Positions 1 through 64,000 of a DNA stretch of 64,000 nt are shown here, piece after piece. Position numbers and translations under genes: made by a program. How positions within the stretch are numbered: the first letter of the stretch is position 1; every line of letters starts with the position of its first letter. The notes under the pieces are model-generated. The model ran no database searches and was not told the origin of the DNA. It saw only the letters and a list, made by a program, of their open reading frames with translations. Source of the stretch: Bartonella tamiae Th239 (GTDB lineage: Bacteria; Pseudomonadota; Alphaproteobacteria; Rhizobiales; Rhizobiaceae); NCBI RefSeq assembly GCF_000278275.1, contig NZ_JH725147.1:1042849-1106848 (forward strand), given 5' to 3'.

Positions 1-2
1 AA

Positions 3-773
3 GCTTATGAAATTGTCGGTGATAAAGATAAAAAAGCTCAGTTTGATCGGGGCGAAATTGATGCTGAGGGCAAACCCGTTTATCAGGGGTTTCAAGGTGG
101 TGGCCAAGGCTTTTCAGGAGCACAAAATCCTTTTGGGGGTGGTGCCGACCATTTTGAGTTCCGCTCATCTGGGGATAGTGGTTTTGATGCCAACGATATT
201 TTTCGTGATTTATTTGGTTCAGCAGGTAGAAGAAATGGCTTTTCAGGTTTTGGTGGGCAGGAGCGTGCAAGGTCGGCTCAAAAAGGTGCGGATTTACGAG
301 CAAATTTAACCGTTTCGTTAGAACAGATTGTTGGTGCAGATAAAGTTGAAGCTGTTTTCCCTAATGGAAAAAAGCTTAAAATTAAGCTTCCCAGCTTTGT
401 TGAAGAAGGTCAAACAATCCGTCTAAAAGAACAGGGTGAAACTTCAGCTCGTGGAAAAGCTGGCGACGCATTGGTGACAATACACATCAAAAAACATCCA
501 CGTTTTCATGTTGATGGTCGTGCTCTTCATCTTGATCTTCCAGTTGCCTTAAAAAATGCTGTCTTAGGTGGAAAAGAGCAGGTGGAAACTCTAGAAGGGC
601 GTATAGCATTAACGATACCTGCATGGTCGAGCTCGGACCGTGTTTTACGTTTGAAAGGTAAAGGATTGCCATTAAAAAATGGCACGCGCGATGATCTTTT
701 TGTGCATGTTCGTATTATGCTTCCTGAAAATGGAGATCCTGCCTTAGAAAAATTTTTTAAAAACCAAGCGTAA
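3..773 (+). CDS. DnaJ-family co-chaperone (CbpA-like), 5'-truncated by the window edge
   Basis: Frame 3 is open from the first base and stops at 771-773, giving about 256 residues. It starts at the end of a J domain ([15 protein letters not shown], the usual helix IV of Hsp40). A Gly/Phe-rich linker follows ([22 protein letters not shown]) and then two beta-sandwich substrate-binding domains. There is no CxxCxGxG zinc-finger repeat, so this is a type II DnaJ/CbpA-like protein rather than classical DnaJ. Such proteins deliver unfolded clients to DnaK in the cytoplasm and stimulate its ATPase through the J domain. The HPD motif must lie upstream of the window. Methionines at 7 and 471 are in the wrong frame or internal and are not the start. 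Confidence 0.88.
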
Positions 774-818
774 AAATAATGATAGATATTTGTTTTCACC
801 TATTTAGAAAATAGATAT

Positions 819-860
819 AATATAATAAAATCAAATCTTCCTTACAGATTTTATTATATT
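819..860. repeat. 14-bp perfect AT-rich inverted repeat
   Basis: Arms at 819-832 (AATATAATAAAATC) and 847-860 (GATTTTATTATATT) are exact reverse complements separated by 14 bases. The repeat lies 46 bases after the DnaJ-family stop. It may be a weak terminator or simply an AT-rich hairpin; it lacks a G/C-rich stem base. Confidence 0.45.
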
Positions 861-1011
861 TACATAAGATGACAGTTTATCATTTCTTGTTTATGCATGA
901 AAAATCAGTGTTTCTTTTCAAGAAAACATCAGGTAGTTTTATGACATCTTGACCCGAAGCTTGAAGAAACATGATAGCTGTGCCATAGGGCTTAGAGAAA
1001 AATTAAAGTGA

Positions 1012-1851
1012 ATGAATAAAGAGGCAATGCCGATGGCTGAAGGTAATGGTTTGTTGCGTGGTAAGCGTGGTTTAATTTTGGGGCTTGCAAATAATCGATC
1101 TATTGCATGGGGTATTGCAAAAGCCGCACATGCTGCAGGTGCCGAGCTTGCATTTACCTATCAAGGCGAAGCGATGAAAAAACGCGTTGAACCCTTGGCA
1201 AATGAACTAGATGGGGTTGTTTGCGGTCATTGTGATGTGACAGATGCGGCGTCTATTGATGCGGTTTTTACTGAAATTGAAAAAAAATGGGGCAAGTTGG
1301 ATTTTCTCGTTCATGCTATTGGTTTTTCAGATAAAGACGAATTGACAGGACGCTATGTGGATACAAGTGAAGCCAATTTTGCTATGACCATGAATATTTC
1401 TGTCTATTCCTTTACCGCCGTCACGCAAAGAGCAGAAAAATTAATGACGGATGGTGGTTCCATTTTAACACTGACTTATTACGGTGCAGAAAAAGTGATG
1501 CCAAATTATAATGTTATGGGTGTTGCAAAGGCTGCATTGGAAGCAAGTGTAAAATATTTAGCAGTTGATTTGGGTCCTAAAAATATCCGTGTTAATGCTT
1601 TATCTGCGGGGCCTATCAAAACACTTGCTGCTTCTGGCATTGGTGATTTTCGCTATATTTTGAAATGGAATGAATATAATGCTCCTTTGCATCGCACAGT
1701 AACGATTGAGGATGTGGGAAATTCTTCTCTATATTTATTGTCTGATCTTTCACGCTCCGTCACGGGCGAAGTCCATCATGTTGATTCTGGATATCACGTA
1801 ATTGGAATGAAATCTGTCGATGCACCTGATATTTCTGTTATAAAGGATTAG
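1012..1851 (+). CDS. fabI: Enoyl-[acyl-carrier-protein] reductase (NADH), FabI
   Basis: This 279-residue short-chain dehydrogenase fold catalyses the last reduction of each type II fatty acid elongation cycle (trans-2-enoyl-ACP to acyl-ACP) in the cytoplasm. The FabI-type nucleotide-binding motif GLANNRSIAWGIA is near the N terminus. The catalytic pair is in PNYNVMGVAKAALEAS (Tyr and Lys six residues later), with the second conserved Tyr in TYYGAEK. Length fits the family (about 260-280). ATG at 1012 is used; the MPMAEG methionines a few codons later are alternatives. The histidine phosphatase gene follows 4 bases later, suggesting cotranscription. FabI is the triclosan target, but sensitivity cannot be judged here. 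Confidence 0.95.
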   Translation: MNKEAMPMAEGNGLLRGKRGLILGLANNRSIAWGIAKAAHAAGAELAFTYQGEAMKKRVEPLANELDGVVCGHCDVTDAASIDAVFTEIEKKWGKLDFLVHAIGFSDKDELTGRYVDTSEANFAMTMNISVYSFTAVTQRAEKLMTDGGSILTLTYYGAEKVMPNYNVMGVAKAALEASVKYLAVDLGPKNIRVNALSAGPIKTLAASGIGDFRYILKWNEYNAPLHRTVTIEDVGNSSLYLLSDLSRSVTGEVHHVDSGYHVIGMKSVDAPDISVIKD

Positions 1852-1855
1852 ATCT

Positions 1856-2449
1856 ATGTCTATGCGTTCGCTTATTTATTTTTCACGTCATGGTCAAACA
1901 GACTGGAACATTAGCAAACGTATACAAGGTCAAATTGAGCGTGATATTACGGATTTTGGTCGTGAACAAGCGGCTCGTAACGGTCGTCTGTTAAAGGAAC
2001 TTATTAAAAATAGTTCTGATTTTGATTTTGTCGCAAGCCCGTTACGTCGTACCCGAGAAACGATGGAAATTATTCGTGGAGAAATGGGCGTAGATGTTAC
2101 AAACTATCGTACCGATCCCAAGCTTATGGAATTAAATTTTGGTGACTGGCAGGGATTTACAGAAGAGGAAATTGCAAAAACCAAGCCTCAGGATATTCAA
2201 GCGCGGATTAACGATAAATGGAACTTTCTTCCACCTGGGGAAAATGCTGAAAGCTATGCGATGCTGGCTGTCCGTATACAAACATGGATGAAAACTGTAG
2301 AGAAAAACACCGTATGTGTCACCCATGGAGGGTGCTTACGTTCTATCCTTCATCTTTATGGTGGTTTAAGCGAGGTTGAAGCAGCAAATATATCTATTCC
2401 ACAAGATAAAATCTTGAAATTTGATAAAAACGGTTTGGAATGGCTTTGA
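1856..2449 (+). CDS. Histidine phosphatase (phosphoglycerate mutase-like, GpmB type)
   Basis: This 197-residue member of the histidine phosphatase superfamily carries the RHG signature in SRHGQTDWN, which holds the phospho-accepting His. The second conserved His is in THGGCLRSILH, and the core Arg motif is in SPLRRTRETM. The proton-donor region ELNFGDWQGFTEEE is typical of broad-specificity GpmB/CobC-like phosphatases. It may act as a cofactor-dependent phosphoglycerate mutase or as a general phosphatase; sequence alone does not decide. It starts 4 bases after fabI. ATG at 1856 is chosen, with a second in-frame ATG two codons on. Confidence 0.85.
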   Translation: MSMRSLIYFSRHGQTDWNISKRIQGQIERDITDFGREQAARNGRLLKELIKNSSDFDFVASPLRRTRETMEIIRGEMGVDVTNYRTDPKLMELNFGDWQGFTEEEIAKTKPQDIQARINDKWNFLPPGENAESYAMLAVRIQTWMKTVEKNTVCVTHGGCLRSILHLYGGLSEVEAANISIPQDKILKFDKNGLEWL

Positions 2450-2685
2450 AATTTATTTGATAACGATAATAGATAATATCTGATTAATCAGTCTATCCTA
2501 TTAAATTATATGCACATGAATATGATTGGTGATGCAAAAACATTAAGTTTAGTTTGTAAATTTCTATGAAGAAGAGGTTGTTGCTTTGATTTAGCTGCAA
2601 CTACTATGTAAAATTTCATAGGATACGATGTATAAAACACATGGCACAACTGAACAATTAAAGAAAATGAAATGCGCAAAAGAAT

Positions 2686-2715
2686 AAAAACTCTGTCTTA
2701 AATAACAGAGTTTTA
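2686..2715 (-). terminator. Hairpin terminator after the DUF1344 gene
   Basis: Arms AAAACTCTGT (2687-2696) and ACAGAGTTTT (2705-2714) form a perfect 10-bp stem with an 8-base loop, directly after the minus-strand stop at 2718. T-rich tracts flank it on both strands, so it could also stop read-through from the phosphatase gene. Confidence 0.7.
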
Positions 2716-2717
2716 TT

Positions 2718-2972
2718 TTAGCTATCTTGAGGTTCAATATCCGTAATATAGCGATTGTCGCCTTGTGCATCATAAAACACAATAACTTTCATACCCATAT
2801 TCAAAACCGAATAGTCAAATTCACCAGGAAGTTTATAACTGATCCCGTTATCGAGAAAAATTGTATCAGTATTTTGATCAATCGCGGTAATCGTTCCTTC
2901 TGCGTCATCTGCATGAGCAAAAACGGGAAAAAGTGATGCAATAAAAAAGCTTATATATGCAAATTTTCTCAT
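2718..2972 (-). CDS. Small periplasmic DUF1344 protein
   Basis: This 84-residue protein has a clear Sec signal peptide (MRKFAYISFFIASLFPVFAHA, cleavage after AHA) and a mature part of about 64 residues. It matches the small DUF1344 family common in Rhizobiales: a beta-rich module with EGTITAIDQNTDTIFLDNG and a Tyr/Asp-rich tail. Function is unknown; a periplasmic location is inferred from the signal. A good ribosome-binding site (GAAAGGG) precedes the ATG. It is a single-gene unit on the minus strand with its own hairpin terminator. Confidence 0.75.
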   Translation of the reverse strand: MRKFAYISFFIASLFPVFAHADDAEGTITAIDQNTDTIFLDNGISYKLPGEFDYSVLNMGMKVIVFYDAQGDNRYITDIEPQDS

Positions 2973-3282
2973 CGAGTGACCCTTTCAGATTAAAGTTGGC
3001 AACATGATTCGTCTCATAAAATTATGGCAAAAGGATAACACATCCTCAAAAAATAAATTTTAAAGTTATACTATAATATGAGGAAACAAAAATTTTAACA
3101 GTCTGCATTTTTTGACTTTTTAACTAAAAAAATATGCGCTTAGTTTTGAAAAACGAACAGATTGCTCTCTTAAAGATATTCACCATCATGTATAAATGTT
3201 GTGATGAAGCATGAGGCGGTTTGACCACGATCAAAAAGGGCAATAAAGTTAAATGATTGATTCATAAAGATAGGCACTTTGC
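2973..3282. other. Divergent intergenic region, DUF1344 gene / aroC
   Basis: This 310-base AT-rich spacer lies between two divergent genes, so promoters for both must lie here. I see no convincing -35/-10 pair, RNA gene or repeat. The aroC ribosome-binding site is probably GATAGG just before the ATG at 3283. Confidence 0.5.
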
Positions 3283-4377
3283 ATGTCGCATAATACATTT
3301 GGACAGCTTTTTCGTGTAACAACATGGGGTGAAAGTCACGGACCTGCATTAGGCTGTGTCATTGATGGGTGTCCTCCTGGAATTATTTTTAGCCTTGATG
3401 AAATACAATTCTATCTTGATAAGCGCAAACCTGGTCAATCAAAATATACAACACAACGCCGCGAAGCCGATAAAGTTAAAATTTTATCGGGTGTCTTGCC
3501 ATGTGAAAACGATACACTTCTCGTTACGACCGGTACACCTATATCGATGCTGATTGAAAATACTGATCAACGTTCAAAAGATTATGGAGCGATTGCTCAA
3601 AAATACCGTCCAGGTCACGCTGATTATGTTTATGACATAAAATACGGCTTGAGGGATTATCGTGGAGGAGGACGGTCCTCTGCTCGTGAAACCGCCGCGC
3701 GTGTTGCTGCAGGTGCGATTGCACGCAAAATTATTCCTAATCTTAGTGTACGTGGCGCTATTGTTGCTATTGGGCCAATACAAATTGATCGCAATCATTT
3801 TGATTGGAATGAGGTTGATCAAAATCCTTTTTTTTCTCCTGATAAAAAAGCGGTATCAAAATTTGAAAATTATATGGATGGTGTACGTAAATCGGGCTCG
3901 TCCACTGGCGCAATTGTTGAAATTGTTGCCGAAAATGTGCCCATTGGGTTGGGTGCGCCAATTTATGGTAAGCTTGATCAGGACATTGCTTCTTTTCTCA
4001 TGTCGATCAATGCTGTGAAAGCGGTGGAAATTGGGGATGGTTTTGATGTGGCGAAGCTTAGTGGTGAAGAAAATGCTGATGAAATGCGTCTTGATGAAAA
4101 TGGCAATCCGATATTTTTAAGCAATCATGCTGGTGGAATTTTAGGCGGAATATCGACAGGTCAACCAATTATAGTGCGCTTTGCTGTTAAACCGACCTCT
4201 TCCATTTTAACATCACGGTGTTCTATTGACGCTCAGCACAATCTTGTTGATGTTTCAACCAAAGGTCGACATGATCCTTGTGTAGGAATTCGTGCGGTTC
4301 CTGTTGGTGAGGCGATGGTAGCATGTGCGCTAGCTGATCATTATTTAAGGCATAGAGGCCAGACAGGTCGCAGTTGA
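3283..4377 (+). CDS. aroC: Chorismate synthase
   Basis: This 364-residue enzyme converts 5-enolpyruvylshikimate-3-phosphate to chorismate, the last shikimate-pathway step, using reduced FMN. Diagnostic signatures are present: [18 protein letters not shown] (residues about 17-34), the [21 protein letters not shown] stretch, and near the C terminus [19 protein letters not shown]. Length is normal (350-370). The gene is followed after 10 bases by ribB, an arrangement consistent with one transcript. Confidence 0.97.
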
Positions 4378-4387
4378 AAGGACAATC

Positions 4388-5500
4388 ATGACATATAACC
4401 AAAAATCGGTTGTGGATGCTATACGCGCCTTTGAGCGTGGAGAAATTGTTGTTGTGACCGATGATGATGGTCGTGAAAATGAGGGTGATTTGATCGTTGC
4501 TGCAGTGCATTGCACACCTGAAAAAATGGCATTTATCGTACGTCATACTTCAGGAATTGTATGTGCACCCATGCCTAAAGATGAAGCAAAACGCCTTGGA
4601 TTGGCACCGATGGTGGCTGATAATGATTCAGCTCATCATACAGCCTTTACAGTGACGGTTGATTTTCGACATGGGACAACAACAGGCATTTCAGCTGAAG
4701 ATCGCTCACTGACGGTGCGTAATCTTGCCAATCCGAATGTTGGAGCAGATGATTTTGTGCGTCCGGGGCATGTTTTTCCATTAATTTCACGCGAAGGCGG
4801 TGTGTTGATGCGTTCGGGGCATACAGAAGCCGCCGTTGATCTTTGTAAGCTTTCTGGTTTGCCACCTATTGGTGTTATCGGTGAGTTGGTTAATGATGAT
4901 GGAACTGTTAAACATGGTATGGAAGTAAGTCATTTTGCTACTGAAAATAATTTGCATTGTGTGACAGTGGCAGATTTGATTGCATATCGTCAACGTCAAG
5001 AAACATTGATTGAGCATGTGGGTGAAATGGCAGTTGAAACAATAGCTGGACAGGCTATCGCTCATAGCTATCAATTGCCATGGGAACCCATGCAACATGT
5101 TGCAATTGTTATAGGGGATATACGCGATGGTGAAAATATCCCTGTTCGTCTTCATCGTGAAAATGTTATCACGGATGTGTTTGGTAAAAATCATGATGTT
5201 GAAACAATTTTGTGTAAAATGGCTGAAAAGGAAAAACGTGGAGTTTTTGTCTATTTGCGTGAAGGTTCTGTAGGTGTTGGTGCAAATGGTCATGAGCGTT
5301 ATCTTGAAATGGCGCTCGAAGGGCAGGAAAACCATCAGCAAGCGGTAGAACGTGATGAAGAATGGCGCCAAATTGGTTTGGGCGCGCAAATTCTGAAACA
5401 TCTTGGAATTGGATCTGTTATCCTATATGCATCTCGTGAACGTCATTATGTAGGGTTACAAGGGTTTGGAATTCAAATTTCAAAAACCGATATTTTATAA
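4388..5500 (+). CDS. ribB: 3,4-dihydroxy-2-butanone 4-phosphate synthase with a degenerate GTP cyclohydrolase II domain (RibBX-like)
   Basis: This 370-residue protein has two parts. Residues 1 to about 205 form a complete DHBP synthase, which makes the four-carbon riboflavin precursor from ribulose 5-phosphate; it keeps DDDGRENEGD, RHTSGIVCAPM and SGHTEAAVDL. Residues about 205-370 resemble GTP cyclohydrolase II (RLHRENVITDVFG, GVFVYLREG, GAQILKHLG). The zinc-binding Cys cluster is absent, only one Cys remains in that stretch (TILCKMAEK), and the EGRGIGL-type motif reads EGSVGVGA. The second half is therefore probably inactive, as in RibBX-type proteins of Rhizobiales, and the cell would need a separate RibA. 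It lies between aroC and xseB. Confidence 0.93.
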   Translation: MTYNQKSVVDAIRAFERGEIVVVTDDDGRENEGDLIVAAVHCTPEKMAFIVRHTSGIVCAPMPKDEAKRLGLAPMVADNDSAHHTAFTVTVDFRHGTTTGISAEDRSLTVRNLANPNVGADDFVRPGHVFPLISREGGVLMRSGHTEAAVDLCKLSGLPPIGVIGELVNDDGTVKHGMEVSHFATENNLHCVTVADLIAYRQRQETLIEHVGEMAVETIAGQAIAHSYQLPWEPMQHVAIVIGDIRDGENIPVRLHRENVITDVFGKNHDVETILCKMAEKEKRGVFVYLREGSVGVGANGHERYLEMALEGQENHQQAVERDEEWRQIGLGAQILKHLGIGSVILYASRERHYVGLQGFGIQISKTDIL

Positions 5501-5529
5501 AACATTGAAAAGATTTTTTGGGGCGTGCT

Positions 5530-5799
5530 ATGGAACAAAACGGACAAAAGCAAGAGTTTGATAATAATGATATTTCAGCAATGAGTTTTGAGCAGGCACT
5601 TGAACAGCTTGAGCGCATTGTTGAAAATTTAGAACGTGGCGATGTTGCACTTGAACAGTCTATTCGTATTTATGAACGCGGTGAAGCTTTAAAAAAGCAT
5701 TGTGATACGCTTTTACAAGCAGCAGAAAATAAAGTTGAAAAAATACGATTATCACGCGAAGGTCTGCTTGAAGGGGTTGAGCCGTTAGATCCTGAATAA
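5530..5799 (+). CDS. xseB: Exodeoxyribonuclease VII small subunit
   Basis: This 89-residue protein, mostly helical and acidic, has the XseB core [37 protein letters not shown]. XseB subunits bind XseA to form the ExoVII single-strand DNA nuclease. ATG at 5530 is preferred over the upstream in-frame TTG at 5518 because GGGG sits just before it. In many Rhizobiales xseB is next to dxs; here a minus-strand DedA gene lies between the two. Confidence 0.92.
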
Positions 5800-5801
5800 A
5801 A

Positions 5802-6281
5802 TTAAAAGAAAAATTTAATAAGATAGGGACCGTAGCCCCATACAGTAATCCATGCGACGGCACCAATAATATTTGCAATAAAAAAAATTAAAAATTTCAT
5901 GCCGCCAGCACCGGCAATAATTCCATTGAGTTGCCGCAAAACAACGATAAAACGTGCGCTGACAACAAAATAAAAGCCGCGTTTATTAAGGTTTTCTTCA
6001 AATTTTTCTAATTTTTTTGGGGTTAATTTAACGTAACGCCCATATTTTAAAAGAAGCTTTCTCCCTCCATAACGTCCAATGGCATAGCCCACACAGTCAC
6101 CAAGAACAGTTCCTAAAAATGATAATATTAAGAATGTTGTTAAATCGATTTTTCCCGCAGCAGCCAAAAGTGAGCCAAGGATAAGACCGCTTTCACCTGG
6201 TAAAGGTAAACCTAGTGAAGACAAAAACAAAATAACAAAATAAGCATAGGCACCATAATGTTCCAAAAAATGTTCAATCAT
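5802..6281 (-). CDS. DedA-family inner-membrane protein
   Basis: This 159-residue integral membrane protein has the DedA signature: LFLSSLGLPLPGESGLILGSLLAA near the N terminus, then GDCVGYAIGRYGGRKLL, and ARFIVVLRQLNGIIAGAGGM with the conserved Arg residues. DedA proteins belong to the SNARE-associated/VTT superfamily, thought to act as lipid scramblases or transporters for undecaprenyl-phosphate recycling and membrane potential. The protein is shorter than the usual 200 residues but no break is seen. It is convergent with xseB, only 2 bases apart. Confidence 0.85.
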   Translation of the reverse strand: MIEHFLEHYGAYAYFVILFLSSLGLPLPGESGLILGSLLAAAGKIDLTTFLILSFLGTVLGDCVGYAIGRYGGRKLLLKYGRYVKLTPKKLEKFEENLNKRGFYFVVSARFIVVLRQLNGIIAGAGGMKFLIFFIANIIGAVAWITVWGYGPYLIKFFF

Positions 6282-6577
6282 CGATCAAGCTCACTTATTA
6301 TTTTTAATTCATGATATAATTTTACCTATAAAAATAGAGAGTAAAATTATTTATCCTTTATAAGCAGATTTTTTAAAGTGATTTAATTGAACGTGGTTTT
6401 CAATGAAATGTGAGAAGATATTTTATTTAATCACTTTTATCCTTTTTTAGATATAGTGTAAAAAAAGATTATCGCTTTTTATATAAAAGCTGTATCATTA
6501 TTTTTTGAGATAAAGGGTGCAATTTCTTTAAAAAAGTCATAATTAAAAACCATAATATAACAATTAAGGAATATATT

Positions 6578-8500
6578 TTGCCTCGACTTTTAACGCCCTT
6601 GTTAGATTCTGTGAAAAATCCGCGTGATTTGCGTGAAATGGATGAAAGCCATTTAAGCGCACTGGCAGAGGAATTGCGCGCTGAAACAATTGATGTTGTT
6701 TCGGTGACTGGTGGACATTTAGGTGCAGGTCTTGGTGTGGTGGAACTCACTGTTGCGCTTCATTATGTTTTTAATACGCCTGAAGATCGTATTATTTGGG
6801 ATGTTGGACATCAGACTTATCCTCACAAAATCTTAACTGGCAGACGCGATCAAATAAGAACATTGCGCCAAGCAGGTGGCTTATCAGGTTTTACAAAACG
6901 CAGTGAAAGTATTTATGATCCTTTTGGAGCAGGTCATTCTTCTACTTCAATTTCCGCTGGACTGGGTATGGCTGTTGCAAGCGCACTGGAAAACAATACA
7001 CAACGTAATGTTATTGCTGTTATCGGCGATGGTTCTATGTCCGCTGGTATGGCTTATGAAGCCATGAATAATGCAGGTGCACTTGATGCACGACTCATTG
7101 TTATTTTGAACGATAATGATATGTCAATTGCGCCACCAACTGGAGCAATGAGTGCCTATTTGGCTCGTTTGGTTTCAAGTCCTGCCTATCGTACTTTGAG
7201 AGAAAGGGCAAAAGCATTAACCAAAAAACTTCCAAAATTTTTTTGGGATAAAGCTAAGCGCTCAGAAGAATATGCTCGCGGGTTTTTAACAGGCGGAACA
7301 CTTTTTGAAGAGTTGGGTTTTTATTATATTGGTCCAGTTGACGGCCATAATCTAGATCATCTTTTACCGGTTTTAAAAAATGTTCGTGAACATCCCAATG
7401 GCCCTGTTTTGGTGCATGTTGTCACCCATAAGGGTAAGGGCTATGCGCCTGCTGAAGCTGCAAGCGATAAATATCATGGGGTGAACCGTTTTGATATTGT
7501 TACAGGGAAACAAGTTAAAGCAAACAGTAATGCGCCCTCTTATACGAAAATATTTGCAAAAGCTCTTATTGAAGAAGCTCGTCACGATGAAAAGATTGTG
7601 GGTATAACAGCGGCAATGCCAACAGGTACTGGATTGGACGCGTTTGGTGAGGTTTTTCCCGCAAGAATGTTTGATGTCGGTATTGCTGAGCAGCATGCTG
7701 TGACCTTTGCAGCAGGTATGGCAAGTGAAGGATATAAACCATTTGTGGCAATATATTCAACATTTTTGCAACGGGGCTATGATCAGATTGTACATGATGT
7801 TTCGATTCAAAATTTGCCTGTGCGTTTTGCCATTGATCGGGCAGGATTTGTTGGAGCTGATGGTGCCACCCATGCTGGAAGTTTTGATACTGGATTTTTA
7901 ACCGCATTGCCCGGGTTTGTTGTAATGGCACCTTCTGATGAAGTAGAACTTATGCATATGGTGCGCACAGCTGCCGCTTATGATAAAGGACCAATATCGT
8001 TTCGCTATCCAAGAGGGGAAGGGGTTGGAATAGAATTACCAGAACGTGGTGAACTTTTAGAGATCGGTAAGGGGCGAATTTTAAAGCAAGGAACAAAAGT
8101 GGCTTTAATCGGTTTTGGTACACGGTTGCAAGAAGCGCTTTTGGCTGGGGAGGAACTGGGGGCAGCTGGACTATCAACAACAGTTGCAGATGCTCGTTTT
8201 GCAAAACCACTTGATGAAGACTTAATCCGCAGACTTGCACAAAACCACGAGGTTCTTATCACAATAGAAGAAGGCGCTTCAGGCGGTTTTGGTGCGCAAG
8301 TTTTACAATTTTTAGCGCAAGATGGTTTGTTGGATAAAGGCTTAAAAATTCGTTCTCTAACATTGCCTGATGACTATCTTCAACACGGTCCACAAGAAAT
8401 GGTTTTGGCACAGATCGGTCTTGATCGATATGGCATTATTCAAGCTGTTTTTGCAGCTCTTGGTCGTGATATGGTTATTGCCCCTCAAGCTAGAGCTTAA
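6578..8500 (+). CDS. dxs: 1-deoxy-D-xylulose-5-phosphate synthase
   Basis: This 640-residue thiamine-diphosphate enzyme condenses pyruvate and glyceraldehyde 3-phosphate in the first step of the MEP isoprenoid pathway. The ThDP motif is [18 protein letters not shown]...NDNDMSI; the transketolase-like pyrimidine domain has [17 protein letters not shown]; the C-terminal domain has [12 protein letters not shown]. The start is a TTG at 6578 preceded by AAGGA at 6566-6570. No in-frame ATG fits, because MRE-like methionines lie inside the conserved domain. Length is normal. tlyA begins 1 base after the stop, and ispH, a later enzyme of the pathway, is also in this window. Confidence 0.96.
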
Positions 8501-8501
8501 A

Positions 8502-9251
8502 ATGGCGTTAAAAAAACGGCTGGATATGTTTTTAGTGGATCATGGTTTTTTCCAAACGCGCTCAAGAGCGCGTGATGCGATCTCTCGCGGGACAGTATAT
8601 GTCGACGGCGTTAAGATTGATAAAGCAGGATACTCTATTTCTGTAGAATCGAGCATATCTGTTGAAGATCCAGCACAAAACTATGTTTCACGCGCTGCCT
8701 TGAAATTGCTTTCAGGGTTAGAAGCTTTTCCTATCAAAACGCACAATATTAACGCACTTGATCTTGGTATTTCAACAGGGGGCTTTACCCAAGTTTTATT
8801 GGAGCATGGTGCGGCACATATTATCGGTATTGATGTTGGACATGACCAACTAGCTCCTTCGCTTATTGGTCACCCTTATCTTACGCTGCATGAAGGTTTA
8901 AATGCACGTCATTTAGAAGCGCATCATTTAGACGGAAAAGAGATTGATCTTATCGTGTCGGATGTCAGTTTTATATCATTAAAATTAGCTTTGCCCCCAG
9001 CTTTATCTCTTGTCAAAAAACAGGCGCAAGCCGTTCTTCTTGTTAAACCACAATTTGAAGTCGGGCGAGAAAATATTGGAAAAGGTGGACTTATCAAAGA
9101 TCCCGAATTAGGTCTAAAAACAGCGCATGTTATAAAAGATTGGCTGGACGCACAAAAAGGGTGGCACGCGATTGATATGATAAAATCGCCGATTGAAGGT
9201 GGCAATGGAAATGAGGAATATTTGCTTTTTGGAGAATATCATCATGAATGA
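8502..9251 (+). CDS. tlyA: TlyA-family RNA 2'-O-methyltransferase / putative hemolysin
   Basis: This protein has about 249 residues. An N-terminal S4 RNA-binding domain (KKRLDMFLVDHGFFQTRSRARDAISRGTVYVDG) precedes an FtsJ-like Rossmann methyltransferase with the SAM motif ALDLGISTGGFTQVLLEHGA and a later LIVSDVSFISLKLALP, LLVKPQFEVG. TlyA proteins methylate ribosomal RNA; the hemolysin label comes from older work. ATG at 8502 is chosen because it is 1 base after the dxs stop and begins the S4 domain; upstream in-frame methionines fall inside dxs. The end overlaps the next gene by 8 bases, so dxs-tlyA-rlmD looks like one operon. Confidence 0.92.
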   Translation: MALKKRLDMFLVDHGFFQTRSRARDAISRGTVYVDGVKIDKAGYSISVESSISVEDPAQNYVSRAALKLLSGLEAFPIKTHNINALDLGISTGGFTQVLLEHGAAHIIGIDVGHDQLAPSLIGHPYLTLHEGLNARHLEAHHLDGKEIDLIVSDVSFISLKLALPPALSLVKKQAQAVLLVKPQFEVGRENIGKGGLIKDPELGLKTAHVIKDWLDAQKGWHAIDMIKSPIEGGNGNEEYLLFGEYHHE

Positions 9252-10497
9252 AAGGGTTAAGATTGACCATGTGGGAGCCAATGGTGATGGTGTTGCAAAA
9301 ACTGCAAAAGGTGCAGTCTATGTGCCGTTTACATTGCCTCAAGAGGTTGCCAATATTGTCCGTCTAGAAAATCGTGCAGATGTCGTCTCCCTCATACATC
9401 CCTCACAAGAACGTATTGATCCTGCTTGCAAGCATTTCGAAGAATGCGGTGGTTGTGCATTGCAACATTGGAAAAAAAGATCTTATGAAGCGTGGAAAAG
9501 GGCTCTTGTGCAAGATGCGTTAAATGGACGTAAGCTTGAGGGGCATGTTGCTTCGCTTGTTTCTTGTGAGCCGCAAAGCCGCCGTCGTATGACGTTGAGC
9601 GCACGTACAACACCAAAAGGGCAAATTGTTGGATATAATCGCGCTTTTTCACATCGGATTATTTCAATACAAGAATGTCCTGTTTTGCATCCGCAATTGG
9701 TATCAAATCTTGAAAATTTGCGCGCACTTTGCGCGATATTAATCAACCATGCTAAAAAATTTCATGTGACCGTTACTCTTGTCGATAATGGTTTAGATGT
9801 TGCTTTCTCTGATTGTACTGTTCCAGATGAAGCAACGCGTTTGCGTTTGGTAAAAGAAGCTTTACGACAAGAATTAACACGATTATCTATAGAAGATGAA
9901 ATTATCGTTGAACGTCAAAAACCAAAAATTCATTTTGGTACAGTTGATGTTGAATTTGCAGCAGGTCGTTTTTTACAAGCAACACAACATGCAGAATCCG
10001 TAATGGGTGATCTTGTTTTAAACGGATTAAAAAAGAGCAAAAACGTTGTTGATCTTTTTTCTGGCTCAGGAAGCTTTACTTTTCGTCTTGCACAAAAAAT
10101 GAACGTGCATGCAGTTGAAAGTGATGGTGTGGCCTTAAATAGTCTTGATCGAGCAATGCGCAATGCATCAAATTTAAAAACCATAACTTATGAAAAACGG
10201 GACTTATTTCGTCGACCGCTTACAGCAAAAGAATTAGAAAGATTTGACGGTGTTGTGTTTGATCCACCACGTGCAGGCGCGCAAGAACAAGTGTTTGAAC
10301 TGGCCAAAACATCCATTCCTCGTATTGTTGCTGTTTCATGTAATCCTGTTACATTTGCACGTGATTTATCTATTCTGGTAGATGGCGGATATAAGATTGA
10401 AAAAACAGTACCAATTGATCAATTTTTATGGTCACCGCATGTTGAGGCTATTGCTGTTTTAACTAAACGCAAACAAAAACCAGGTTGGCGCTTGTAA
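9244..10497 (+). CDS. rlmD: RumA/RlmD-type 23S rRNA (uracil-5-)-methyltransferase
   Basis: This 417-residue SAM-dependent RNA methyltransferase has an N-terminal TRAM-like region, then an iron-sulfur Cys set (ACKHFEECGGCALQHW plus a later ECPVLHP). The methyltransferase core has DLFSGSGSFTFRLA, FDPPRAGAQEQV and the catalytic Cys in VSCNPVTFARD. It modifies uracil at C5 in rRNA; which of the RlmC/RlmD positions is not certain. ATG at 9244 overlaps the end of tlyA, suggesting translational coupling. Confidence 0.9.
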   Translation: MNERVKIDHVGANGDGVAKTAKGAVYVPFTLPQEVANIVRLENRADVVSLIHPSQERIDPACKHFEECGGCALQHWKKRSYEAWKRALVQDALNGRKLEGHVASLVSCEPQSRRRMTLSARTTPKGQIVGYNRAFSHRIISIQECPVLHPQLVSNLENLRALCAILINHAKKFHVTVTLVDNGLDVAFSDCTVPDEATRLRLVKEALRQELTRLSIEDEIIVERQKPKIHFGTVDVEFAAGRFLQATQHAESVMGDLVLNGLKKSKNVVDLFSGSGSFTFRLAQKMNVHAVESDGVALNSLDRAMRNASNLKTITYEKRDLFRRPLTAKELERFDGVVFDPPRAGAQEQVFELAKTSIPRIVAVSCNPVTFARDLSILVDGGYKIEKTVPIDQFLWSPHVEAIAVLTKRKQKPGWRL

Positions 10498-10500
10498 TTA

Positions 10501-11724
10501 TTAACATGATCCCTGTTTCATTTTTATTTGTTCATTATTGAAAAAGTAGGGTCTTAAATATACTCCTGCAATATTACCCAAAAAGGCCGATGCCAACCAC
10601 AGCCAACCATGCAAACTTCCCGAGGCAATGCCTGAAAAATATGCACCAATATTGCAACCATAGGCGATGCGCGAACCATAGCCTAAAAGAAGCCCACCAA
10701 TAATGGCTGCAAAAAAAGAACCAATTGGCATTTTTAAAGTGGGTGCAAAACGTCCTGCCAATGTTGCTGCCAACATAGCACCAGCCATAATTCCAAAATT
10801 CATAACGGATGTAACATTTGAAAACACACTTGATGATAAATTTTTGGCGTTTTTTGGGTGTTGCCAAAATGTCCAGTCAGAAACAGAATAACCTAAAAAT
10901 TCACTTAATTTTGCACCCCAAAGTGGAAAAGCACCTGTAATACCCCAAGGTCGACCTGAAAGAATGAGTGTTATAAAGTTTAAGAGTGCCAATGCGATAG
11001 CCCCCCAAATCATTGGCCAAGGACCTGTTAAAATTTGTTTGAATTGTAAATTATCATGTGTGTCATCTTGTTCCAAATGTCCATAACGCCGTTTTTCGAT
11101 AATAATGGTTATTAAGATAATCAGGGCGAAAATACTCAGTGAGATAAGAATGCCAAAGAAAACACCTAAACTTTGAACAAGCGAGATAGGCTCTGAAGAA
11201 GGCAGAGATGCCCAAAAAGTATCATGGGTTGTATAAAGAAGAGCACCGAAAATAAAAAACAATAAAACGATAAGCATGCGGGCATTGCCGCCGCTTGAGG
11301 TAAAAAGAACACCAGATGCACACCCACCACCTAATTGCATACCAATGCCAAAAATAAAAGCGCCGATTATAACAGATACACTTAATGGCGCTAGAGCACC
11401 CTGCACTGATCGCCCAAAAATTTCACCCATTCCTAAAGTTGGAAAAAATAAAAGGACGGCAATAGCTAGCATAATCATTTGAACACGCAATCCTCGCCCA
11501 CGTCCTTTAAGAATAAAAACGCGCCAGGAAGACGTAAATCCAAAAGCAGCATGATAAAGAGTAAGACCTAATGCAGCACCTACTAGCAAGAGCAGAGCTT
11601 GTGAAATGTCATAAACATAGCCAAGCCAGAGTGATGCAATCAATAAAAATAAAACACTGAGGATAAAGGCCGTCATGATAAACACAGTACGCTTTATTGG
11701 CTGACCAGACACGACTGTGTTCAT
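10501..11724 (-). CDS. YeeE/YedE-family sulfur-compound transporter
   Basis: This 407-residue polytopic membrane protein has two YeeE/YedE (DUF395) halves. Each half has the family's Cys-containing motif: GIGMQLGGGCASGVLF in the first and GSRIAYGCNIGAYFSG in the second. In characterised members (TsuA) such cysteines relay thiosulfate across the inner membrane, so sulfur uptake is the likely role, though the substrate is not proven here. About ten hydrophobic segments are visible. The start at 11724 is chosen because AAAGGA precedes it by 9 bases; the longer reading to 11832 adds an unlikely tail. It converges with rlmD 3 bases away. Confidence 0.86.
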   Translation of the reverse strand: MNTVVSGQPIKRTVFIMTAFILSVLFLLIASLWLGYVYDISQALLLLVGAALGLTLYHAAFGFTSSWRVFILKGRGRGLRVQMIMLAIAVLLFFPTLGMGEIFGRSVQGALAPLSVSVIIGAFIFGIGMQLGGGCASGVLFTSSGGNARMLIVLLFFIFGALLYTTHDTFWASLPSSEPISLVQSLGVFFGILISLSIFALIILITIIIEKRRYGHLEQDDTHDNLQFKQILTGPWPMIWGAIALALLNFITLILSGRPWGITGAFPLWGAKLSEFLGYSVSDWTFWQHPKNAKNLSSSVFSNVTSVMNFGIMAGAMLAATLAGRFAPTLKMPIGSFFAAIIGGLLLGYGSRIAYGCNIGAYFSGIASGSLHGWLWLASAFLGNIAGVYLRPYFFNNEQIKMKQGSC

Positions 11725-12197
11725 GGCGAATAATCCTTTCAAATAAAACATGAAGTTAAGCATGCATAATTTTTTATGACTAAGAAAATATGTGAATTGT
11801 CCTTTTTTTAAACATAGAGACTGCAATGTCATAGGCTTATTATAGTTATAAATTTATATCAATTTGGTAAAACGTGTTTTCATAGATCACTAGGCTCAAT
11901 ATCAATTAATTTTCACAATGTATTAGATAAAATTTATGTGAGGATGAGAAAAAGAATCTCAAAAAAACGAAATATTTCGAGGATTATCGACGAAGACAAT
12001 CGCAAAAATCTTTCATATCAGAAAGTTACAAAAAAGCTTCGATCTCATTTGTTCAAAAGCTCAACTGGAAAGTTCATCCGATGCTCTCTTTCTTCTTTGA
12101 ACATTTATGCTAAGCATTATTGCCATTTTAATAAAATTAATGGGTTTTGAGCCTTAATATGTTAAAGAATTTTAGCATAAAATAAGTATTGATGGTT
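11725..12197. other. Intergenic region, no supported gene
   Basis: These 473 AT-rich bases lie between two minus-strand genes. A 70-codon plus-strand open frame (11938-12150) is present, but it is Lys/Arg/Ser-rich, lacks a clear ribosome-binding site and resembles no family, so it is not called. The promoter of the YeeE gene should lie near 11730-11850. No RNA or repeat was recognised. Confidence 0.5.
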
Positions 12198-15077
12198 TTA
12201 AATGTTGGCTTTTGGATGTTTTGTAACCAATGTAATCAAATCATCAATCTCGACGGGATCACTGAAAACTACGCTTTGTACATATTCACATCCTTCTTCA
12301 CGCAAAAGCATTGCCTCATGTTCTGTTTCAACACCTTCTGCGATAACTTTAAGATTAAGATCGTGTGCCATACTTATAATTGATTTCAGCACAACATTTT
12401 TTTTGGTAGTGTCAACCGTCAATAAGGAACGATCAAGTTTAATAATATCAAATGGATAACGCACAAGAAATGCAAGAGAAGAATACCCTGTTCCAAAATT
12501 ATCCAATGCAAGGTTAATGCCCATTGATTTGATTTTCTCAAGCAAATTTGATGAGTGTTCTGGTTTTTCGATTAAGATTGCTTCAGACATTTCTAACATG
12601 AGCCAACCTTTGTTGATTGGATTGCGTGATAGAATTGAGCGCATTTCATTAACAAAATCTTGATGCAACATCTGAGCGCTTGGCAAATTCACTGAAACAA
12701 AAAAAGACTGTTTTGGGAAACGTACTTGTATTTCTGTGAGGTCTTCAATAACCTTAGTCATAGCATGACGAGCAATTGGCAAAATCATATTCTCGCTTTC
12801 TGCAGCGGTCATGAAATCAGCCGTTGAAAGATTGCCATGGCGCGGATGATGCCATTCAAGTATCGCTTCAAAACCAACTATTTGTCCATCAGCAAGATCA
12901 AGAATGGGATGGTAGAGGACTTTAATTTCCTTGCGTTGTAAAGCATAGCGAATGTCATTGCTTATACTATTTCGTTCTAATCCAAGCGCACGATAATTTG
13001 GCCTGAAAGGTTCAATACGATTTCCACCAGCCTGTTTTGCATGAACCATTGCTAATTCAGCATCATTCAATATATCTTCTGCGTTAGAACTGCCTTCTGT
13101 CCAAGTGAGCAACCCTATTGAAGCCGCTAATTTAATTTCACGTTGTGAAAAGAGAATAGGCGCTGCAACAGTTTTTTTCAAAAGATCCGCAAAAGCTGCA
13201 ATAGCAGCGGTATTCGTTTGGCTTGTCAAAACAATTGCAAATCGATCTGCCGATAAACGGGATAAGGTATCTTGTGGTTTGATCAATCGCCCTAATCTGC
13301 GAGCAATGGTAAGAAGAAATGTATCGCCAACGGACATACCAAAACGATGATTGATATCGCGAAAACCATCAAAGTCGATGACAAAAACTGTGGGGCGTAT
13401 TTTTTTTGCCGATATGGCCATATTGACGTAATTTTGAAGGCGATCTAGAAAAAGTTGCTGATTGGGCAAGCCTGTTAGATTATCATGGATTGAATCTTGT
13501 AAAAGACGTTCTTCTGCTTTTTTATGATCCGTAATATTGGATAATGTGCCAACAATACGCACAATCTCGTTATCTGTTCCAATGACAGGACGTGCCCGCA
13601 ATGAAAACCAATGATAATGTCCATCGCCAGAGCGTAATCTGAAATTTTGGTCGATGCGACCTTTGCGTGTATCTAAAATCGTATCCAGAATAGTGCGAAA
13701 CTGATCACGGTCATCACTATGAAGTAAGGTGACCCAATTGCGAATTGTCCCGTTTAATTGGTGTGCTGCCGAACCTAAATACATGCTTAAATCGGGATTA
13801 ATGACCACACGATCTCGACGAATATCCCAGTCCCAAACCACATCCCCTGCACCCATAACAGCCAATGCACGTCGTTCGAGGTCTGAAAAAAGACCTTGTT
13901 GAAAGGCCCCTCCTGAAAACGCATGCTGCATCACAGTAAATGCAATAAGAAGTACAATGAGAACCAAACCGCCAGCAAGCGCTGGTTGAGCGATATCGTT
14001 ATTTAGCTCACCCATAATACAAACATAAGCACCGCAAATCCAAAAGATCAGCAATAGCCATGTTGGTATTAGCATAATCGCGCGATCATAACCGCGAATA
14101 GACAAATAGCCAATTAAAATAATGCCAATTAAAGCAGTAAGACCAAAAGATAAGCGGGCAATACCTGCTGCACGTGTTGGGTCATAAATGGCGAAGGCAC
14201 CAAGGCCACATAAAGCAATAAACCAAGCCGCAGCTCCGTAACTAAAATGATAATGCCAGCGGTTGAGATGCAAATAAGTAAAAAGAAAAACAAATAAAGA
14301 GGCGGCTAGGGCAACTTCTGTTGCGGCACGCCATATTGGTTCGCTTCCTGGAGCAATTGTAAATAATTTGCTTAAAAAATTAAAATCAATCCCAATATAA
14401 AATAATACAGCCCAGGCAACGGCGGCAGTGGCTGGAAAAAGTGTTGTGCCTCGCACGACAAAAAGAATGCTTAACAAAAGGGCCAATAAGCCTGAAATAC
14501 CTAATAAAATGCCATGATAAAGTGTGTAAGCATTAATTGTATCTTTATAGGCATCTGGTTCCCATAAATTTATTTGCGGTAAATTAGGAGAACCAAGTTC
14601 TGCAACGAAAGTAATAACAGCTCCTGGATTGATGGTAATGCGAAAAACATCAGAATCTGGACTTGATTGACGATCAAGGGCGAAACCTTCACTTGGCGTA
14701 ATTGATTGAATACGAATCGAACCAAGATCAGGCCATAAAAGACCAGAACCAACCATGCGATAATGTGGCGCAACTATAAGACGATCAATTTGCTCATCCG
14801 TTGGATTGGAAATTGAAAAAACTGCCCAGTCACTTTGCCCATGATCACTATTGCCTTGAACCTCAATACGCCTCACAATACCATCTGATCCAGGCGCAGT
14901 GGACGTTTGAAAACTATTGTTGTTTGAGTGATGAATTTCGACAGATTGAGAAAGATCAATTGCGGTGTTTTGTGAAGAGATGACAACAGGCTCTATGGCT
15001 TGTGCTGTTGGCACAAAACTGAACAATGCCAATAGCCAAAAACAGACTAAGCCGATTATTTGACACTTATTGTTCAC
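12198..15077 (-). CDS. 7TM sensor with PAS, degenerate GGDEF and EAL domains (RgsP-like)
   Basis: This 959-residue membrane protein has a signal peptide (to about residue 28, TAQA), a periplasmic beta domain like 7TMR-DISM (about 30-185), seven membrane segments (about 190-390), a PAS domain (about 405-520), GGDEF (about 530-690) and EAL (about 700-950). The GGDEF signature reads SADRF, so cyclase activity is unlikely. In the EAL domain the signature reads EAI, the DDFG metal motif reads DNFG (Asn at residue 860, bases 12498-12500) and VQG reads VQS. Glu of AEGVE, Lys of IKLD and Asn of SVNLPS remain. The architecture matches RgsP, a cell-pole growth regulator of Sinorhizobium; that assignment is inference. 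It overlaps the GNAT stop by 4 bases. Confidence 0.88.
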   Translation of the reverse strand: MNNKCQIIGLVCFWLLALFSFVPTAQAIEPVVISSQNTAIDLSQSVEIHHSNNNSFQTSTAPGSDGIVRRIEVQGNSDHGQSDWAVFSISNPTDEQIDRLIVAPHYRMVGSGLLWPDLGSIRIQSITPSEGFALDRQSSPDSDVFRITINPGAVITFVAELGSPNLPQINLWEPDAYKDTINAYTLYHGILLGISGLLALLLSILFVVRGTTLFPATAAVAWAVLFYIGIDFNFLSKLFTIAPGSEPIWRAATEVALAASLFVFLFTYLHLNRWHYHFSYGAAAWFIALCGLGAFAIYDPTRAAGIARLSFGLTALIGIILIGYLSIRGYDRAIMLIPTWLLLIFWICGAYVCIMGELNNDIAQPALAGGLVLIVLLIAFTVMQHAFSGGAFQQGLFSDLERRALAVMGAGDVVWDWDIRRDRVVINPDLSMYLGSAAHQLNGTIRNWVTLLHSDDRDQFRTILDTILDTRKGRIDQNFRLRSGDGHYHWFSLRARPVIGTDNEIVRIVGTLSNITDHKKAEERLLQDSIHDNLTGLPNQQLFLDRLQNYVNMAISAKKIRPTVFVIDFDGFRDINHRFGMSVGDTFLLTIARRLGRLIKPQDTLSRLSADRFAIVLTSQTNTAAIAAFADLLKKTVAAPILFSQREIKLAASIGLLTWTEGSSNAEDILNDAELAMVHAKQAGGNRIEPFRPNYRALGLERNSISNDIRYALQRKEIKVLYHPILDLADGQIVGFEAILEWHHPRHGNLSTADFMTAAESENMILPIARHAMTKVIEDLTEIQVRFPKQSFFVSVNLPSAQMLHQDFVNEMRSILSRNPINKGWLMLEMSEAILIEKPEHSSNLLEKIKSMGINLALDNFGTGYSSLAFLVRYPFDIIKLDRSLLTVDTTKKNVVLKSIISMAHDLNLKVIAEGVETEHEAMLLREEGCEYVQSVVFSDPVEIDDLITLVTKHPKANI

Positions 15078-15715
15078 AATGCCTCACTTTCGCTTGCCTT
15101 TGCAGGCTGTTCTGATTCTAGCATGGCATAAAGAATATGATCTCGCCATTCACCGTTTATTTTGACATAGTCTTTTAAAAGACCCTCTTGAGAAAAGCCT
15201 GCTTTTTCTAACAAACGCATGGAACGTAGATTTGTCGGAATCGAGGCAGCTTGAATTCTATGTAACTTAAGTTGTTGAAAAGCAAAAGTGATAAGGCAGT
15301 GTAAACTTTCAAGCATAAACCCTTTACCAGAAAATTTTTCGCCACACCAATAGCCGATATCGCCACTTTGTATGACACTGCGACGTATATTTCCAATACT
15401 TATACCGCCGATAAGATTGCCAAATATTTTGTCAAAAATAAAAAATATATAAAACTGGTCTTTCTTTCGCCCATCTAAATAATTGTTGAGATAAACTTTA
15501 TAGCGTTGATAGCTATGCGCATTGCATGGCCATAAAGGTTCCCATGGTTCAAGAAAAGATCGACTTTCAACACGAAGTTGAGACCAAGCTTTATAATCAT
15601 CAATGTGTGGCGGGCGTAAATAAATTTTGTTTGCTTGCAAAATAAAATGTGATGGCAGTGATTCAGGCTTTTGACGTCGAAGGGACTTTTTAAATAAGCC
15701 ATTACCTTTTTGCAT
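15074..15715 (-). CDS. GNAT N-acetyltransferase (RimJ/RimL type)
   Basis: This 213-residue GNAT-fold protein opens with IYLRPPHIDDYKAWSQLRVESRSFLEPWEP, typical of RimJ/RimL N-terminal acetyltransferases. The acetyl-CoA motif region follows, GDIGYWCGEKFSGKGFMLESLHCLITFAFQQLKLHRIQA, and then NLRSMRLLEKAGFSQEGLLKDYVKINGEW. It probably acetylates a protein N terminus or a small amine; the substrate is unknown. It starts 5 bases after the M16 peptidase gene and its stop overlaps the start of the 7TM-GGDEF-EAL gene, so it sits in the thrC operon. Confidence 0.87.
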   Translation of the reverse strand: MQKGNGLFKKSLRRQKPESLPSHFILQANKIYLRPPHIDDYKAWSQLRVESRSFLEPWEPLWPCNAHSYQRYKVYLNNYLDGRKKDQFYIFFIFDKIFGNLIGGISIGNIRRSVIQSGDIGYWCGEKFSGKGFMLESLHCLITFAFQQLKLHRIQAASIPTNLRSMRLLEKAGFSQEGLLKDYVKINGEWRDHILYAMLESEQPAKASESEAL

Positions 15716-15720
15716 AGGTT

Positions 15721-17004
15721 TTAGCCTATTTTTTTTGATTGTGATGAAAGTCCTAAAACAAGATCATCAAAACCCATAAGAGATCCAACAGGACCAACTG
15801 CGGTTAATGTTGGTTTGGCATCTCTAAAAAGACGCTCTGCCAGATCTGAAAGACGCTCAGCTGTGATAAGAGAAAGCCGTTCTTTCATCTCAGATGTAGG
15901 AATTGGTCTGCCATAAAGTAACATTTGACGCGCGATAAGATGTGCCCGACTGGAAGAATTTTCATGCGATATCATAAGGCTTGCGTGATATTGCGCGCGT
16001 GCACGATTGACTTCGTTTTCATTAATTTTTTCACTTAATTTATAAAGTTCTTCTAAAATAACAGGAACCAATTCTTCTATACCATCTTGACCTGTTGCGG
16101 CATGAACGCCAAATAACCCAGTATCAGAAAATCCCCAATGAAAAGCATATATTGAATAGCACAAGCCTCTTTTTTCACGAACTTCTTGAAAAAGTCGTGA
16201 CGACATGCCTCCACCTAAAATAATGGATAAAAGTTGAGAGGCATAAAAATCACGCATATGATATGCGCGTCCTTCAAAACCTAAAAGGATTTGTGCATCA
16301 AGAAGTTCTCTATACTCGCGATAATCACCACCGACATAATTTGCCAAATCTGCCATTGGTGTTTTTGTATGCGATGGCAAAGTATTGAGACGACTTTCGA
16401 CTTCACGCACGAATGTTTCATGTTCTACAGCACCTGTCGCCACAATAATCATTCGATCGGCACTATAATGATCTTTCATAAATTTTCTAAGATCATCAGA
16501 TGAAAATGATTGAACAGTTTCAGCTGTACCCAGTATTGAGCGACCAATGGTTTGATGGCGAAATGCCGTTTCAGTGAAACGATCAAAAACGACATCGTCT
16601 GGAATATCATGCGCTGCACCAATTTCTTGCAAGATAACCTGCTTTTCGCGTTCAAGCTCATCTTCATCAAATTTAGATGATGTCAAAATATCAGCAAGAA
16701 TATCAACAGCTAAAGGCATATCATCTTTAAGAACACGGGCATAATAAGCGGTTGTTTCAACACTGGTTGCAGCATTAATCTCACCACCAACATCTTCAAT
16801 GTCTGTCGCTATTTTATAAGCTGATCTGTTTTGTGTCCCTTTAAAAGCCATATGTTCTAGAAGATGTGCAATACCATGTTGATCATAGGATTCATTGCGT
16901 GAACCAGATTTTACCCAAATGCCAAGCGTTACACTTTCTATTTGAGCCATAGTATGCGTGACGATAGTCAAACCATTACTTAATCGGCTGATATCTACAC
17001 TCAT
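15721..17004 (-). CDS. M16-family zinc peptidase (mitochondrial processing peptidase-like)
   Basis: This 427-residue protein has the inverted zinc motif HLLEH at residues 47-51 (GIAHLLEHMAFKGT) and the distal Glu region in INAATSVETTAYYARVLKDD. A second, inactive M16 half follows (GGGMSSRLFQEVREKRGLCYSIYAFH). This is the beta-MPP/PqqL-like group of single-chain bacterial peptidases. No signal peptide is visible, so a cytoplasmic location is likely; the substrate is unknown. It lies 80 bases downstream of thrC and 5 bases before the GNAT gene, as in other Rhizobiales. Confidence 0.92.
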   Translation of the reverse strand: MSVDISRLSNGLTIVTHTMAQIESVTLGIWVKSGSRNESYDQHGIAHLLEHMAFKGTQNRSAYKIATDIEDVGGEINAATSVETTAYYARVLKDDMPLAVDILADILTSSKFDEDELEREKQVILQEIGAAHDIPDDVVFDRFTETAFRHQTIGRSILGTAETVQSFSSDDLRKFMKDHYSADRMIIVATGAVEHETFVREVESRLNTLPSHTKTPMADLANYVGGDYREYRELLDAQILLGFEGRAYHMRDFYASQLLSIILGGGMSSRLFQEVREKRGLCYSIYAFHWGFSDTGLFGVHAATGQDGIEELVPVILEELYKLSEKINENEVNRARAQYHASLMISHENSSSRAHLIARQMLLYGRPIPTSEMKERLSLITAERLSDLAERLFRDAKPTLTAVGPVGSLMGFDDLVLGLSSQSKKIG

Positions 17005-17084
17005 ACTTATTTCACTCCTTGGCTTATGTTTTTGGTTCTAAAAAAATATTGTTATACATCTGTCATGCTAAAATGCCAGTAGGG

Positions 17085-18482
17085 TTAAGTAGATGCGCAA
17101 GATTTTAAAGCAATATAGTTTTTTACGATTTTTTCGTCATTGGCTAAAATTTGATATCGTTCTTCGCGTTGCATAAGACCATCAAGCCAATTTGGAAGAT
17201 GTGGCGTGATACCTGATGCATATTTAACCGTTTCTGGAAATTTAGCAGGATGTGCTGTTGATAGTGTAATCATCGGAATATTGGTATCAATATGCTCACG
17301 ACCAACTTTTAACGCTATTGCTGTATGGGGGTCAACCAAATAACCGGATTGTTTGTAAATTGTATCAATCATTTGTGCAGTTTCGCTTTGGTTGCATGAG
17401 CCTGCCGCAAAAAGCGTTCGTATTTTGGTCATGAGCTTTTCATCAATAACAAACTGTCCTGATTGTTTTAAATTATCCATAGCATTGCGTATCCAAAGAG
17501 AATCACGATCGCTGCATTCAAATAAGAGGCGTTCAAAATTAGATGAAATTTGAATATCCATTGAGGGTGATGTGGTATGGATAATTTTTCGTGTTTCATA
17601 AATGTTGGTTGCAAGTGTGCGCGCAAGAATATCATTATCATTGGTGGCAATCACTAAACGTGCAACAGGTAATCCCATGCGCGACGCTACAAAACCAGCA
17701 AAAATATCACCAAAGTTACCTGTGGGTACAGTAAAAGAAACCGCTCTATCGGGAGCACCAAGGGAAATCGCAGAAGTGAAATAATAAATAATTTGCGCCA
17801 TAATTCGCGCCCAATTAATAGAATTAACTCCTGAAAGCTTCATGGAATCACGAAATTTATGATCATTGAACATAGTTTTTACGAGTGCTTGACAATCATC
17901 AAAATTGCCTTCAATGGCAAGTGCGTGAACATTAGTGTGATGATTGCTAGTCATTTGACGTTGTTGAACAGGCGAAACTTTTCCTTTAGGAAAAAGAATG
18001 AAAATATCACTCCGCTGACGACCTGCAAAAGCTTCAATGGCGGCTCCACCTGTATCTCCAGAGGTGGCTGCGATAATCGTTGCACGTTCATTTTTTTGTT
18101 CAAGAATATGATCCATTAATCGCCCTAATAATTGCATAGCAACATCTTTAAAGGCGAGCGTTGGACCATGAAAAAGCTCTAATACGAATTCATTGGATCC
18201 AGTTTGAATAAGCGGACAGATTGCTGGATGTTTAAATGTCGCATAAGCTTCATCAATCATATTTTCAAATTCATGGCGGTCAATATCTCCTTCGATAAAT
18301 GGCCACAAAATAGTTTTGGCAATATGGACGTAAGACTTTCCGCGTAATGCACGAATTGCACCGGGAGAAAATTGGGGAAATTTTTCTGGAACGTAAAGAC
18401 CGCCATCACGTGCAAGGCCTGTCATAACGGTATCAGAAAATCCTAGAATGGGAGCATCCCCTCTTGTACTTATATATTTCAT
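17085..18482 (-). CDS. thrC: Threonine synthase
   Basis: This 465-residue pyridoxal-phosphate enzyme converts O-phosphohomoserine to threonine. The N-terminal MKYISTRGDAPILGFSDTVMTGLARDGGLYVP is typical of long-form ThrC. The PLP lysine is K112 in HGPTLAFKDVAMQ, and the phosphate loop is in ATSGDTGGAAIEAFAGR. ATG at 18482 is used because GAGGAGC lies directly upstream; an in-frame TTG five codons earlier is less likely. thrB, the preceding enzyme of the pathway, is at 26755 in this window but not adjacent. thrC leads a minus-strand operon with the M16, GNAT and GGDEF-EAL genes. Confidence 0.96.
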   Translation of the reverse strand: MKYISTRGDAPILGFSDTVMTGLARDGGLYVPEKFPQFSPGAIRALRGKSYVHIAKTILWPFIEGDIDRHEFENMIDEAYATFKHPAICPLIQTGSNEFVLELFHGPTLAFKDVAMQLLGRLMDHILEQKNERATIIAATSGDTGGAAIEAFAGRQRSDIFILFPKGKVSPVQQRQMTSNHHTNVHALAIEGNFDDCQALVKTMFNDHKFRDSMKLSGVNSINWARIMAQIIYYFTSAISLGAPDRAVSFTVPTGNFGDIFAGFVASRMGLPVARLVIATNDNDILARTLATNIYETRKIIHTTSPSMDIQISSNFERLLFECSDRDSLWIRNAMDNLKQSGQFVIDEKLMTKIRTLFAAGSCNQSETAQMIDTIYKQSGYLVDPHTAIALKVGREHIDTNIPMITLSTAHPAKFPETVKYASGITPHLPNWLDGLMQREERYQILANDEKIVKNYIALKSCAST

Positions 18483-18669
18483 TGATTTGCTCCTCAATTT
18501 ACCAGTATAAAAAAGTGTGTTAGCATTATTTTGACATTTTTAAAGTGAATTTAGTATCGTTAATTGGTTGTAAAATTTCTAAATTGTTGCATAAAATGAA
18601 AAAAACAACCATAAACAAACATTATAGGATGATATAGAACAGGTTTACCACGTGAGGGAAGTCCACTAC

Positions 18670-19212
18670 ATGAGAAAAAAATCGATTTGTCGTTTTTCAT
18701 TTGGCATGGGTCTCATCTTTGCAGCTTTAATGTTTCTGTCGGCATGCGCCAATAAAAGCGCGAAAACGGAACCTCTTGAGCCGCAAATTACTGAAGCAGA
18801 ACTTCTTGCTTATTGTCCTCTTGTTACTTTGCGCGCTGGGACCGCATTCTATAATACTTATCAAAGTGGTGGGCAGGATGATCCAACGATGGTAGTCTAT
18901 CAGGCAGCGATTCGAGATGTGACGCGTACATGCCAAACTTCCGCGAATACGCTTTCGATGAAGGTAGCAGCCGCAGGTCGTGTTGTGCCAGGTCCAAAAT
19001 TTAAAGCTGGCACAATCACTATGCCTATTCGTGTGGTTGTGGTTCAAGGAGAAAGAGTGTTGTATTCAAAATTACACCGCTATCCCGTTAAAATTAATAA
19101 TAGTCAGGAAGCAACACAATTTATCTTTAGCGATGATCATATATCACTGCCAAAACCAACTGCAAAAAATTTGCGTGTTTATGTTGGATTTGATGAAGGT
19201 GCAAAAAAATAA
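18670..19212 (+). CDS. Putative lipoprotein of unknown function
   Basis: This 180-residue protein has a lipoprotein signal: RKK at the N terminus, a hydrophobic stretch, and the lipobox LSAC with Cys near residue 23, followed by Asn-Lys. The mature part has AELLAYCPLVTLRAGTAFYNTY and a C-terminal beta-rich region. A related group of Rhizobiales outer-membrane lipoproteins is likely, but no function is known to me. ATG at 18670 is preferred over the GTG at 18652, which would add six residues before the basic start of the signal. Confidence 0.78.
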   Translation: MRKKSICRFSFGMGLIFAALMFLSACANKSAKTEPLEPQITEAELLAYCPLVTLRAGTAFYNTYQSGGQDDPTMVVYQAAIRDVTRTCQTSANTLSMKVAAAGRVVPGPKFKAGTITMPIRVVVVQGERVLYSKLHRYPVKINNSQEATQFIFSDDHISLPKPTAKNLRVYVGFDEGAKK

Positions 19213-19453
19213 TTTTAAGCTTAACCGAAAAGTTATTGACTGCTTTAAGAGGGTACGATTAAAGATGTATTTTTTTAACGCGATAAAAATAGTTTAAAAT
19301 AAGACGTTAAAATTGATAGCATCGTATAAAAGATGAGGATGATTACTTTATATAAATTCATCGATTTTATAAATTTATCTGAAATCAGGCTTTCTAAAAA
19401 TATATGATATGTGACATATCAAATATCACTTATTGTTTTCTATCCTTTTCATA

Positions 19454-20269
19454 TCACTTATTATTTTGAGAAGTACCTGGGAATTTTGACATATAATAAG
19501 GAAGATTTTTAAAGAAACGTTTCTTTAAAATTGCTCCTGTAAGATCACGATGAACATCCATTTGTTTGCCAAAATTAACAAACACAATCACATCTTTTTC
19601 ATTTTCCATCCACCCCACAAACCATGCGATGCGATGGGGAACATTATCTGTCGTTTGTTTTCGAAATCCTGTCGCTCCCGTTTTTGCATAAACAGTCCAG
19701 CCATGAAATGACTGATCGATGCGAAAAATATTTTTTAAAAACTTTTGTTCGTTAGATGTCTGACTATAGTGACCAGAAGCGACATTGCTTAAAAATCTTA
19801 ATTGTTCCTGGGGTGAAAGAGACAATGTTCCATTGAGCCAAGCGCGTTGTAAACCATTTTCTCCGTTTTTATCTGATATATCTTTATTACCATAATCAAA
19901 ACGCTCTAATTGGTCTTGAAGTGTTTGTTTCCCAATTTTTTCAGTTAAGTGTTGAGAATACCAAACAACAGAATGGCGGATCCAGCTTTTGGGTGTTTGA
20001 GCTTTTTTCCAGATATTAAGTGAAGCATTATAACTTACATCATAAGGCCATTTGGGCGTATTTTCATCTTTTAAAATGCCTGCTTCATATCCAATTATAG
20101 CCAAAGGAATTTTAAAAGTTGATGCAGCTGGAGCACGTTCATTACAATCTCCCGACTGAAAAAAGGGGGCTACCGCATTGATGTTTTTAAGCAAAATACA
20201 ATCAGCGAGACTTGATGACGAATAGAAAAGACAACATAAAAAAGGGCAAATATAAAAAATATGTTTCAT
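19454..20269 (-). CDS. Class D (OXA-type) beta-lactamase
   Basis: This 271-residue secreted serine hydrolase has a signal peptide of about 22 residues. All class D landmarks are present: the nucleophile motif STFK at residues 50-53, SVV in IRHSVVWYS, YGN in FDYGNKDIS, WLNGTLSLSPQEQLRFL, and KTG in AKTGATGF. These predict a periplasmic enzyme that hydrolyses penicillins; the exact spectrum cannot be read from sequence. A BlaR-type sensor is unlikely because no transmembrane sensor region is present. The ATG at 20269 starts the signal; a second ATG at 20287 is possible and neither has a strong ribosome-binding site. Base composition resembles its neighbours and no mobile-element flanks are seen. 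Confidence 0.9.
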   Translation of the reverse strand: MKHIFYICPFLCCLFYSSSSLADCILLKNINAVAPFFQSGDCNERAPAASTFKIPLAIIGYEAGILKDENTPKWPYDVSYNASLNIWKKAQTPKSWIRHSVVWYSQHLTEKIGKQTLQDQLERFDYGNKDISDKNGENGLQRAWLNGTLSLSPQEQLRFLSNVASGHYSQTSNEQKFLKNIFRIDQSFHGWTVYAKTGATGFRKQTTDNVPHRIAWFVGWMENEKDVIVFVNFGKQMDVHRDLTGAILKKRFFKNLPYYMSKFPGTSQNNK

Positions 20270-20433
20270 ATATAAAAGGCCTAACATGATAATAAACGTG
20301 ATATAAACTGTATAAAATGAATTTTTTTTAGTATGTAATGTAAAAAACTATTTAGGATGATTTATTAAGTTCAAAATAAGAAATTATTTATCAAAAATCT
20401 GAATTTTATTGATCTTATGATTATTTCTGAATT

Positions 20434-21846
20434 TTAAACTGCTGTACCACCGATTGTCATACCATTCATACGTAAATGTGGCTGCCCTACACCAACAGGA
20501 ACGCTTTGTCCTGCTTTACCACAAGCACCAATGCCATTATCAAGTTTAGGATCATTGCCAATCATCGCAATGCGTTTCATCGCATCGGGACCATTACCAA
20601 TCAATGTTGCGCCTTTTATAGGCGCTGCAATTTTACCATTTTCAATACGATAAGCCTCTGTGCATTCAAAGACAAATTTACCTGAAGTAATATCAACCTG
20701 CCCACCACCAAAGGATACGGCATAAATTCCATTTTTTAATGAGCTTATAATTTCATCTGGATGATGTTGACCACCAAGCATCATAGTGTTTGTCATTCTA
20801 GGCATTGGCGCATAAGCATAGGATTCACGTCTTCCATTGCCTGTTGGTTTCACCCCCATAAGTCTTGCATTAAGACGATCTTGCATGAAACCCACTAATA
20901 TACCGTCTTCAATCAAAATGTTACGCGCTGACGGTGTCCCTTCATCGTCAACATTAAGAGAGCCTCGACGTTCAGAAATTGTGCCATCATCAACAATAGT
21001 TACGCCTTCTGCGGCAACTTGCTGCCCTAAGAGACCAGAAAAGGCCGATGTTTTTTTTCGATTAAAATCACCTTCAAGACCGTGTCCCACTGCTTCATGC
21101 AACATGACGCCAGGCCAACCATTAGCGAGAACCACATCAAATGTACCAGCAGGTGCGGCTTCTGCCTCTAAATTTACGATTGCCATACGCAAAGCTTCAT
21201 CAGCCGCGTGTTGCCAGTTTTCCTCTTGAATAAATTGATTAAATTCTTGGCGTCCGCCGCAGCCATAAAAGCCGTTTTCAAGACGATCTCCTTTGCCTGC
21301 AACAATAGAAACAGATAAACGGACAAGGGGGCGTATATCACGCACCAAATGACCGTCTGCCCTTAAAATTTCAACATGTTGTAGTGATCCTGCCAAAGAG
21401 ACACTTACCTGCCTGACAAAATCACTTTTTTCACGAATATATCCATCAATTTTTTCTAAAAGCGCAACTTTTTCTTCAAATGAGGGTGTCAGTAAAGGGT
21501 TATTATCTGTATAAAGCTTATGATTTGTACGCAAAGGTGCGGCACTATATTCCCCTTGATATCCATGGCTTATCGCTTTTGCAGCATCACTGGCCCGTTT
21601 TAAAGCAGCTTTTGATAATTCACCTGCATGCGCATAAGCGGTGGCTTCATCGGCAACGGCGCGCAAACCAAAACCTGTATCTTGATGAAATGAGCCGTTT
21701 TTTAACCGCCCATTATCAAATAAAAGAGCTTCACTTTCACGATGTTCAATAAACAACTCACCATCATCTGCGTTTTTCAAAGTGTCTTGAAGCACCTTTT
21801 GTACTTCATTTGCTCCAATATCAAATTGATCAATAAGCGATTTCAT
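20434..21846 (-). CDS. tldD: TldD metalloprotease
   Basis: This protein of about 470 residues has the TldD zinc motif in GVMLHEAVGHGLEGDFNRKKTSAF (HExxxH) and the conserved C-terminal GRRESYAYAPMPRMTNTMM. TldD pairs with TldE/PmbA in a heterodimeric protease that removes unfolded peptides, matures microcin B17 and degrades CcdA. No tldE/pmbA gene is adjacent, so it must lie elsewhere. ATG at 21846 follows GGA closely; an in-frame TTG at 21858 would add four residues. Confidence 0.95.
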   Translation of the reverse strand: MKSLIDQFDIGANEVQKVLQDTLKNADDGELFIEHRESEALLFDNGRLKNGSFHQDTGFGLRAVADEATAYAHAGELSKAALKRASDAAKAISHGYQGEYSAAPLRTNHKLYTDNNPLLTPSFEEKVALLEKIDGYIREKSDFVRQVSVSLAGSLQHVEILRADGHLVRDIRPLVRLSVSIVAGKGDRLENGFYGCGGRQEFNQFIQEENWQHAADEALRMAIVNLEAEAAPAGTFDVVLANGWPGVMLHEAVGHGLEGDFNRKKTSAFSGLLGQQVAAEGVTIVDDGTISERRGSLNVDDEGTPSARNILIEDGILVGFMQDRLNARLMGVKPTGNGRRESYAYAPMPRMTNTMMLGGQHHPDEIISSLKNGIYAVSFGGGQVDITSGKFVFECTEAYRIENGKIAAPIKGATLIGNGPDAMKRIAMIGNDPKLDNGIGACGKAGQSVPVGVGQPHLRMNGMTIGGTAV

Positions 21847-21990
21847 CAAAGGGTCCAATCATGAAGATTATAATGTCTTTTAAAAAAGGGATAAACTCAA
21901 TCTCATATATGATATGATAAAAATTTGAGCATTGAGTTTATTTTCATATGTTAATGACAATTGGCGTTTATTTTTTAAAATTAAAGGTTA

Positions 21991-22527
21991 TTATTTGAGT
22001 GCATTATAGGCTTGATTAAGTCCAGTTAAATCAATCATACCACCAACACCTTCTTCAGGTGTTGTAAAAATAAAATATGTTGCCATTTTTCCATCAAGAA
22101 ATGCTTTAAGGTCTTCAGGTTTTAAAAAGGCTTCGGCAACACAATTGTCACCAAGGCAGCGCCGATAGTCCATTTTGCCCATGTCTTTATCATCAATTTT
22201 AATGCCAACACCTAAGCGCAATTCTACTCTTATAGGAACGAAAACGCGCATCAATGTTCCCTCATTGTTAGGGAGTTTATAAAGTGTAACACGAAAGGTA
22301 ATGTCTGGACGGTTTTGAGCGCGCACATTTTGAACCACCTCACATTGAATATTCGGTGTTCCAGGTGGAAGTGTACAGATCTTTGTCCAAGCACCAAAAG
22401 TTTCAGGGGCAGGTACGTCTTGTTGGCTAGGGGCTTGCGCCAATGCGAAATGTACAGAAAATGCAACAATGGCTATAAAAGCTGATGCAATAATACTCAA
22501 AAAGTGAAATGTTTGACGAAGTGACAT
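21991..22527 (-). CDS. Invasion-associated locus B (IalB) family protein
   Basis: This 178-residue protein has a signal peptide (MSLRQTFHFLSIIASAFIAIVAFSVHFALA) and the IalB-family core: FGAWTKICTLPPG, CEVVQNVRAQN, a long beta region, and YRRCLGDNCVAEAFLKPEDLKAFLDGK with the two conserved Cys. The family is named for a Bartonella protein linked to erythrocyte invasion and is widespread in Rhizobiales. This copy is not necessarily IalB itself, and a role in invasion is only inferred. ATG at 22527 fits the signal; a longer upstream reading adds 13 residues of no clear use. Confidence 0.85.
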   Translation of the reverse strand: MSLRQTFHFLSIIASAFIAIVAFSVHFALAQAPSQQDVPAPETFGAWTKICTLPPGTPNIQCEVVQNVRAQNRPDITFRVTLYKLPNNEGTLMRVFVPIRVELRLGVGIKIDDKDMGKMDYRRCLGDNCVAEAFLKPEDLKAFLDGKMATYFIFTTPEEGVGGMIDLTGLNQAYNALK

Positions 22528-22819
22528 AAAAACTCCTGATCGAATCATCATGACGTTATCGCGCATGCGCCTTCATGAAAAGTAAAGTTAAGCTCATTAA
22601 TAACCAGTTTTTTATATATAAATGCAATTTTCTCACTTTATGCAATCAGAACATGGCAAAAAGGCGATAGTATTCACGAGCTTTTTTCTTTTTAAGAGTA
22701 TTGAGGCTGTTTGTCGCATTGTTTTATGGGATAGAAATTGATAAAGCATCATAAAATTAGTGCATATTAATAAAATTCTCTGTTTGAAGCAGGAGAATAT
22801 AGCTTTATTGGCAAAATTT

Positions 22820-24307
22820 ATGTCTAAAAAAAAGAAAACGCCTTTTTTTTCGTCTATTTTAAAATGTGATCATAAGATGATCGGTACATTTTATTTGGTG
22901 TTGGCTATTATATCGGGTCTTTTAGGGGCCGTTTTTTCTCTTTTGCTGCGTTTAAAATTAGATGACATTAATTTGGCGCATTTAAATGGATTTCTTTCAA
23001 CGCCCTCAGATGAATTATGGTTGTTTATATTGAATATAAGTCATGCTATCATTTTTATTTTTTTTACGCTCATACCAGCCTTGATGGGTGGTTTTGGCAA
23101 TTGGTTTTTGCCTTTAATGTTGGGTGCAAAAAATGTCGCATTTCCAAAATTGAATTATCTTAGCTTTGGTCTTTTAGTGACATCATTTATATTAACATGT
23201 ATTATGGGAGTTATAAAGTATAGTGGATTTGAAGCAAGTATCTTAGGCTTATCAGCAATTTATCTTGCAGCTTTTAGTTTCATCATTATTTTTATCAATT
23301 TTATTGTCACAATCGTTACGATGCGTGCGCCAGGTTTAACGCTTTCTGGTTTGCCAATTTTTGTCTGGTCAATCTTGATCGCTTCATTCTTAGGTTTGAT
23401 TTATGTTCCAGCTATTATCGCGTCCATTCCTCATTCTATGAACTTCCTTTTTTCGATGAGAAATATTGAAACGGATGTTCAAAGTTTTTATCTCATGATG
23501 TGGTTTTATACACATCCAGAACTTTACGTCTTGTTGTTGCCAGCTTTTGGAATAATCAGCCAGATTATTATCTCATTTTGTAAACGCGCATTATGGGGAG
23601 AGCGTTTTGTTATTGTCGCAATGATCGCGATGGGAGGTATGGGGTTGTTATCTTGGATGTCTGATCTTTTTAGATTCAATGGGTTTGGTTTGGGATCTCT
23701 TCATTTCGTTTTGGCGCCTCCAATCATGTTAACAGCAATGGTCTTTATTTTAGGCAGCTGGTTTATGACTTTATTGAAAAGCCATCTTTCATTGCAAATA
23801 CCATTATATTGGGTGTTCGGATTTTTGGTCATGTTATTTATGGGACTCATTTCAATGGCTCAATTCATCTATGTGACATGGTTTGAATACAATTTGGGTT
23901 CGTCAAATTATATTGCTCATTTTCATTATTTATTATCATTAAATGCAGTGTTTGCTATTTTTGCTGCTTGGTATTATTGGTTGCCAAAAATGACGGGATA
24001 TCAATCGTCCTCTTTGATAAGTAAATTGCATTTTTGGTCTTTTTTTATAGGAAGTAATGCTATTTTTATACCGCAATATTTGACTGGCTCAGACCTTAAA
24101 GCATCCTATTTGATTGCTGTTTCTTTATTTGGTGCTTCGTTATCTGGAGTGTCGGTATTTATTTTTCTTTATAATCTAGCTGATACTTTTTTACGCCGAC
24201 GCCAATCTAAACCTTACCCATGGGGTAAAGGTACAAATACATTAGAATGGCAATTGCCCTCTCCGCCTAAAGAGGGGTGGATATTAGTTCCGCGTCTTTC
24301 AAAATAA
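22820..24307 (+). CDS. CtaD-like haem-copper oxidase subunit I, Cu-B ligands and proton-channel residues lost
   Basis: This 495-residue protein is clearly subunit I of cytochrome c oxidase by its order of motifs: DHKMIGTFYLV, PALMGGFGNWFLPLMLGA, HPELY, AHFHYLLSLNAVFAIFA, and TLEWQLPSPP at the C terminus. The haem His residues remain (75, 367, 369), as do Cu-B-region His232, Glu234 and Tyr236. The usual His-His pair is Ser281-Asp282 (bases 23660-23665), the D-channel Asp is Asn105, and the K-channel Lys is Ile310. The Arg-Arg pair near haem propionates is also missing. It cannot bind Cu-B normally, so oxygen reduction and proton pumping are doubtful. The frame is intact. The start may be GTG at 22760; ctaB follows. 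Confidence 0.9.
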   Translation: MSKKKKTPFFSSILKCDHKMIGTFYLVLAIISGLLGAVFSLLLRLKLDDINLAHLNGFLSTPSDELWLFILNISHAIIFIFFTLIPALMGGFGNWFLPLMLGAKNVAFPKLNYLSFGLLVTSFILTCIMGVIKYSGFEASILGLSAIYLAAFSFIIIFINFIVTIVTMRAPGLTLSGLPIFVWSILIASFLGLIYVPAIIASIPHSMNFLFSMRNIETDVQSFYLMMWFYTHPELYVLLLPAFGIISQIIISFCKRALWGERFVIVAMIAMGGMGLLSWMSDLFRFNGFGLGSLHFVLAPPIMLTAMVFILGSWFMTLLKSHLSLQIPLYWVFGFLVMLFMGLISMAQFIYVTWFEYNLGSSNYIAHFHYLLSLNAVFAIFAAWYYWLPKMTGYQSSSLISKLHFWSFFIGSNAIFIPQYLTGSDLKASYLIAVSLFGASLSGVSVFIFLYNLADTFLRRRQSKPYPWGKGTNTLEWQLPSPPKEGWILVPRLSK

Positions 24308-24510
24308 AATTTATGTCAAATACATTAGAAATGTGTGATAATGAAACCATGACTATGCTTTCTAAAGGCTTACATCGTGTTTTTAGTCTATGGCAAGACT
24401 TGATGTCGTGATGCGTTTATAGTGTGTCTACACGATGTTGATATGATTATGCATAAGCAGAATATCGCTCAAGCTGGATTTAATTAAAATGAAAAAGGTC
24501 GTTAAATAGA

Positions 24511-25449
24511 ATGTCTGTGCTTCATCCTATAAAAAAAAATGTTGTCGATGAACCTTCAGAGGCAAATGCACATGATTATATGACACTATTAAAACCACGT
24601 GTCATGTCTTTGGTTGTTTTTACGGCGCTTGTTGGTCTGCTTGTTGCACCGAGTTCTATCAATCCTATCATCGGATTTATAGCTATTTTTTGTATTGCAG
24701 TTGGCGGTGGCGCATCTGGTGCATTGAATATGTGGTATGATGCGGATATTGACGCAATCATGAAAAGAACGCAAAAAAGAGCCATTCCATCCGGAAAATT
24801 AAAACCGAAAGAAGTTTTTATTTTTGGAATTGTGCTTTCTATTTTTTCCGTTTTAACAATGGGTATTTTTGTTAATTGGTTTTCGGCAGCGTTTTTAGCT
24901 TTTACAATATTTTTCTATGTTGTTATTTATACGATGTGGCTAAAAAGAATAACACCGCAAAACATTGTTATTGGTGGTGCATCGGGTGCCTTTCCGCCAA
25001 TGATTGGATGGGCGGCAGCGACGGGTACAATCAGTGTTGATAGTTGTATTTTATTTCTCATTATTTTTATGTGGACACCACCTCATTTTTGGGCATTATC
25101 TTTATTTGCAAAAACAGATTATGGTGCCGCAAAGATCCCTATGATGCCTAATGTTCGTGGAGAAAAGTCTACGAAAAATCAGATTTTGGTTTATGCAATT
25201 CTTATGGCACTCTGTGGAGTTTTACCCTCTATCATGGGTTTTGCTGGATTGTTTTATGGTGTTTTATCTGCGCTTTTAGGTATAATTTTTGTTTATCGGG
25301 CTTTTTATTTATGGAAAGTTGTCGATAAAGAAAAAACGATTTTTGCTGCAAAAAAACTTTTCTTTTTCTCACTTATTTATCTTTTTGCTATATTTGCGGT
25401 TCTCTTAATTGAATCAACCGTATTGCGTTTCATGGGCTATTGGGGTTGA
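24511..25449 (+). CDS. ctaB: Protoheme IX farnesyltransferase (haem O synthase)
   Basis: This 312-residue UbiA-superfamily membrane enzyme attaches a farnesyl group to haem B to make haem O, needed for haem-copper oxidases. The prenyl-diphosphate motif is [23 protein letters not shown], and the second conserved loop is [22 protein letters not shown]. About eight or nine membrane segments are visible. It follows the aberrant ctaD by 203 bases and precedes the 50-residue membrane peptide; no ctaC, ctaE or ctaG is adjacent. Confidence 0.96.
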
Positions 25450-25452
25450 AAA

Positions 25453-25605
25453 ATGGACAATAAAGTCAAAATTATAGACCAGATACAATTAAGCGAAACA
25501 CAAAAAAGAGCACAACGTCATCGTGCAAAAGGACTTGCATTGGCTTTGTTTTTATTTGTATTGGTCATATTTGCGGGCACAATGGCACATTTATATGGTG
25601 CATAG
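25453..25605 (+). CDS. Small single-pass membrane protein (CoxF-like)
   Basis: This 50-residue protein is basic at the N terminus and has one hydrophobic helix (GLALALFLFVLVIFAGTMAHL). It lies 3 bases after ctaB. A small membrane protein is found at the same place after ctaB in many alphaproteobacterial cox clusters, sometimes called CoxF. It is too short for its function to be inferred from sequence. The ATG at 25453 and the TAG at 25603-25605 are in frame. Confidence 0.72.
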   Translation: MDNKVKIIDQIQLSETQKRAQRHRAKGLALALFLFVLVIFAGTMAHLYGA

Positions 25606-25639
25606 ATAAGACGTAAGTGGAACGTTAATAGGAAAAAAA

Positions 25640-26752
<1,113 letters not shown>

Positions 26753-26754
26753 AA

Positions 26755-27714
26755 ATGGCCGTTTATACTGATATTGGTGAAGATGAATTAGAAACCTTTC
26801 TTAGCTTTTATTCGATTGGAAAACTCATGTCCTATCGAGGTATTGCTGAAGGTGTAGAAAATTCTAATTTTATGCTCCATACAGATCAGGGAAATTTTAT
26901 TTTAACGCTTTACGAAAAACGTGTTTGTGAAGATGATTTGCCATTTTTCCTTGGTTTGATGCAGCATTTAAGTTTTAAAAATGTTCAATGTCCGCAACCT
27001 GTTTTGCGTAATGATAGACGTTTGGTTGGTCAACTTGCTGGACGTCCTGCTGCTATCATCACTTTTTTAGAAGGTATGTGGATGCGTAATCCGAATGTAC
27101 AACATTGTCGAGAAGTGGGAAAAGGATTAGCTGGCTTTCATTGTGCAGGGCAAGATTTTGCGTTAAGTAGAAAAAACAATTTATCGGTTTCTGCGTGGCG
27201 ATCTTTATGGGAAAAATCGCGACAAGAAGCGCAAAGCTTATCGCCTTTTATCGTCAATAAAATTGATCATGAAGTGGATTTTTTAGAGCAATATTGGCCT
27301 AATAATCTTCCTACAGGGATCATTCATGCAGATCTTTTTAACGATAATGTGTTTTTTCTTAACGACCATTTATCAGGTATTATTGATTTTTACTTTTCCT
27401 GTAATGATTATCTGGCTTATGATATTGCAATATGTTTGAATGCTTGGTGCTTTGAACGCGATTTTTCCTATAATTTAACGAAGGGGCAGGCGCTTTTAAA
27501 AAATTATAATAGCGTTCGTAGTTTTGACATAAGAGAAATAACAGCAATGCCTATATTAGCGCGTGGTGCTTCCTTACGATTTTTGTTAACACGCCTTTAT
27601 GACTGGTTTAATACACCTCAAAATAGTCTTGTTGTAAAAAAAGATCCTATGGAATATTGGCGTCGTCTTTCTTTTTTTCAAAATGTTCAATCTTCGTCAG
27701 AGCTTGGATTTTGA
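26755..27714 (+). CDS. thrB: Homoserine kinase
   Basis: This 319-residue kinase belongs to the aminoglycoside-phosphotransferase-like ThrB group used by alphaproteobacteria. It phosphorylates homoserine to give the substrate of ThrC. The nucleotide-binding region has [24 protein letters not shown]; the catalytic loop is [38 protein letters not shown], with the catalytic Asp and metal-binding residues. ATG at 26755 follows the ispH stop by two bases. It is translated directly into rnhA, whose ATG abuts its stop. Confidence 0.94.
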
Positions 27715-28164
27715 ATGCGAGATAAAGAGTATAAACACATTGAAATTTATACTGATGGTGCGTGTTCTGGTAATCCAGGACCTGGCGGTTGGGGCGCTAT
27801 TTTGCGTTGGAAAGATATTGAACGTGAACTTTATGGTGGAGAACATCAAACAACAAATAATCGAATGGAGCTCATGGCGGCAGCGAGTGCTTTGAATGCA
27901 TTAAAAGAACCCTGTTCTGTAGATTTGTATACCGATTCAGTTTATGTCCGTGATGGCATATCAAGTTGGATTGATGGTTGGAAAAAAAATAACTGGCGCA
28001 CTTCTGCCAAAAAAAACGTTAAAAATGAAGATCTCTGGAAGATGCTTGATTTAGCGCGGATGCGCCATGATGTGCGTTGGCACTGGGTTAAAGGGCATGC
28101 CGGTCATCCTGAAAATGAACGCGCGGATGCGCTGGCACGTAAAGGGGTCGAAGATCATCGTTAA
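27715..28164 (+). CDS. rnhA: Ribonuclease HI
   Basis: This 149-residue nuclease cleaves the RNA strand of RNA-DNA hybrids (R-loops, lagging-strand primers). The active-site acidic set is visible: Asp in [16 protein letters not shown], Glu in NNRMELMAA, Asp in [10 protein letters not shown], and Asp in [12 protein letters not shown]. Length equals the E. coli type (about 155). The ATG starts at the base after the thrB stop, so the two are translationally linked. Confidence 0.97.
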
Positions 28165-28451
28165 TGACTGGTGAGACTAAAAAGCTAGGTTCAGAACCAT
28201 TTCATTTTATTCAAATGATATAAGTTTTTTGAAAACGAAGAGATGAGTTGCAAGAAATATGAGTATTTTGAACGTGGGTCAACAAAGTTACTGACAAAAT
28301 TTTCATATCCAAAGAACACAAAAATCGCTTCAATCTCCTTTATTAAAAAAGCCAAGAAGAGGATATATCATCCGCTTTTCACTTTTATTCTCGTTTTTTT
28401 GCTGTTTATTGTGTCCTTTCATTAAAATGAAGTGGTTTTAAGACTATTCGT

Positions 28452-29282
28452 CTATTTTTTGTTGTCAAAAATATGAAAATTGCCTGTAAAGGCTGACGTT
28501 TTTGTTTTTGCAATGTAAGTTATAGTTGTGTCGAAAATTTCTGGATCAAATGTAATATCAGCTTGAGCGATATATTTATCTCCTTGTTTTTTTAAGATTG
28601 ATACTGGACCCAATTGCATATCTCCGCCATCTAAGAAAAGATCAGTCAAAATGTCATGCCGATTGAGAGTATTTCCTATATTAGAAATAATGAGATCCAA
28701 TGTTTTATGTTTTTTTATTGCTTCAATTTTTACAGCCTCTCCCACTTGATTGGGAAGAGCATTTTGTGCCATTAAAAGTGTATCATTTCCTATAATATCA
28801 TTGTCATTATTTTGAGATGTGAAGTCAAAATCAATCGTAAAGGGCAAGCAAATATCCTCGCAAATGCCAACTGTGACAGATCCGTAAATAGTATCAAAGT
28901 CTTGGTCCGTTTCTATCATGAAAGGCAAAAATACATGTCCCTTGTAACCAATTGACCAATCATTCTGATCTTGAAAGAGTTGAGGTGTTGGATAGTCTAT
29001 TTTATAATATATTTTTTGGTCAAATGAAAAAAAAGGTGCCATTCCTGAGTTGCCAGGATTTTGCCAGTATGTTTTCCATCCTTTTTTTAAGTCAATTTCT
29101 ATATAACCATGATAATGCTTTGTGTGCATAGTGTTTTCCAATGCAATGCGGACTTGCCCACCCTCCATTTTATGCCAAGGCGTTACATAGAGTGTATTGT
29201 CTGAATGTGACTGTCCTTGAACATTGATTGGTGTAAGACTTATTATAATAAACGTAAAAAAATAAATAAGATTATGTTTCAA
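28452..29282 (-). CDS. Periplasmic DsbD-alpha-like protein
   Basis: This 276-residue secreted protein has a signal peptide (to about VQG) and the N-terminal thiol-disulfide domain seen in DsbD/ScsB: ALENTMH, DLKKGWKTYWQNPGNSGMAPFF, and the redox-type pair in GICEDICLPFTIDF. No membrane helices or thioredoxin domain follow, so this is a stand-alone alpha domain of the kind common in Rhizobiales. It may pass reducing power in the periplasm; its partner is not in this window apart from the DsbA-like protein at 36387. It has no close operon partner. Confidence 0.78.
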   Translation of the reverse strand: MKHNLIYFFTFIIISLTPINVQGQSHSDNTLYVTPWHKMEGGQVRIALENTMHTKHYHGYIEIDLKKGWKTYWQNPGNSGMAPFFSFDQKIYYKIDYPTPQLFQDQNDWSIGYKGHVFLPFMIETDQDFDTIYGSVTVGICEDICLPFTIDFDFTSQNNDNDIIGNDTLLMAQNALPNQVGEAVKIEAIKKHKTLDLIISNIGNTLNRHDILTDLFLDGGDMQLGPVSILKKQGDKYIAQADITFDPEIFDTTITYIAKTKTSAFTGNFHIFDNKK

Positions 29283-29387
29283 TGGTTTATGCCTTTTTAA
29301 ACGAAAAAATCAAATTGGCTTTTAAAAATTTATATTAATTTTTATTTTTTTCTTGCACTTCTTTTTATCACGTTTAACCTTGTGATT

Positions 29388-29990
29388 ATGGAAAAATTAA
29401 GAGCAATGAAAAACCGAAATGGTTTTTTAAACAACCATTTATTAATCGCCATGCCCAGTATGGCAGATGAACGTTTTAAACGCGCAATTATATATATTTG
29501 TGCCCATGGTGATGAAGGTGCTGTTGGTCTTGTCTTGAATAAGAAGCTTGAAACGACTTTTCCAGATCTTTTAATTCGATTGGGTATTATCAATGAAGAA
29601 AGAAAACCTTTTTTAAGCGATCGTGCTAAAACACTACCTGTATTAAATGGTGGTCCAGTTGAGCGTAATCGCGGCTTTGTATTGCATACGAATGATTATT
29701 TTTGCCGGGCCACAATGACTATTGCGTCTGGTCTATGTTTAACCTCAACTACGGATGTATTAAAAGCGATAAGTGGTGATAATGGTCCAAAAATGTCGCT
29801 GACAACACTTGGATACTCCGATTGGACAAAAGGTCAACTCGAAGCAGAGGTCTCGAATAATGTATGGTTAACCAGTAGTGTCGATAGCAATTTTCTTTTT
29901 TCTGGTGAGATTGAAAAACAATATGATCTTAGTTTATTGCGTATGGGCATTAATCCGAATTTTTTAGTTGCTGAGGCAGGACATGCATGA
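29388..29990 (+). CDS. YqgE/AlgH family protein (UPF0301)
   Basis: This protein has about 200 residues, with NGFLNNHLLIAMPSMADERFKRAIIYICAHGDEGAVGLVLNK followed by PVLNGGPVERNRGFVLHT and GYSDWTKGQLEAEVSNNVWL, the standard signatures of YqgE/AlgH. The family is widely conserved; in Pseudomonas AlgH affects alginate, but its molecular function is not known. ATG at 29388 is preferred, with a GTG two codons earlier. Confidence 0.9.
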   Translation: MEKLRAMKNRNGFLNNHLLIAMPSMADERFKRAIIYICAHGDEGAVGLVLNKKLETTFPDLLIRLGIINEERKPFLSDRAKTLPVLNGGPVERNRGFVLHTNDYFCRATMTIASGLCLTSTTDVLKAISGDNGPKMSLTTLGYSDWTKGQLEAEVSNNVWLTSSVDSNFLFSGEIEKQYDLSLLRMGINPNFLVAEAGHA

Positions 29991-30319
29991 TCAAATTATA
30001 CTAAAATACGCAACTTTTGATGATTAATTCTTTTGTTTGATCCAAAAGGAAATAGGAGTTTTTGATCGTTAAAGGTTTAAATTTTATGATACAATATCAT
30101 TTATTGAAACGAATGATGTTTCTTGACTATGATGAATGCGTGATAAAGAATAAAAATATTTTTTTTAAAAATATCTATTGTCTGGAAAAAAAGTAAAAAT
30201 CCATGATGTGTTTTAAAAAAAACCTCTCTTTCAAAAGAATATAGTCATAATTTATAATGTGTTAAAGCATGACTATAGACAGTTGTTTTTAAAAAATGTT
30301 AACATAAGCACACTGGATC
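29991..30319. other. Intergenic region, nothing recognised
   Basis: These 329 AT-rich bases lie between two convergent genes. I see no gene, RNA or strong hairpin. T-rich tracts near 30150-30220 might hold weak terminators. Confidence 0.4.
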
Positions 30320-31012
30320 TTAAATATCGTTCCATTCTGCCATAGCATGAATAACAGCTGGTAGATCTTTATGACGCGAAATAACAGTTTGTGCGCCAGC
30401 TTCTGTTAAAGCATCGGCAAGACCTGAATAAGCATGAGAGCCACCAGTAAAACCAATCACACGCATTCCAGCAGCTGTTGCGCCATGAACACCATGGATT
30501 GAGTCTTCAATAACGATGGTATTTCTAGGGCGCGCTTTCATTGTTTGAGCTGCAAAGAGATAGACATCAGGCGCAGGTTTGACTTTTTTTGTCCCAACTT
30601 CAGAAGCAGAAAATATTTTTCCTTCAAAAAGATCGTAAAGACCCACAAGTGTTAGCATCCGTTCAATATTGGCTTTCGTTGAATTTGAGCAGATACAATA
30701 AGGGTAATTTTTTGATATTGCAGTGACGGCATCTCTAACATCATCTATAGATTGTAGTTCAGTTTCCATGCGTTGTCGAAATACATCTGCAACGCGATCA
30801 ATGATACTTGCTGGAATGGGTGTATTGGTTTCACGTTCAATTTCTTTTAAAATATCAACAAAAACAAGACCTGCATATTGAGAACTGAGTTCTTCTGGAG
30901 AGATGGGATGACCAACTTCAGTTAAGAGTTGAGAATTGACTTGTGCTGCAAGATATTCAGAATCTACCAAGACACCGTCACAGTCAAAAATAATTAGATC
31001 TATTTCAGTCAT
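30320..31012 (-). CDS. HAD-superfamily phosphatase (beta-phosphoglucomutase-like)
   Basis: This 230-residue HAD hydrolase has motif I DCDGVLVDSE with the Asp nucleophile, motif II with Ser in CSNSTKANIERM, motif III Lys in KKVKPAPDVYLF, and motif IV EDSIHGVHGATAAGMRVIGF. A helical cap of type C1 sits between I and II. This subgroup includes phosphogluconate/phosphoglycolate-type sugar phosphatases; the substrate is not certain. A GAAGAGAAG ribosome-binding site precedes the ATG. It is divergent from ccrM with 307 bases between. Confidence 0.86.
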   Translation of the reverse strand: MTEIDLIIFDCDGVLVDSEYLAAQVNSQLLTEVGHPISPEELSSQYAGLVFVDILKEIERETNTPIPASIIDRVADVFRQRMETELQSIDDVRDAVTAISKNYPYCICSNSTKANIERMLTLVGLYDLFEGKIFSASEVGTKKVKPAPDVYLFAAQTMKARPRNTIVIEDSIHGVHGATAAGMRVIGFTGGSHAYSGLADALTEAGAQTVISRHKDLPAVIHAMAEWNDI

Positions 31013-32456
<1,444 letters not shown>

Positions 32457-32500
32457 TTTTAAACTTTGATCGGATCGTCTCCAGTCTCCGGTCTTAAAAA

Positions 32501-32529
32501 GCGTGTGCATTTTGTGCACGTTTTTTTTA
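32501..32529 (+). terminator. Rho-independent terminator after ccrM
   Basis: GTGCA and TGCAC arms with flanking G-T pairs form a stem in 32501-32520, followed by eight or more T from 32521. It lies 45 bases after the ccrM stop and before the convergent mutY. Confidence 0.65.
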
Positions 32530-32581
32530 CGTTTGATTACGTAATAAAATCGTGACTTTTCTCATTATGAGAATCGTAAAA

Positions 32582-33646
32582 TCATTCATGATTTTTTTTA
32601 AATTCAATTTTTAGCGCGGTATTGAGAACTTTTTTCATAGCTGTTGGTAACGCTTCGCGCTCAAGTTTATCCAATGGGCACCACCATCCATTACCGACCA
32701 AAGTTTTATCAATATTTTTTGCTAAATAAACTTCAAGTATAAGAATAAAATGTGTGAAGATATGTTTTGCCTGCCCACATAATTGCCAGTTCGCTGCAAA
32801 TGGTCGACATTTTTGGAAAACTTCTTCATTTTCACTAAATTGATTAGGAACTTGTGTCATGCCAGCAAGTAAACCTTTGTCATGGCGTCTTTCTAGATAC
32901 ACGTGTTGATCTTTATTTAAAGCGACAAAAGCAAAACCTTTTCGTATAGGTTTTGTTTTCTTTTTTTCTTTTATAGGAAATAAGTGTGCATTACCTTGGG
33001 CATTTGCACGACAATCCATGTTTAGCGGGCATAAAGGACAATGAGGTTGGCGTGGTGCGCAGACTTTGGCACCAAGATCCATCATGGCTTGTGCAAAATC
33101 GCCGGGTCTATGTTTTGGAGTGAGTGTTACAGTGTGTTTTTTTATATCTTTTTTTGCTTTTTTAAGCTCTGTTTCAATAGTAAAAAGACGTGTAATCACT
33201 CGTTCTACATTGCCATCCACCACGGCTTCACAGCGATTGAAAGCTATTGCGGCAATTGCGGCTGCGGTATAATCGCCGATCCCAGCGAGCGTTTGTAAGT
33301 CTATTTTTGATGATGGAAAAACCCCATCAAAACGATTGACAACATCATCAGCACATTTTTTTAAATTTCTTGCCCGAGAATAATATCCAAGTCCGGCCCA
33401 TTGTTTTAATATATCATCTTGACTGGCATTCGAAAGTGCAAGGACGGTTGGCCATTTTTTAATAAATTTTTCAAAATAGGGCTTAACAGCTTCTACTGTT
33501 GTTTGTTGTAACATAATTTCCGATAACCATACATGATACGGATCAGGTTTTTTGCCTTGGCTTAATTCTTCCGGATTCATCCGCCATGGCAGAATACGAT
33601 GATTTTTATCGTACCATGAAAGCAAATTTTGTGAAATTTTTTGCAT
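32582..33646 (-). CDS. mutY: A/G-specific adenine glycosylase
   Basis: This protein of about 354 residues removes adenine paired with 8-oxoguanine. The N-terminal catalytic domain has LPWRMNPEELS, VWLSEIMLQQTTVEAVKPYF and the helix-hairpin-helix LAGIGDYTAAAIAAIAFN with the catalytic Asp in VVDGNVERVITRL. The iron-sulfur cluster CAPRQPHCPLCPLNMDC has the C-x6-C-x2-C-x5-C spacing. The C-terminal NUDIX-like domain has FVALNKDQHVYLERRHDKGLLAGM. ATG at 33646 follows GGAAA; the ATG at 33661 is an alternative five codons upstream. Confidence 0.94.
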   Translation of the reverse strand: MQKISQNLLSWYDKNHRILPWRMNPEELSQGKKPDPYHVWLSEIMLQQTTVEAVKPYFEKFIKKWPTVLALSNASQDDILKQWAGLGYYSRARNLKKCADDVVNRFDGVFPSSKIDLQTLAGIGDYTAAAIAAIAFNRCEAVVDGNVERVITRLFTIETELKKAKKDIKKHTVTLTPKHRPGDFAQAMMDLGAKVCAPRQPHCPLCPLNMDCRANAQGNAHLFPIKEKKKTKPIRKGFAFVALNKDQHVYLERRHDKGLLAGMTQVPNQFSENEEVFQKCRPFAANWQLCGQAKHIFTHFILILEVYLAKNIDKTLVGNGWWCPLDKLEREALPTAMKKVLNTALKIEFKKNHE

Positions 33647-33661
33647 GGCGTTTCCAAGCAT

Positions 33662-34024
33662 AAACTAAATAAAAAGGCAAAAGAAAAATACAGTGAACAA
33701 GAATATATGACGATGAGATTTAGTGGTATGGTGTTCAATGATGTCTCTGATTCGAGTAGGGTACAAAATTCGTTAATGCAATGATTTTGTCTAGGTCCTG
33801 TGTCTAATGGAACGTTGTATTTTTTTAAATTGCGATAGCATGGGAATTCTTTTATGCTTGCATATGTAAGTATTATTTTTAATTTGTCGTTTTTAATTCA
33901 AATTGTTTCGTAACAATAATGATAATTATAAAACATCTATCATTAGAGCATGAATTTTATGGTTATGAAACTTTAAAAATGATGATTAAGAAGGTAAGAT
34001 CAATCATATGTTTAATGAGGCCGC
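33662..34024. other. Divergent intergenic region, mutY / glycosyltransferase
   Basis: These 363 bases are AT-rich. A short start-stop peptide (ATG at 34007 to TGA overlapping 34025) precedes the GTG of the glycosyltransferase gene and is not called. No RNA or repeat was recognised. Confidence 0.4.
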
Positions 34025-34792
34025 GTGAATATACCTGTCTATATAATCAATCTTGATCGTTCTCAAGAACGTTACAAAGCTGTCTCATCATATGCAAAAG
34101 AAGCACATTTGGATTATCAACGTGTACCTGCAATTGATGGTGGATTGGTCGATGTCATGAATTGTCCTGAAATTGATGAAAAACGATTTCGCCGTCGTCA
34201 TGGTAAAATTCTACTTCCAGGGGAAGTAGGATGTTATCTTAGTCATTTGGCTGCGTTAAGGATTATTGCGGAAGGTGAACAACCTTTTGCAATCATTGTT
34301 GAGGATGACGTGGCTTTTCATGAAAATTTTAAAGAGATTGCGTATAAGCTGGCAAAAATTGAAGGCTGGGATATTATAAAATTTGCTAATCATCGCCATC
34401 GTCTTTTTCGTCCATATAAAAAAATTATGGAATCGATCACTATTGGGCGTTTTTTACATGGGCCTATTGGTAGCTCAGCCGCTTATATGGTAACATGTGA
34501 GGGTGCAAAAAAACTGCTTAAAAAATTAACTCCAATGAGTCTTCCATACGATGTGGCATTAGAACGGGGATGGGCGGGTTTTCGTTTTTTTTCAACAAAT
34601 GCCAATATTATTGATTTTCGTGGTGCAACAAAATCAACAATCGTCAGTGGACGCCAATCTTATCAAAAAACACGATTACCAAAATGGAAGCGTCTCGGTA
34701 CGTTTGGTTTTCGTACTTCTGATTATATCTGTCGCATAATCTATAGTCTGATGCCTTCATCTTTGAAGGTCATAAAGGAAGATAAATCATGA
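34025..34792 (+). CDS. Glycosyltransferase family 25 (LPS/LOS sugar transferase)
   Basis: This 255-residue GT25 protein starts PVYIINLDRSQERYKAV and has LLPGEVGCYLSHLAALRIIAEGE, then the acidic FAIIVEDDVAFHENF, typical of LOS galactosyl/glucosyltransferases. It probably adds a sugar to the lipo-oligosaccharide core on the cytoplasmic face. The start is GTG at 34025 with GAGG upstream. It overlaps the epimerase gene by 4 bases; the pair may serve surface polysaccharide assembly. The two lie between mutY and the DUF721 gene, unlike the usual Rhizobiales order, and may have been inserted. Confidence 0.88.
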   Translation: MNIPVYIINLDRSQERYKAVSSYAKEAHLDYQRVPAIDGGLVDVMNCPEIDEKRFRRRHGKILLPGEVGCYLSHLAALRIIAEGEQPFAIIVEDDVAFHENFKEIAYKLAKIEGWDIIKFANHRHRLFRPYKKIMESITIGRFLHGPIGSSAAYMVTCEGAKKLLKKLTPMSLPYDVALERGWAGFRFFSTNANIIDFRGATKSTIVSGRQSYQKTRLPKWKRLGTFGFRTSDYICRIIYSLMPSSLKVIKEDKS

Positions 34793-35766
34793 AAGTTATT
34801 TTAACAGGCGCTGCAGGTTTTATAGGGTCTCATGTTGCCAAAGAAATGCTGAGAGAAGGTTTTAAGGTCGTGGGGCTTGATAATCTTAACCATTATTATG
34901 CACCAGAATTAAAAAAAGCACGTTTGGCTAACATTTTGAATCATCAAAATTTTGAATTTCATCTATGTGACATTACAAATAATGATAGATTGTCGGAAAT
35001 ATGTTTGAAAGAAAATGATGCGGATATCATTGTTCATTTAGCGGCTCAGGCAGGAGTACGGTATTCTATTGAAAATCCCTCTGCCTATGTCAGCGCGAAT
35101 GTTGATGGACAGATAAAAATTTTTGAACAATCACTTAAAATGATAAAACGTCCTGCGATCATTTATGCGAGTTCTTCATCTGTTTATGGTGCAAATAAGA
35201 AAGTGCCTTTTAGTGAAGATGATAAAGTGGATAATCCTGTGTCTGTTTATGCGGCAACAAAACGTTCTGGCGAACTTTTAGCTGCGTCTTATGCCAATGT
35301 GCATGGTGTGCAATCTTCAGGATTAAGATTTTTTACAGTTTATGGTCCTTGGGGAAGACCTGATATGGCACCTTGGCTGTTTGTCGACGCGATTTTTTCA
35401 GGCCAGACGATTAAATTGTTTAATTACGGTAAAATGCAGCGCGATTTTACCTATATTGATGATATTGTCTCAGGCGTTATGGCCGTAACGCATCGAATGA
35501 TTGAAACACCTCAAAGGGTCGCGCCTCTTTATAATTTAGGCAATAATCATCCAATTGAACTTCTTGATTTTGTCGCATCGATTGAAAAAGCGACGGGTAA
35601 AAAAGCACAAACTGAACTTTATCCAATGCCGCCGGCTGACGTTGTTAAAACTTATGCTGATATTACACGCGCACAAAAAGATTTGGATTTCCTGCCTCAA
35701 ATGAATATAGAAGAGGGAATGGCACATTTTGTAAAATGGTTTGTTGATTATAAAGCTATAAAATGA
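34789..35766 (+). CDS. NAD-dependent UDP-glucuronate 4-epimerase-like protein
   Basis: This 325-residue extended short-chain dehydrogenase has the Rossmann motif GAAGFIGSH and the catalytic Ser-Tyr-Lys region in YASSSSVYGAN and VSVYAATKRSGE. The stretch FFTVYGPWGRPDMAPWLFVDAIFSG identifies the UDP-glucuronate 4-epimerase (LpsL/CapI) subgroup, which makes UDP-galacturonate for LPS or capsule. Start overlaps the glycosyltransferase end and its end overlaps the DUF721 start by 4 bases, so all three are cotranscribed. Confidence 0.9.
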   Translation: MKVILTGAAGFIGSHVAKEMLREGFKVVGLDNLNHYYAPELKKARLANILNHQNFEFHLCDITNNDRLSEICLKENDADIIVHLAAQAGVRYSIENPSAYVSANVDGQIKIFEQSLKMIKRPAIIYASSSSVYGANKKVPFSEDDKVDNPVSVYAATKRSGELLAASYANVHGVQSSGLRFFTVYGPWGRPDMAPWLFVDAIFSGQTIKLFNYGKMQRDFTYIDDIVSGVMAVTHRMIETPQRVAPLYNLGNNHPIELLDFVASIEKATGKKAQTELYPMPPADVVKTYADITRAQKDLDFLPQMNIEEGMAHFVKWFVDYKAIK

Positions 35767-36302
35767 CTTATAAAGCGTCATATTTTTCAAAAAAAAACAA
35801 ACGTCGGTTTTATTCTCTAGGTGAAACTGCAGCTAAAATGCTTGATCCTCTTTTGCGCAAGAAAGCTGGGTTAAATATCGAGCTTATTGACAATTGGTCT
35901 CATATTGTTGGTGAAGATATTGCACAGACAACAGTCCCAAAAAAAATTATTTGGACAAAACGCGCTCAATTTGACGAAGTTTTTGAACCAGCAACATTGG
36001 TGGTTATTTGTGAAGGCTATTCGGCCATGAAACTCACTCATGAAATTGATGAATTTTTACAGCGTATCAATGCTTTTTTTGGCTATATCGCCATTAATCG
36101 GATAAAAATTGAACAAGGGCAGGTGCACACTTCAAATATCCCTTTAAAAAAAGAACACGATATTGATGAGGTTGATAAAGCGCTGGTTCAGGAACTCACA
36201 GCAGATATTGAAGATGATAAGTTGCGTCAATCTTTATGTAATCTGGGTTTAGCGGTTTTTTCTGAAAAGAATATGTCGCATCACGAAAAAAATAAGAAAT
36301 AA
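35763..36302 (+). CDS. DUF721 protein (DciA-like replication initiation factor)
   Basis: This 179-residue protein has a DUF721 domain: SLGETAAKMLDPLLRKKAGLNIELIDNWSHIVGEDIAQTTVPKKIIW and LVVICEGYSAMKLTHEIDEFLQRINAFFGYIAINRIKI. DciA is the ancestral loader of the DnaB helicase in bacteria without DnaC, which fits this lineage. The following DsbA-like gene and smc keep their usual neighbours. The C-terminal tail is Lys-rich and unstructured. Confidence 0.83.
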   Translation: MTYKASYFSKKNKRRFYSLGETAAKMLDPLLRKKAGLNIELIDNWSHIVGEDIAQTTVPKKIIWTKRAQFDEVFEPATLVVICEGYSAMKLTHEIDEFLQRINAFFGYIAINRIKIEQGQVHTSNIPLKKEHDIDEVDKALVQELTADIEDDKLRQSLCNLGLAVFSEKNMSHHEKNKK

Positions 36303-36386
36303 CTCAAGACATTGCCGCAAATCTGGCATAAAAGATACATAAGATAATTTTGTATTCATGTTAATATAGATTGAAAAGGTTGAATT

Positions 36387-37046
36387 ATGGTTGCCACTTT
36401 GAATCGTCGTCATCTTTTTTCTGCAACGGCTGCTTTTGGTCTTGCTACAACAACAGGGCTTATTTCTCTTCCTGCTAAAGCAGCAAGTATTAAATCCTCT
36501 GGCACTGTTGATATGGAAAAATTGTTGGCACCAGCCAAAGCAAAAGATATGATTGAAGGTGATGTGAACGCACCAGTGACAATTGTTGAATATGCCTCTC
36601 TTACCTGTAGTCATTGTGCAGATTTTTATAAAAATACTTTGCCAGAAATTCGTGAGAAATACATCAAAACAGGTAAAGCACGTTTAATTTTTCGCGATTT
36701 TCCATTTGATCCTCGTGCAACTGCTGGTTTTATGTTAGCAAGGTGTTTGCCTGAAGATAGATTTTTTCCTATGGTGCATGTTTTATTTGAACAACAAATG
36801 GAATGGGCTGCGGCAAATGATGCTTTGCCTCCTTTGAGAAAAATTGCATCAATGGCAGGTCTTGATGACAAAGCATTTAATGCATGTCTTGAAAATCAAA
36901 CAATCCTTGATCAAGTCAATAGTTCTTTTGAACGGGGTAAAGAATTAGGTGTGACGGCAACACCTACTTTTTTTATCAATGGCAATAAATATGAAGGGGC
37001 GTTGTCTGTTGAAGAGATGTCTACAATTATTGATAGCTTTCTTTAA
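36387..37046 (+). CDS. DsbA-family thiol:disulfide oxidoreductase
   Basis: This 219-residue protein has an N-terminal signal (RRHLFSATAAFGLATTTGLISLPAKA, Tat-like Arg-Arg), then a thioredoxin fold with the CxxC active site in SLTCSHCADFYKNTLPEI. The cis-Pro loop is GVTATPTFFINGNKYEGAL. It belongs to the BdbD/DsbA group in the periplasm and probably forms disulfides in secreted proteins. It lies between DUF721 and smc, as in other Rhizobiales. A strong terminator separates it from smc. Confidence 0.91.
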   Translation: MVATLNRRHLFSATAAFGLATTTGLISLPAKAASIKSSGTVDMEKLLAPAKAKDMIEGDVNAPVTIVEYASLTCSHCADFYKNTLPEIREKYIKTGKARLIFRDFPFDPRATAGFMLARCLPEDRFFPMVHVLFEQQMEWAAANDALPPLRKIASMAGLDDKAFNACLENQTILDQVNSSFERGKELGVTATPTFFINGNKYEGALSVEEMSTIIDSFL

Positions 37047-37064
37047 GTTTTAATTTTTGATAAG

Positions 37065-37091
37065 AACGGGCGTAGTGTAACTGCGCCCGTT
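37065..37091 (+). terminator. Strong hairpin terminator, dsbA-like gene to smc
   Basis: AACGGGCGTAG and CTGCGCCCGTT arms (37065-37075 and 37081-37091) form an 11-bp stem with one G-T pair and a TGTAA loop, followed by TTA. The GC-rich stem in an AT-rich region marks a real terminator 19 bases after the stop. Confidence 0.82.
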
Positions 37092-37113
37092 TATGCATGG
37101 ATAAGATAGCTAT

Positions 37114-40100
37114 ATGCAATTCATCAAATTAAGACTTGTTGGATTTAAGTCATTTGTTGAAGCTCAAGAGTTTGTCATTGAACGTGGGTTAACAGGTGTT
37201 GTCGGTCCCAATGGTTGTGGTAAGTCAAATCTTGTCGAAGCTTTGCGCTGGGTCATGGGCGAGAATTCTTATAAAAATATGCGTGCCTCTGGTATGGATG
37301 ATGTCATATTTTCAGGCTCAGCTATGCGTCCAGCACGCAATAGTGCAGAAGTCACCCTTTTTCTTGATAATTCAGATTATAGCGCACCGATTGCTTTTAA
37401 TACTGCAGAGGAATTACAAGTAGTACGACGCATAGAACGTGCCTCTGGATCGCTTTATCGGATTAATGGCAAGGAAGTCCGTGCCAAAGATGTGCAACTT
37501 CTTTTTGCAGATCAATCAACGGGTGCGCGTTCACCATCGATGGTTGGACAAGGGCGTATTGGCGAACTTATACAAGCAAAACCACAAGCTCGGCGCGCTT
37601 TATTAGAAGAAGCTGCTGGTATATCGGGCTTACATAGCAGACGTCACGAAGCAGAATTGCGTCTTAGAGCAGCAGAAACCAATCTTGATCGATTGGAAGA
37701 TGTCGTTGGTGATTTATCATCACGCATTGAAAGCTTGAAACGTCAAGCCCGTCAAGCCAATCGGTTTAAGAGTTTATCGGCAGATATTCGTCAAGCCGAA
37801 TCAGGAGTTTTTTATCTTCGTTGGACAGAAAGTAAGAGCCATGAGGCTAAAGCGGAATCAGTTTTAAATAAAGCAACAATCCGTGTTGCAGAACAAGCGC
37901 AAGTCCATATGCGCGCACAACAGGCACAAGAAAATGAAAAAATAAATCTTCCTTCTATACGTGAAGCGCTCGCAAAAGCTTTATCGACTGAACAAAGGCT
38001 TCAACTTGCTTATCAACAATTGGAAGAAGAGGAAAAAAGAAACAAACAACGTCATTTTGACATCAAACGCCTTTTGGAAGACCTTAAAACAGACAAAGAA
38101 AGAGAAGAACAAAACGTTTGCGACTTTGAAAAAATGTTGGAAAAACTTGTTTTGGAAGAAGAAGAGCTGCGTCTGGAGGCTGAAAATCACATTGAAAATG
38201 AAGAAATACTTGCTCAAAAACTTGAAGACTTACGGCAAAGCTTAAACGATCAAGAAATTGAAGCAGAAAGCATTGCATTAAAACGAGCTGAGGCAAATGC
38301 TGAGCTAACGCGTATAGAACATGAGCGCAAACGTTTATATACGCGCAAAAAGAAAAATGAAGAAGAAAGTCAGGCGGCTATCGCACATATACGTCAATTA
38401 GAGGATAAAAAAATACAAAATGGCGGTATTCATGAAATCATAGACGCATTAGAGACTGTGAAAAAAGACTATGCCGACAGTGAAGAAAAAGTAATACAAG
38501 TAGAAGAAAAAATAGAAAAAGCGCGTCATGAAATTGCTCAAGCAACATCGAATCTCCATCAATGTCGTGATACGCTAAATGCTTTTTTAACAGAAAAACG
38601 AACGCTTGAAGACATATTGGAGTCTTGGACAGTCGGGACATTTCAACCTGTTATTGATAATATGAAAGTAGAGCCTGGTTATGAAAATGCTTTAGGGGTT
38701 GCCTTGGGAGATGATTTATATGCTTCAATTGAAGATGATGCACCTATGATATGGAGTGATCATGCTTCTTTTTCTAAGCAAGACAATCCTTTGCCTTTAG
38801 ATGTAAAGGCAATGTCACATTTTGTTAAAGCCCCTATACAGCTTCAAGCGAGCTTATCACAGATCGGTGTAGTGGATGACAAAGACGGTGATAGGCTTCA
38901 ACGGCAACTTGCAATAGGACAATGTCTTGTGAGTGTTTGTGGTGCATTATGGCGGTGGGATGGTTTAAAAAAGCGTGCGGATGCGCCTAATACTGCCGCA
39001 CAACGTTTGGCTCAAAAAAATCGTCTTCATTTTCTTGATATAGCGATTGTTGATGAAGAAAAAAAACTAAAACAGCACGAAAAACACTTAGACATTAAAG
39101 AAAATGTTTTAGAAAAAGCTCTTATTGAAGCGCGTAATCAGCGCTCTCATATGCGTTTGATACAAGAAAAACGCGATGAGATACAAGAATATCTTCTAAA
39201 AAAAGAACGTCAAAACCATGAATGGCAATTGCAGTTATCTGCGTTAGAAGACAGTGTAAAACGTTTAAAGCTTGATGATACTGAGATTGCAGCGGAAATT
39301 GAGATTGCTGACAAACAGTATTTATCTTTGCCAGATATTCAGCTTATTGAAGCAGCTTTAAACAAGGCAACAGAAAAGCTTCATGAAAAGCGTGCTTTGG
39401 TTTCTGAGGTACATACACAATTTCACACTCTTAAACAAAACTCTCAAGCCCGTTTGCGTCGCTTTGAGAAAATAGAAATAGAACGTAAAAATTGGCTTTA
39501 TCGTCTCGAAAATACAAACAAACAACTTGAACGTTTGGCAGAACGGTATGTGCAGGCTATGAATGAAAGCAAGCAATTGATCAATATACCTGAAAGTTTT
39601 GCAAACAAGCGTCAAACTATACTCGATGAAATTGCTACGGCACAAACAAAAACGCATGATATGCAAGATCAATTGACACGTGCAGAAAATACACAATTGC
39701 TTTTTGATAAACGTTTGCGTGAGGCTTTTACAATGCTTTCTTCTCTGAGAGAAGAACGGGCAAGAGACGAAGAACGATTAAATGCAGCAGTTGATCGCCG
39801 AAAAGACATTGAGACCCGTATCTATGAGGCAATGAATTGCACACCAATAGAGACCTTGCAACATTCAGGTTTAACCTTAGATAAAAAAATGCCTGAAATA
39901 ACTGTTTTGGAACACAAAGTTGAACGCTTACGTCTAGAGCGTGAGCGGCTTGGTGCAGTGAATTTGCGTGCAGAAGAAGAAGAAAATGCCTTGCGTAGTC
40001 ATTTGGATGCGATGATGTTGGAGCGTCATGATGTTTTGGAAGCCATTAAAAAACTTAGATTAGCAATTCAAAATCTTAACCGTGAAGGGCGTGAAAGACT

Positions 40101-40575
40101 TTTAGAAGCTTTTCATCAAGTTAACCAAGAATTTAAACGTCTGTTTGAACATTTATTTGGTGGTGGAACAGCTAAGTTACAATTGATTGAATCCGATGAT
40201 CCTTTAAATGCGGGATTAGAAATTATTGCCAATCCACCCGGAAAAAAACCACAAACAATGACTTTACTCTCAGGTGGAGAGCAAGCCTTAACTGCCTTGG
40301 CACTTATTTTTGCAGTATTTTTAACAAATCCTGCGCCAATATGTGTTTTAGATGAAGTTGACGCTCCCTTAGATGATCATAATGTTGAGCGTTATTGTAA
40401 TTTAATGGATGAAATGGCCGCTTCAACACGCACCCGCTTTGTTGTAATAACACATAATCCCATAACAATGGCGCGTATGAACAGATTGTTTGGTGTCACA
40501 ATGGCAGAACAGGGGGTGTCTCAGCTTGTTTCTGTTGATTTGCAAACGGCTGAACAAATGAGCGATACTTTATAA
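37114..40575 (+). CDS. smc: Chromosome segregation protein SMC
   Basis: This 1153-residue ABC-type ATPase has Walker A at residues 31-39 (GPNGCGKSN). Long coiled coils (about 170-500 and 660-1000) flank a hinge (about 510-640, FQPVIDNMKVEPGYENALGVALGD). The C-terminal head has the signature LLSGGEQALTALALIFAVF and Walker B CVLDEVDAPLDDHN. SMC dimers with ScpA and ScpB organise and separate sister chromosomes; those genes are not in the window. Length is typical (1150-1190). The start at 37114 gives the conserved MQFIKLRLVGFKSF. Confidence 0.97.
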   Translation: MQFIKLRLVGFKSFVEAQEFVIERGLTGVVGPNGCGKSNLVEALRWVMGENSYKNMRASGMDDVIFSGSAMRPARNSAEVTLFLDNSDYSAPIAFNTAEELQVVRRIERASGSLYRINGKEVRAKDVQLLFADQSTGARSPSMVGQGRIGELIQAKPQARRALLEEAAGISGLHSRRHEAELRLRAAETNLDRLEDVVGDLSSRIESLKRQARQANRFKSLSADIRQAESGVFYLRWTESKSHEAKAESVLNKATIRVAEQAQVHMRAQQAQENEKINLPSIREALAKALSTEQRLQLAYQQLEEEEKRNKQRHFDIKRLLEDLKTDKEREEQNVCDFEKMLEKLVLEEEELRLEAENHIENEEILAQKLEDLRQSLNDQEIEAESIALKRAEANAELTRIEHERKRLYTRKKKNEEESQAAIAHIRQLEDKKIQNGGIHEIIDALETVKKDYADSEEKVIQVEEKIEKARHEIAQATSNLHQCRDTLNAFLTEKRTLEDILESWTVGTFQPVIDNMKVEPGYENALGVALGDDLYASIEDDAPMIWSDHASFSKQDNPLPLDVKAMSHFVKAPIQLQASLSQIGVVDDKDGDRLQRQLAIGQCLVSVCGALWRWDGLKKRADAPNTAAQRLAQKNRLHFLDIAIVDEEKKLKQHEKHLDIKENVLEKALIEARNQRSHMRLIQEKRDEIQEYLLKKERQNHEWQLQLSALEDSVKRLKLDDTEIAAEIEIADKQYLSLPDIQLIEAALNKATEKLHEKRALVSEVHTQFHTLKQNSQARLRRFEKIEIERKNWLYRLENTNKQLERLAERYVQAMNESKQLINIPESFANKRQTILDEIATAQTKTHDMQDQLTRAENTQLLFDKRLREAFTMLSSLREERARDEERLNAAVDRRKDIETRIYEAMNCTPIETLQHSGLTLDKKMPEITVLEHKVERLRLERERLGAVNLRAEEEENALRSHLDAMMLERHDVLEAIKKLRLAIQNLNREGRERLLEAFHQVNQEFKRLFEHLFGGGTAKLQLIESDDPLNAGLEIIANPPGKKPQTMTLLSGGEQALTALALIFAVFLTNPAPICVLDEVDAPLDDHNVERYCNLMDEMAASTRTRFVVITHNPITMARMNRLFGVTMAEQGVSQLVSVDLQTAEQMSDTL

Positions 40576-40916
40576 GGCTTTTTAAAAATCACCTATATAT
40601 AGATGATAAAAGATGGATATATTCACCGCATTGAATAAGTTTGGTTGCCATTGACGGGTGCATTGAAAACGGCTCTTAAAGCGATTGTTTATATTAAATA
40701 CTCTCCCATATGACATTTTAAAATTTCTATCCTAAATGAATTGATTCCTTTTTAGATTCTTGAGCCTAATTAGTTATGTTGAAAAACTGCATAGCTATTG
40801 TTTATAGAGTTTCACAATGAAGCAAAATACGAAAGATCTTTCTAGATTTTTTGTCATGTTATTGAATATGATTGTGCTGATGAGATAATAATGTATAACC
40901 ATTTGGAGGCGTTATA
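40576..40916. other. Intergenic region, smc / ppdK
   Basis: These 341 AT-rich bases hold no gene that I can support. GGAGG at about 40903-40907 forms the ribosome-binding site of ppdK. No strong hairpin or RNA gene was seen. Confidence 0.45.
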
Positions 40917-42554
40917 ATGAAAAAATGGGTATACAGTTTTGGCGATGAACAAGTCGAAGGAACTGCTAAAGACCACAATTTGCTTGGCGGAAAAGGTGCA
41001 AACCTTGCTGAAATGTGCAATCTCGGTTTACCTGTTCCGCCAGGATTTACACTTACAACACAAGTCTGCACATATTTTTATAATCATCAACGCCATTATC
41101 CAATGGATCTTGAAAAAAAAGTTAATCAAGCAATTATAAAAATTACCCAACAAACAAAGCGCATTTTTGGAGATAAAATAAAACCGCTGCTTTTATCCGT
41201 GCGTTCTGGTGCGCGTGTTTCTATGCCTGGCATGATGGATACAATTCTTAATCTTGGTTTGAACGATCAAACTGTCAAAGCAATTGCTGAAGAATCTCAA
41301 GATGAACGTTTTGCTTATGATTGTTATCGACGGTTTATTCAAATGTATAGTGATGTTGTGTTAGGTATTGATTATGCCCATTTTGAAGATATTCTTGATG
41401 GTGTGAAAGCTCGTTTTGGCTATGACGTTGAGACACAATTCACCGCTCATGACTGGAAAAACGTTATTCAAGATTTTAAATCATATATTGAATATGAATG
41501 GGGGAAACCTTTTCCTCAAGATCCTGCGCAACAATTATGGGGTGCAATAGAGGCTGTTTTTTCCAGTTGGATGACACCGCGCGCAATGACTTATCGGCGC
41601 TTGCATAGTATTCCTGAAGATTGGGGATCAGCCGTGACTATACAAGCAATGGTTTTTGGAAATATGGGGGATAATTCCGCAACGGGTGTTGCTTTTACGC
41701 GCAATCCATCAACAGGCGATCATGAACTTTATGGTGAGTTTCTTATAAATGCACAAGGGGAAGATGTTGTTTCCGGCATTCGAACACCGCAAAATATCAC
41801 AGAGTCTGCACAAATTGCAGCAGGTTCAAATGAGCCCTCACTTGAAAAATTAATGCCTGAAGCATTCTCTACTTTAAGGTCAATTGCAGATACGCTTGAA
41901 CGCCACTATTGCGATATGCAAGATATAGAATTTACAATTGAAAAGGGTAAAGTATGGATGTTGCAAACAAGGGTTGGTAAACGTACAGCGCTGGCTGCCT
42001 TGAAGATAGCGGTTGAAATGGTTAAGTCAGGATTGATCACAAAAGATGAGGCCATTTTACGGGTTGATCCAAAATCATTCGATCAATTAGTACATCCCAC
42101 GCTTGATCCTGATGCACCAAAAACCATTTTGGCTATTGGGCTTCCTGCATCACCGGGGATTGCAACAGGGGAAATTATTTTTACCTCTGAAGAAGCGGAA
42201 AAGGCATTACTCGAGGGACGTAAAGTTATTCTTGTTCGAAAAGAAATAAACCCTGAAGATATTCATGGTATGCATGGCGCGCAAGGAGTCCTAACCTTAT
42301 ATGGTGGAATGACCAGCCATGCCGCTGTTGTGGCGCGAGATATGGGAAAACCTTGTGTGTCAGGCGCAGCTTTTGTGCGCATTGATGAAAAAGCTGGTGT
42401 TTTAACCGCTGCTGGTGAACAATTTGTAAAAGGTGATATCTTAACTATTAATGGTGCAAACGGGCATATTTATAAAGGTCATGTTGCTACGATGACTGCC
42501 GAACGATCAGATGATTTTGCAACATTGATGGAATGGGCAGCTGAAAAATTTTAA
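40917..42554 (+). CDS. ppdK: Pyruvate phosphate dikinase lacking the PEP-binding C-terminal domain
   Basis: This protein of 545 residues has the ATP-grasp N-terminal domain (LLGGKGANLAEMCNLGLPVPPGFTL; LLLSVRSGARVSMPGMMDTILNLG; YGEFLINAQGEDVVSGIRTP) and the swivelling phosphohistidine domain (LTLYGGMTSHAAVVARDMGKPCVSG, with the His that carries phosphate). It stops right after this domain (MEWAAEKF). Usual PPDK is about 880 residues and ends with a TIM-barrel PEP/pyruvate domain, which is absent here and not found in the 293 bases that follow. PPDK activity (pyruvate + ATP + Pi to PEP) should be lost unless another gene supplies the domain. The remaining frame is intact. Confidence 0.9.
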   Translation: MKKWVYSFGDEQVEGTAKDHNLLGGKGANLAEMCNLGLPVPPGFTLTTQVCTYFYNHQRHYPMDLEKKVNQAIIKITQQTKRIFGDKIKPLLLSVRSGARVSMPGMMDTILNLGLNDQTVKAIAEESQDERFAYDCYRRFIQMYSDVVLGIDYAHFEDILDGVKARFGYDVETQFTAHDWKNVIQDFKSYIEYEWGKPFPQDPAQQLWGAIEAVFSSWMTPRAMTYRRLHSIPEDWGSAVTIQAMVFGNMGDNSATGVAFTRNPSTGDHELYGEFLINAQGEDVVSGIRTPQNITESAQIAAGSNEPSLEKLMPEAFSTLRSIADTLERHYCDMQDIEFTIEKGKVWMLQTRVGKRTALAALKIAVEMVKSGLITKDEAILRVDPKSFDQLVHPTLDPDAPKTILAIGLPASPGIATGEIIFTSEEAEKALLEGRKVILVRKEINPEDIHGMHGAQGVLTLYGGMTSHAAVVARDMGKPCVSGAAFVRIDEKAGVLTAAGEQFVKGDILTINGANGHIYKGHVATMTAERSDDFATLMEWAAEKF

Positions 42555-42847
42555 CTAAAAGTGTGATCAAAGTCTGAAATATTTTTGATGCATATGTGAT
42601 AAAATGGCTGATTACAAAGTTATTGTGCTTTGCAGTATAGAAAAGTTGTTTTTATCACCGAATATCGTAAAATAACACTCTGTAAATAACATTGTTATGT
42701 CATTCAAATTCATTGAAAAATAGTATACTCACTTATAATAGCAGAGTTAGTGTTAAATTTTATTAAGTAAAACTGATACAAAACAATTTTTTTGTAAAAG
42801 TTTAGTAATCATTATTGTAAAAGTTTCATAAAACGGAAAAATCTTAG

Positions 42848-43846
42848 ATGAGAAGACGATATGTAAGAAAACATTCTCTCGCTGCATTATGGTCCCTACG
42901 CTTTGGTTTTTTTGCTTTTTTACTTCTTATCGTATCAGTTTTATTGCATCGCGTATCTTTTATTCCGACACGTAATTTTTTTGCTTTTCTCATAATTATT
43001 GCTGTAATCGCTTTTTTGTCATTGCTTCTTGGCATAAAAGGTCTTTATGATTTATGGACTTTTGGTCATCGCGGCGGATTAAAATCACTTAAAGGATTGA
43101 TCTATGCTTTTTTAAGCGGGGGTCCTTTGATTATTGCTTTTTTCTTTTGGTTGTTTGCACAACCTATTTATGACGTATCAACAGATACAGTTTCCCCGCC
43201 TTCTTATCTTATAAATATACGTCCAAAAGATGCTTTACCGATTGTTGCTGATTTATCATCGCAAGAGGTTTTGCAAATGAATGAATGGCCACAAATGTTA
43301 GGAAGGCGTTTTGAAGGATCACCTGATATTGTTCTAAAATCAGTTTTAGAGGTACTTGAGCATAAAAAATGGCCTGTTATTGCGCAGTCTGGACACAATG
43401 CAAATTGGCAAAATAACACAACATTAAGGCGCAATGAAATGCGCCGAGATGATCAGTTTTTGAAGGATGAAGGATTTTTAAATCGTACAAAGAGTCAAAG
43501 TAGCAAGAAAATTCATTTAGACGATAATTTTAAAATAGATGAAAATGAAATGAAAGATCATCTAGTAGTTGATAATGAAAATATCAATATATCAACGGAT
43601 TTAACGCACTCTATGCTGGATGATGTCTTTTTAGTTCAAACTCAGGCAAAAACTTTTTACTTAGGTTTTTTAAGTGATATCGTTATTCGACTTATTGATG
43701 AGGGAGAAACGACCTTTGTTGATATGCGTGCAACGTCACAATATTTGAAACGTGATTTTGGTAATAATGCTCGTTTTACTATGGCATTTATGCATGAACT
43801 TGATACAAAAATGCTTTTAACACCAACTTCTCAAGAAATTGAATAA
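42848..43846 (+). CDS. DUF1499 membrane protein
   Basis: This 332-residue protein has three or four membrane helices in the first 120 residues (FGFFAFLLLIVSVLL, FFAFLIIIAVIAFLSLLLGI, LIIAFFFWLFA), then a soluble DUF1499 domain (RRFEGSPDIVLKSVLEVLEHKKWPVIAQ and LGFLSDIVIRLIDEGETTFVDMRATSQYLKRDFGNNARF). The loop at about residues 195-260 is hydrophilic and variable. Function is unknown. It overlaps the convergent MBL hydrolase gene by 16 bases at the 3' end. Confidence 0.75.
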   Translation: MRRRYVRKHSLAALWSLRFGFFAFLLLIVSVLLHRVSFIPTRNFFAFLIIIAVIAFLSLLLGIKGLYDLWTFGHRGGLKSLKGLIYAFLSGGPLIIAFFFWLFAQPIYDVSTDTVSPPSYLINIRPKDALPIVADLSSQEVLQMNEWPQMLGRRFEGSPDIVLKSVLEVLEHKKWPVIAQSGHNANWQNNTTLRRNEMRRDDQFLKDEGFLNRTKSQSSKKIHLDDNFKIDENEMKDHLVVDNENINISTDLTHSMLDDVFLVQTQAKTFYLGFLSDIVIRLIDEGETTFVDMRATSQYLKRDFGNNARFTMAFMHELDTKMLLTPTSQEIE

Positions 43847-44739
43847 TGGCCATAAAGGCTTGGTGCCCCTTTTGTTTTGACCAGATTGCGCGCCACCAAA
43901 TCTTCTAAATGTGCAAATACAGATAGTGCTGCTGCTTTATGAAGCTTTGGATCCGTATCGCGATAAAGAGTTTGGACAATCGTCTTAATATCACAATCGC
44001 CTTTTGCAAGACGATTAAAAATAGCACATTCTCGTATTTTACGGTGTGTTTTTAAAGCACGAACAAAATGGTGAGGCTTGTATACAGCACCACCATGGCC
44101 AGGAAGATAGACTTTATCATGCCGTTTTAACAACTTGTCGAGTGAGTGCATATAATCCCTCATTGAGCCTTCAGGAGGAGCTATAACGGTTGTTGACCAA
44201 GCCATAACGTGGTCGCCCGTAAATAAAATACCGCTATTAGCAAGAGCAAAAGCCGTATGACTTGCCATATGTCCTGGTGTTGTGACAGAAGTGATTGCCC
44301 AACCATCCCCTTCAATGGTTTGACCATCTTTAAGGTCAATATCAGGTTTAAAATCAATCTGGCTACCAGATTCAAGAATTATTTGATTTGAAAATGCTTC
44401 ATTATTTGCATGCCGATACCGTCCTACTGCAACAATTTTTGCTCCTGTATGCTGTGCAATTTTCTTTGCAAGTCCACAATGATCCAAATGACAATGCGTA
44501 ACGAAAATATGGCTTAATGGGTGACTATCAATATGTTTTAATAAAGTTTGTAAGTGATTTTTATCATTAGGACCGGGATCGATAAGCGCAAGTGTATCAG
44601 TGCCAATGAGAAAACTATTGGTTCCTTTAAACGTAAAAGGAGAAGGATTAGGCGCCGTAAGTCGACGAATATTTGGAGCAAGAATAACAGCCTGTCCATA
44701 ATTAGGATCAAATTCCTTTACGAAAGGAATGGGCATCAT
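43831..44739 (-). CDS. Metallo-beta-lactamase-fold hydrolase (LACTB2-like)
   Basis: This 302-residue MBL-fold protein has the zinc motif THCHLDHCG (HxHxDH), GTNSFLIGTDTLALIDPGPND near the start, PGHMASHTAFAL, FTGDHVMAWSTTVIAPPEG and a distal LPGHGG. It belongs to the LACTB2-like group, which includes RNases and thioesterases, not true beta-lactamases. A C-terminal winged-helix-like part (KAAALSVFAHLEDLVARNLV) is typical. It has no signal peptide, so it is cytosolic and separate from the class D enzyme. Confidence 0.9.
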   Translation of the reverse strand: MMPIPFVKEFDPNYGQAVILAPNIRRLTAPNPSPFTFKGTNSFLIGTDTLALIDPGPNDKNHLQTLLKHIDSHPLSHIFVTHCHLDHCGLAKKIAQHTGAKIVAVGRYRHANNEAFSNQIILESGSQIDFKPDIDLKDGQTIEGDGWAITSVTTPGHMASHTAFALANSGILFTGDHVMAWSTTVIAPPEGSMRDYMHSLDKLLKRHDKVYLPGHGGAVYKPHHFVRALKTHRKIRECAIFNRLAKGDCDIKTIVQTLYRDTDPKLHKAAALSVFAHLEDLVARNLVKTKGAPSLYGHYSIS

Positions 44740-44951
44740 ATTGTCCTTTTGAATTACTCTTATGATATGAATTTCATTAGCATAGATATAAGAAATAGGG
44801 CAGTTTCATATAGATACGAATACATGGCATCTTATTTTATAATAATCCTCTATAAATGATAGGGACGATAAATAAAGAGAGGTATTTTATCGAGTTTTTT
44901 AAATTTATTTTTTCAGTCATTAAAAAAATTGTCAGCTTTTTATTTAAGATA

Positions 44952-44980
44952 TTGCGTAATTAAATTTGACTCGCTATAAG
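44952..44980 (+). promoter_or_regulatory. Candidate promoter for tRNA-Gln
   Basis: TTGCGT (44952-44957) and TATAAG (44975-44980) are 17 bases apart. A GC-rich discriminator (GGCGCAC) follows, a feature of stable-RNA promoters. The start would be near 44987, about 24 bases before the tRNA. Confidence 0.4.
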
Positions 44981-45010
44981 GCGCACACACATATGAATAT
45001 ATTGTGTTTT

Positions 45011-45085
45011 TGGGGTATAGCCAAGCGGTAAGGCACCGGTTTTTGATACCGGCATTCCCTGGTTCGAATCCAGGTACCCCAGCCA
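45011..45085 (+). tRNA. tRNA-Gln (TTG)
   Basis: The 75-base cloverleaf is complete, including the encoded CCA. The acceptor stem TGGGGTA pairs with TACCCCA, the D arm is GCCAAGCGGTAAGGC, and the anticodon stem CCGGT/ACCGG encloses TTTTGAT, giving the anticodon TTG (Gln). The T arm is CCTGGTTCGAATCCAGG. Discriminator is G. Confidence 0.97.
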
Positions 45086-45468
45086 TTTTAAATAACATGT
45101 CTGTATGTTCAATTTCATTATTCTTTTTTAAAATTTTATAAAAGCAAAGATTATCGGTGCTATAAGCTTACTGTGTTTCTTGTTATTTAAGCACGAATAA
45201 AAGATCAAACACACTATATCATTGTTGATGTTTGTTATTTCTCTGATCTTAATTAAGAATTGGATCATCAGGACTTATAAGTACATATTAACATTTATAA
45301 ATGGTGTTTGCGTTATTAAAAAAAATTTACAAAGAATTTTATTCACTAAGTTAGTGATTTTAAAATTTATTTGTCTGTTTATGTCTTTATTCTAACCATA
45401 TGATTCTATCATTATTTAATGATGCTTTTCAGAATAATCCTGATCATAATTTTAGAAATACAAAAGGA
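45086..45468. other. Intergenic region after tRNA-Gln
   Basis: These 383 bases, between tRNA-Gln and the end of corA, are AT-rich. No gene, integrase remnant or duplicated tRNA 3' end was found, so there is no sign of an integrated element here. Confidence 0.5.
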
Positions 45469-46350
45469 TTAAAGCCAGCCTTTTTTTCGAAAATAGGCAA
45501 GCGGTAGAATAGACGATACAATCATAATAAAAAGGGCAATGGGATAGCCCCATTTTTCATCAAGTTCTGGCATGAATTGAAAATTCATACCATAAATGGA
45601 TGCAATTAATGTCGGTGGCATAAAGCCTACAGCAGCAACAGAAAATATTTTAATAATCGCATTTTGTTCAGTAGATATCATGTCAACAACAGTATCTAGA
45701 AGAAACGTCATTTTTGTAGAAAGAAAATCCGTATAATGTTCCAGAGATTGAGTATCGCGTTCTAAAGATTCAATAGCAGCTTTTACATCTTTTTTAGGTA
45801 ATAGTTTTTTGCCATAGCTATCTGCATAGACAAGCAAACGACTGATTCCTGCAATACTTTCGCGCACCATAGACAAAAATGTGCCCACGCGTCCAATCCG
45901 TGTTAACATTTTTCTAAAGTAACTTGTGGACATTGGTGGCGCTGATTTGTCGCGGTGAAAAATACGACGCGCGGCTTTTTCTATATGGCGTGAGATGCGA
46001 GCGAGAAAATCAGCAAGCCGATCTGTTGCAGCTTCAATAAGTCCAAGTAGAATGCTAATGCCTATAGATTGACTGTTGATGAAACCATTTCCTGCTTTTG
46101 TGAAGCGGGAAATAAAAAGATCTATTGCTTTAGGTTGGCTATAACGCACTGTAATTAAGCGAAATCTCACCAAAATAAAGGTTATAGGTGCAATGTCTTT
46201 TGTGTCATCTTCTAAACTATAAATCAATGGAGCAATCAGATATTGAACATTATTTTCCATATAAAACCGATTTGATTCGGCAATATCAACCATATCGTCA
46301 TAAGTAGGTATTTCAATTTTTAACCAATGTTCTATTTTCTTTTTTTTCAT
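45469..46350 (-). CDS. corA: CorA-family Mg2+/Co2+ transporter, main reading frame of a frameshifted gene
   Basis: This frame encodes 293 residues with the CorA long-helix region, the C-terminal YGMNFQFMPELDEKWGYP (GMN motif) and two membrane helices (ALFIMIVSSILPLAYF). CorA pentamers carry Mg2+ across the inner membrane. The ATG at 46350 is not the natural start: upstream, frame +1 encodes a typical CorA N terminus from ATG 46462 (MIRGFRNCCDHLIE...LLWIDLIHPTIDE). The two join if one A is dropped from the run of eight A just after 46350, giving 330 residues. Sequencing error, a true disruption or ribosomal slippage are all possible. Confidence 0.88.
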   Translation of the reverse strand: MKKKKIEHWLKIEIPTYDDMVDIAESNRFYMENNVQYLIAPLIYSLEDDTKDIAPITFILVRFRLITVRYSQPKAIDLFISRFTKAGNGFINSQSIGISILLGLIEAATDRLADFLARISRHIEKAARRIFHRDKSAPPMSTSYFRKMLTRIGRVGTFLSMVRESIAGISRLLVYADSYGKKLLPKKDVKAAIESLERDTQSLEHYTDFLSTKMTFLLDTVVDMISTEQNAIIKIFSVAAVGFMPPTLIASIYGMNFQFMPELDEKWGYPIALFIMIVSSILPLAYFRKKGWL

Positions 46351-46462
46351 CTATCGTTGGATGAATAAGATCAATCCACAATAAATCGTCAGATAATGAT
46401 TTAGGATTATCAAGATTTATTTCTATAAGGTGGTCACAACAGTTTCGAAAACCGCGTATCAT
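46341..46462 (-). other. Displaced N-terminal coding segment of corA, with poly-A frameshift
   Basis: From ATG 46462 the frame encodes about 40 residues (MIRGFRNCCDHLIEINLD, then DDLLWIDLIHPTIDEK) matching the CorA family start (WIDL...PT). It leaves the corA frame at the A8 run (46341-46348). The ATG overlaps the stop of the methylmalonyl-CoA mutase gene as ATGA, showing the natural start was here. Confidence 0.75.
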
Positions 46463-47778
46463 TCACTTATTTTCACAGGTTCAATGGGGGCACGTTTTTG
46501 CGCTTCTAATAAATCTTGGTCCCAACGTCCTGTTGTCAAGGGGTCGCAATGTTTTATGCCTTCCGCTTGAAACGATGTTTTCTGATTTGTTGTAATATGC
46601 GTTGGTCCTTCCTCTTCCACAGAGAAAATGGACGTTCCAATAATTGCTCTTTCATTCTTATGGAAACGGATCAATTGTAGATCGCGAGATTCTTCAATAC
46701 GCTTTTCTAAATGACCATCAATAAGGCTTTGCATCACACCACCCTCATTTTCAAAGCGTTGAAATTCCTTCCATGATGCATCAATAAGAGCCGTAACATC
46801 ATTCGTTGGTTGGTTTGATTTTTCTGTAATGGGGTGGACTGTTTCATCAATTAAAACAAGTTGACTATTACGTGCAATGCGTCTTGCATAAGAATCTGGT
46901 AGTCCAAAAACGAAACTGTGCGGCAAAATAGAAACTGATGTTGCACCATTACTAATGGCTGTATGTGCAGCTGTTGAAGCACGGATAATATTGTTATGAG
47001 TGTCTCTACTGGTCATCATGCGCATTGATGTTTCAACATGAATAACAGCTTGATATGGGGAAGGGACACCACGTTCTTCCTGCAGTCGTCGCCATAAATA
47101 ATCCAACGCCTGTATCTTTGCCTGTCCTGTAATGGGATCTTGGTCAAGAGCCATCGCAAAACCAATATGGGGTAGTGCATAAACAATATGATGGCGTGCA
47201 TCTTCCACCATGCGCAAATGACCTAAAGCGACTGATAGCATTGCACCGATTTCTTGCGCAGGTGTTGCACCAGCATTATGATAGGGGCGGCTATCGGCTT
47301 CCAGCACTATGCCTGGAAGTCCAGAAGAAAAAAATCCCGACATTGATTGCGGCAAGGATGCTTTGAGCGCTTCAATCGACATTTTAAGCTTGCCTGTTGT
47401 TGCAAGAATAGCTGTAGGATCTGTGCTAAAAGTCAGTTTTGTTTTATTAGGGTCAATACGACGGTGCTGCAAATAGTCAATAAAACTATCGGCAACAAGA
47501 CGTCCATGTGGGTGGTTGTCTAAGCGTATATGAATGCCGTCAAGGTTAATGTTTTCAAATAATATTGGAATTGTTTCTGCTAGTGCAGGAAGACCAAATC
47601 CGTAAGCACTATTTGCACCTTCAAAAATAAGAGCAACACCCGTTGCACCATTTTCCAGATCTTTTTGAAGCTGGTGGTGCGCGCGTTCAATATCAGGATC
47701 ATCAGCTCGCTGCATGACAGACCAATTTGCTTTACGAGAAGAGGTTTTTGGTAGGGTGTGCGTATTTTTTGGGTTCAT
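46459..47778 (-). CDS. Methylmalonyl-CoA mutase small subunit (MutA-like)
   Basis: This 439-residue protein has the mutase TIM-barrel signatures: NWSVMQRADDPDIERAHHQLQKDLENGATGVALIF, SRPYHNAGATPAQEIGAMLSVALGHLRMVEDA, and QAVIHVETSMRMMTSRDTHNNIIRASTAAHTAISNGATSVSILPH. It resembles the small, catalytically inactive subunit that pairs with the B12-binding large subunit in propionate metabolism (methylmalonyl-CoA to succinyl-CoA). The C-terminal B12-like domain is absent. The large-subunit gene, usually next to it, is not here. Its stop overlaps the natural corA start (ATGA). Confidence 0.85.
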   Translation of the reverse strand: MNPKNTHTLPKTSSRKANWSVMQRADDPDIERAHHQLQKDLENGATGVALIFEGANSAYGFGLPALAETIPILFENINLDGIHIRLDNHPHGRLVADSFIDYLQHRRIDPNKTKLTFSTDPTAILATTGKLKMSIEALKASLPQSMSGFFSSGLPGIVLEADSRPYHNAGATPAQEIGAMLSVALGHLRMVEDARHHIVYALPHIGFAMALDQDPITGQAKIQALDYLWRRLQEERGVPSPYQAVIHVETSMRMMTSRDTHNNIIRASTAAHTAISNGATSVSILPHSFVFGLPDSYARRIARNSQLVLIDETVHPITEKSNQPTNDVTALIDASWKEFQRFENEGGVMQSLIDGHLEKRIEESRDLQLIRFHKNERAIIGTSIFSVEEEGPTHITTNQKTSFQAEGIKHCDPLTTGRWDQDLLEAQKRAPIEPVKISE

Positions 47779-48258
47779 GAGACAACCACAATCCTGCTTA
47801 TTATATTTACAAACTCATTTCTAACTATGAAGACAAAAACACAAAGCGCATTTCTATGCAAGGTCAACGATGTATATTCTATTTAACGAAGAAATATAAA
47901 AATCCCAATCATTTCCTTAAATAAGGTAATCTATTTTGACGTTTTATCATTATACAAATGTGAGAATTTTTCATCAAAAGTATTTTTATTTTGTTTTTAT
48001 ATGATTTATCTTTCTATTTTAGTTTTTAAAATTTTGAAAAAGAATCTGAACACATAAAAGTGATAAGAAAAAAGTCAAAAGTCAATGAATTTGGAAATTA
48101 TAACAATCGTTTGGATATTTGTTTATAAAATAAGCTTTTAGCAATCAGTAATATCAACTCTCATCACAATTAATCTTATGAAATAATTTATTTTAAATAC
48201 GACTTATAAATGAAAAAATACCGCTTTGAATAAGCTTGATAATGACGAAAGATTGAAT
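47779..48258. other. Divergent intergenic region, MutA-like gene / MFS permease
   Basis: This 480-base AT-rich spacer should hold promoters for both genes. No repeats, RNA genes or coding remnants were recognised. The A/T-rich stretch near 47880-48050 has no clear hexamer pair. Confidence 0.45.
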
Positions 48259-49461
48259 ATGAATACTTCAAAATCTTCAACAGTGATGGCTAATTTTGTC
48301 TTAGGATTCAGCCTAACACTGATTGCTTTTAATCTGCGTCCAGTTTTTTCATCTCTTTCTGTTTTACTGCCAGATATTTTACGCGATTTAGAAATGAGCA
48401 GCTTAGAAGGTGGGATTTTAACGACGCTGCCTGTGTTGTGCCTTGGTCTTTTTGCACCTCTTGCGCCTTATTTATCTCAAAAAATTGGCGCAGAGCGCAC
48501 GTTGTTCGTCGCGCTTATTCTTTTAGCAATTGGACTTATTTTACGTAGTACAGGCCAAGTTCCGTTTCTCTATCTTGGCGCTATTTTTGCTGGTGCTGGT
48601 ATTGCTTTAGGCAATGTCTTATTACCCGGTGTTATTAAGCGTGATTTTCCTCATCAATTGGCTTTGATGACCAGTCTTTATACAATGGCATTATGCGGTG
48701 GCGCGGCACTAGCTGTAGGAACAACAGTTCCCATTATGCATTTTTTGAGCGATTCGTGGCAAAAAGCACTTGGGTTTTGGTTTTTTCCTGTTTTTATCGT
48801 GATGATTTTATGGCTGCCTCAACTTAAAAGCAAATATGCCCAATCATCAAAACAAAATTACAAAGTCAAAGGGTTTATGGGTGATCCCATTGCTTGGCAA
48901 GTGACCTTTTATATGGGGTTACAATCTTCTTTGGCCTATTGTGTTTTTGGCTGGCTTGCCCCAATTTTGGTTGAACGTGGTATTGAAATTACCGTGTCTG
49001 GAACATTCATTTCAGTCTCTATTATTATTCAAGCACTCTCATGCCTTGTCACTCCTTTAATTGCGTCTAGATTAAAAACACAAAGTTGGTTGAATGTTAT
49101 TTTATGTATTGTGGCTCTCATTGGTCTTTTAGGTTTTATATTTGCACCGCTTTCAACAATGTGGATTTGGGTTTTTGTACAGGGTATAGGGCAGGGTGGT
49201 TTAATTGCCGCAGCTATGATGATGATTGTATTGCGCGCGCGTGATGCGCATGTTGCTTCTTACTTATCAGGCATGGCCCAATGTATTGGATATTGTCTTG
49301 CCGCTATTGGCCCGCTTTTGGTAGGTCTTGTACATGATTGGACAGGACGTTTTGAGTGGTGCAGTTTGGTTTTTTTGGGCTTTGGTTTTGGTGCCGCAAT
49401 TGCAGGCTTTTATTGTGGACGCAACCGTTATACAAATACGCAAACTATTTTTAAATATTAG
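48259..49461 (+). CDS. MFS transporter (CynX/NimT family)
   Basis: This protein of about 400 residues has 12 predicted membrane helices. The N-terminal FNLRPVFSSLSVLLPDILRDLEMSSLEGGILTTLPVLCLGLFAPLAP is typical of the CynX/NimT (cyanate/nitroimidazole) MFS group, with the RPV/ALRP-like region. Substrate is unknown; drug or small-anion export is possible. ATG at 48259 is chosen; the TTG at 48226 is upstream in frame. It stands alone on the plus strand, followed by the HerA-like gene after 123 bases. Confidence 0.88.
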   Translation: MNTSKSSTVMANFVLGFSLTLIAFNLRPVFSSLSVLLPDILRDLEMSSLEGGILTTLPVLCLGLFAPLAPYLSQKIGAERTLFVALILLAIGLILRSTGQVPFLYLGAIFAGAGIALGNVLLPGVIKRDFPHQLALMTSLYTMALCGGAALAVGTTVPIMHFLSDSWQKALGFWFFPVFIVMILWLPQLKSKYAQSSKQNYKVKGFMGDPIAWQVTFYMGLQSSLAYCVFGWLAPILVERGIEITVSGTFISVSIIIQALSCLVTPLIASRLKTQSWLNVILCIVALIGLLGFIFAPLSTMWIWVFVQGIGQGGLIAAAMMMIVLRARDAHVASYLSGMAQCIGYCLAAIGPLLVGLVHDWTGRFEWCSLVFLGFGFGAAIAGFYCGRNRYTNTQTIFKY

Positions 49462-49584
49462 CCATTATCAACAATCAATGCACTTAATACATAAAAATAA
49501 TATCTGGAATGCTTTTTTATTTCACTTTATCTTTATCTGTGAAAACGCGACCTCAAGCTATTATTTCATCAAAGGTAAAACAGA

Positions 49585-51105
49585 ATGACTGATCAAAATG
49601 GGATTCTTTTAGGAGCAAGTCATCAAAAAAAAGATGACGCGATAAAGTCTGAATATATTTGGTTAAAATATGCTAATCGCCATGGCTTAATTACTGGTGC
49701 AACAGGTACTGGTAAAACAGTAACATTACAGGTCATGGCAGAATCGTTTTCTCAAGCAGGCGTGCCTGTTTTTTGTGCCGATATAAAAGGCGATCTTTCA
49801 GGTATTGCTAAAAAGGGTGAGCTGAATGAAAAGCTTCAAGAAAGAGCAAAACGTGTTGGTCTTGATTCTATTATTATGCAAAAAAATCCAGTTATTTTTT
49901 GGGATTTGTTCGGCAACCAGGGACATCCTATTCGCGCGACTGTTTCAGAAATGGGACCTTTATTGCTTTCACGTCTCATGGAGCTAACGCCTGCGCAAGA
50001 AGGTGTTTTAAATATTACTTTTCGTGTTGCAGATGAAGAGGGGTTGTTGCTTCTTGATCTCAAAGATTTACAATCGATGTTAGCCCATGTCGGCGAAAAG
50101 GCAAAAGAATTGTCAACACGTTATGGAAATGTTTCCAAAGCCTCAATTGGCGCAATACAGCGTCAATTATTAGTACTAGAAAGTCAGGGAGCCAAACATT
50201 TTTTTGGAGAACCCGCTTTAAAATTATCAGATATTATGCGTACAAGCCATGATGGTCGTGGAATGGTGAGTGTTCTTGCCGCCGATAAATTGATGTTTAA
50301 TCCAAGACTTTATTCAACGTTTTTGCTTTGGCTCATGTCTGAATTGTTTGAGCAATTGCCTGAAGTTGGCGATCCAGAAAAACCGCGTTTGGTCTTTTTC
50401 TTTGATGAAGCTCATTTGCTCTTTAATAATGCGCCAAAAGCGCTTATCGAACGTATTGAACAAGTGGTAAGACTTATTCGCTCAAAAGGTATTGGTATTT
50501 ATTTTATCTCTCAAAATCCTCTTGATGTTCCTGAATCAGTCTTGGCACAACTTGGAAATCGCATACAACATGCTCTAAGAGCTTATACACCGCGTGAAAC
50601 CGCAGCAGTCAAAGCAGCTGCATCGACATTTCGTGTCAATCCAGATTTTGATACAATGGAAGCAATTGGACAATTGGCAACAGGTGAAGCACTTGTTTCT
50701 ACATTAGAGAAAAAAGGTATTCCTTCAATAGTTCAAAAAACACTTATTCGACCTCCTTCTTCTCAAATAGGTCCTATTGATGATCAAGAACGACAACATC
50801 TTATTGCAACAAGTCCAATAAGTGGACAATATGACGAAGCTATAGATCGTGAGTCCGCTTATGAAATGTTAGCGCGCCATGCACAAGAAAAAGAATCAAC
50901 CAACATTCAAGATGAAAATGACAGTTTTTGGGGAACTGTTTTTGGCAATGAGAAAAAAGGTAGGGGACGTCAATCAGTAGCAGAAGCGGCGGTCAAATCA
51001 GTAACGCGGTCTGCCGCAAACTCAATTGGTCGTTCCATTGCAAAAGCAGGTGAGAAATTTCTTCGTGGAGTTTTGGGAAATCTTTTAGGCGGTAAGCGTA
51101 GATGA
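49585..51105 (+). CDS. HerA/DUF853-type ATPase (YjgR-like)
   Basis: This 506-residue P-loop ATPase has Walker A in GLITGATGTGKTVTLQ near residue 40, FCADIKGDLSGIAKKG, and Walker B in RLVFFFDEAHLLFNNAPKALIERIEQVVRLIRSKGIG, then SQNPLDVPESVLAQLGNRIQHALRAYTPRE. This is the DUF853/YjgR branch of HerA-FtsK ATPases. A DNA-related function is inferred from homology but not known. The Gly/Arg/Lys-rich C terminus (LRGVLGNLLGGKRR) is typical. No NurA partner is adjacent. Confidence 0.91.
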   Translation: MTDQNGILLGASHQKKDDAIKSEYIWLKYANRHGLITGATGTGKTVTLQVMAESFSQAGVPVFCADIKGDLSGIAKKGELNEKLQERAKRVGLDSIIMQKNPVIFWDLFGNQGHPIRATVSEMGPLLLSRLMELTPAQEGVLNITFRVADEEGLLLLDLKDLQSMLAHVGEKAKELSTRYGNVSKASIGAIQRQLLVLESQGAKHFFGEPALKLSDIMRTSHDGRGMVSVLAADKLMFNPRLYSTFLLWLMSELFEQLPEVGDPEKPRLVFFFDEAHLLFNNAPKALIERIEQVVRLIRSKGIGIYFISQNPLDVPESVLAQLGNRIQHALRAYTPRETAAVKAAASTFRVNPDFDTMEAIGQLATGEALVSTLEKKGIPSIVQKTLIRPPSSQIGPIDDQERQHLIATSPISGQYDEAIDRESAYEMLARHAQEKESTNIQDENDSFWGTVFGNEKKGRGRQSVAEAAVKSVTRSAANSIGRSIAKAGEKFLRGVLGNLLGGKRR

Positions 51106-51270
51106 AATAATGGCAATCAATGATTTTTATATTCTATAATATGAAAACGATTGTTTTTTGTAAAATTATTTGAGAACGAACCGCTATAAATTCTAAAACA
51201 TATAAGAAAAAGCGCTATAAATTATTGTTTTCTTCAAATGTTTTGCGCGCTATTTCTTTCATTGAATTAC

Positions 51271-51312
51271 GCCTCTTTTTACCTTTAAAAAAATAAAAAG
51301 AGGCTTGTCGTT
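51271..51312. terminator. Bidirectional hairpin terminator between the HerA-like gene and ldt
   Basis: GCCTCTTTTTA (51271-51281) and TAAAAAGAGGC (51294-51304) are perfect 11-bp arms, followed by T-rich sequence on the plus strand (51310 onward). It lies between two convergent genes, 165 bases after the first stop and 103 after the second. Confidence 0.72.
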
Positions 51313-51406
51313 TTTATTGAATGTTTGATTAAAACATAATTTTTGTTTTTCGTTTTACTCTTAAAAAGCTCTCAGATCATAGTGAAAGAGTCAGTGAAGT
51401 TTATGT

Positions 51407-52093
51407 TTAAACAACAAGAATGGGTGTTTTGCCTGGAACGCGTTCATAGAGATCAATAATATCCTGATTTATGAGGCGTACACAGCCAGACGACATTGCT
51501 TTTCCGATGGATTGCCATTCAGGTGAGCCATGTAAACGATAAAGTGTATCTTTACCATCTTGAAATATATATAATGCACGTGCCCCAAGTGGATTGTTAA
51601 GACCTGGTTTCATGCCACCGTTATCAGCGCTGTATTTTTTCAGGTTTGGCTGACGTGCAATCATTTCTTCTGGTGGTGTCCATGTAGGCCATTTGCGTTT
51701 ATATTGGATAATTGCACGACCAGACCATGCAAATCCTGCACGACCAATGCCTACACCATAACGAATGGCTTTACCATTTTGACGTACGAGATAGAGAAAG
51801 CGCCTTTTGGTATCAACAACGATTGTCCCAGGCTTTTCACCTGTAGGATCATCAACAATCTGACGTAAAAATTGTGGATCAATTTTTTGATAAGGTATTG
51901 CAGGAAGAGAAAAATCACCATCTTGACGTGCTGCATACATGGAAGCAAAAGGAGCTAAGGGTTCTTCCGTTTGTTTCGCCAACATGAAATTTGTATTATG
52001 TGGTCCTGTTGACCTACAAGCAGCAAGACCACTAGCTGCAGCACCGGCGGCGAAAACACTAAGAAACCTGCGACGAGAAAATTGAGTGTGCAT
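51407..52093 (-). CDS. L,D-transpeptidase (YkuD), Tat/lipoprotein signal
   Basis: This 228-residue protein has a twin-arginine signal with a lipobox (SRRRFLSVFAAGAAASGLAAC). The YkuD domain follows: GTIVVDTKRRFLYLVRQNGKAIRYGVGIGR and the active site LHGSPEWQSIGKAMSSGCVRLINQDIIDLYERV with the catalytic Cys and His. It forms 3-3 cross-links in peptidoglycan or attaches proteins to it, from the periplasmic side. 3-3 links made by such enzymes are poorly inhibited by most penicillins, so it may matter alongside the class D beta-lactamase. Confidence 0.93.
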   Translation of the reverse strand: MHTQFSRRRFLSVFAAGAAASGLAACRSTGPHNTNFMLAKQTEEPLAPFASMYAARQDGDFSLPAIPYQKIDPQFLRQIVDDPTGEKPGTIVVDTKRRFLYLVRQNGKAIRYGVGIGRAGFAWSGRAIIQYKRKWPTWTPPEEMIARQPNLKKYSADNGGMKPGLNNPLGARALYIFQDGKDTLYRLHGSPEWQSIGKAMSSGCVRLINQDIIDLYERVPGKTPILVV

Positions 52094-52354
52094 AGATCAT
52101 CCCATTTTGTTAAATGCTGCCATTATAGGCAAAAGAGGTTAAAAAGAGGCAAATACATTCATGGGAAAGCAAAAACATTAAACCATGAGCGGGTCAATTT
52201 TGATTTTTGGAATCACTTCGACCATTGATCTTATGGGGGAAGAAAAATAAAAATTCTATTCAAACTCGTGTGAAAATGACATCTCCTCTTGTTTTTCAAC
52301 TGTTATCGCGCCAAATTAGAATGATTACATTGTAAAGTTGAAGGAGTGTCTAAT

Positions 52355-52951
52355 ATGGCTTTTGAATTGCCCAATCTACCCTATGATTATGACGCATTAG
52401 CGCCTTATATGTCGCGCGAAACGCTTGAATATCATCATGATAAGCATCACCAAGCTTATGTTACAAATGGGAATAAGCTTTTAGAAGGTTCTGGTCTTGA
52501 GCAAAAAAGTCTCGAAGACATTATAAAAGAAAGCTTTGGCAAAAATCAGGGTCTATTTAACAATGCTGCTCAGCATTATAATCATATCCATTTTTGGAAA
52601 TGGATGAAAAAAGACGGTGGGGGAAAAAAACTTCCTGAAAAATTAGCGAAAGCAATTGATTCTGATTTGGGTGGTTATGATAAATTCCGTGAGGATTTTC
52701 TTGCCGCTGGTGGCGGACAATTTGGTTCTGGCTGGGCTTGGGTTGCTGTGAAAAACGGTAAGCTTGAAATTATGAAAACACCAAATGGTGAAAATCCTTT
52801 GGTTCATGATGCTCAACCTATTTTGGGTGTGGATGTTTGGGAACATTCTTATTACATTGATTATCGCAATGCCCGCCCGAAATATTTAGAAGCTTTTGTC
52901 GATAATATGATCAATTGGGATCATGTTTTAGAAATGTATGAACAAGCTTAA
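52355..52951 (+). CDS. sodB: Superoxide dismutase (Fe/Mn family)
   Basis: This 198-residue enzyme converts superoxide to hydrogen peroxide and oxygen. It starts FELPNLPYDYDALAPYMSRETLEYHHDKHHQAYV, with metal His residues in EYHHDKHH and NHIHFW, and the signature DVWEHSYYIDYRNARPKYL with the metal Asp and His. GSGWAWV is conserved. ATG at 52355 is preferred; AAGGAG at 52341-52346 lies 8 bases before it, and the GTG at 52346 overlaps this site. Iron or manganese use is not decided. A strong hairpin terminator follows. Confidence 0.95.
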   Translation: MAFELPNLPYDYDALAPYMSRETLEYHHDKHHQAYVTNGNKLLEGSGLEQKSLEDIIKESFGKNQGLFNNAAQHYNHIHFWKWMKKDGGGKKLPEKLAKAIDSDLGGYDKFREDFLAAGGGQFGSGWAWVAVKNGKLEIMKTPNGENPLVHDAQPILGVDVWEHSYYIDYRNARPKYLEAFVDNMINWDHVLEMYEQA

Positions 52952-52964
52952 ATATTCAAGTTAT

Positions 52965-53001
52965 TAAGAATAACCATTATGTTTTGTAATGGTTATTCTT
53001 A
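52965..53001 (+). terminator. Hairpin terminator after sodB
   Basis: TAAGAATAACCATTA (52965-52979) and TAATGGTTATTCTTA (52987-53001) are perfect 15-bp arms with a 7-base loop, 13 bases after the sodB stop. The stem is AT-rich with only short T runs, but the perfect long pairing argues for a terminator or mRNA-protecting end. Confidence 0.7.
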
Positions 53002-53704
53002 TATTCAAGACTAATAATAGCACTTGGTTTAATTAATGAAATAAGACTGTAGTTATGTTAACTTCTTCATTGGGATGTGCTTTCTGAATCCTACAAATTT
53101 AAAGCATTTCTTTAGTATTGGTGATGGTCTCTAGCCATTTTTATAATCCACATAAAAAAATCAGTTGCGATGTTTTCGATACATATTTCATAATCGATTT
53201 ATCAAAATATATATTGCCCTTCAATTTTGATGTGGGATCTTTGATGTTATTAACATAGATAACTTTCTCGGATTTTTTGTGTAAAAACGTAAACAATCTA
53301 ATGAATGGTCAAAGCAGAAACGAGATTCAGAATCCATAATTTATCAAAATCATAGAAGGGAATTTATACAAGAATGATAATAATGGTTTCAGAAAATATG
53401 GCTATTTTTTAAGAGTGGTCGACAAAAGTAATTTTAAAAATTTGTCAGATCTGAAGAATATAAATAACGCTTCATTCTGCTTTGTCCGATTATTGAACTG
53501 TATCGTTTATCCGTTTATCGATTTCTTTCTCGCATAGTTTTTTTCTTTATAATACTTTTTTAACAAAATTATTGAGTTCTAAGCTTAAGCAATATGAGTC
53601 CTCATACCATCATAATGATCATTAAAATGAAAAGTAATTTCATATAAATTTGCTTCATTGTTTTGAAAACCACTCAATCCTTTTATTAACATTATTGACT
53701 TAAA
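53002..53704. other. Long intergenic region without supported genes
   Basis: About 700 AT-rich bases lie between the sodB terminator and the zinc-locus operator. No open frame of convincing length, RNA gene, repeat or gene remnant was recognised. This is the longest empty stretch in the window and may be a decayed gene. Confidence 0.5.
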
Positions 53705-53720
53705 TTATGTTATAACATAA
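53705..53720 (+). promoter_or_regulatory. Zur-like operator before the znuCBA genes
   Basis: TTATGTTATAACATAA is a perfect 16-bp palindrome with the TGTTATAACA core of proteobacterial zinc-uptake repressor (Zur) boxes. TTGACT (53695-53700) lies just upstream as a possible -35. The ATG of znuC is 40 bases on. Repression when zinc is sufficient is inferred from known Zur systems. Confidence 0.75.
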
Positions 53721-53759
53721 CGTTATCTTTAATGGTAGGTGTTGTCTGGATATATTTTT

Positions 53760-54491
53760 ATGATTGAGTTTCATGATCTTAGTGTGGGATATCGTAATTT
53801 AGTGACGTTTGAACATTTTACGGCAACAATACAGGCTGGTGATCTTGTCGCTATTATTGGTAATAATGGTTCAGGAAAAACGACTTTTTTAAAAACAATT
53901 TCAGGTTTAATCAAACCATTATCTGGTCGTATAAAATATTTCACAAATTTAAATATTGCTTATCTTGCACAAGACAATCAAATTGATCGCACATTTCCAG
54001 CCGATGTTCGTGATCTTATCCGAATTGGATTATGGTCTCAATATGGTTTATTTAAACGGCACTCCAAAGCTAACCATATTATTGATGATGCTTTGTCGGC
54101 TGTTGGACTTGAAAATTACGCATATAAACCCTTACAAATCTTATCAGGAGGGCAATGGCAAAGAGCATTATTTGCGCGTGTCATTGTTCAAAACGCTAAT
54201 ATTATTTTGCTGGATGAGCCCTTTTCTGGCGTTGATCAACAAACACGCTATGATCTTTTAAAAATCATCAAAAATTGGCAATTGCAGGGAAGAACCATTC
54301 TTATGGTTCATCATGAAATGGAATTGATGCGATCATTTTTTTCAAAAACAATTCTGTTTAAAGACAAAAAAATAATTTTTGGAGAAACAGAAAAAATTTG
54401 GTCTCGTTATGTGACTTCTTCACACGCATATCAAGAAAATCTAAAAAATGTCGACACTTTAAAATTTATGTCTTCTAAAGTTGAATGTTAA
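53760..54491 (+). CDS. znuC: Zinc ABC transporter ATPase, ZnuC-like
   Basis: This 243-residue ABC ATPase has Walker A in IIGNNGSGKTTFLKTISG, the signature LSGGQWQRALFARVI, and Walker B IILLDEPFSGVDQQ, followed by VHHEMELMR (H-loop His). It powers high-affinity zinc import with the ZnuB and ZnuA genes behind it. The start at 53760 gives the usual MIEFHDLSVGY; a GTG at 53739 is upstream. The Zur-like palindrome lies directly before it. Confidence 0.9.
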   Translation: MIEFHDLSVGYRNLVTFEHFTATIQAGDLVAIIGNNGSGKTTFLKTISGLIKPLSGRIKYFTNLNIAYLAQDNQIDRTFPADVRDLIRIGLWSQYGLFKRHSKANHIIDDALSAVGLENYAYKPLQILSGGQWQRALFARVIVQNANIILLDEPFSGVDQQTRYDLLKIIKNWQLQGRTILMVHHEMELMRSFFSKTILFKDKKIIFGETEKIWSRYVTSSHAYQENLKNVDTLKFMSSKVEC

Positions 54492-54510
54492 AAAAATATG
54501 AGCATTTTGT

Positions 54511-55395
54511 ATGATCTATCATTATTTGTTTGAACCTTTTTATGAATTTATGTTCATGCGCAATGCATTATTAGGCGCGATTTTACTTTCTTTCAGTGCC
54601 TGTCCTGTCGGTGTTTTTCTCGTTCTACGTGGTATGAGTTTAACAGGAGATGCAATGTCTCACGCAATTTTACCAGGTGTTGCTGCTGGCTTTTTGCTTT
54701 ATGGATTTTCAATGATAGCCATGACAATTGGTGGTATTATTGCCGGACTTTTTGTAGCCATGTGTTCTGTTTTTTTTAATCGTAAAACTGTACAAAAAGA
54801 AGATGCTACAATGGCTGTATTTTATTTGATGGCATTAGCGGTAGGTGTGCTCATAATTTCTCTGCGTGGTTCAAGTGTTGATTTGCTGCATCTTTTATTT
54901 GGTTCTGTTTTGGCCATAACCAATCAAGGCGTAATTTTAATAGCGGTAATTGCATTTTTGTCCTGTGTATTAATAATTACATTGTGGCGGGCACTTATTG
55001 CAGAAACCATGGATCCGCTATTTTTTGGCTCTATATCTTCGATTGGCAAATACGTTCATGCTATAATGCTTATGATTATGGTGATTAATCTTGTAGCAGG
55101 TTTCCAGTCACTTGGTACATTGCTGTCTGTCGGTTTGATGATGATACCAGCAATCACTGCGAGATTTTGGGCATCTCATGTTTCTTCAATGTGCGTTATC
55201 TCTATTCTTTTAGGAGGGCTATCTAGTATTTTGGGGCTTGTTATATCTTATCACGCCGCTTTGCCTTCTGGACCCGCAATTATTTTATGTGCAGGTGCGA
55301 TGTATTTGTTGTCAGCATTACTAGCGCCTCGGGGACTTGTATTAGGTGAAATTTTATTTTCAAAAATGAATAAAACAACGGATAAAGGACATTAA
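54511..55395 (+). CDS. znuB: Zinc ABC transporter permease, ZnuB-like
   Basis: This 294-residue membrane protein of the ABC-3 family has about eight helices. It carries RNALLGAILLSFSACPVGVFLVLRGMSLTGDAMSHAILPGVAAGFLLYG, characteristic of metal permeases. It begins 19 bases after znuC and abuts znuA. The metal is inferred from the Zur-like site and the His-rich ZnuA; manganese transport is an alternative. Confidence 0.9.
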   Translation: MIYHYLFEPFYEFMFMRNALLGAILLSFSACPVGVFLVLRGMSLTGDAMSHAILPGVAAGFLLYGFSMIAMTIGGIIAGLFVAMCSVFFNRKTVQKEDATMAVFYLMALAVGVLIISLRGSSVDLLHLLFGSVLAITNQGVILIAVIAFLSCVLIITLWRALIAETMDPLFFGSISSIGKYVHAIMLMIMVINLVAGFQSLGTLLSVGLMMIPAITARFWASHVSSMCVISILLGGLSSILGLVISYHAALPSGPAIILCAGAMYLLSALLAPRGLVLGEILFSKMNKTTDKGH

Positions 55396-56301
55396 ATGAT
55401 TAAATTTTTAAAAATTTTTATGACTGTAATTGGTATAAGTTTAGTGACGATTGTTTCATCATTTTCAGCAGAAATCAAAGTCGTGACCAGTTTTTCTATT
55501 CTTGCCGATTTAGCCAAAAATGTGGGTGGCGAAAGAGTTGAGATCATTTCCCTTGTCGGCCCTGATGGTGATGCTCATAGTTATGAACCAAAACCCACTG
55601 ATGCTCAAAATATAAAAAACGCTGATGTCATTCTAGTAAATGGTTTAAATCTTGAGGGTTTCATGACGCGTCTTATTAAAGCAAGTGGGACAGATGCTCC
55701 GGTTATTGAACTGTCAAAAGGTATTGTGCCTATTAAAAACGAAAATGATGATCATCATCACCACCACGATCATGGTGAATTTGATCCTCATGCTTGGCAA
55801 TCCGTTGTTAATGCAGAAATATACGTAAAAAACGTTACTGAATCTTTTTGTACAGTCGATGTTGAAGGATGCGATACATATAAAAATAATGCTCAAGAAT
55901 ATACAAAAAAAATGAAATTATTAGATAAAAAAATTCGGTCAGAAATTTCCCAAATACCAGATGATAAAAAGACAATTATTACCTCTCATGATGCGTTTGG
56001 ATATTTTGCCCAAGAATATGGTTTGATTTTTCTAGCACCTCAGGGTGTTTCCACTGAAAGCGAGGCAACAGCGTCGAGTGTTGCTAAACTAATCACGCAA
56101 ATTAAAGCCGATAAAGCTTCTGCCTTATTTATAGAAAATATTTCGAATAAGCGATTAATAGAACAGATTGCTAAAGAAACAGGTCTTAAAATTAGTGGAC
56201 AATTATATTCTGATGCTCTTTCTTCTGTCTCAGGTCCAGCATCAACATATATTAATATGATGGAACATAATCTTAACACAATTATAACAGCGATTCATTG
56301 A
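55396..56301 (+). CDS. znuA: Zinc-binding periplasmic protein, ZnuA-like
   Basis: This 301-residue cluster A-I solute-binding protein has a signal peptide (to about SFSA). It contains SYEPKPTDAQNIKNADVILVNGLNLEGF and the His-rich loop DDHHHHHDHGEFDPHAWQSV (about residues 118-137), a hallmark of zinc-specific ZnuA rather than manganese proteins. Metal His residues occur in GDAHSYEPK, DPHAW and TSHDAFGYFA. It starts immediately after the znuB stop. Confidence 0.93.
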   Translation: MIKFLKIFMTVIGISLVTIVSSFSAEIKVVTSFSILADLAKNVGGERVEIISLVGPDGDAHSYEPKPTDAQNIKNADVILVNGLNLEGFMTRLIKASGTDAPVIELSKGIVPIKNENDDHHHHHDHGEFDPHAWQSVVNAEIYVKNVTESFCTVDVEGCDTYKNNAQEYTKKMKLLDKKIRSEISQIPDDKKTIITSHDAFGYFAQEYGLIFLAPQGVSTESEATASSVAKLITQIKADKASALFIENISNKRLIEQIAKETGLKISGQLYSDALSSVSGPASTYINMMEHNLNTIITAIH

Positions 56302-56326
56302 TTATAGTTTTATATGAAGAGCATAA

Positions 56327-57046
56327 ATGTTGATTTCAAATTTACAAGGATTCCAATCGAAAGTATTTCGTTCATTACAACGAAATTTATACTTAGTCTG
56401 TTTGTCATTTATGCTCTTATATGTCGCTTTTTTTAGTTTTATTGAAGGCGCAAACGCTCATCCACATATTTTCGTCGATGCATATCTGAATATTAAGGTC
56501 AACAATTCAGCTGTTATGACGTCTATGACGCAAAAATGGATATTTGACCCCATTTTTTCGTCGGGCGTTGTTTTAGACTTTGATAAAAACGGAGACCGTA
56601 AGCTTGATAAAGATGAATTGGATGAGGTCAGCAAAATTATTAAGGATTCTTTGGGTGAGTATGATTATTTTCAATCACTTACAAAAGATGGTGTGACTAT
56701 TCCGATAGCCGCGCCAGACTTTATTAAGGCAGAAATAATTAAACAACAGTTGGTATTGTCATTCACTGTGACACCAGTAACAAAAACAAATCTTGAAAAA
56801 GGTCATAAGTATAATTTTTCTCTTTATGACCCTACTTTTTATGTGGCTGTTGACTTTGCGAAACAACAAAATTTAACTGTTACTGGGCTTCCATCTTATT
56901 GTGTTAGTAACTTTATACGCCCAGATATTGATAAAGTACTGTCAACTGATTATTCACAGCAGACTGAAGATTTTTTTAATGATCCACAACAAAGCTTTAA
57001 TCTTGCTTTGAGCTTGGCAACGCAGTTGGAAGTACTATGCGATTAA
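56327..57046 (+). CDS. DUF1007 periplasmic protein
   Basis: This 239-residue protein has a signal anchor or signal peptide (about residues 21-44, GANA), then the DUF1007 start HPHIFVDAYLNIKV. An EF-hand-like loop, DFDKNGDRKLDKDEL (about residues 84-98), is visible. The family is found next to NicO/RcnA transporters in zinc or nickel loci. It overlaps the NicO gene by 10 bases. A periplasmic metal-related role is inferred from context. Confidence 0.82.
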   Translation: MLISNLQGFQSKVFRSLQRNLYLVCLSFMLLYVAFFSFIEGANAHPHIFVDAYLNIKVNNSAVMTSMTQKWIFDPIFSSGVVLDFDKNGDRKLDKDELDEVSKIIKDSLGEYDYFQSLTKDGVTIPIAAPDFIKAEIIKQQLVLSFTVTPVTKTNLEKGHKYNFSLYDPTFYVAVDFAKQQNLTVTGLPSYCVSNFIRPDIDKVLSTDYSQQTEDFFNDPQQSFNLALSLATQLEVLCD

Positions 57047-58074
57047 AATTCTGGTTTTCAATATTCACATGGGCTAGTATTTTTAGCTTACTATGCATCA
57101 TCAATGTCAATAGCCAATCTCCATTAGGTATCGGTGTTTCGGAGCCTGTTTTATCTCATAATGGTTTTTGGTCTAAGTTGACCTTACAACTTAGCGTATG
57201 GCAACAACAATTTGAACGAAGCATTTCTCGTTTTCTGATAGGAATGCATGATTCACCCGAAAATGCATTAAAACTATTAGGTTTTTCATTTATTTATGGC
57301 ATTTTGCACGCTGTTGGACCGGGGCATGGAAAAATCGTCATATCTTCTTATTTACTTGCAGAAAATGAAAGTCTTAAACGCGGCATTATTTTATCTTTTT
57401 TATCTTCAGTATTACAAGCTATAAGTGCAATTATCATTGTCGGTTTAGTTTTTTTTATGCTTCCTGCGCGTCTGACAAAAGCCACTGAATGGGCAACGAA
57501 AGCAAGTTTTGCATTGATCATGTTGCTTGGCTTAGGATTACTTATAAAAAAAACAAAACAACTCATCAAAAAGAGAAATTTGTACCGTTTTATCGCTCCA
57601 CAAAAGTCGCAAATTCATCGTCTTTTTGAAAATGAAGCTATCAATGTAACACCTCAAGAAGGCTCTTATTCAAGCGCTTTGACAGAAAAAAATACTTCGA
57701 CCCTATTAGGCATATGCGATATGTGTGGCAATTCTCATATTTTATCTGCCGAATTTGTAAAAAAGCCACTGAAATGGAAAACAGCACTGCTTGCTATTTT
57801 TTCTGTAGGTATTCGTCCTTGTACAGGCGCAATTTTTGTTATGAGCTTTGCTATGATTAATCACTTGACATGGATCGGGAGCTTTTCGGTTTTGGCTATG
57901 TCATTAGGGACTTTTATCACCGTGTCATGTCTTGCTGGAATAGCTGTTAAAACCAAAACTTTTGCATCAAAACTCAATATTCACGCAGAAAAATTAAGTC
58001 GCTTTGTTTCTGTTTTGGAATGGCTATTTGCTTTAGCCATTTTTCTAATAGGATTGATGTTTTTTATTCGTTAA
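57037..58074 (+). CDS. NicO/RcnA-family metal transporter
   Basis: This 345-residue membrane protein has the NicO motif in GFSFIYGILHAVGPGHGKIVISSYLLA (HxxGPGH) and GIRPCTGAIFVMSFAM, with about six helices and a hydrophilic loop of about 60 residues containing CDMCGNSH, a possible metal site. RcnA exports nickel and cobalt, but here it follows DUF1007 and znuCBA behind a Zur-like site, so a role in zinc supply is likely. It is the last gene of the run. Confidence 0.87.
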   Translation: MRLKFWFSIFTWASIFSLLCIINVNSQSPLGIGVSEPVLSHNGFWSKLTLQLSVWQQQFERSISRFLIGMHDSPENALKLLGFSFIYGILHAVGPGHGKIVISSYLLAENESLKRGIILSFLSSVLQAISAIIIVGLVFFMLPARLTKATEWATKASFALIMLLGLGLLIKKTKQLIKKRNLYRFIAPQKSQIHRLFENEAINVTPQEGSYSSALTEKNTSTLLGICDMCGNSHILSAEFVKKPLKWKTALLAIFSVGIRPCTGAIFVMSFAMINHLTWIGSFSVLAMSLGTFITVSCLAGIAVKTKTFASKLNIHAEKLSRFVSVLEWLFALAIFLIGLMFFIR

Positions 58075-58157
58075 AATGGTAAACTTAAAAAATGAGATAT
58101 TTACTTTCCCATTCTTTAAGTGTTTGATGAGTATTTAAGTATAAATTTTATAAGTGA

Positions 58158-58493
58158 TTAAAATTTTGTACACATGCTGGCATCAATTGTTTTGTCATTA
58201 TAGTAAAAGGTCATTGTTTTTAGCCATGACTGGCATTTTTCAATGGTCGTAAAACACCGATAACGGTCAACAGGCATTAATCCAGATCCTTTGTCTTGAA
58301 ATGGTGTTTGTTTCCAACCGCGGAAAAAACCTGCAACGACACCACTGCCCTTTGGAGGTGTTGAACATCTCTCACCAGCAAATTCACTTGTCATATTGGC
58401 GACTTGCGCGGGATTAATACCTGCAGAATAAGACAAGGGTATTGTTGTTAACATGAATCCAATTAAAGTAATAAATATTTTTATAGAGCGCAT
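58158..58493 (-). CDS. Small secreted protein of unknown function
   Basis: This 111-residue protein has a signal peptide (MRSIKIFITLIGFMLTTIPLSYSA) and a mature part of about 87 residues with four Cys (GERCSTPP, YRCFTTIEKCQSW, SMCTKF), probably forming two disulfides in the periplasm. I do not recognise a family. It is a lone minus-strand gene, convergent with the zinc locus. Confidence 0.65.
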   Translation of the reverse strand: MRSIKIFITLIGFMLTTIPLSYSAGINPAQVANMTSEFAGERCSTPPKGSGVVAGFFRGWKQTPFQDKGSGLMPVDRYRCFTTIEKCQSWLKTMTFYYNDKTIDASMCTKF

Positions 58494-58751
58494 TTTTTCA
58501 GTCTCCTTGATCTTTTTGTTATTTTATTCCTAATTATACTTAGTTATTATAAAATATAATGAGATGAGAATGTGTCAAAAACCTTAAAATTAATTTATTT
58601 TAAGTAAATTTAAAAATCATATTGACAGTTTAAATTAATAAAAATTTATAATTTTATTATATATAAGTTTAGCTATAGATTTATTCAAATTTATAATTGT
58701 AGTCATCATGAAGATGAGACATAATAAGTCTTATCTCAAAATACATCTTTT

Positions 58752-60857
58752 TTAAATTTTACCAACTGTTTTTAAAATATAGGCATATACAAAAGCATTT
58801 TCTTCCATTTTAGAAAACCGTCCAGCCGCTCCTGCATGACCAGAATCCATGTTTGTGCGTAAAAGTATTGGATTATTGTCTGTTTTGACTTCACGCAATT
58901 TTGCTATCCATTTTGCGGGTTCCCAATACGTCACACGCGGGTCAGTCAAACCTGCCATAGCAAGTATTTTAGGATACTCTTTCGCCTCTACATTATCATA
59001 AGGAGAATAGGAAGCGATAAGTTCATAATCTGTTTTTGACGTTAAAGGATTGCCCCATTCGGGCCATTCAGGCGGAGTCAGCGGTAGGCTTTTATCCAAC
59101 ATCGTTGATAATACATCAACGAAGGGAACAATAGCAACAATTCCAGCATAGTCTTGTGGAGCCATGTTGGCGACAGCGCCCATTAACATTCCACCAGCAG
59201 AACCGCCATAGGCAACAAGACGATCATGAGAAGTATAGTGCATTTTAACCAAATGTCGTCCGCATGCGATAAAGTCTGTAAATGTATTGCGTTTCAATAC
59301 ATGTTTGCCATGTTCATACCATTCAAAGCCTTTGTCTTTACCACCACGTATATGCGCTATTGCATAAACAAAACCACGATCAGCAAGAGATAGAGCATTG
59401 GTATTAAAGCTTGCAGGAATGGATATACCATAGGCACCATAACCATAAAGAAGACAAGGAGCTGTTCCGTCTAAGGCCGTATCTTTATGGTAAAATAACG
59501 ATATGGGGACAAATGTGCCGTCTTCAGCTTCTGCCATAATACGTTGCGTATAATAATTTTTACTGCAATGCCCAGAAGGAACTTCTTGTGTTTTTAAAAG
59601 AAACCGATGACGCGTCTGCATATGATAGTCAAATAACTGACTAGGCGTTGTCATTGATGAATATGAAAACCGAATAGTCAAACTCTTATATTCGGCAGCG
59701 CCTTGCAACCCAAGCGAATAGGCTTCTTCATCAAATGCAATGGAATGGGTTTCATTTGTATTGCGATTTAAAATTTGAATACGTGGTAGGCCTTCAATTC
59801 GTTCAAGCCATACAAGATGATTAATGTAAGCACTATGGTTAAGAATTAAGCGTCCAGGAATATGTGGGACAACTTCAATCCAATTTTCTTCTTGCGGTGA
59901 CGCAAAAGGTGTTGCCATAATTTTAAAATCTTTTGCGCCGTCAATATTGGTTAAAATATAAAGCAAATCACCCGCTTCTGTTAGACTATATTCTACGCCT
60001 TTTTCTCGTTTTCGGACACATAGTGGTTCACTTAATGGATTATCCGCTGGGATTAACCAAGTTTCTGAAGTTTCATGGTCGTGAATATCTATAAAGATAA
60101 CATCATTAAGAAGAGAACCTGAAACACTTAAAAAAAATCCTGAATTGTCTTCACGAAAAATGAGTGTATCGTCAGTTTGTAGACTGCCTAAGCGGTGGTA
60201 ATACAATTCGGATGGACGGTGATTATGATCCATTTTAGTATAGAAAAAACCTTGAGATTTAGCATCCCAAACAATATGGCCAGCTGTATTTTCAATAGTA
60301 TCAGTTCGATCGGTCAGTGTTTTGAAATCTCGAATTTTTACTGTATAATATTCTGATCCTTTATCATCATAAGTCCATGCACATTTTTCGTGATCTGGTG
60401 AATATTGCACAGAACCTAGATTAAAATAGTCTTTATTTTGTGCCAAAATATCGCCGTCAAGATAAACATAGTCTTCACCGCCATCTCTTGGTGTACGAAA
60501 ATATTGCGGTTGCTGACCACCTTTTACATAAGCAACACCATAGGCAAAATCTCCATCTTTAACTGGAATGGAGCGTTCATCTTCTTTTATTCTACCTTTC
60601 ATTTCGTTAAAGAGTTGTTCTTGTAACTCTATAGTATCTGCCATTTGCTCAACTTGATAGGCGTTTTCTTGATCCAAATACGCACGAATGTCATGATCAA
60701 GACAGGAGGGATCTTGAAAAACCTCCTGCCAATTTTGTGCGCGCAGCCAATGATAGGGATCATTTTGAATGAATCCATGATGTTCTTGAGAAAACGCCAC
60801 TTTCTTTGCACGAGGGGGCGTAAGAGATATGTTATTGGCGTCATCTTCTAATTTCAT
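58752..60857 (-). CDS. ptrB: Oligopeptidase B (S9A prolyl oligopeptidase family)
   Basis: This 701-residue serine peptidase cleaves short peptides after Lys and Arg. The N-terminal seven-bladed propeller (about 80-410) covers the C-terminal alpha/beta hydrolase. The nucleophile is in AYGGSAGGMLMGAVANMAP; PYDNVEAKEYPKILAMAGLTDPRV holds the Asp, and MDSGHAGAAGRF the His. FVYAIAHIRGGKDKGFEWYEHGK is conserved. There is no signal peptide, so it is cytoplasmic. msrB follows upstream on the same strand 21 bases away (60879). Confidence 0.95.
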   Translation of the reverse strand: MKLEDDANNISLTPPRAKKVAFSQEHHGFIQNDPYHWLRAQNWQEVFQDPSCLDHDIRAYLDQENAYQVEQMADTIELQEQLFNEMKGRIKEDERSIPVKDGDFAYGVAYVKGGQQPQYFRTPRDGGEDYVYLDGDILAQNKDYFNLGSVQYSPDHEKCAWTYDDKGSEYYTVKIRDFKTLTDRTDTIENTAGHIVWDAKSQGFFYTKMDHNHRPSELYYHRLGSLQTDDTLIFREDNSGFFLSVSGSLLNDVIFIDIHDHETSETWLIPADNPLSEPLCVRKREKGVEYSLTEAGDLLYILTNIDGAKDFKIMATPFASPQEENWIEVVPHIPGRLILNHSAYINHLVWLERIEGLPRIQILNRNTNETHSIAFDEEAYSLGLQGAAEYKSLTIRFSYSSMTTPSQLFDYHMQTRHRFLLKTQEVPSGHCSKNYYTQRIMAEAEDGTFVPISLFYHKDTALDGTAPCLLYGYGAYGISIPASFNTNALSLADRGFVYAIAHIRGGKDKGFEWYEHGKHVLKRNTFTDFIACGRHLVKMHYTSHDRLVAYGGSAGGMLMGAVANMAPQDYAGIVAIVPFVDVLSTMLDKSLPLTPPEWPEWGNPLTSKTDYELIASYSPYDNVEAKEYPKILAMAGLTDPRVTYWEPAKWIAKLREVKTDNNPILLRTNMDSGHAGAAGRFSKMEENAFVYAYILKTVGKI

Positions 60858-60878
60858 AAAACATCCTGAATCTTAAAT

Positions 60879-61289
60879 TTATTTATTTTTATCATATGTC
60901 AGAGCATGACCATTCATGCAATAACGCAAACCAGTTGGTTGTGGTCCATCTGGAAAGACGTGACCAAGATGGGCTTCACAATCTGCACACCGTACTTCTG
61001 TACGAACCATACCGTGAGACCGATCTTCGACAAATGAAACCGCATCTTTTTCAATTGGTTCATAAAAACTTGGCCAACCAGTACCTGATTCATATTTTGT
61101 TTCTGAATTATATAATGCTTTCCCGCAACATACGCAGCGAAATACGCCAGGCGTAGATGTGTCAAAGTCAGGCGAAGAAAATGCGCGCTCTGTTCCGTGT
61201 TGTCTTGTGATTTGATATTGTTCAGGTGTAAGAATTTCACGCCATTCTTCGTCGGTTTTTACAACTTTGGGTTTTTTATCAGTACTCAT
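60879..61289 (-). CDS. msrB: Peptide methionine-R-sulfoxide reductase
   Basis: This 136-residue enzyme reduces methionine R-sulfoxide in oxidised proteins. The MsrB motifs are [27 protein letters not shown], the first zinc pair [40 protein letters not shown] with the second zinc pair, and [10 protein letters not shown] with the catalytic Cys. ATG at 61289 is preferred over 61301. It probably shares a transcript with ptrB downstream. Confidence 0.96.
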
Positions 61290-61301
61290 TTGTGACTCCA
61301 T

Positions 61302-61644
61302 GACGCTTAAAAGAAGTAATTAAAATTATTATAAGATTTGTATATTTATTTGGTATCTTTGTTTAAAAAAACAATATTGTTTGATCAAAATAATTTTATC
61401 ACATAGCCTAGTTGTATTGATATGAGACAAAAAACATTTATTTGAATTTTATAGAGCATTTATCAAATAAATATAGATAAATATAATCGAACTGATCTCA
61501 ATTATATTAATATTAAAATATTATTTAATCTCTGCAATTGACAATCATTTTATTTACACAATATGAAGAAAATGATTATTCGTATCTTTGATGCGTTTGT
61601 TTTGAATATAAATATAAAACTAAATATAAATAAAGGAAAAGAAA
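61302..61644. other. Divergent intergenic region, msrB / mucR
   Basis: This 343-base spacer is very AT-rich. TTGACA at 61538-61543, with a TATGAA-like -10 about 18 bases later (61562-61567), is a plausible mucR promoter. AT-rich, multi-T stretches (about 61450-61530) are the kind of DNA that MucR/Ros proteins bind, so autoregulation is possible. AAAGGA precedes the ATG. Confidence 0.4.
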
Positions 61645-62082
61645 ATGGATCATCAGATCGTTAAAGAAACTGAAAACGATCTTATCATACCTATGGTCGC
61701 AGATGTCGTCGCGGCATATGTTGCAAATAATTCTATTCGCCCAAGTGAGCTTGCTGGCTTGGTTTTAGAAGTACATGCAGCATTTGCAAAAGCAAGTGCA
61801 CAACCTGTTGAAGAGCCTGAGGTTGAGAAGCAAAAACCAGCTGTTAATCCAAAACGGTCAGTTTTTGCTGATTATATTATCTGCCTTGAAGATGGACAGA
61901 AATTTAAATCTTTAAAGCGTCATATTAAGACACATTATGATCTTACCCCTGAACAATACCGTGAAAAATGGAACCTTGATTCCAATTATCCAATGGTTGC
62001 GCCAAATTATGCAGAAGCGCGTTCTGCTTTAGCAAAACAAATGGGTTTAGGACGTAAAAGCGAAAAGAAAAAAGGTAAATAA
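61645..62082 (+). CDS. mucR: MucR/Ros-family transcriptional regulator
   Basis: This 145-residue protein has the family's N-terminal region (DVVAAYVANNSIRPSELAGLVLEVHAAF) and the prokaryotic zinc finger in DYIICLEDGQKFKSLKRHIKTHYDLTPEQYREKWNL. The Cys, Asp, His, His zinc set of MucR is visible. It binds AT-rich promoters as an H-NS-like silencer of surface and virulence genes in Rhizobiales. A strong hairpin follows. Confidence 0.95.
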   Translation: MDHQIVKETENDLIIPMVADVVAAYVANNSIRPSELAGLVLEVHAAFAKASAQPVEEPEVEKQKPAVNPKRSVFADYIICLEDGQKFKSLKRHIKTHYDLTPEQYREKWNLDSNYPMVAPNYAEARSALAKQMGLGRKSEKKKGK

Positions 62083-62084
62083 AT

Positions 62085-62113
62085 AAAATGCATTTGCGGG
62101 GGGAATGCGTTTT
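62085..62113 (+). terminator. Hairpin terminator after mucR
   Basis: AAAATGCATT (62085-62094) and AATGCGTTTT (62104-62113) pair with one G-T wobble around a TGCGGGGGG loop, 3 bases after the mucR stop. Confidence 0.65.
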
Positions 62114-62138
62114 ACTCCTCTTTGAAAGCTTTTACATC

Positions 62139-62546
62139 TTATGCCGCTTCTGAACGTATGCGAGCGATCATGGATTTAAGACCATTTGAGCGTTGCGGGG
62201 TTAAATTTTCTTCAAGACCTAGATCTTTAAGAAGACTTTCACTATCACTTTTAATGATTTCTGATGCTTTTTTACCTGAATAAAATGCGATTAAAATATA
62301 TACGAGACCACGTACAATATGGGCATCAGAGTCTCCTTGGAATGTTAGGATAGGATCACTTCCTTCCCCCTTTTTGGTTGTGAGCCAAACCTGACTAACA
62401 CAGCCTAGTATTTTATTTTTTTCTGTGCGCAAATTTTCTGGAAAATCTGGCAATTCTCTTCCAAGTTCAATAACATAACGATATCGATCTTCCCAATCAT
62501 CAAGAAGAGCAAAACTGTCTTTAATATCTTCTATACTATCGCTCAT
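62139..62546 (-). CDS. sufE: SufE cysteine desulfurase activator
   Basis: This 135-residue protein has the SufE fold signatures: DIKDSFALLDDWEDRYRYVIELGRELPDFP, then KILGCVSQVWLTTKK with the active Cys that takes sulfur from SufS, and GLVYILIAFYSGKKASEII. It passes sulfur for iron-sulfur cluster assembly. The suf operon itself is not in the window. ATG at 62546 is chosen over 62555. Confidence 0.94.
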   Translation of the reverse strand: MSDSIEDIKDSFALLDDWEDRYRYVIELGRELPDFPENLRTEKNKILGCVSQVWLTTKKGEGSDPILTFQGDSDAHIVRGLVYILIAFYSGKKASEIIKSDSESLLKDLGLEENLTPQRSNGLKSMIARIRSEAA

Positions 62547-62879
62547 TCTTACCATTTCTCTTAATGTATTAAATATGTTTATTTGCTTTTACGTGTTGAA
62601 TAATTCACGTTTTATATGTTTTCATGTTTTATATGTTATTGAGAAGTGGTTTTGAATGCAAGAATAATGCTTAACCACTTTTTATTATAAAACATATTTC
62701 ATATATTTTTCAATATTTTTAAAACTAAGATTCTTAATCAAAGGGATAAAGTCATCATTTTTGTATTGAGAAGCATCATTATAATCGTTTATTTTTTTTA
62801 AAAAACAAAGAATGATAATTTAAAAGATATTAAATCATCAAATGATTTTTTTTTCAAATAATTCAATAAACCGACAGTT

Positions 62880-63287
62880 TTAATATTCTTCTTGAGAAGA
62901 TTGTGATGCTGCATCATGGTTGATGTTTTGATTATTTTGATGAGATGAGGAGAGAAAACTGCTATCGATAGTGTGTGGTTCAACAGATGGATTTGCATCT
63001 TCTTTTGCAATAGTGCTTCCAATATAATCATAAGCAATTTTTGCACCATCTTTGGCGCGTGCGCTTAATGATCCCAAAAATGTTTTTCCCGTCTCACATG
63101 TTGTTGCATTTCGATCACAAAACCCACCCAAATCCGATAGTGTATCTTTTAGCGCAATAAAAGCACTTATAGGATTTGTTGATTGTGCTTGATTTGTCAT
63201 ATCTGATGGAGTTTTAGGTCCAAAAAATGAAATGACAATCAGCAATAAAGCAATAAAAAAGGCCGATTTAAATAAAAAACGTATCAT
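62880..63287 (-). CDS. DUF5330 membrane-anchored protein
   Basis: This 135-residue protein has one N-terminal membrane helix (FLFKSAFFIALLLIVISFFG), then a short region with DLGGFCDRNATTCETGKTFLGSLSARAKDGAKIAYDYIG, characteristic of the DUF5330 family of Rhizobiales, with two Cys. The rest is Ser/Asn/Gln-rich. It probably faces the periplasm. Function is unknown. ATG at 63287 is preferred. Confidence 0.72.
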   Translation of the reverse strand: MIRFLFKSAFFIALLLIVISFFGPKTPSDMTNQAQSTNPISAFIALKDTLSDLGGFCDRNATTCETGKTFLGSLSARAKDGAKIAYDYIGSTIAKEDANPSVEPHTIDSSFLSSSHQNNQNINHDAASQSSQEEY

Positions 63288-63600
63288 AACTATCCAATGC
63301 ATAAGGAGTACACATTTTATAATCTTCTCTTTAAGAGAAATTCATTGACAAAAGATTGATAAAATTTTTTTTAAATTTTCTTTTGTTTCCTTAGTCTTTG
63401 TTAACCATAGAAGCAAAGTTAGATCTTTTTTAAAAACAGTTTAAGCGTTATTATCTTTTCGTTAAAATCTTCCCTTCAAGGATATTTCATCAATATCAAG
63501 AGAAAATCACTCTATGGTCGTTTGTGTGTCTATATGATGACTTATAACGATTTTGGTGCTGTTTAAATATTATGAATTGCTGATAGAAAGCTTATATAGA

Positions 63601-64000
63601 ATGGAAACCTTGCAAACCAAACTTATGGTCAATGGTCATGGTATTATCTTAAAAGAAACGGATCCAACGCATTTTCTTGGACATTTAAAAAAACATGATC
63701 AGTTGTCTGATTTTACTCATATTGCAGATCGCATCACGCTCATGTCATTTTTTGCTGATTTGCGAGAAAAAGGACACGCAATACCGATTACAATTCGAAT
63801 AAATTGTTTAGATAAGGTGCAGTTTTTTAATGTAAGATTAGCGTGTCAAACAATAAAAAATAAGTCTTATACGAACAATTCTTTTTATGATTTAGAGTGC
63901 GAAACAGACAGTCAAAATCTCTTTATACAACCAATGAATCACGTTCCTGATGTGGCTTATACCGCTCATGAAATGCGCACACCTTTAAATGCAATTTTAG
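63601..64000 (+). CDS. Sensor histidine kinase, 3'-truncated by the window edge
   Basis: An open frame from ATG 63601 runs to the window end (133 codons). It contains AHEMRTPLNAIL at the edge, the H-box of HisKA kinases with the phospho-accepting His at residue 123. The first 115 residues are a PAS-like domain rather than a membrane sensor. The catalytic ATPase domain lies beyond the window. The kinase may belong to the PleC/DivJ/PdhS group given its family-specific H-box, but this is inference. It is divergent from the DUF5330 gene. Confidence 0.82.
   Translation, partial: METLQTKLMVNGHGIILKETDPTHFLGHLKKHDQLSDFTHIADRITLMSFFADLREKGHAIPITIRINCLDKVQFFNVRLACQTIKNKSYTNNSFYDLECETDSQNLFIQPMNHVPDVAYTAHEMRTPLNAIL

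Follow-up and report, generated by a model that had tools for sequence, protein, structure and literature searches.

Few known proteins are as strongly conserved as the central subunit of the respiratory oxidase. Within a 64,000-nucleotide stretch of Bartonella tamiae Th239 DNA, which we analysed whole and call the window, one open gene resembles ctaD, encoding subunit I of the aa3 cytochrome c oxidase, and specifies a protein in which residues of the Cu-B site and the proton channels have been replaced. This raises the question of what such a protein is kept for. The first-pass annotation of the window had offered two answers: a new haem-binding, non-pumping role, or a recent step toward decay.

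An intact subunit I frame with a replaced copper site

The frame translates to 495 residues with a single terminal stop. A TTG in frame four codons upstream of the ATG, at 22808, leaves a slight doubt about the start; because that stretch contains a TAG in three orthologues, we retained the ATG at 22820. The best match among PDB chains was Paracoccus COX I (1ar1_A, phmmer E 1.1e-69). The protein scores well above the cut-off of the Pfam COX1 family PF00115 (208.8 versus 34.8 bits) and falls short of both the CtaD equivalog TIGR02891 (274.5 versus 670.75 bits) and the CyoB equivalog TIGR02843 (181.2 versus 1020.35 bits). An AlphaFold model (pLDDT 79.2, pTM 0.85) aligned to 1ar1_A with a Z of 41.7 and an rmsd of 2.7 over 457 residues, a fold that was expected and not independently found, as 31 of the 34 rows in the model's alignment were canonical CtaD. 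The gene, which we call the solo CtaD, and its diagnostic residues are as follows, with counts across the 20 family members described below:

22820..24307, + strand: solo CtaD-like gene, 495 amino acids, 12 predicted transmembrane helices
23042..23044, + strand: His75, low-spin haem a ligand, kept (19/20)
23132..23134, + strand: Asn105, replacing the D-channel Asp (Asn in 16/20, Asp in 4/20)
23513..23515, + strand: His232, sole Cu-B ligand left (19/20)
23660..23665, + strand: Ser281-Asp282, replacing the Cu-B His-His pair (no His at 281/282 in 20/20)
23747..23749, + strand: Ile310, replacing the K-channel Lys (Ile in 19/20, Leu in 1/20)
23918..23926, + strand: His367-Phe-His369, high-spin haem ligand and second low-spin haem ligand, kept (18/20 each)

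The roles given to these residues (haem, Cu-B, channels) were transferred by alignment from known oxidase structures, and we presume that they hold here. The canonical WAHHM reads WMSDL in the alignments, GAPDMAF reads GAKNVAF, and the GMPRR segment is deleted, whereby the Arg-Arg pair is gone. Glu234, Tyr236 and the TLEW..PSPP C-terminus are retained, and His75, His367 and His369 align with the canonical His ligands of both haems. We thus recovered every loss and every retained residue that the first-pass annotation had listed, together with one loss beyond its list, that of the HD pair preceding VAHFHY, which we take to be the Mg/Mn site. Only one of the three Cu-B His, His232, is present, positions 281 and 282 being Ser and Asp, and neither channel entry residue remains (Ile310, Asn105). 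Nitric oxide reductases (cNOR/qNOR) have three His and a Glu around a non-haem Fe-B; the solo CtaD does not fit that pattern either, having other residues at two of those three His. Separate alignments agree, which rules out a frame artefact or misaligned Cu-B His. Given that the Cu-B pair, the K-channel Lys, the Arg pair and, in most members, the D-channel Asp are gone, a protein with these residues cannot be an ordinary proton-pumping oxidase.

A lone gene at the cox locus

We compared the surroundings of the solo CtaD with those of canonical oxidase genes:

20434..21858, - strand: tldD, conserved neighbour (Pfam, locus comparison)
21991..22566, - strand: ialB-family gene, divergent, marking the ancestral cox locus (Pfam, locus comparison)
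22567..22819, no strand: place of ctaC (subunit II) in canonical loci, absent here (locus comparison)
24511..25449, + strand: ctaB, haem O synthase, sole match in its own genome
25450..25639, no strand: place of ctaG, ctaE, DUF983 and surf1 in canonical loci, absent here (locus comparison)
25640..26752, + strand: ispH (LytB family), conserved downstream neighbour, directly after ctaB (locus comparison)

The canonical order, seen in loci L042 and L044, is ialB (divergent), ctaC, ctaD, ctaB, ctaG, ctaE, DUF983, surf1; the genes were verified by Pfam in L044 and by tblastn in L042 and L218. Thirteen of the 14 Bartonella loci with the solo gene read tldD, ialB, solo CtaD, ctaB, ispH, thrB, rnhA, where thrB is the name we presume for an APH-family (Pfam) neighbour. 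In three further genera of the family, designated g51, g31 (genomes G204 and G100) and g97, the order is solo CtaD, ctaB, ispH, thrB, rnhA. The loci of G084 and G331 were read over no more than about 1.5 kb. The ctaB gene adjoins the solo CtaD in 18 of 18 loci examined, and in all 16 that were measured the solo CtaD precedes it on the same strand with a gap of 9-565 bp. A tblastn search (E 0.01) of 18 solo CtaD loci, which took in the whole 64 kb window, returned no match to ctaC, ctaG, ctaE, DUF983 or surf1, while both control loci showed all five genes.

Genome-wide, COX2 has one or two matches in 68 of the 71 Bartonella genomes; the single match in the B. tamiae genome adjoins cyoB. Cox11 was found in none of 18 Bartonella genomes, 14 of which carry the solo CtaD. 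As far as we searched, then, this genome holds neither a partner subunit II nor Cox11. The first-pass annotation had described a loss of the catalytic centre only; that centre is indeed lost, but the locus also lacks subunits II and III, Cox11 and Surf1, and for subunit II and Cox11 the absence extends, as far as searched, to the genome as a whole.

CtaA and CtaB both match in 71 of 71 Bartonella genomes, so haem O and haem A can be made. Because 57 of these 71 genomes match CtaB and have no solo CtaD, CtaB does not need the solo CtaD. At all 17 junctions examined among those 57 genomes the order is tldD-ialB-ctaB-ispH, and no pseudogene remnant of the solo CtaD was found in these 17. Gene order thus marks the solo CtaD as the ancestral ctaD, still at its original site after the rest of the oxidase had gone, and cleanly deleted afterwards in other Bartonella. 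The loss of its oxidase partners would most simply predate the split of the Bartonella lineages.

Several other features of these loci and genomes were recorded. A megablast search of 22700-24600 against plasmids gave no match, and a plasmid origin was rejected. A promoter and terminator scan found no promoter-like site in 22549-22819, and returned 18 promoter-like sites against 12.5 expected. In genome G064 (L222, 8852-9798), ctaB lies in two frames with stops beside an intact solo CtaD, reflecting either decay or an assembly error. Elsewhere in the window, 19454-20287 on the - strand encodes a homologue of class D (OXA-type) beta-lactamases, which at 219.6 bits against bla_class_D_alt falls short of the cut-off of 280, and 26626-26700, at the 3' end of ispH, is a perfect 12.5-copy repeat of the hexamer CAACGG that encodes an Asn-Gly run. 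The ctaA gene of G084 is split into two matches. Of 19 genomes searched for the bc1 cytochrome b, 17 gave a match, among them Bartonella in which no cytochrome c oxidase was found; the gene carries stops in G004 and G014, and the two genomes with no match are G008 and G204. No aa3 oxidase was found in Bartonella though CtaA matches in all 71 genomes, which suggests that the Cyo oxidase of Bartonella may carry haem A.

Distribution of the solo CtaD and its residues

An orthologue of the solo CtaD is present in 14 of the 71 Bartonella genomes (one per species), scoring 782-951 bits against the family profile; the best CyoB match scored 232 bits. The relatives outside Bartonella were found in both g51 genomes seen (G120, G219), in three of four g31 genomes (G100, G204 and G331; absent in G274) and in the one g97 genome (G166). 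They were counted among the matches listed in wider searches of 161 genomes of the family and of 394 genomes, and eroded members may be more numerous. The first-pass annotation had advised a search for a second, normal ctaD; there is none, since only cyoB and the solo CtaD match PF00115 in the B. tamiae genome. The COX1 family likewise comprises only these two genes in G120, G219, G204, G166 and G100. Among 80 loci returned from GTDB contigs, 78 hold W.HH and the other two are Bartonella orthologues of the solo CtaD, so the loss of the Cu-B pair is not chance. The canonical motif was also present in 48 of 48 further loci outside the solo CtaD genera, pooled from two overlapping searches and hence not 48 distinct genomes.

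We then counted residues across 20 members: 14 from Bartonella, two from g51, one from g97 and three from g31. All 14 Bartonella members have Asp at position 282, where five of the others have Asn and one has Thr; the Arg-Arg pair is present in none. Tyr236 is kept in 16 members (Phe in four) and Glu234 in 13 (Gln in five, Gly in two). Every exception at His75, His232, His367 and His369 belongs to g31. All four His therefore occur in 17 of 17 members outside g31, a selected set from which three g31 sequences were excluded as eroded-looking (high omega, broken ligands); with g31 included, each haem His is missing from at least one member (kept in 18 or 19 of 20). The haem-iron ligands are present in every member from Bartonella, g51 and g97.

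The g31 ligand breaks differ from one another: H367N in G204, H369Y in G331 and all four His in G100. The dN/dS of G331 versus G204 is 0.30 (NG86) or 0.42 (YN00). Selection on the solo CtaD is relaxed in g31, and the gene is eroding there. In G100, a genome of 1.1 Mb, the solo CtaD-like frame (L248, 7427-8755) has 442 codons, lacks all four haem and Cu-B His as well as the C-terminal signature, and ends at a stop codon past which the family match extends.

In a tree, 18 solo CtaD rows fell on one side of a branch and 29 canonical CtaD on the other, with support of 100/100; the tree, from which G100 and G331 were left out, has long branches and drew the program's long-branch warning. The solo CtaD probably arose once, before the divergence of Bartonella, g51, g31 and g97, though these sequences do not prove it.

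Selection and the two halves of the protein

The solo CtaD is clearly under purifying selection in Bartonella and g51. Omega was 0.135, 0.119 and 0.156 in three pairs of bee-clade Bartonella and 0.049 in the g51 pair (each p < 1e-13 versus 1), and a second method gave dN/dS of 0.048-0.265 across 12 overlapping pairs, the 11 Bartonella pairs, which overlap, spanning 0.125-0.265. These values lie above that of ctaB in 11 of the 12 pairs and, in all 11 Bartonella pairs, above that of each neighbouring gene compared. Constraint on the solo CtaD is thus below that on its neighbours in Bartonella, and equal to that on ctaB in g51.

To see which parts of the protein have been kept, we used 291 columns that are invariant among 78 canonical CtaD. 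The 17 members outside g31 all share the canonical residue at 83 of these columns, which include the three haem-iron His (hypergeometric p 0.023, in this selected set lacking g31). Helices I, II, X, XI and XII, which we take from the Paracoccus structure to surround low-spin haem a, keep 0.76 of the invariants, versus 0.44 in helices III-IX (p 4e-7; 17 members, g31 excluded). The three g31 rows alone gave 0.59 versus 0.43 (p 0.010). This bias is no habit of diverged oxidases, since 26 CyoB controls show none (0.50 in helices I, II and X-XII versus 0.55 in III-IX, p 0.40). Recent change is even, with a pN/pS of 0.105 in the haem-a helices and 0.100 in the rest (permutation p 0.58, five pooled pairs), so present constraint is not focused on the haem-a half. 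From these patterns, we read a copper/proton half that was probably rewritten long ago, followed by renewed constraint on the whole protein, which would be the mark of a changed function and not of half-finished decay.

These results bear on both answers with which we began. The recent step toward decay is disfavoured, as the losses are common to 14 Bartonella genomes and three further genera and omega is 0.05-0.16; neither orthologues with both Cu-B His nor a dN/dS near 1, the pattern that the first-pass annotation had associated with a decaying gene, was found. The new haem-binding, non-pumping role is favoured by the shared losses and by omega, with haem binding itself predicted from sequence.

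Relation to known systems

Matsutani et al. 2014 reportedly ascribe the dead ctaD of Acetobacter to accumulated mutations. A later text, which cites that study, describes a deranged COX1-like gene in Acetobacter that lacks all metal-binding residues and is kept with ctaB, perhaps stabilising CtaB (PMC10715153). In A. pasteurianus, ctaD (APT_01775) and ctaB (APT_01774) occur together with ctaA and a ba3 quinol oxidase (PMC5158111). Like the deranged COX1, the solo CtaD is a lone subunit I homologue beside ctaB, with no cox operon, after loss of the cytochrome c oxidase; the genomes on both sides have ctaA and a Cyo-type quinol oxidase, and bc1 genes occur in several acetous species. This likeness in description stops at the metal ligands: the Acetobacter protein is reported to have lost them all (PMC10715153), whereas the solo CtaD keeps the haem-iron His in all Bartonella, g51 and g97 members. 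With that precedent, the Bartonella gene is thus a second case of the Acetobacter kind, but one in which the haem ligands are kept under selection across many species. The earlier claim that no CtaD with this set of losses had been described therefore needs qualifying, since a ligand-less COX1-like protein beside ctaB is on record for Acetobacter (PMC10715153). No description of the solo CtaD gene was found by title or abstract among the matches listed in the Bartonella and Tokpelaia literature, and a search for literature on subunit I proteins lacking Cu-B found nothing useful.

Within the haem-copper superfamily, the solo CtaD shares with aa3 subunit I (CtaD/CoxA; TIGR02891, PF00115) its full-length homology, locus, haem ligands, 12 helices and TLEW..PSPP signature, and differs from it in lacking the Cu-B pair, the K- and D-channel residues, the Arg pair and the partner subunits. 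CyoB (TIGR02843) belongs to the same superfamily and occurs in the same genomes; in contrast to the solo CtaD, the WxHH Cu-B pair is intact in the three CyoB inspected, and the two halves of CyoB are conserved without bias. Pseudomonas aeruginosa has an orphan oxidase subunit I gene, CcoN4, whose product replaces the normal subunit in an active oxidase. Both CcoN4 and the solo CtaD are extra subunit I genes outside a full operon, but the solo CtaD has neither a catalytic site nor a partner operon.

A proposed role and its alternatives

The solo CtaD is most probably a lone, copper-free, non-pumping membrane haem protein. The explanation that we favour, and to which we give about an even chance of being right, is that it is a vertically inherited aa3 subunit I, now solo, that would still hold haem and possibly serve Cyo. 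The protein would descend from an oxidase that lost the rest of its subunits together with its copper-insertion factor, and it would act alone in the membrane. It would still bind haem, at least at the bis-His low-spin site formed by His75 and His369, and a second haem on His367 is probable. It could take up and hold haem O or A from CtaB, the product of the next gene, and from CtaA, as its parent would have done during assembly, and thereby buffer haem or hand it to the quinol oxidase Cyo, the sole ordinary haem-copper oxidase that appears to be left. The haem-holding step is likely, given the conserved ligands. We suggest the link to CtaB and Cyo far more tentatively: 57 genomes with CtaB but no solo CtaD weaken it, and since ctaD and ctaB were already neighbours in the ancestral locus, their adjacency does not independently point to a shared job. 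The presence of CtaA and CtaB in all 71 genomes, with no aa3 oxidase found, fits a supply of haem O or A to Cyo.

Alternatively, the solo CtaD may be a structural partner without haem chemistry, kept only to stabilise CtaB or another membrane protein, which we regard as unlikely but as having a real, if minor, chance. The same has been suggested for the deranged Acetobacter protein (PMC10715153), and the ctaD and ctaB tags of A. pasteurianus are consecutive in a genome with ctaA and the ba3 quinol oxidase (PMC5158111). The constant position of ctaB beside the solo CtaD (18/18 loci, with strand and order the same in 16/16 measured) and the 442-codon frame that G100 retains without any haem-ligand His point the same way. 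A purely structural role would not, however, account for four His kept in all 17 members of the set that excludes g31, nor for the selective preservation of the haem-a half; CtaB does without such a partner in 57 of 71 Bartonella, and the G100 frame, with a family match that passes its stop codon, looks eroded. Improbable in our view is a gas-binding or non-copper redox enzyme, an O2/NO sensor or slow reductase with high-spin haem on His367 and with His232 and Asp or Asn282 on the distal side. The most heavily rewritten helices are those of the binuclear half, Tyr236 has become Phe in four of 20 members and Glu234 Gln in five and Gly in two, and there is no subunit II at the locus, all of which argues against such chemistry, even though every one of the 17 members outside g31 has His367 and His232 and Asp282 is fixed in 14 of 14 Bartonella.

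Slow decay, in which the solo CtaD is a dead oxidase gene awaiting deletion, would be consistent with its dN/dS, which exceeds that of all other genes compared in each of the 11 overlapping Bartonella pairs, with its clean absence from 17 of 17 loci examined in Bartonella without the gene, and with erosion and loss in g31. The open frames of all 14 Bartonella and both g51 members, with the same kind of losses, speak against it, both halves are equally constrained today, and an omega of 0.05-0.16 in four pairs (p < 1e-13) largely refutes it for Bartonella and g51; we consider it highly improbable. Hardly credible is a terminal oxidase that still works, despite its unusual ligands, by borrowing a subunit II such as CyoA from elsewhere. 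The family lacks two of the three Cu-B His, the K-channel Lys and, in most members, the D-channel Asp; Cox11 was found in none of the 18 Bartonella genomes searched; and the overall fold that might recommend this reading (pLDDT 79, pTM 0.85, Z 41.7 to 1ar1_A) was to be expected from a model alignment with 31 canonical CtaD.

A haem-holding solo CtaD could extend to a broader proposal, which we think somewhat doubtful but well within reach: that it represents a new functional class in the haem-copper superfamily, a solo half-oxidase that retained its low-spin haem half, whereas its copper/proton half changed and was then fixed anew by selection. The outcome would be a haem carrier, relay or sensor in the membrane, dating from the time when quinol oxidase became the only oxidase of the Bartonella-related lineages. 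Acetobacter may independently have taken the same route.

Implications

A subunit I under selection without its copper site and proton channels would separate haem holding from catalysis naturally, and the solo CtaD makes it possible to test which functions subunit I can perform by itself. It also offers a test of whether solo genes beside ctaB, in the Bartonella group and in Acetobacter, serve the handling of haem O or A for quinol oxidase. For genome annotation, the label "cytochrome c oxidase subunit I" in Bartonella does not imply a cytochrome c oxidase.
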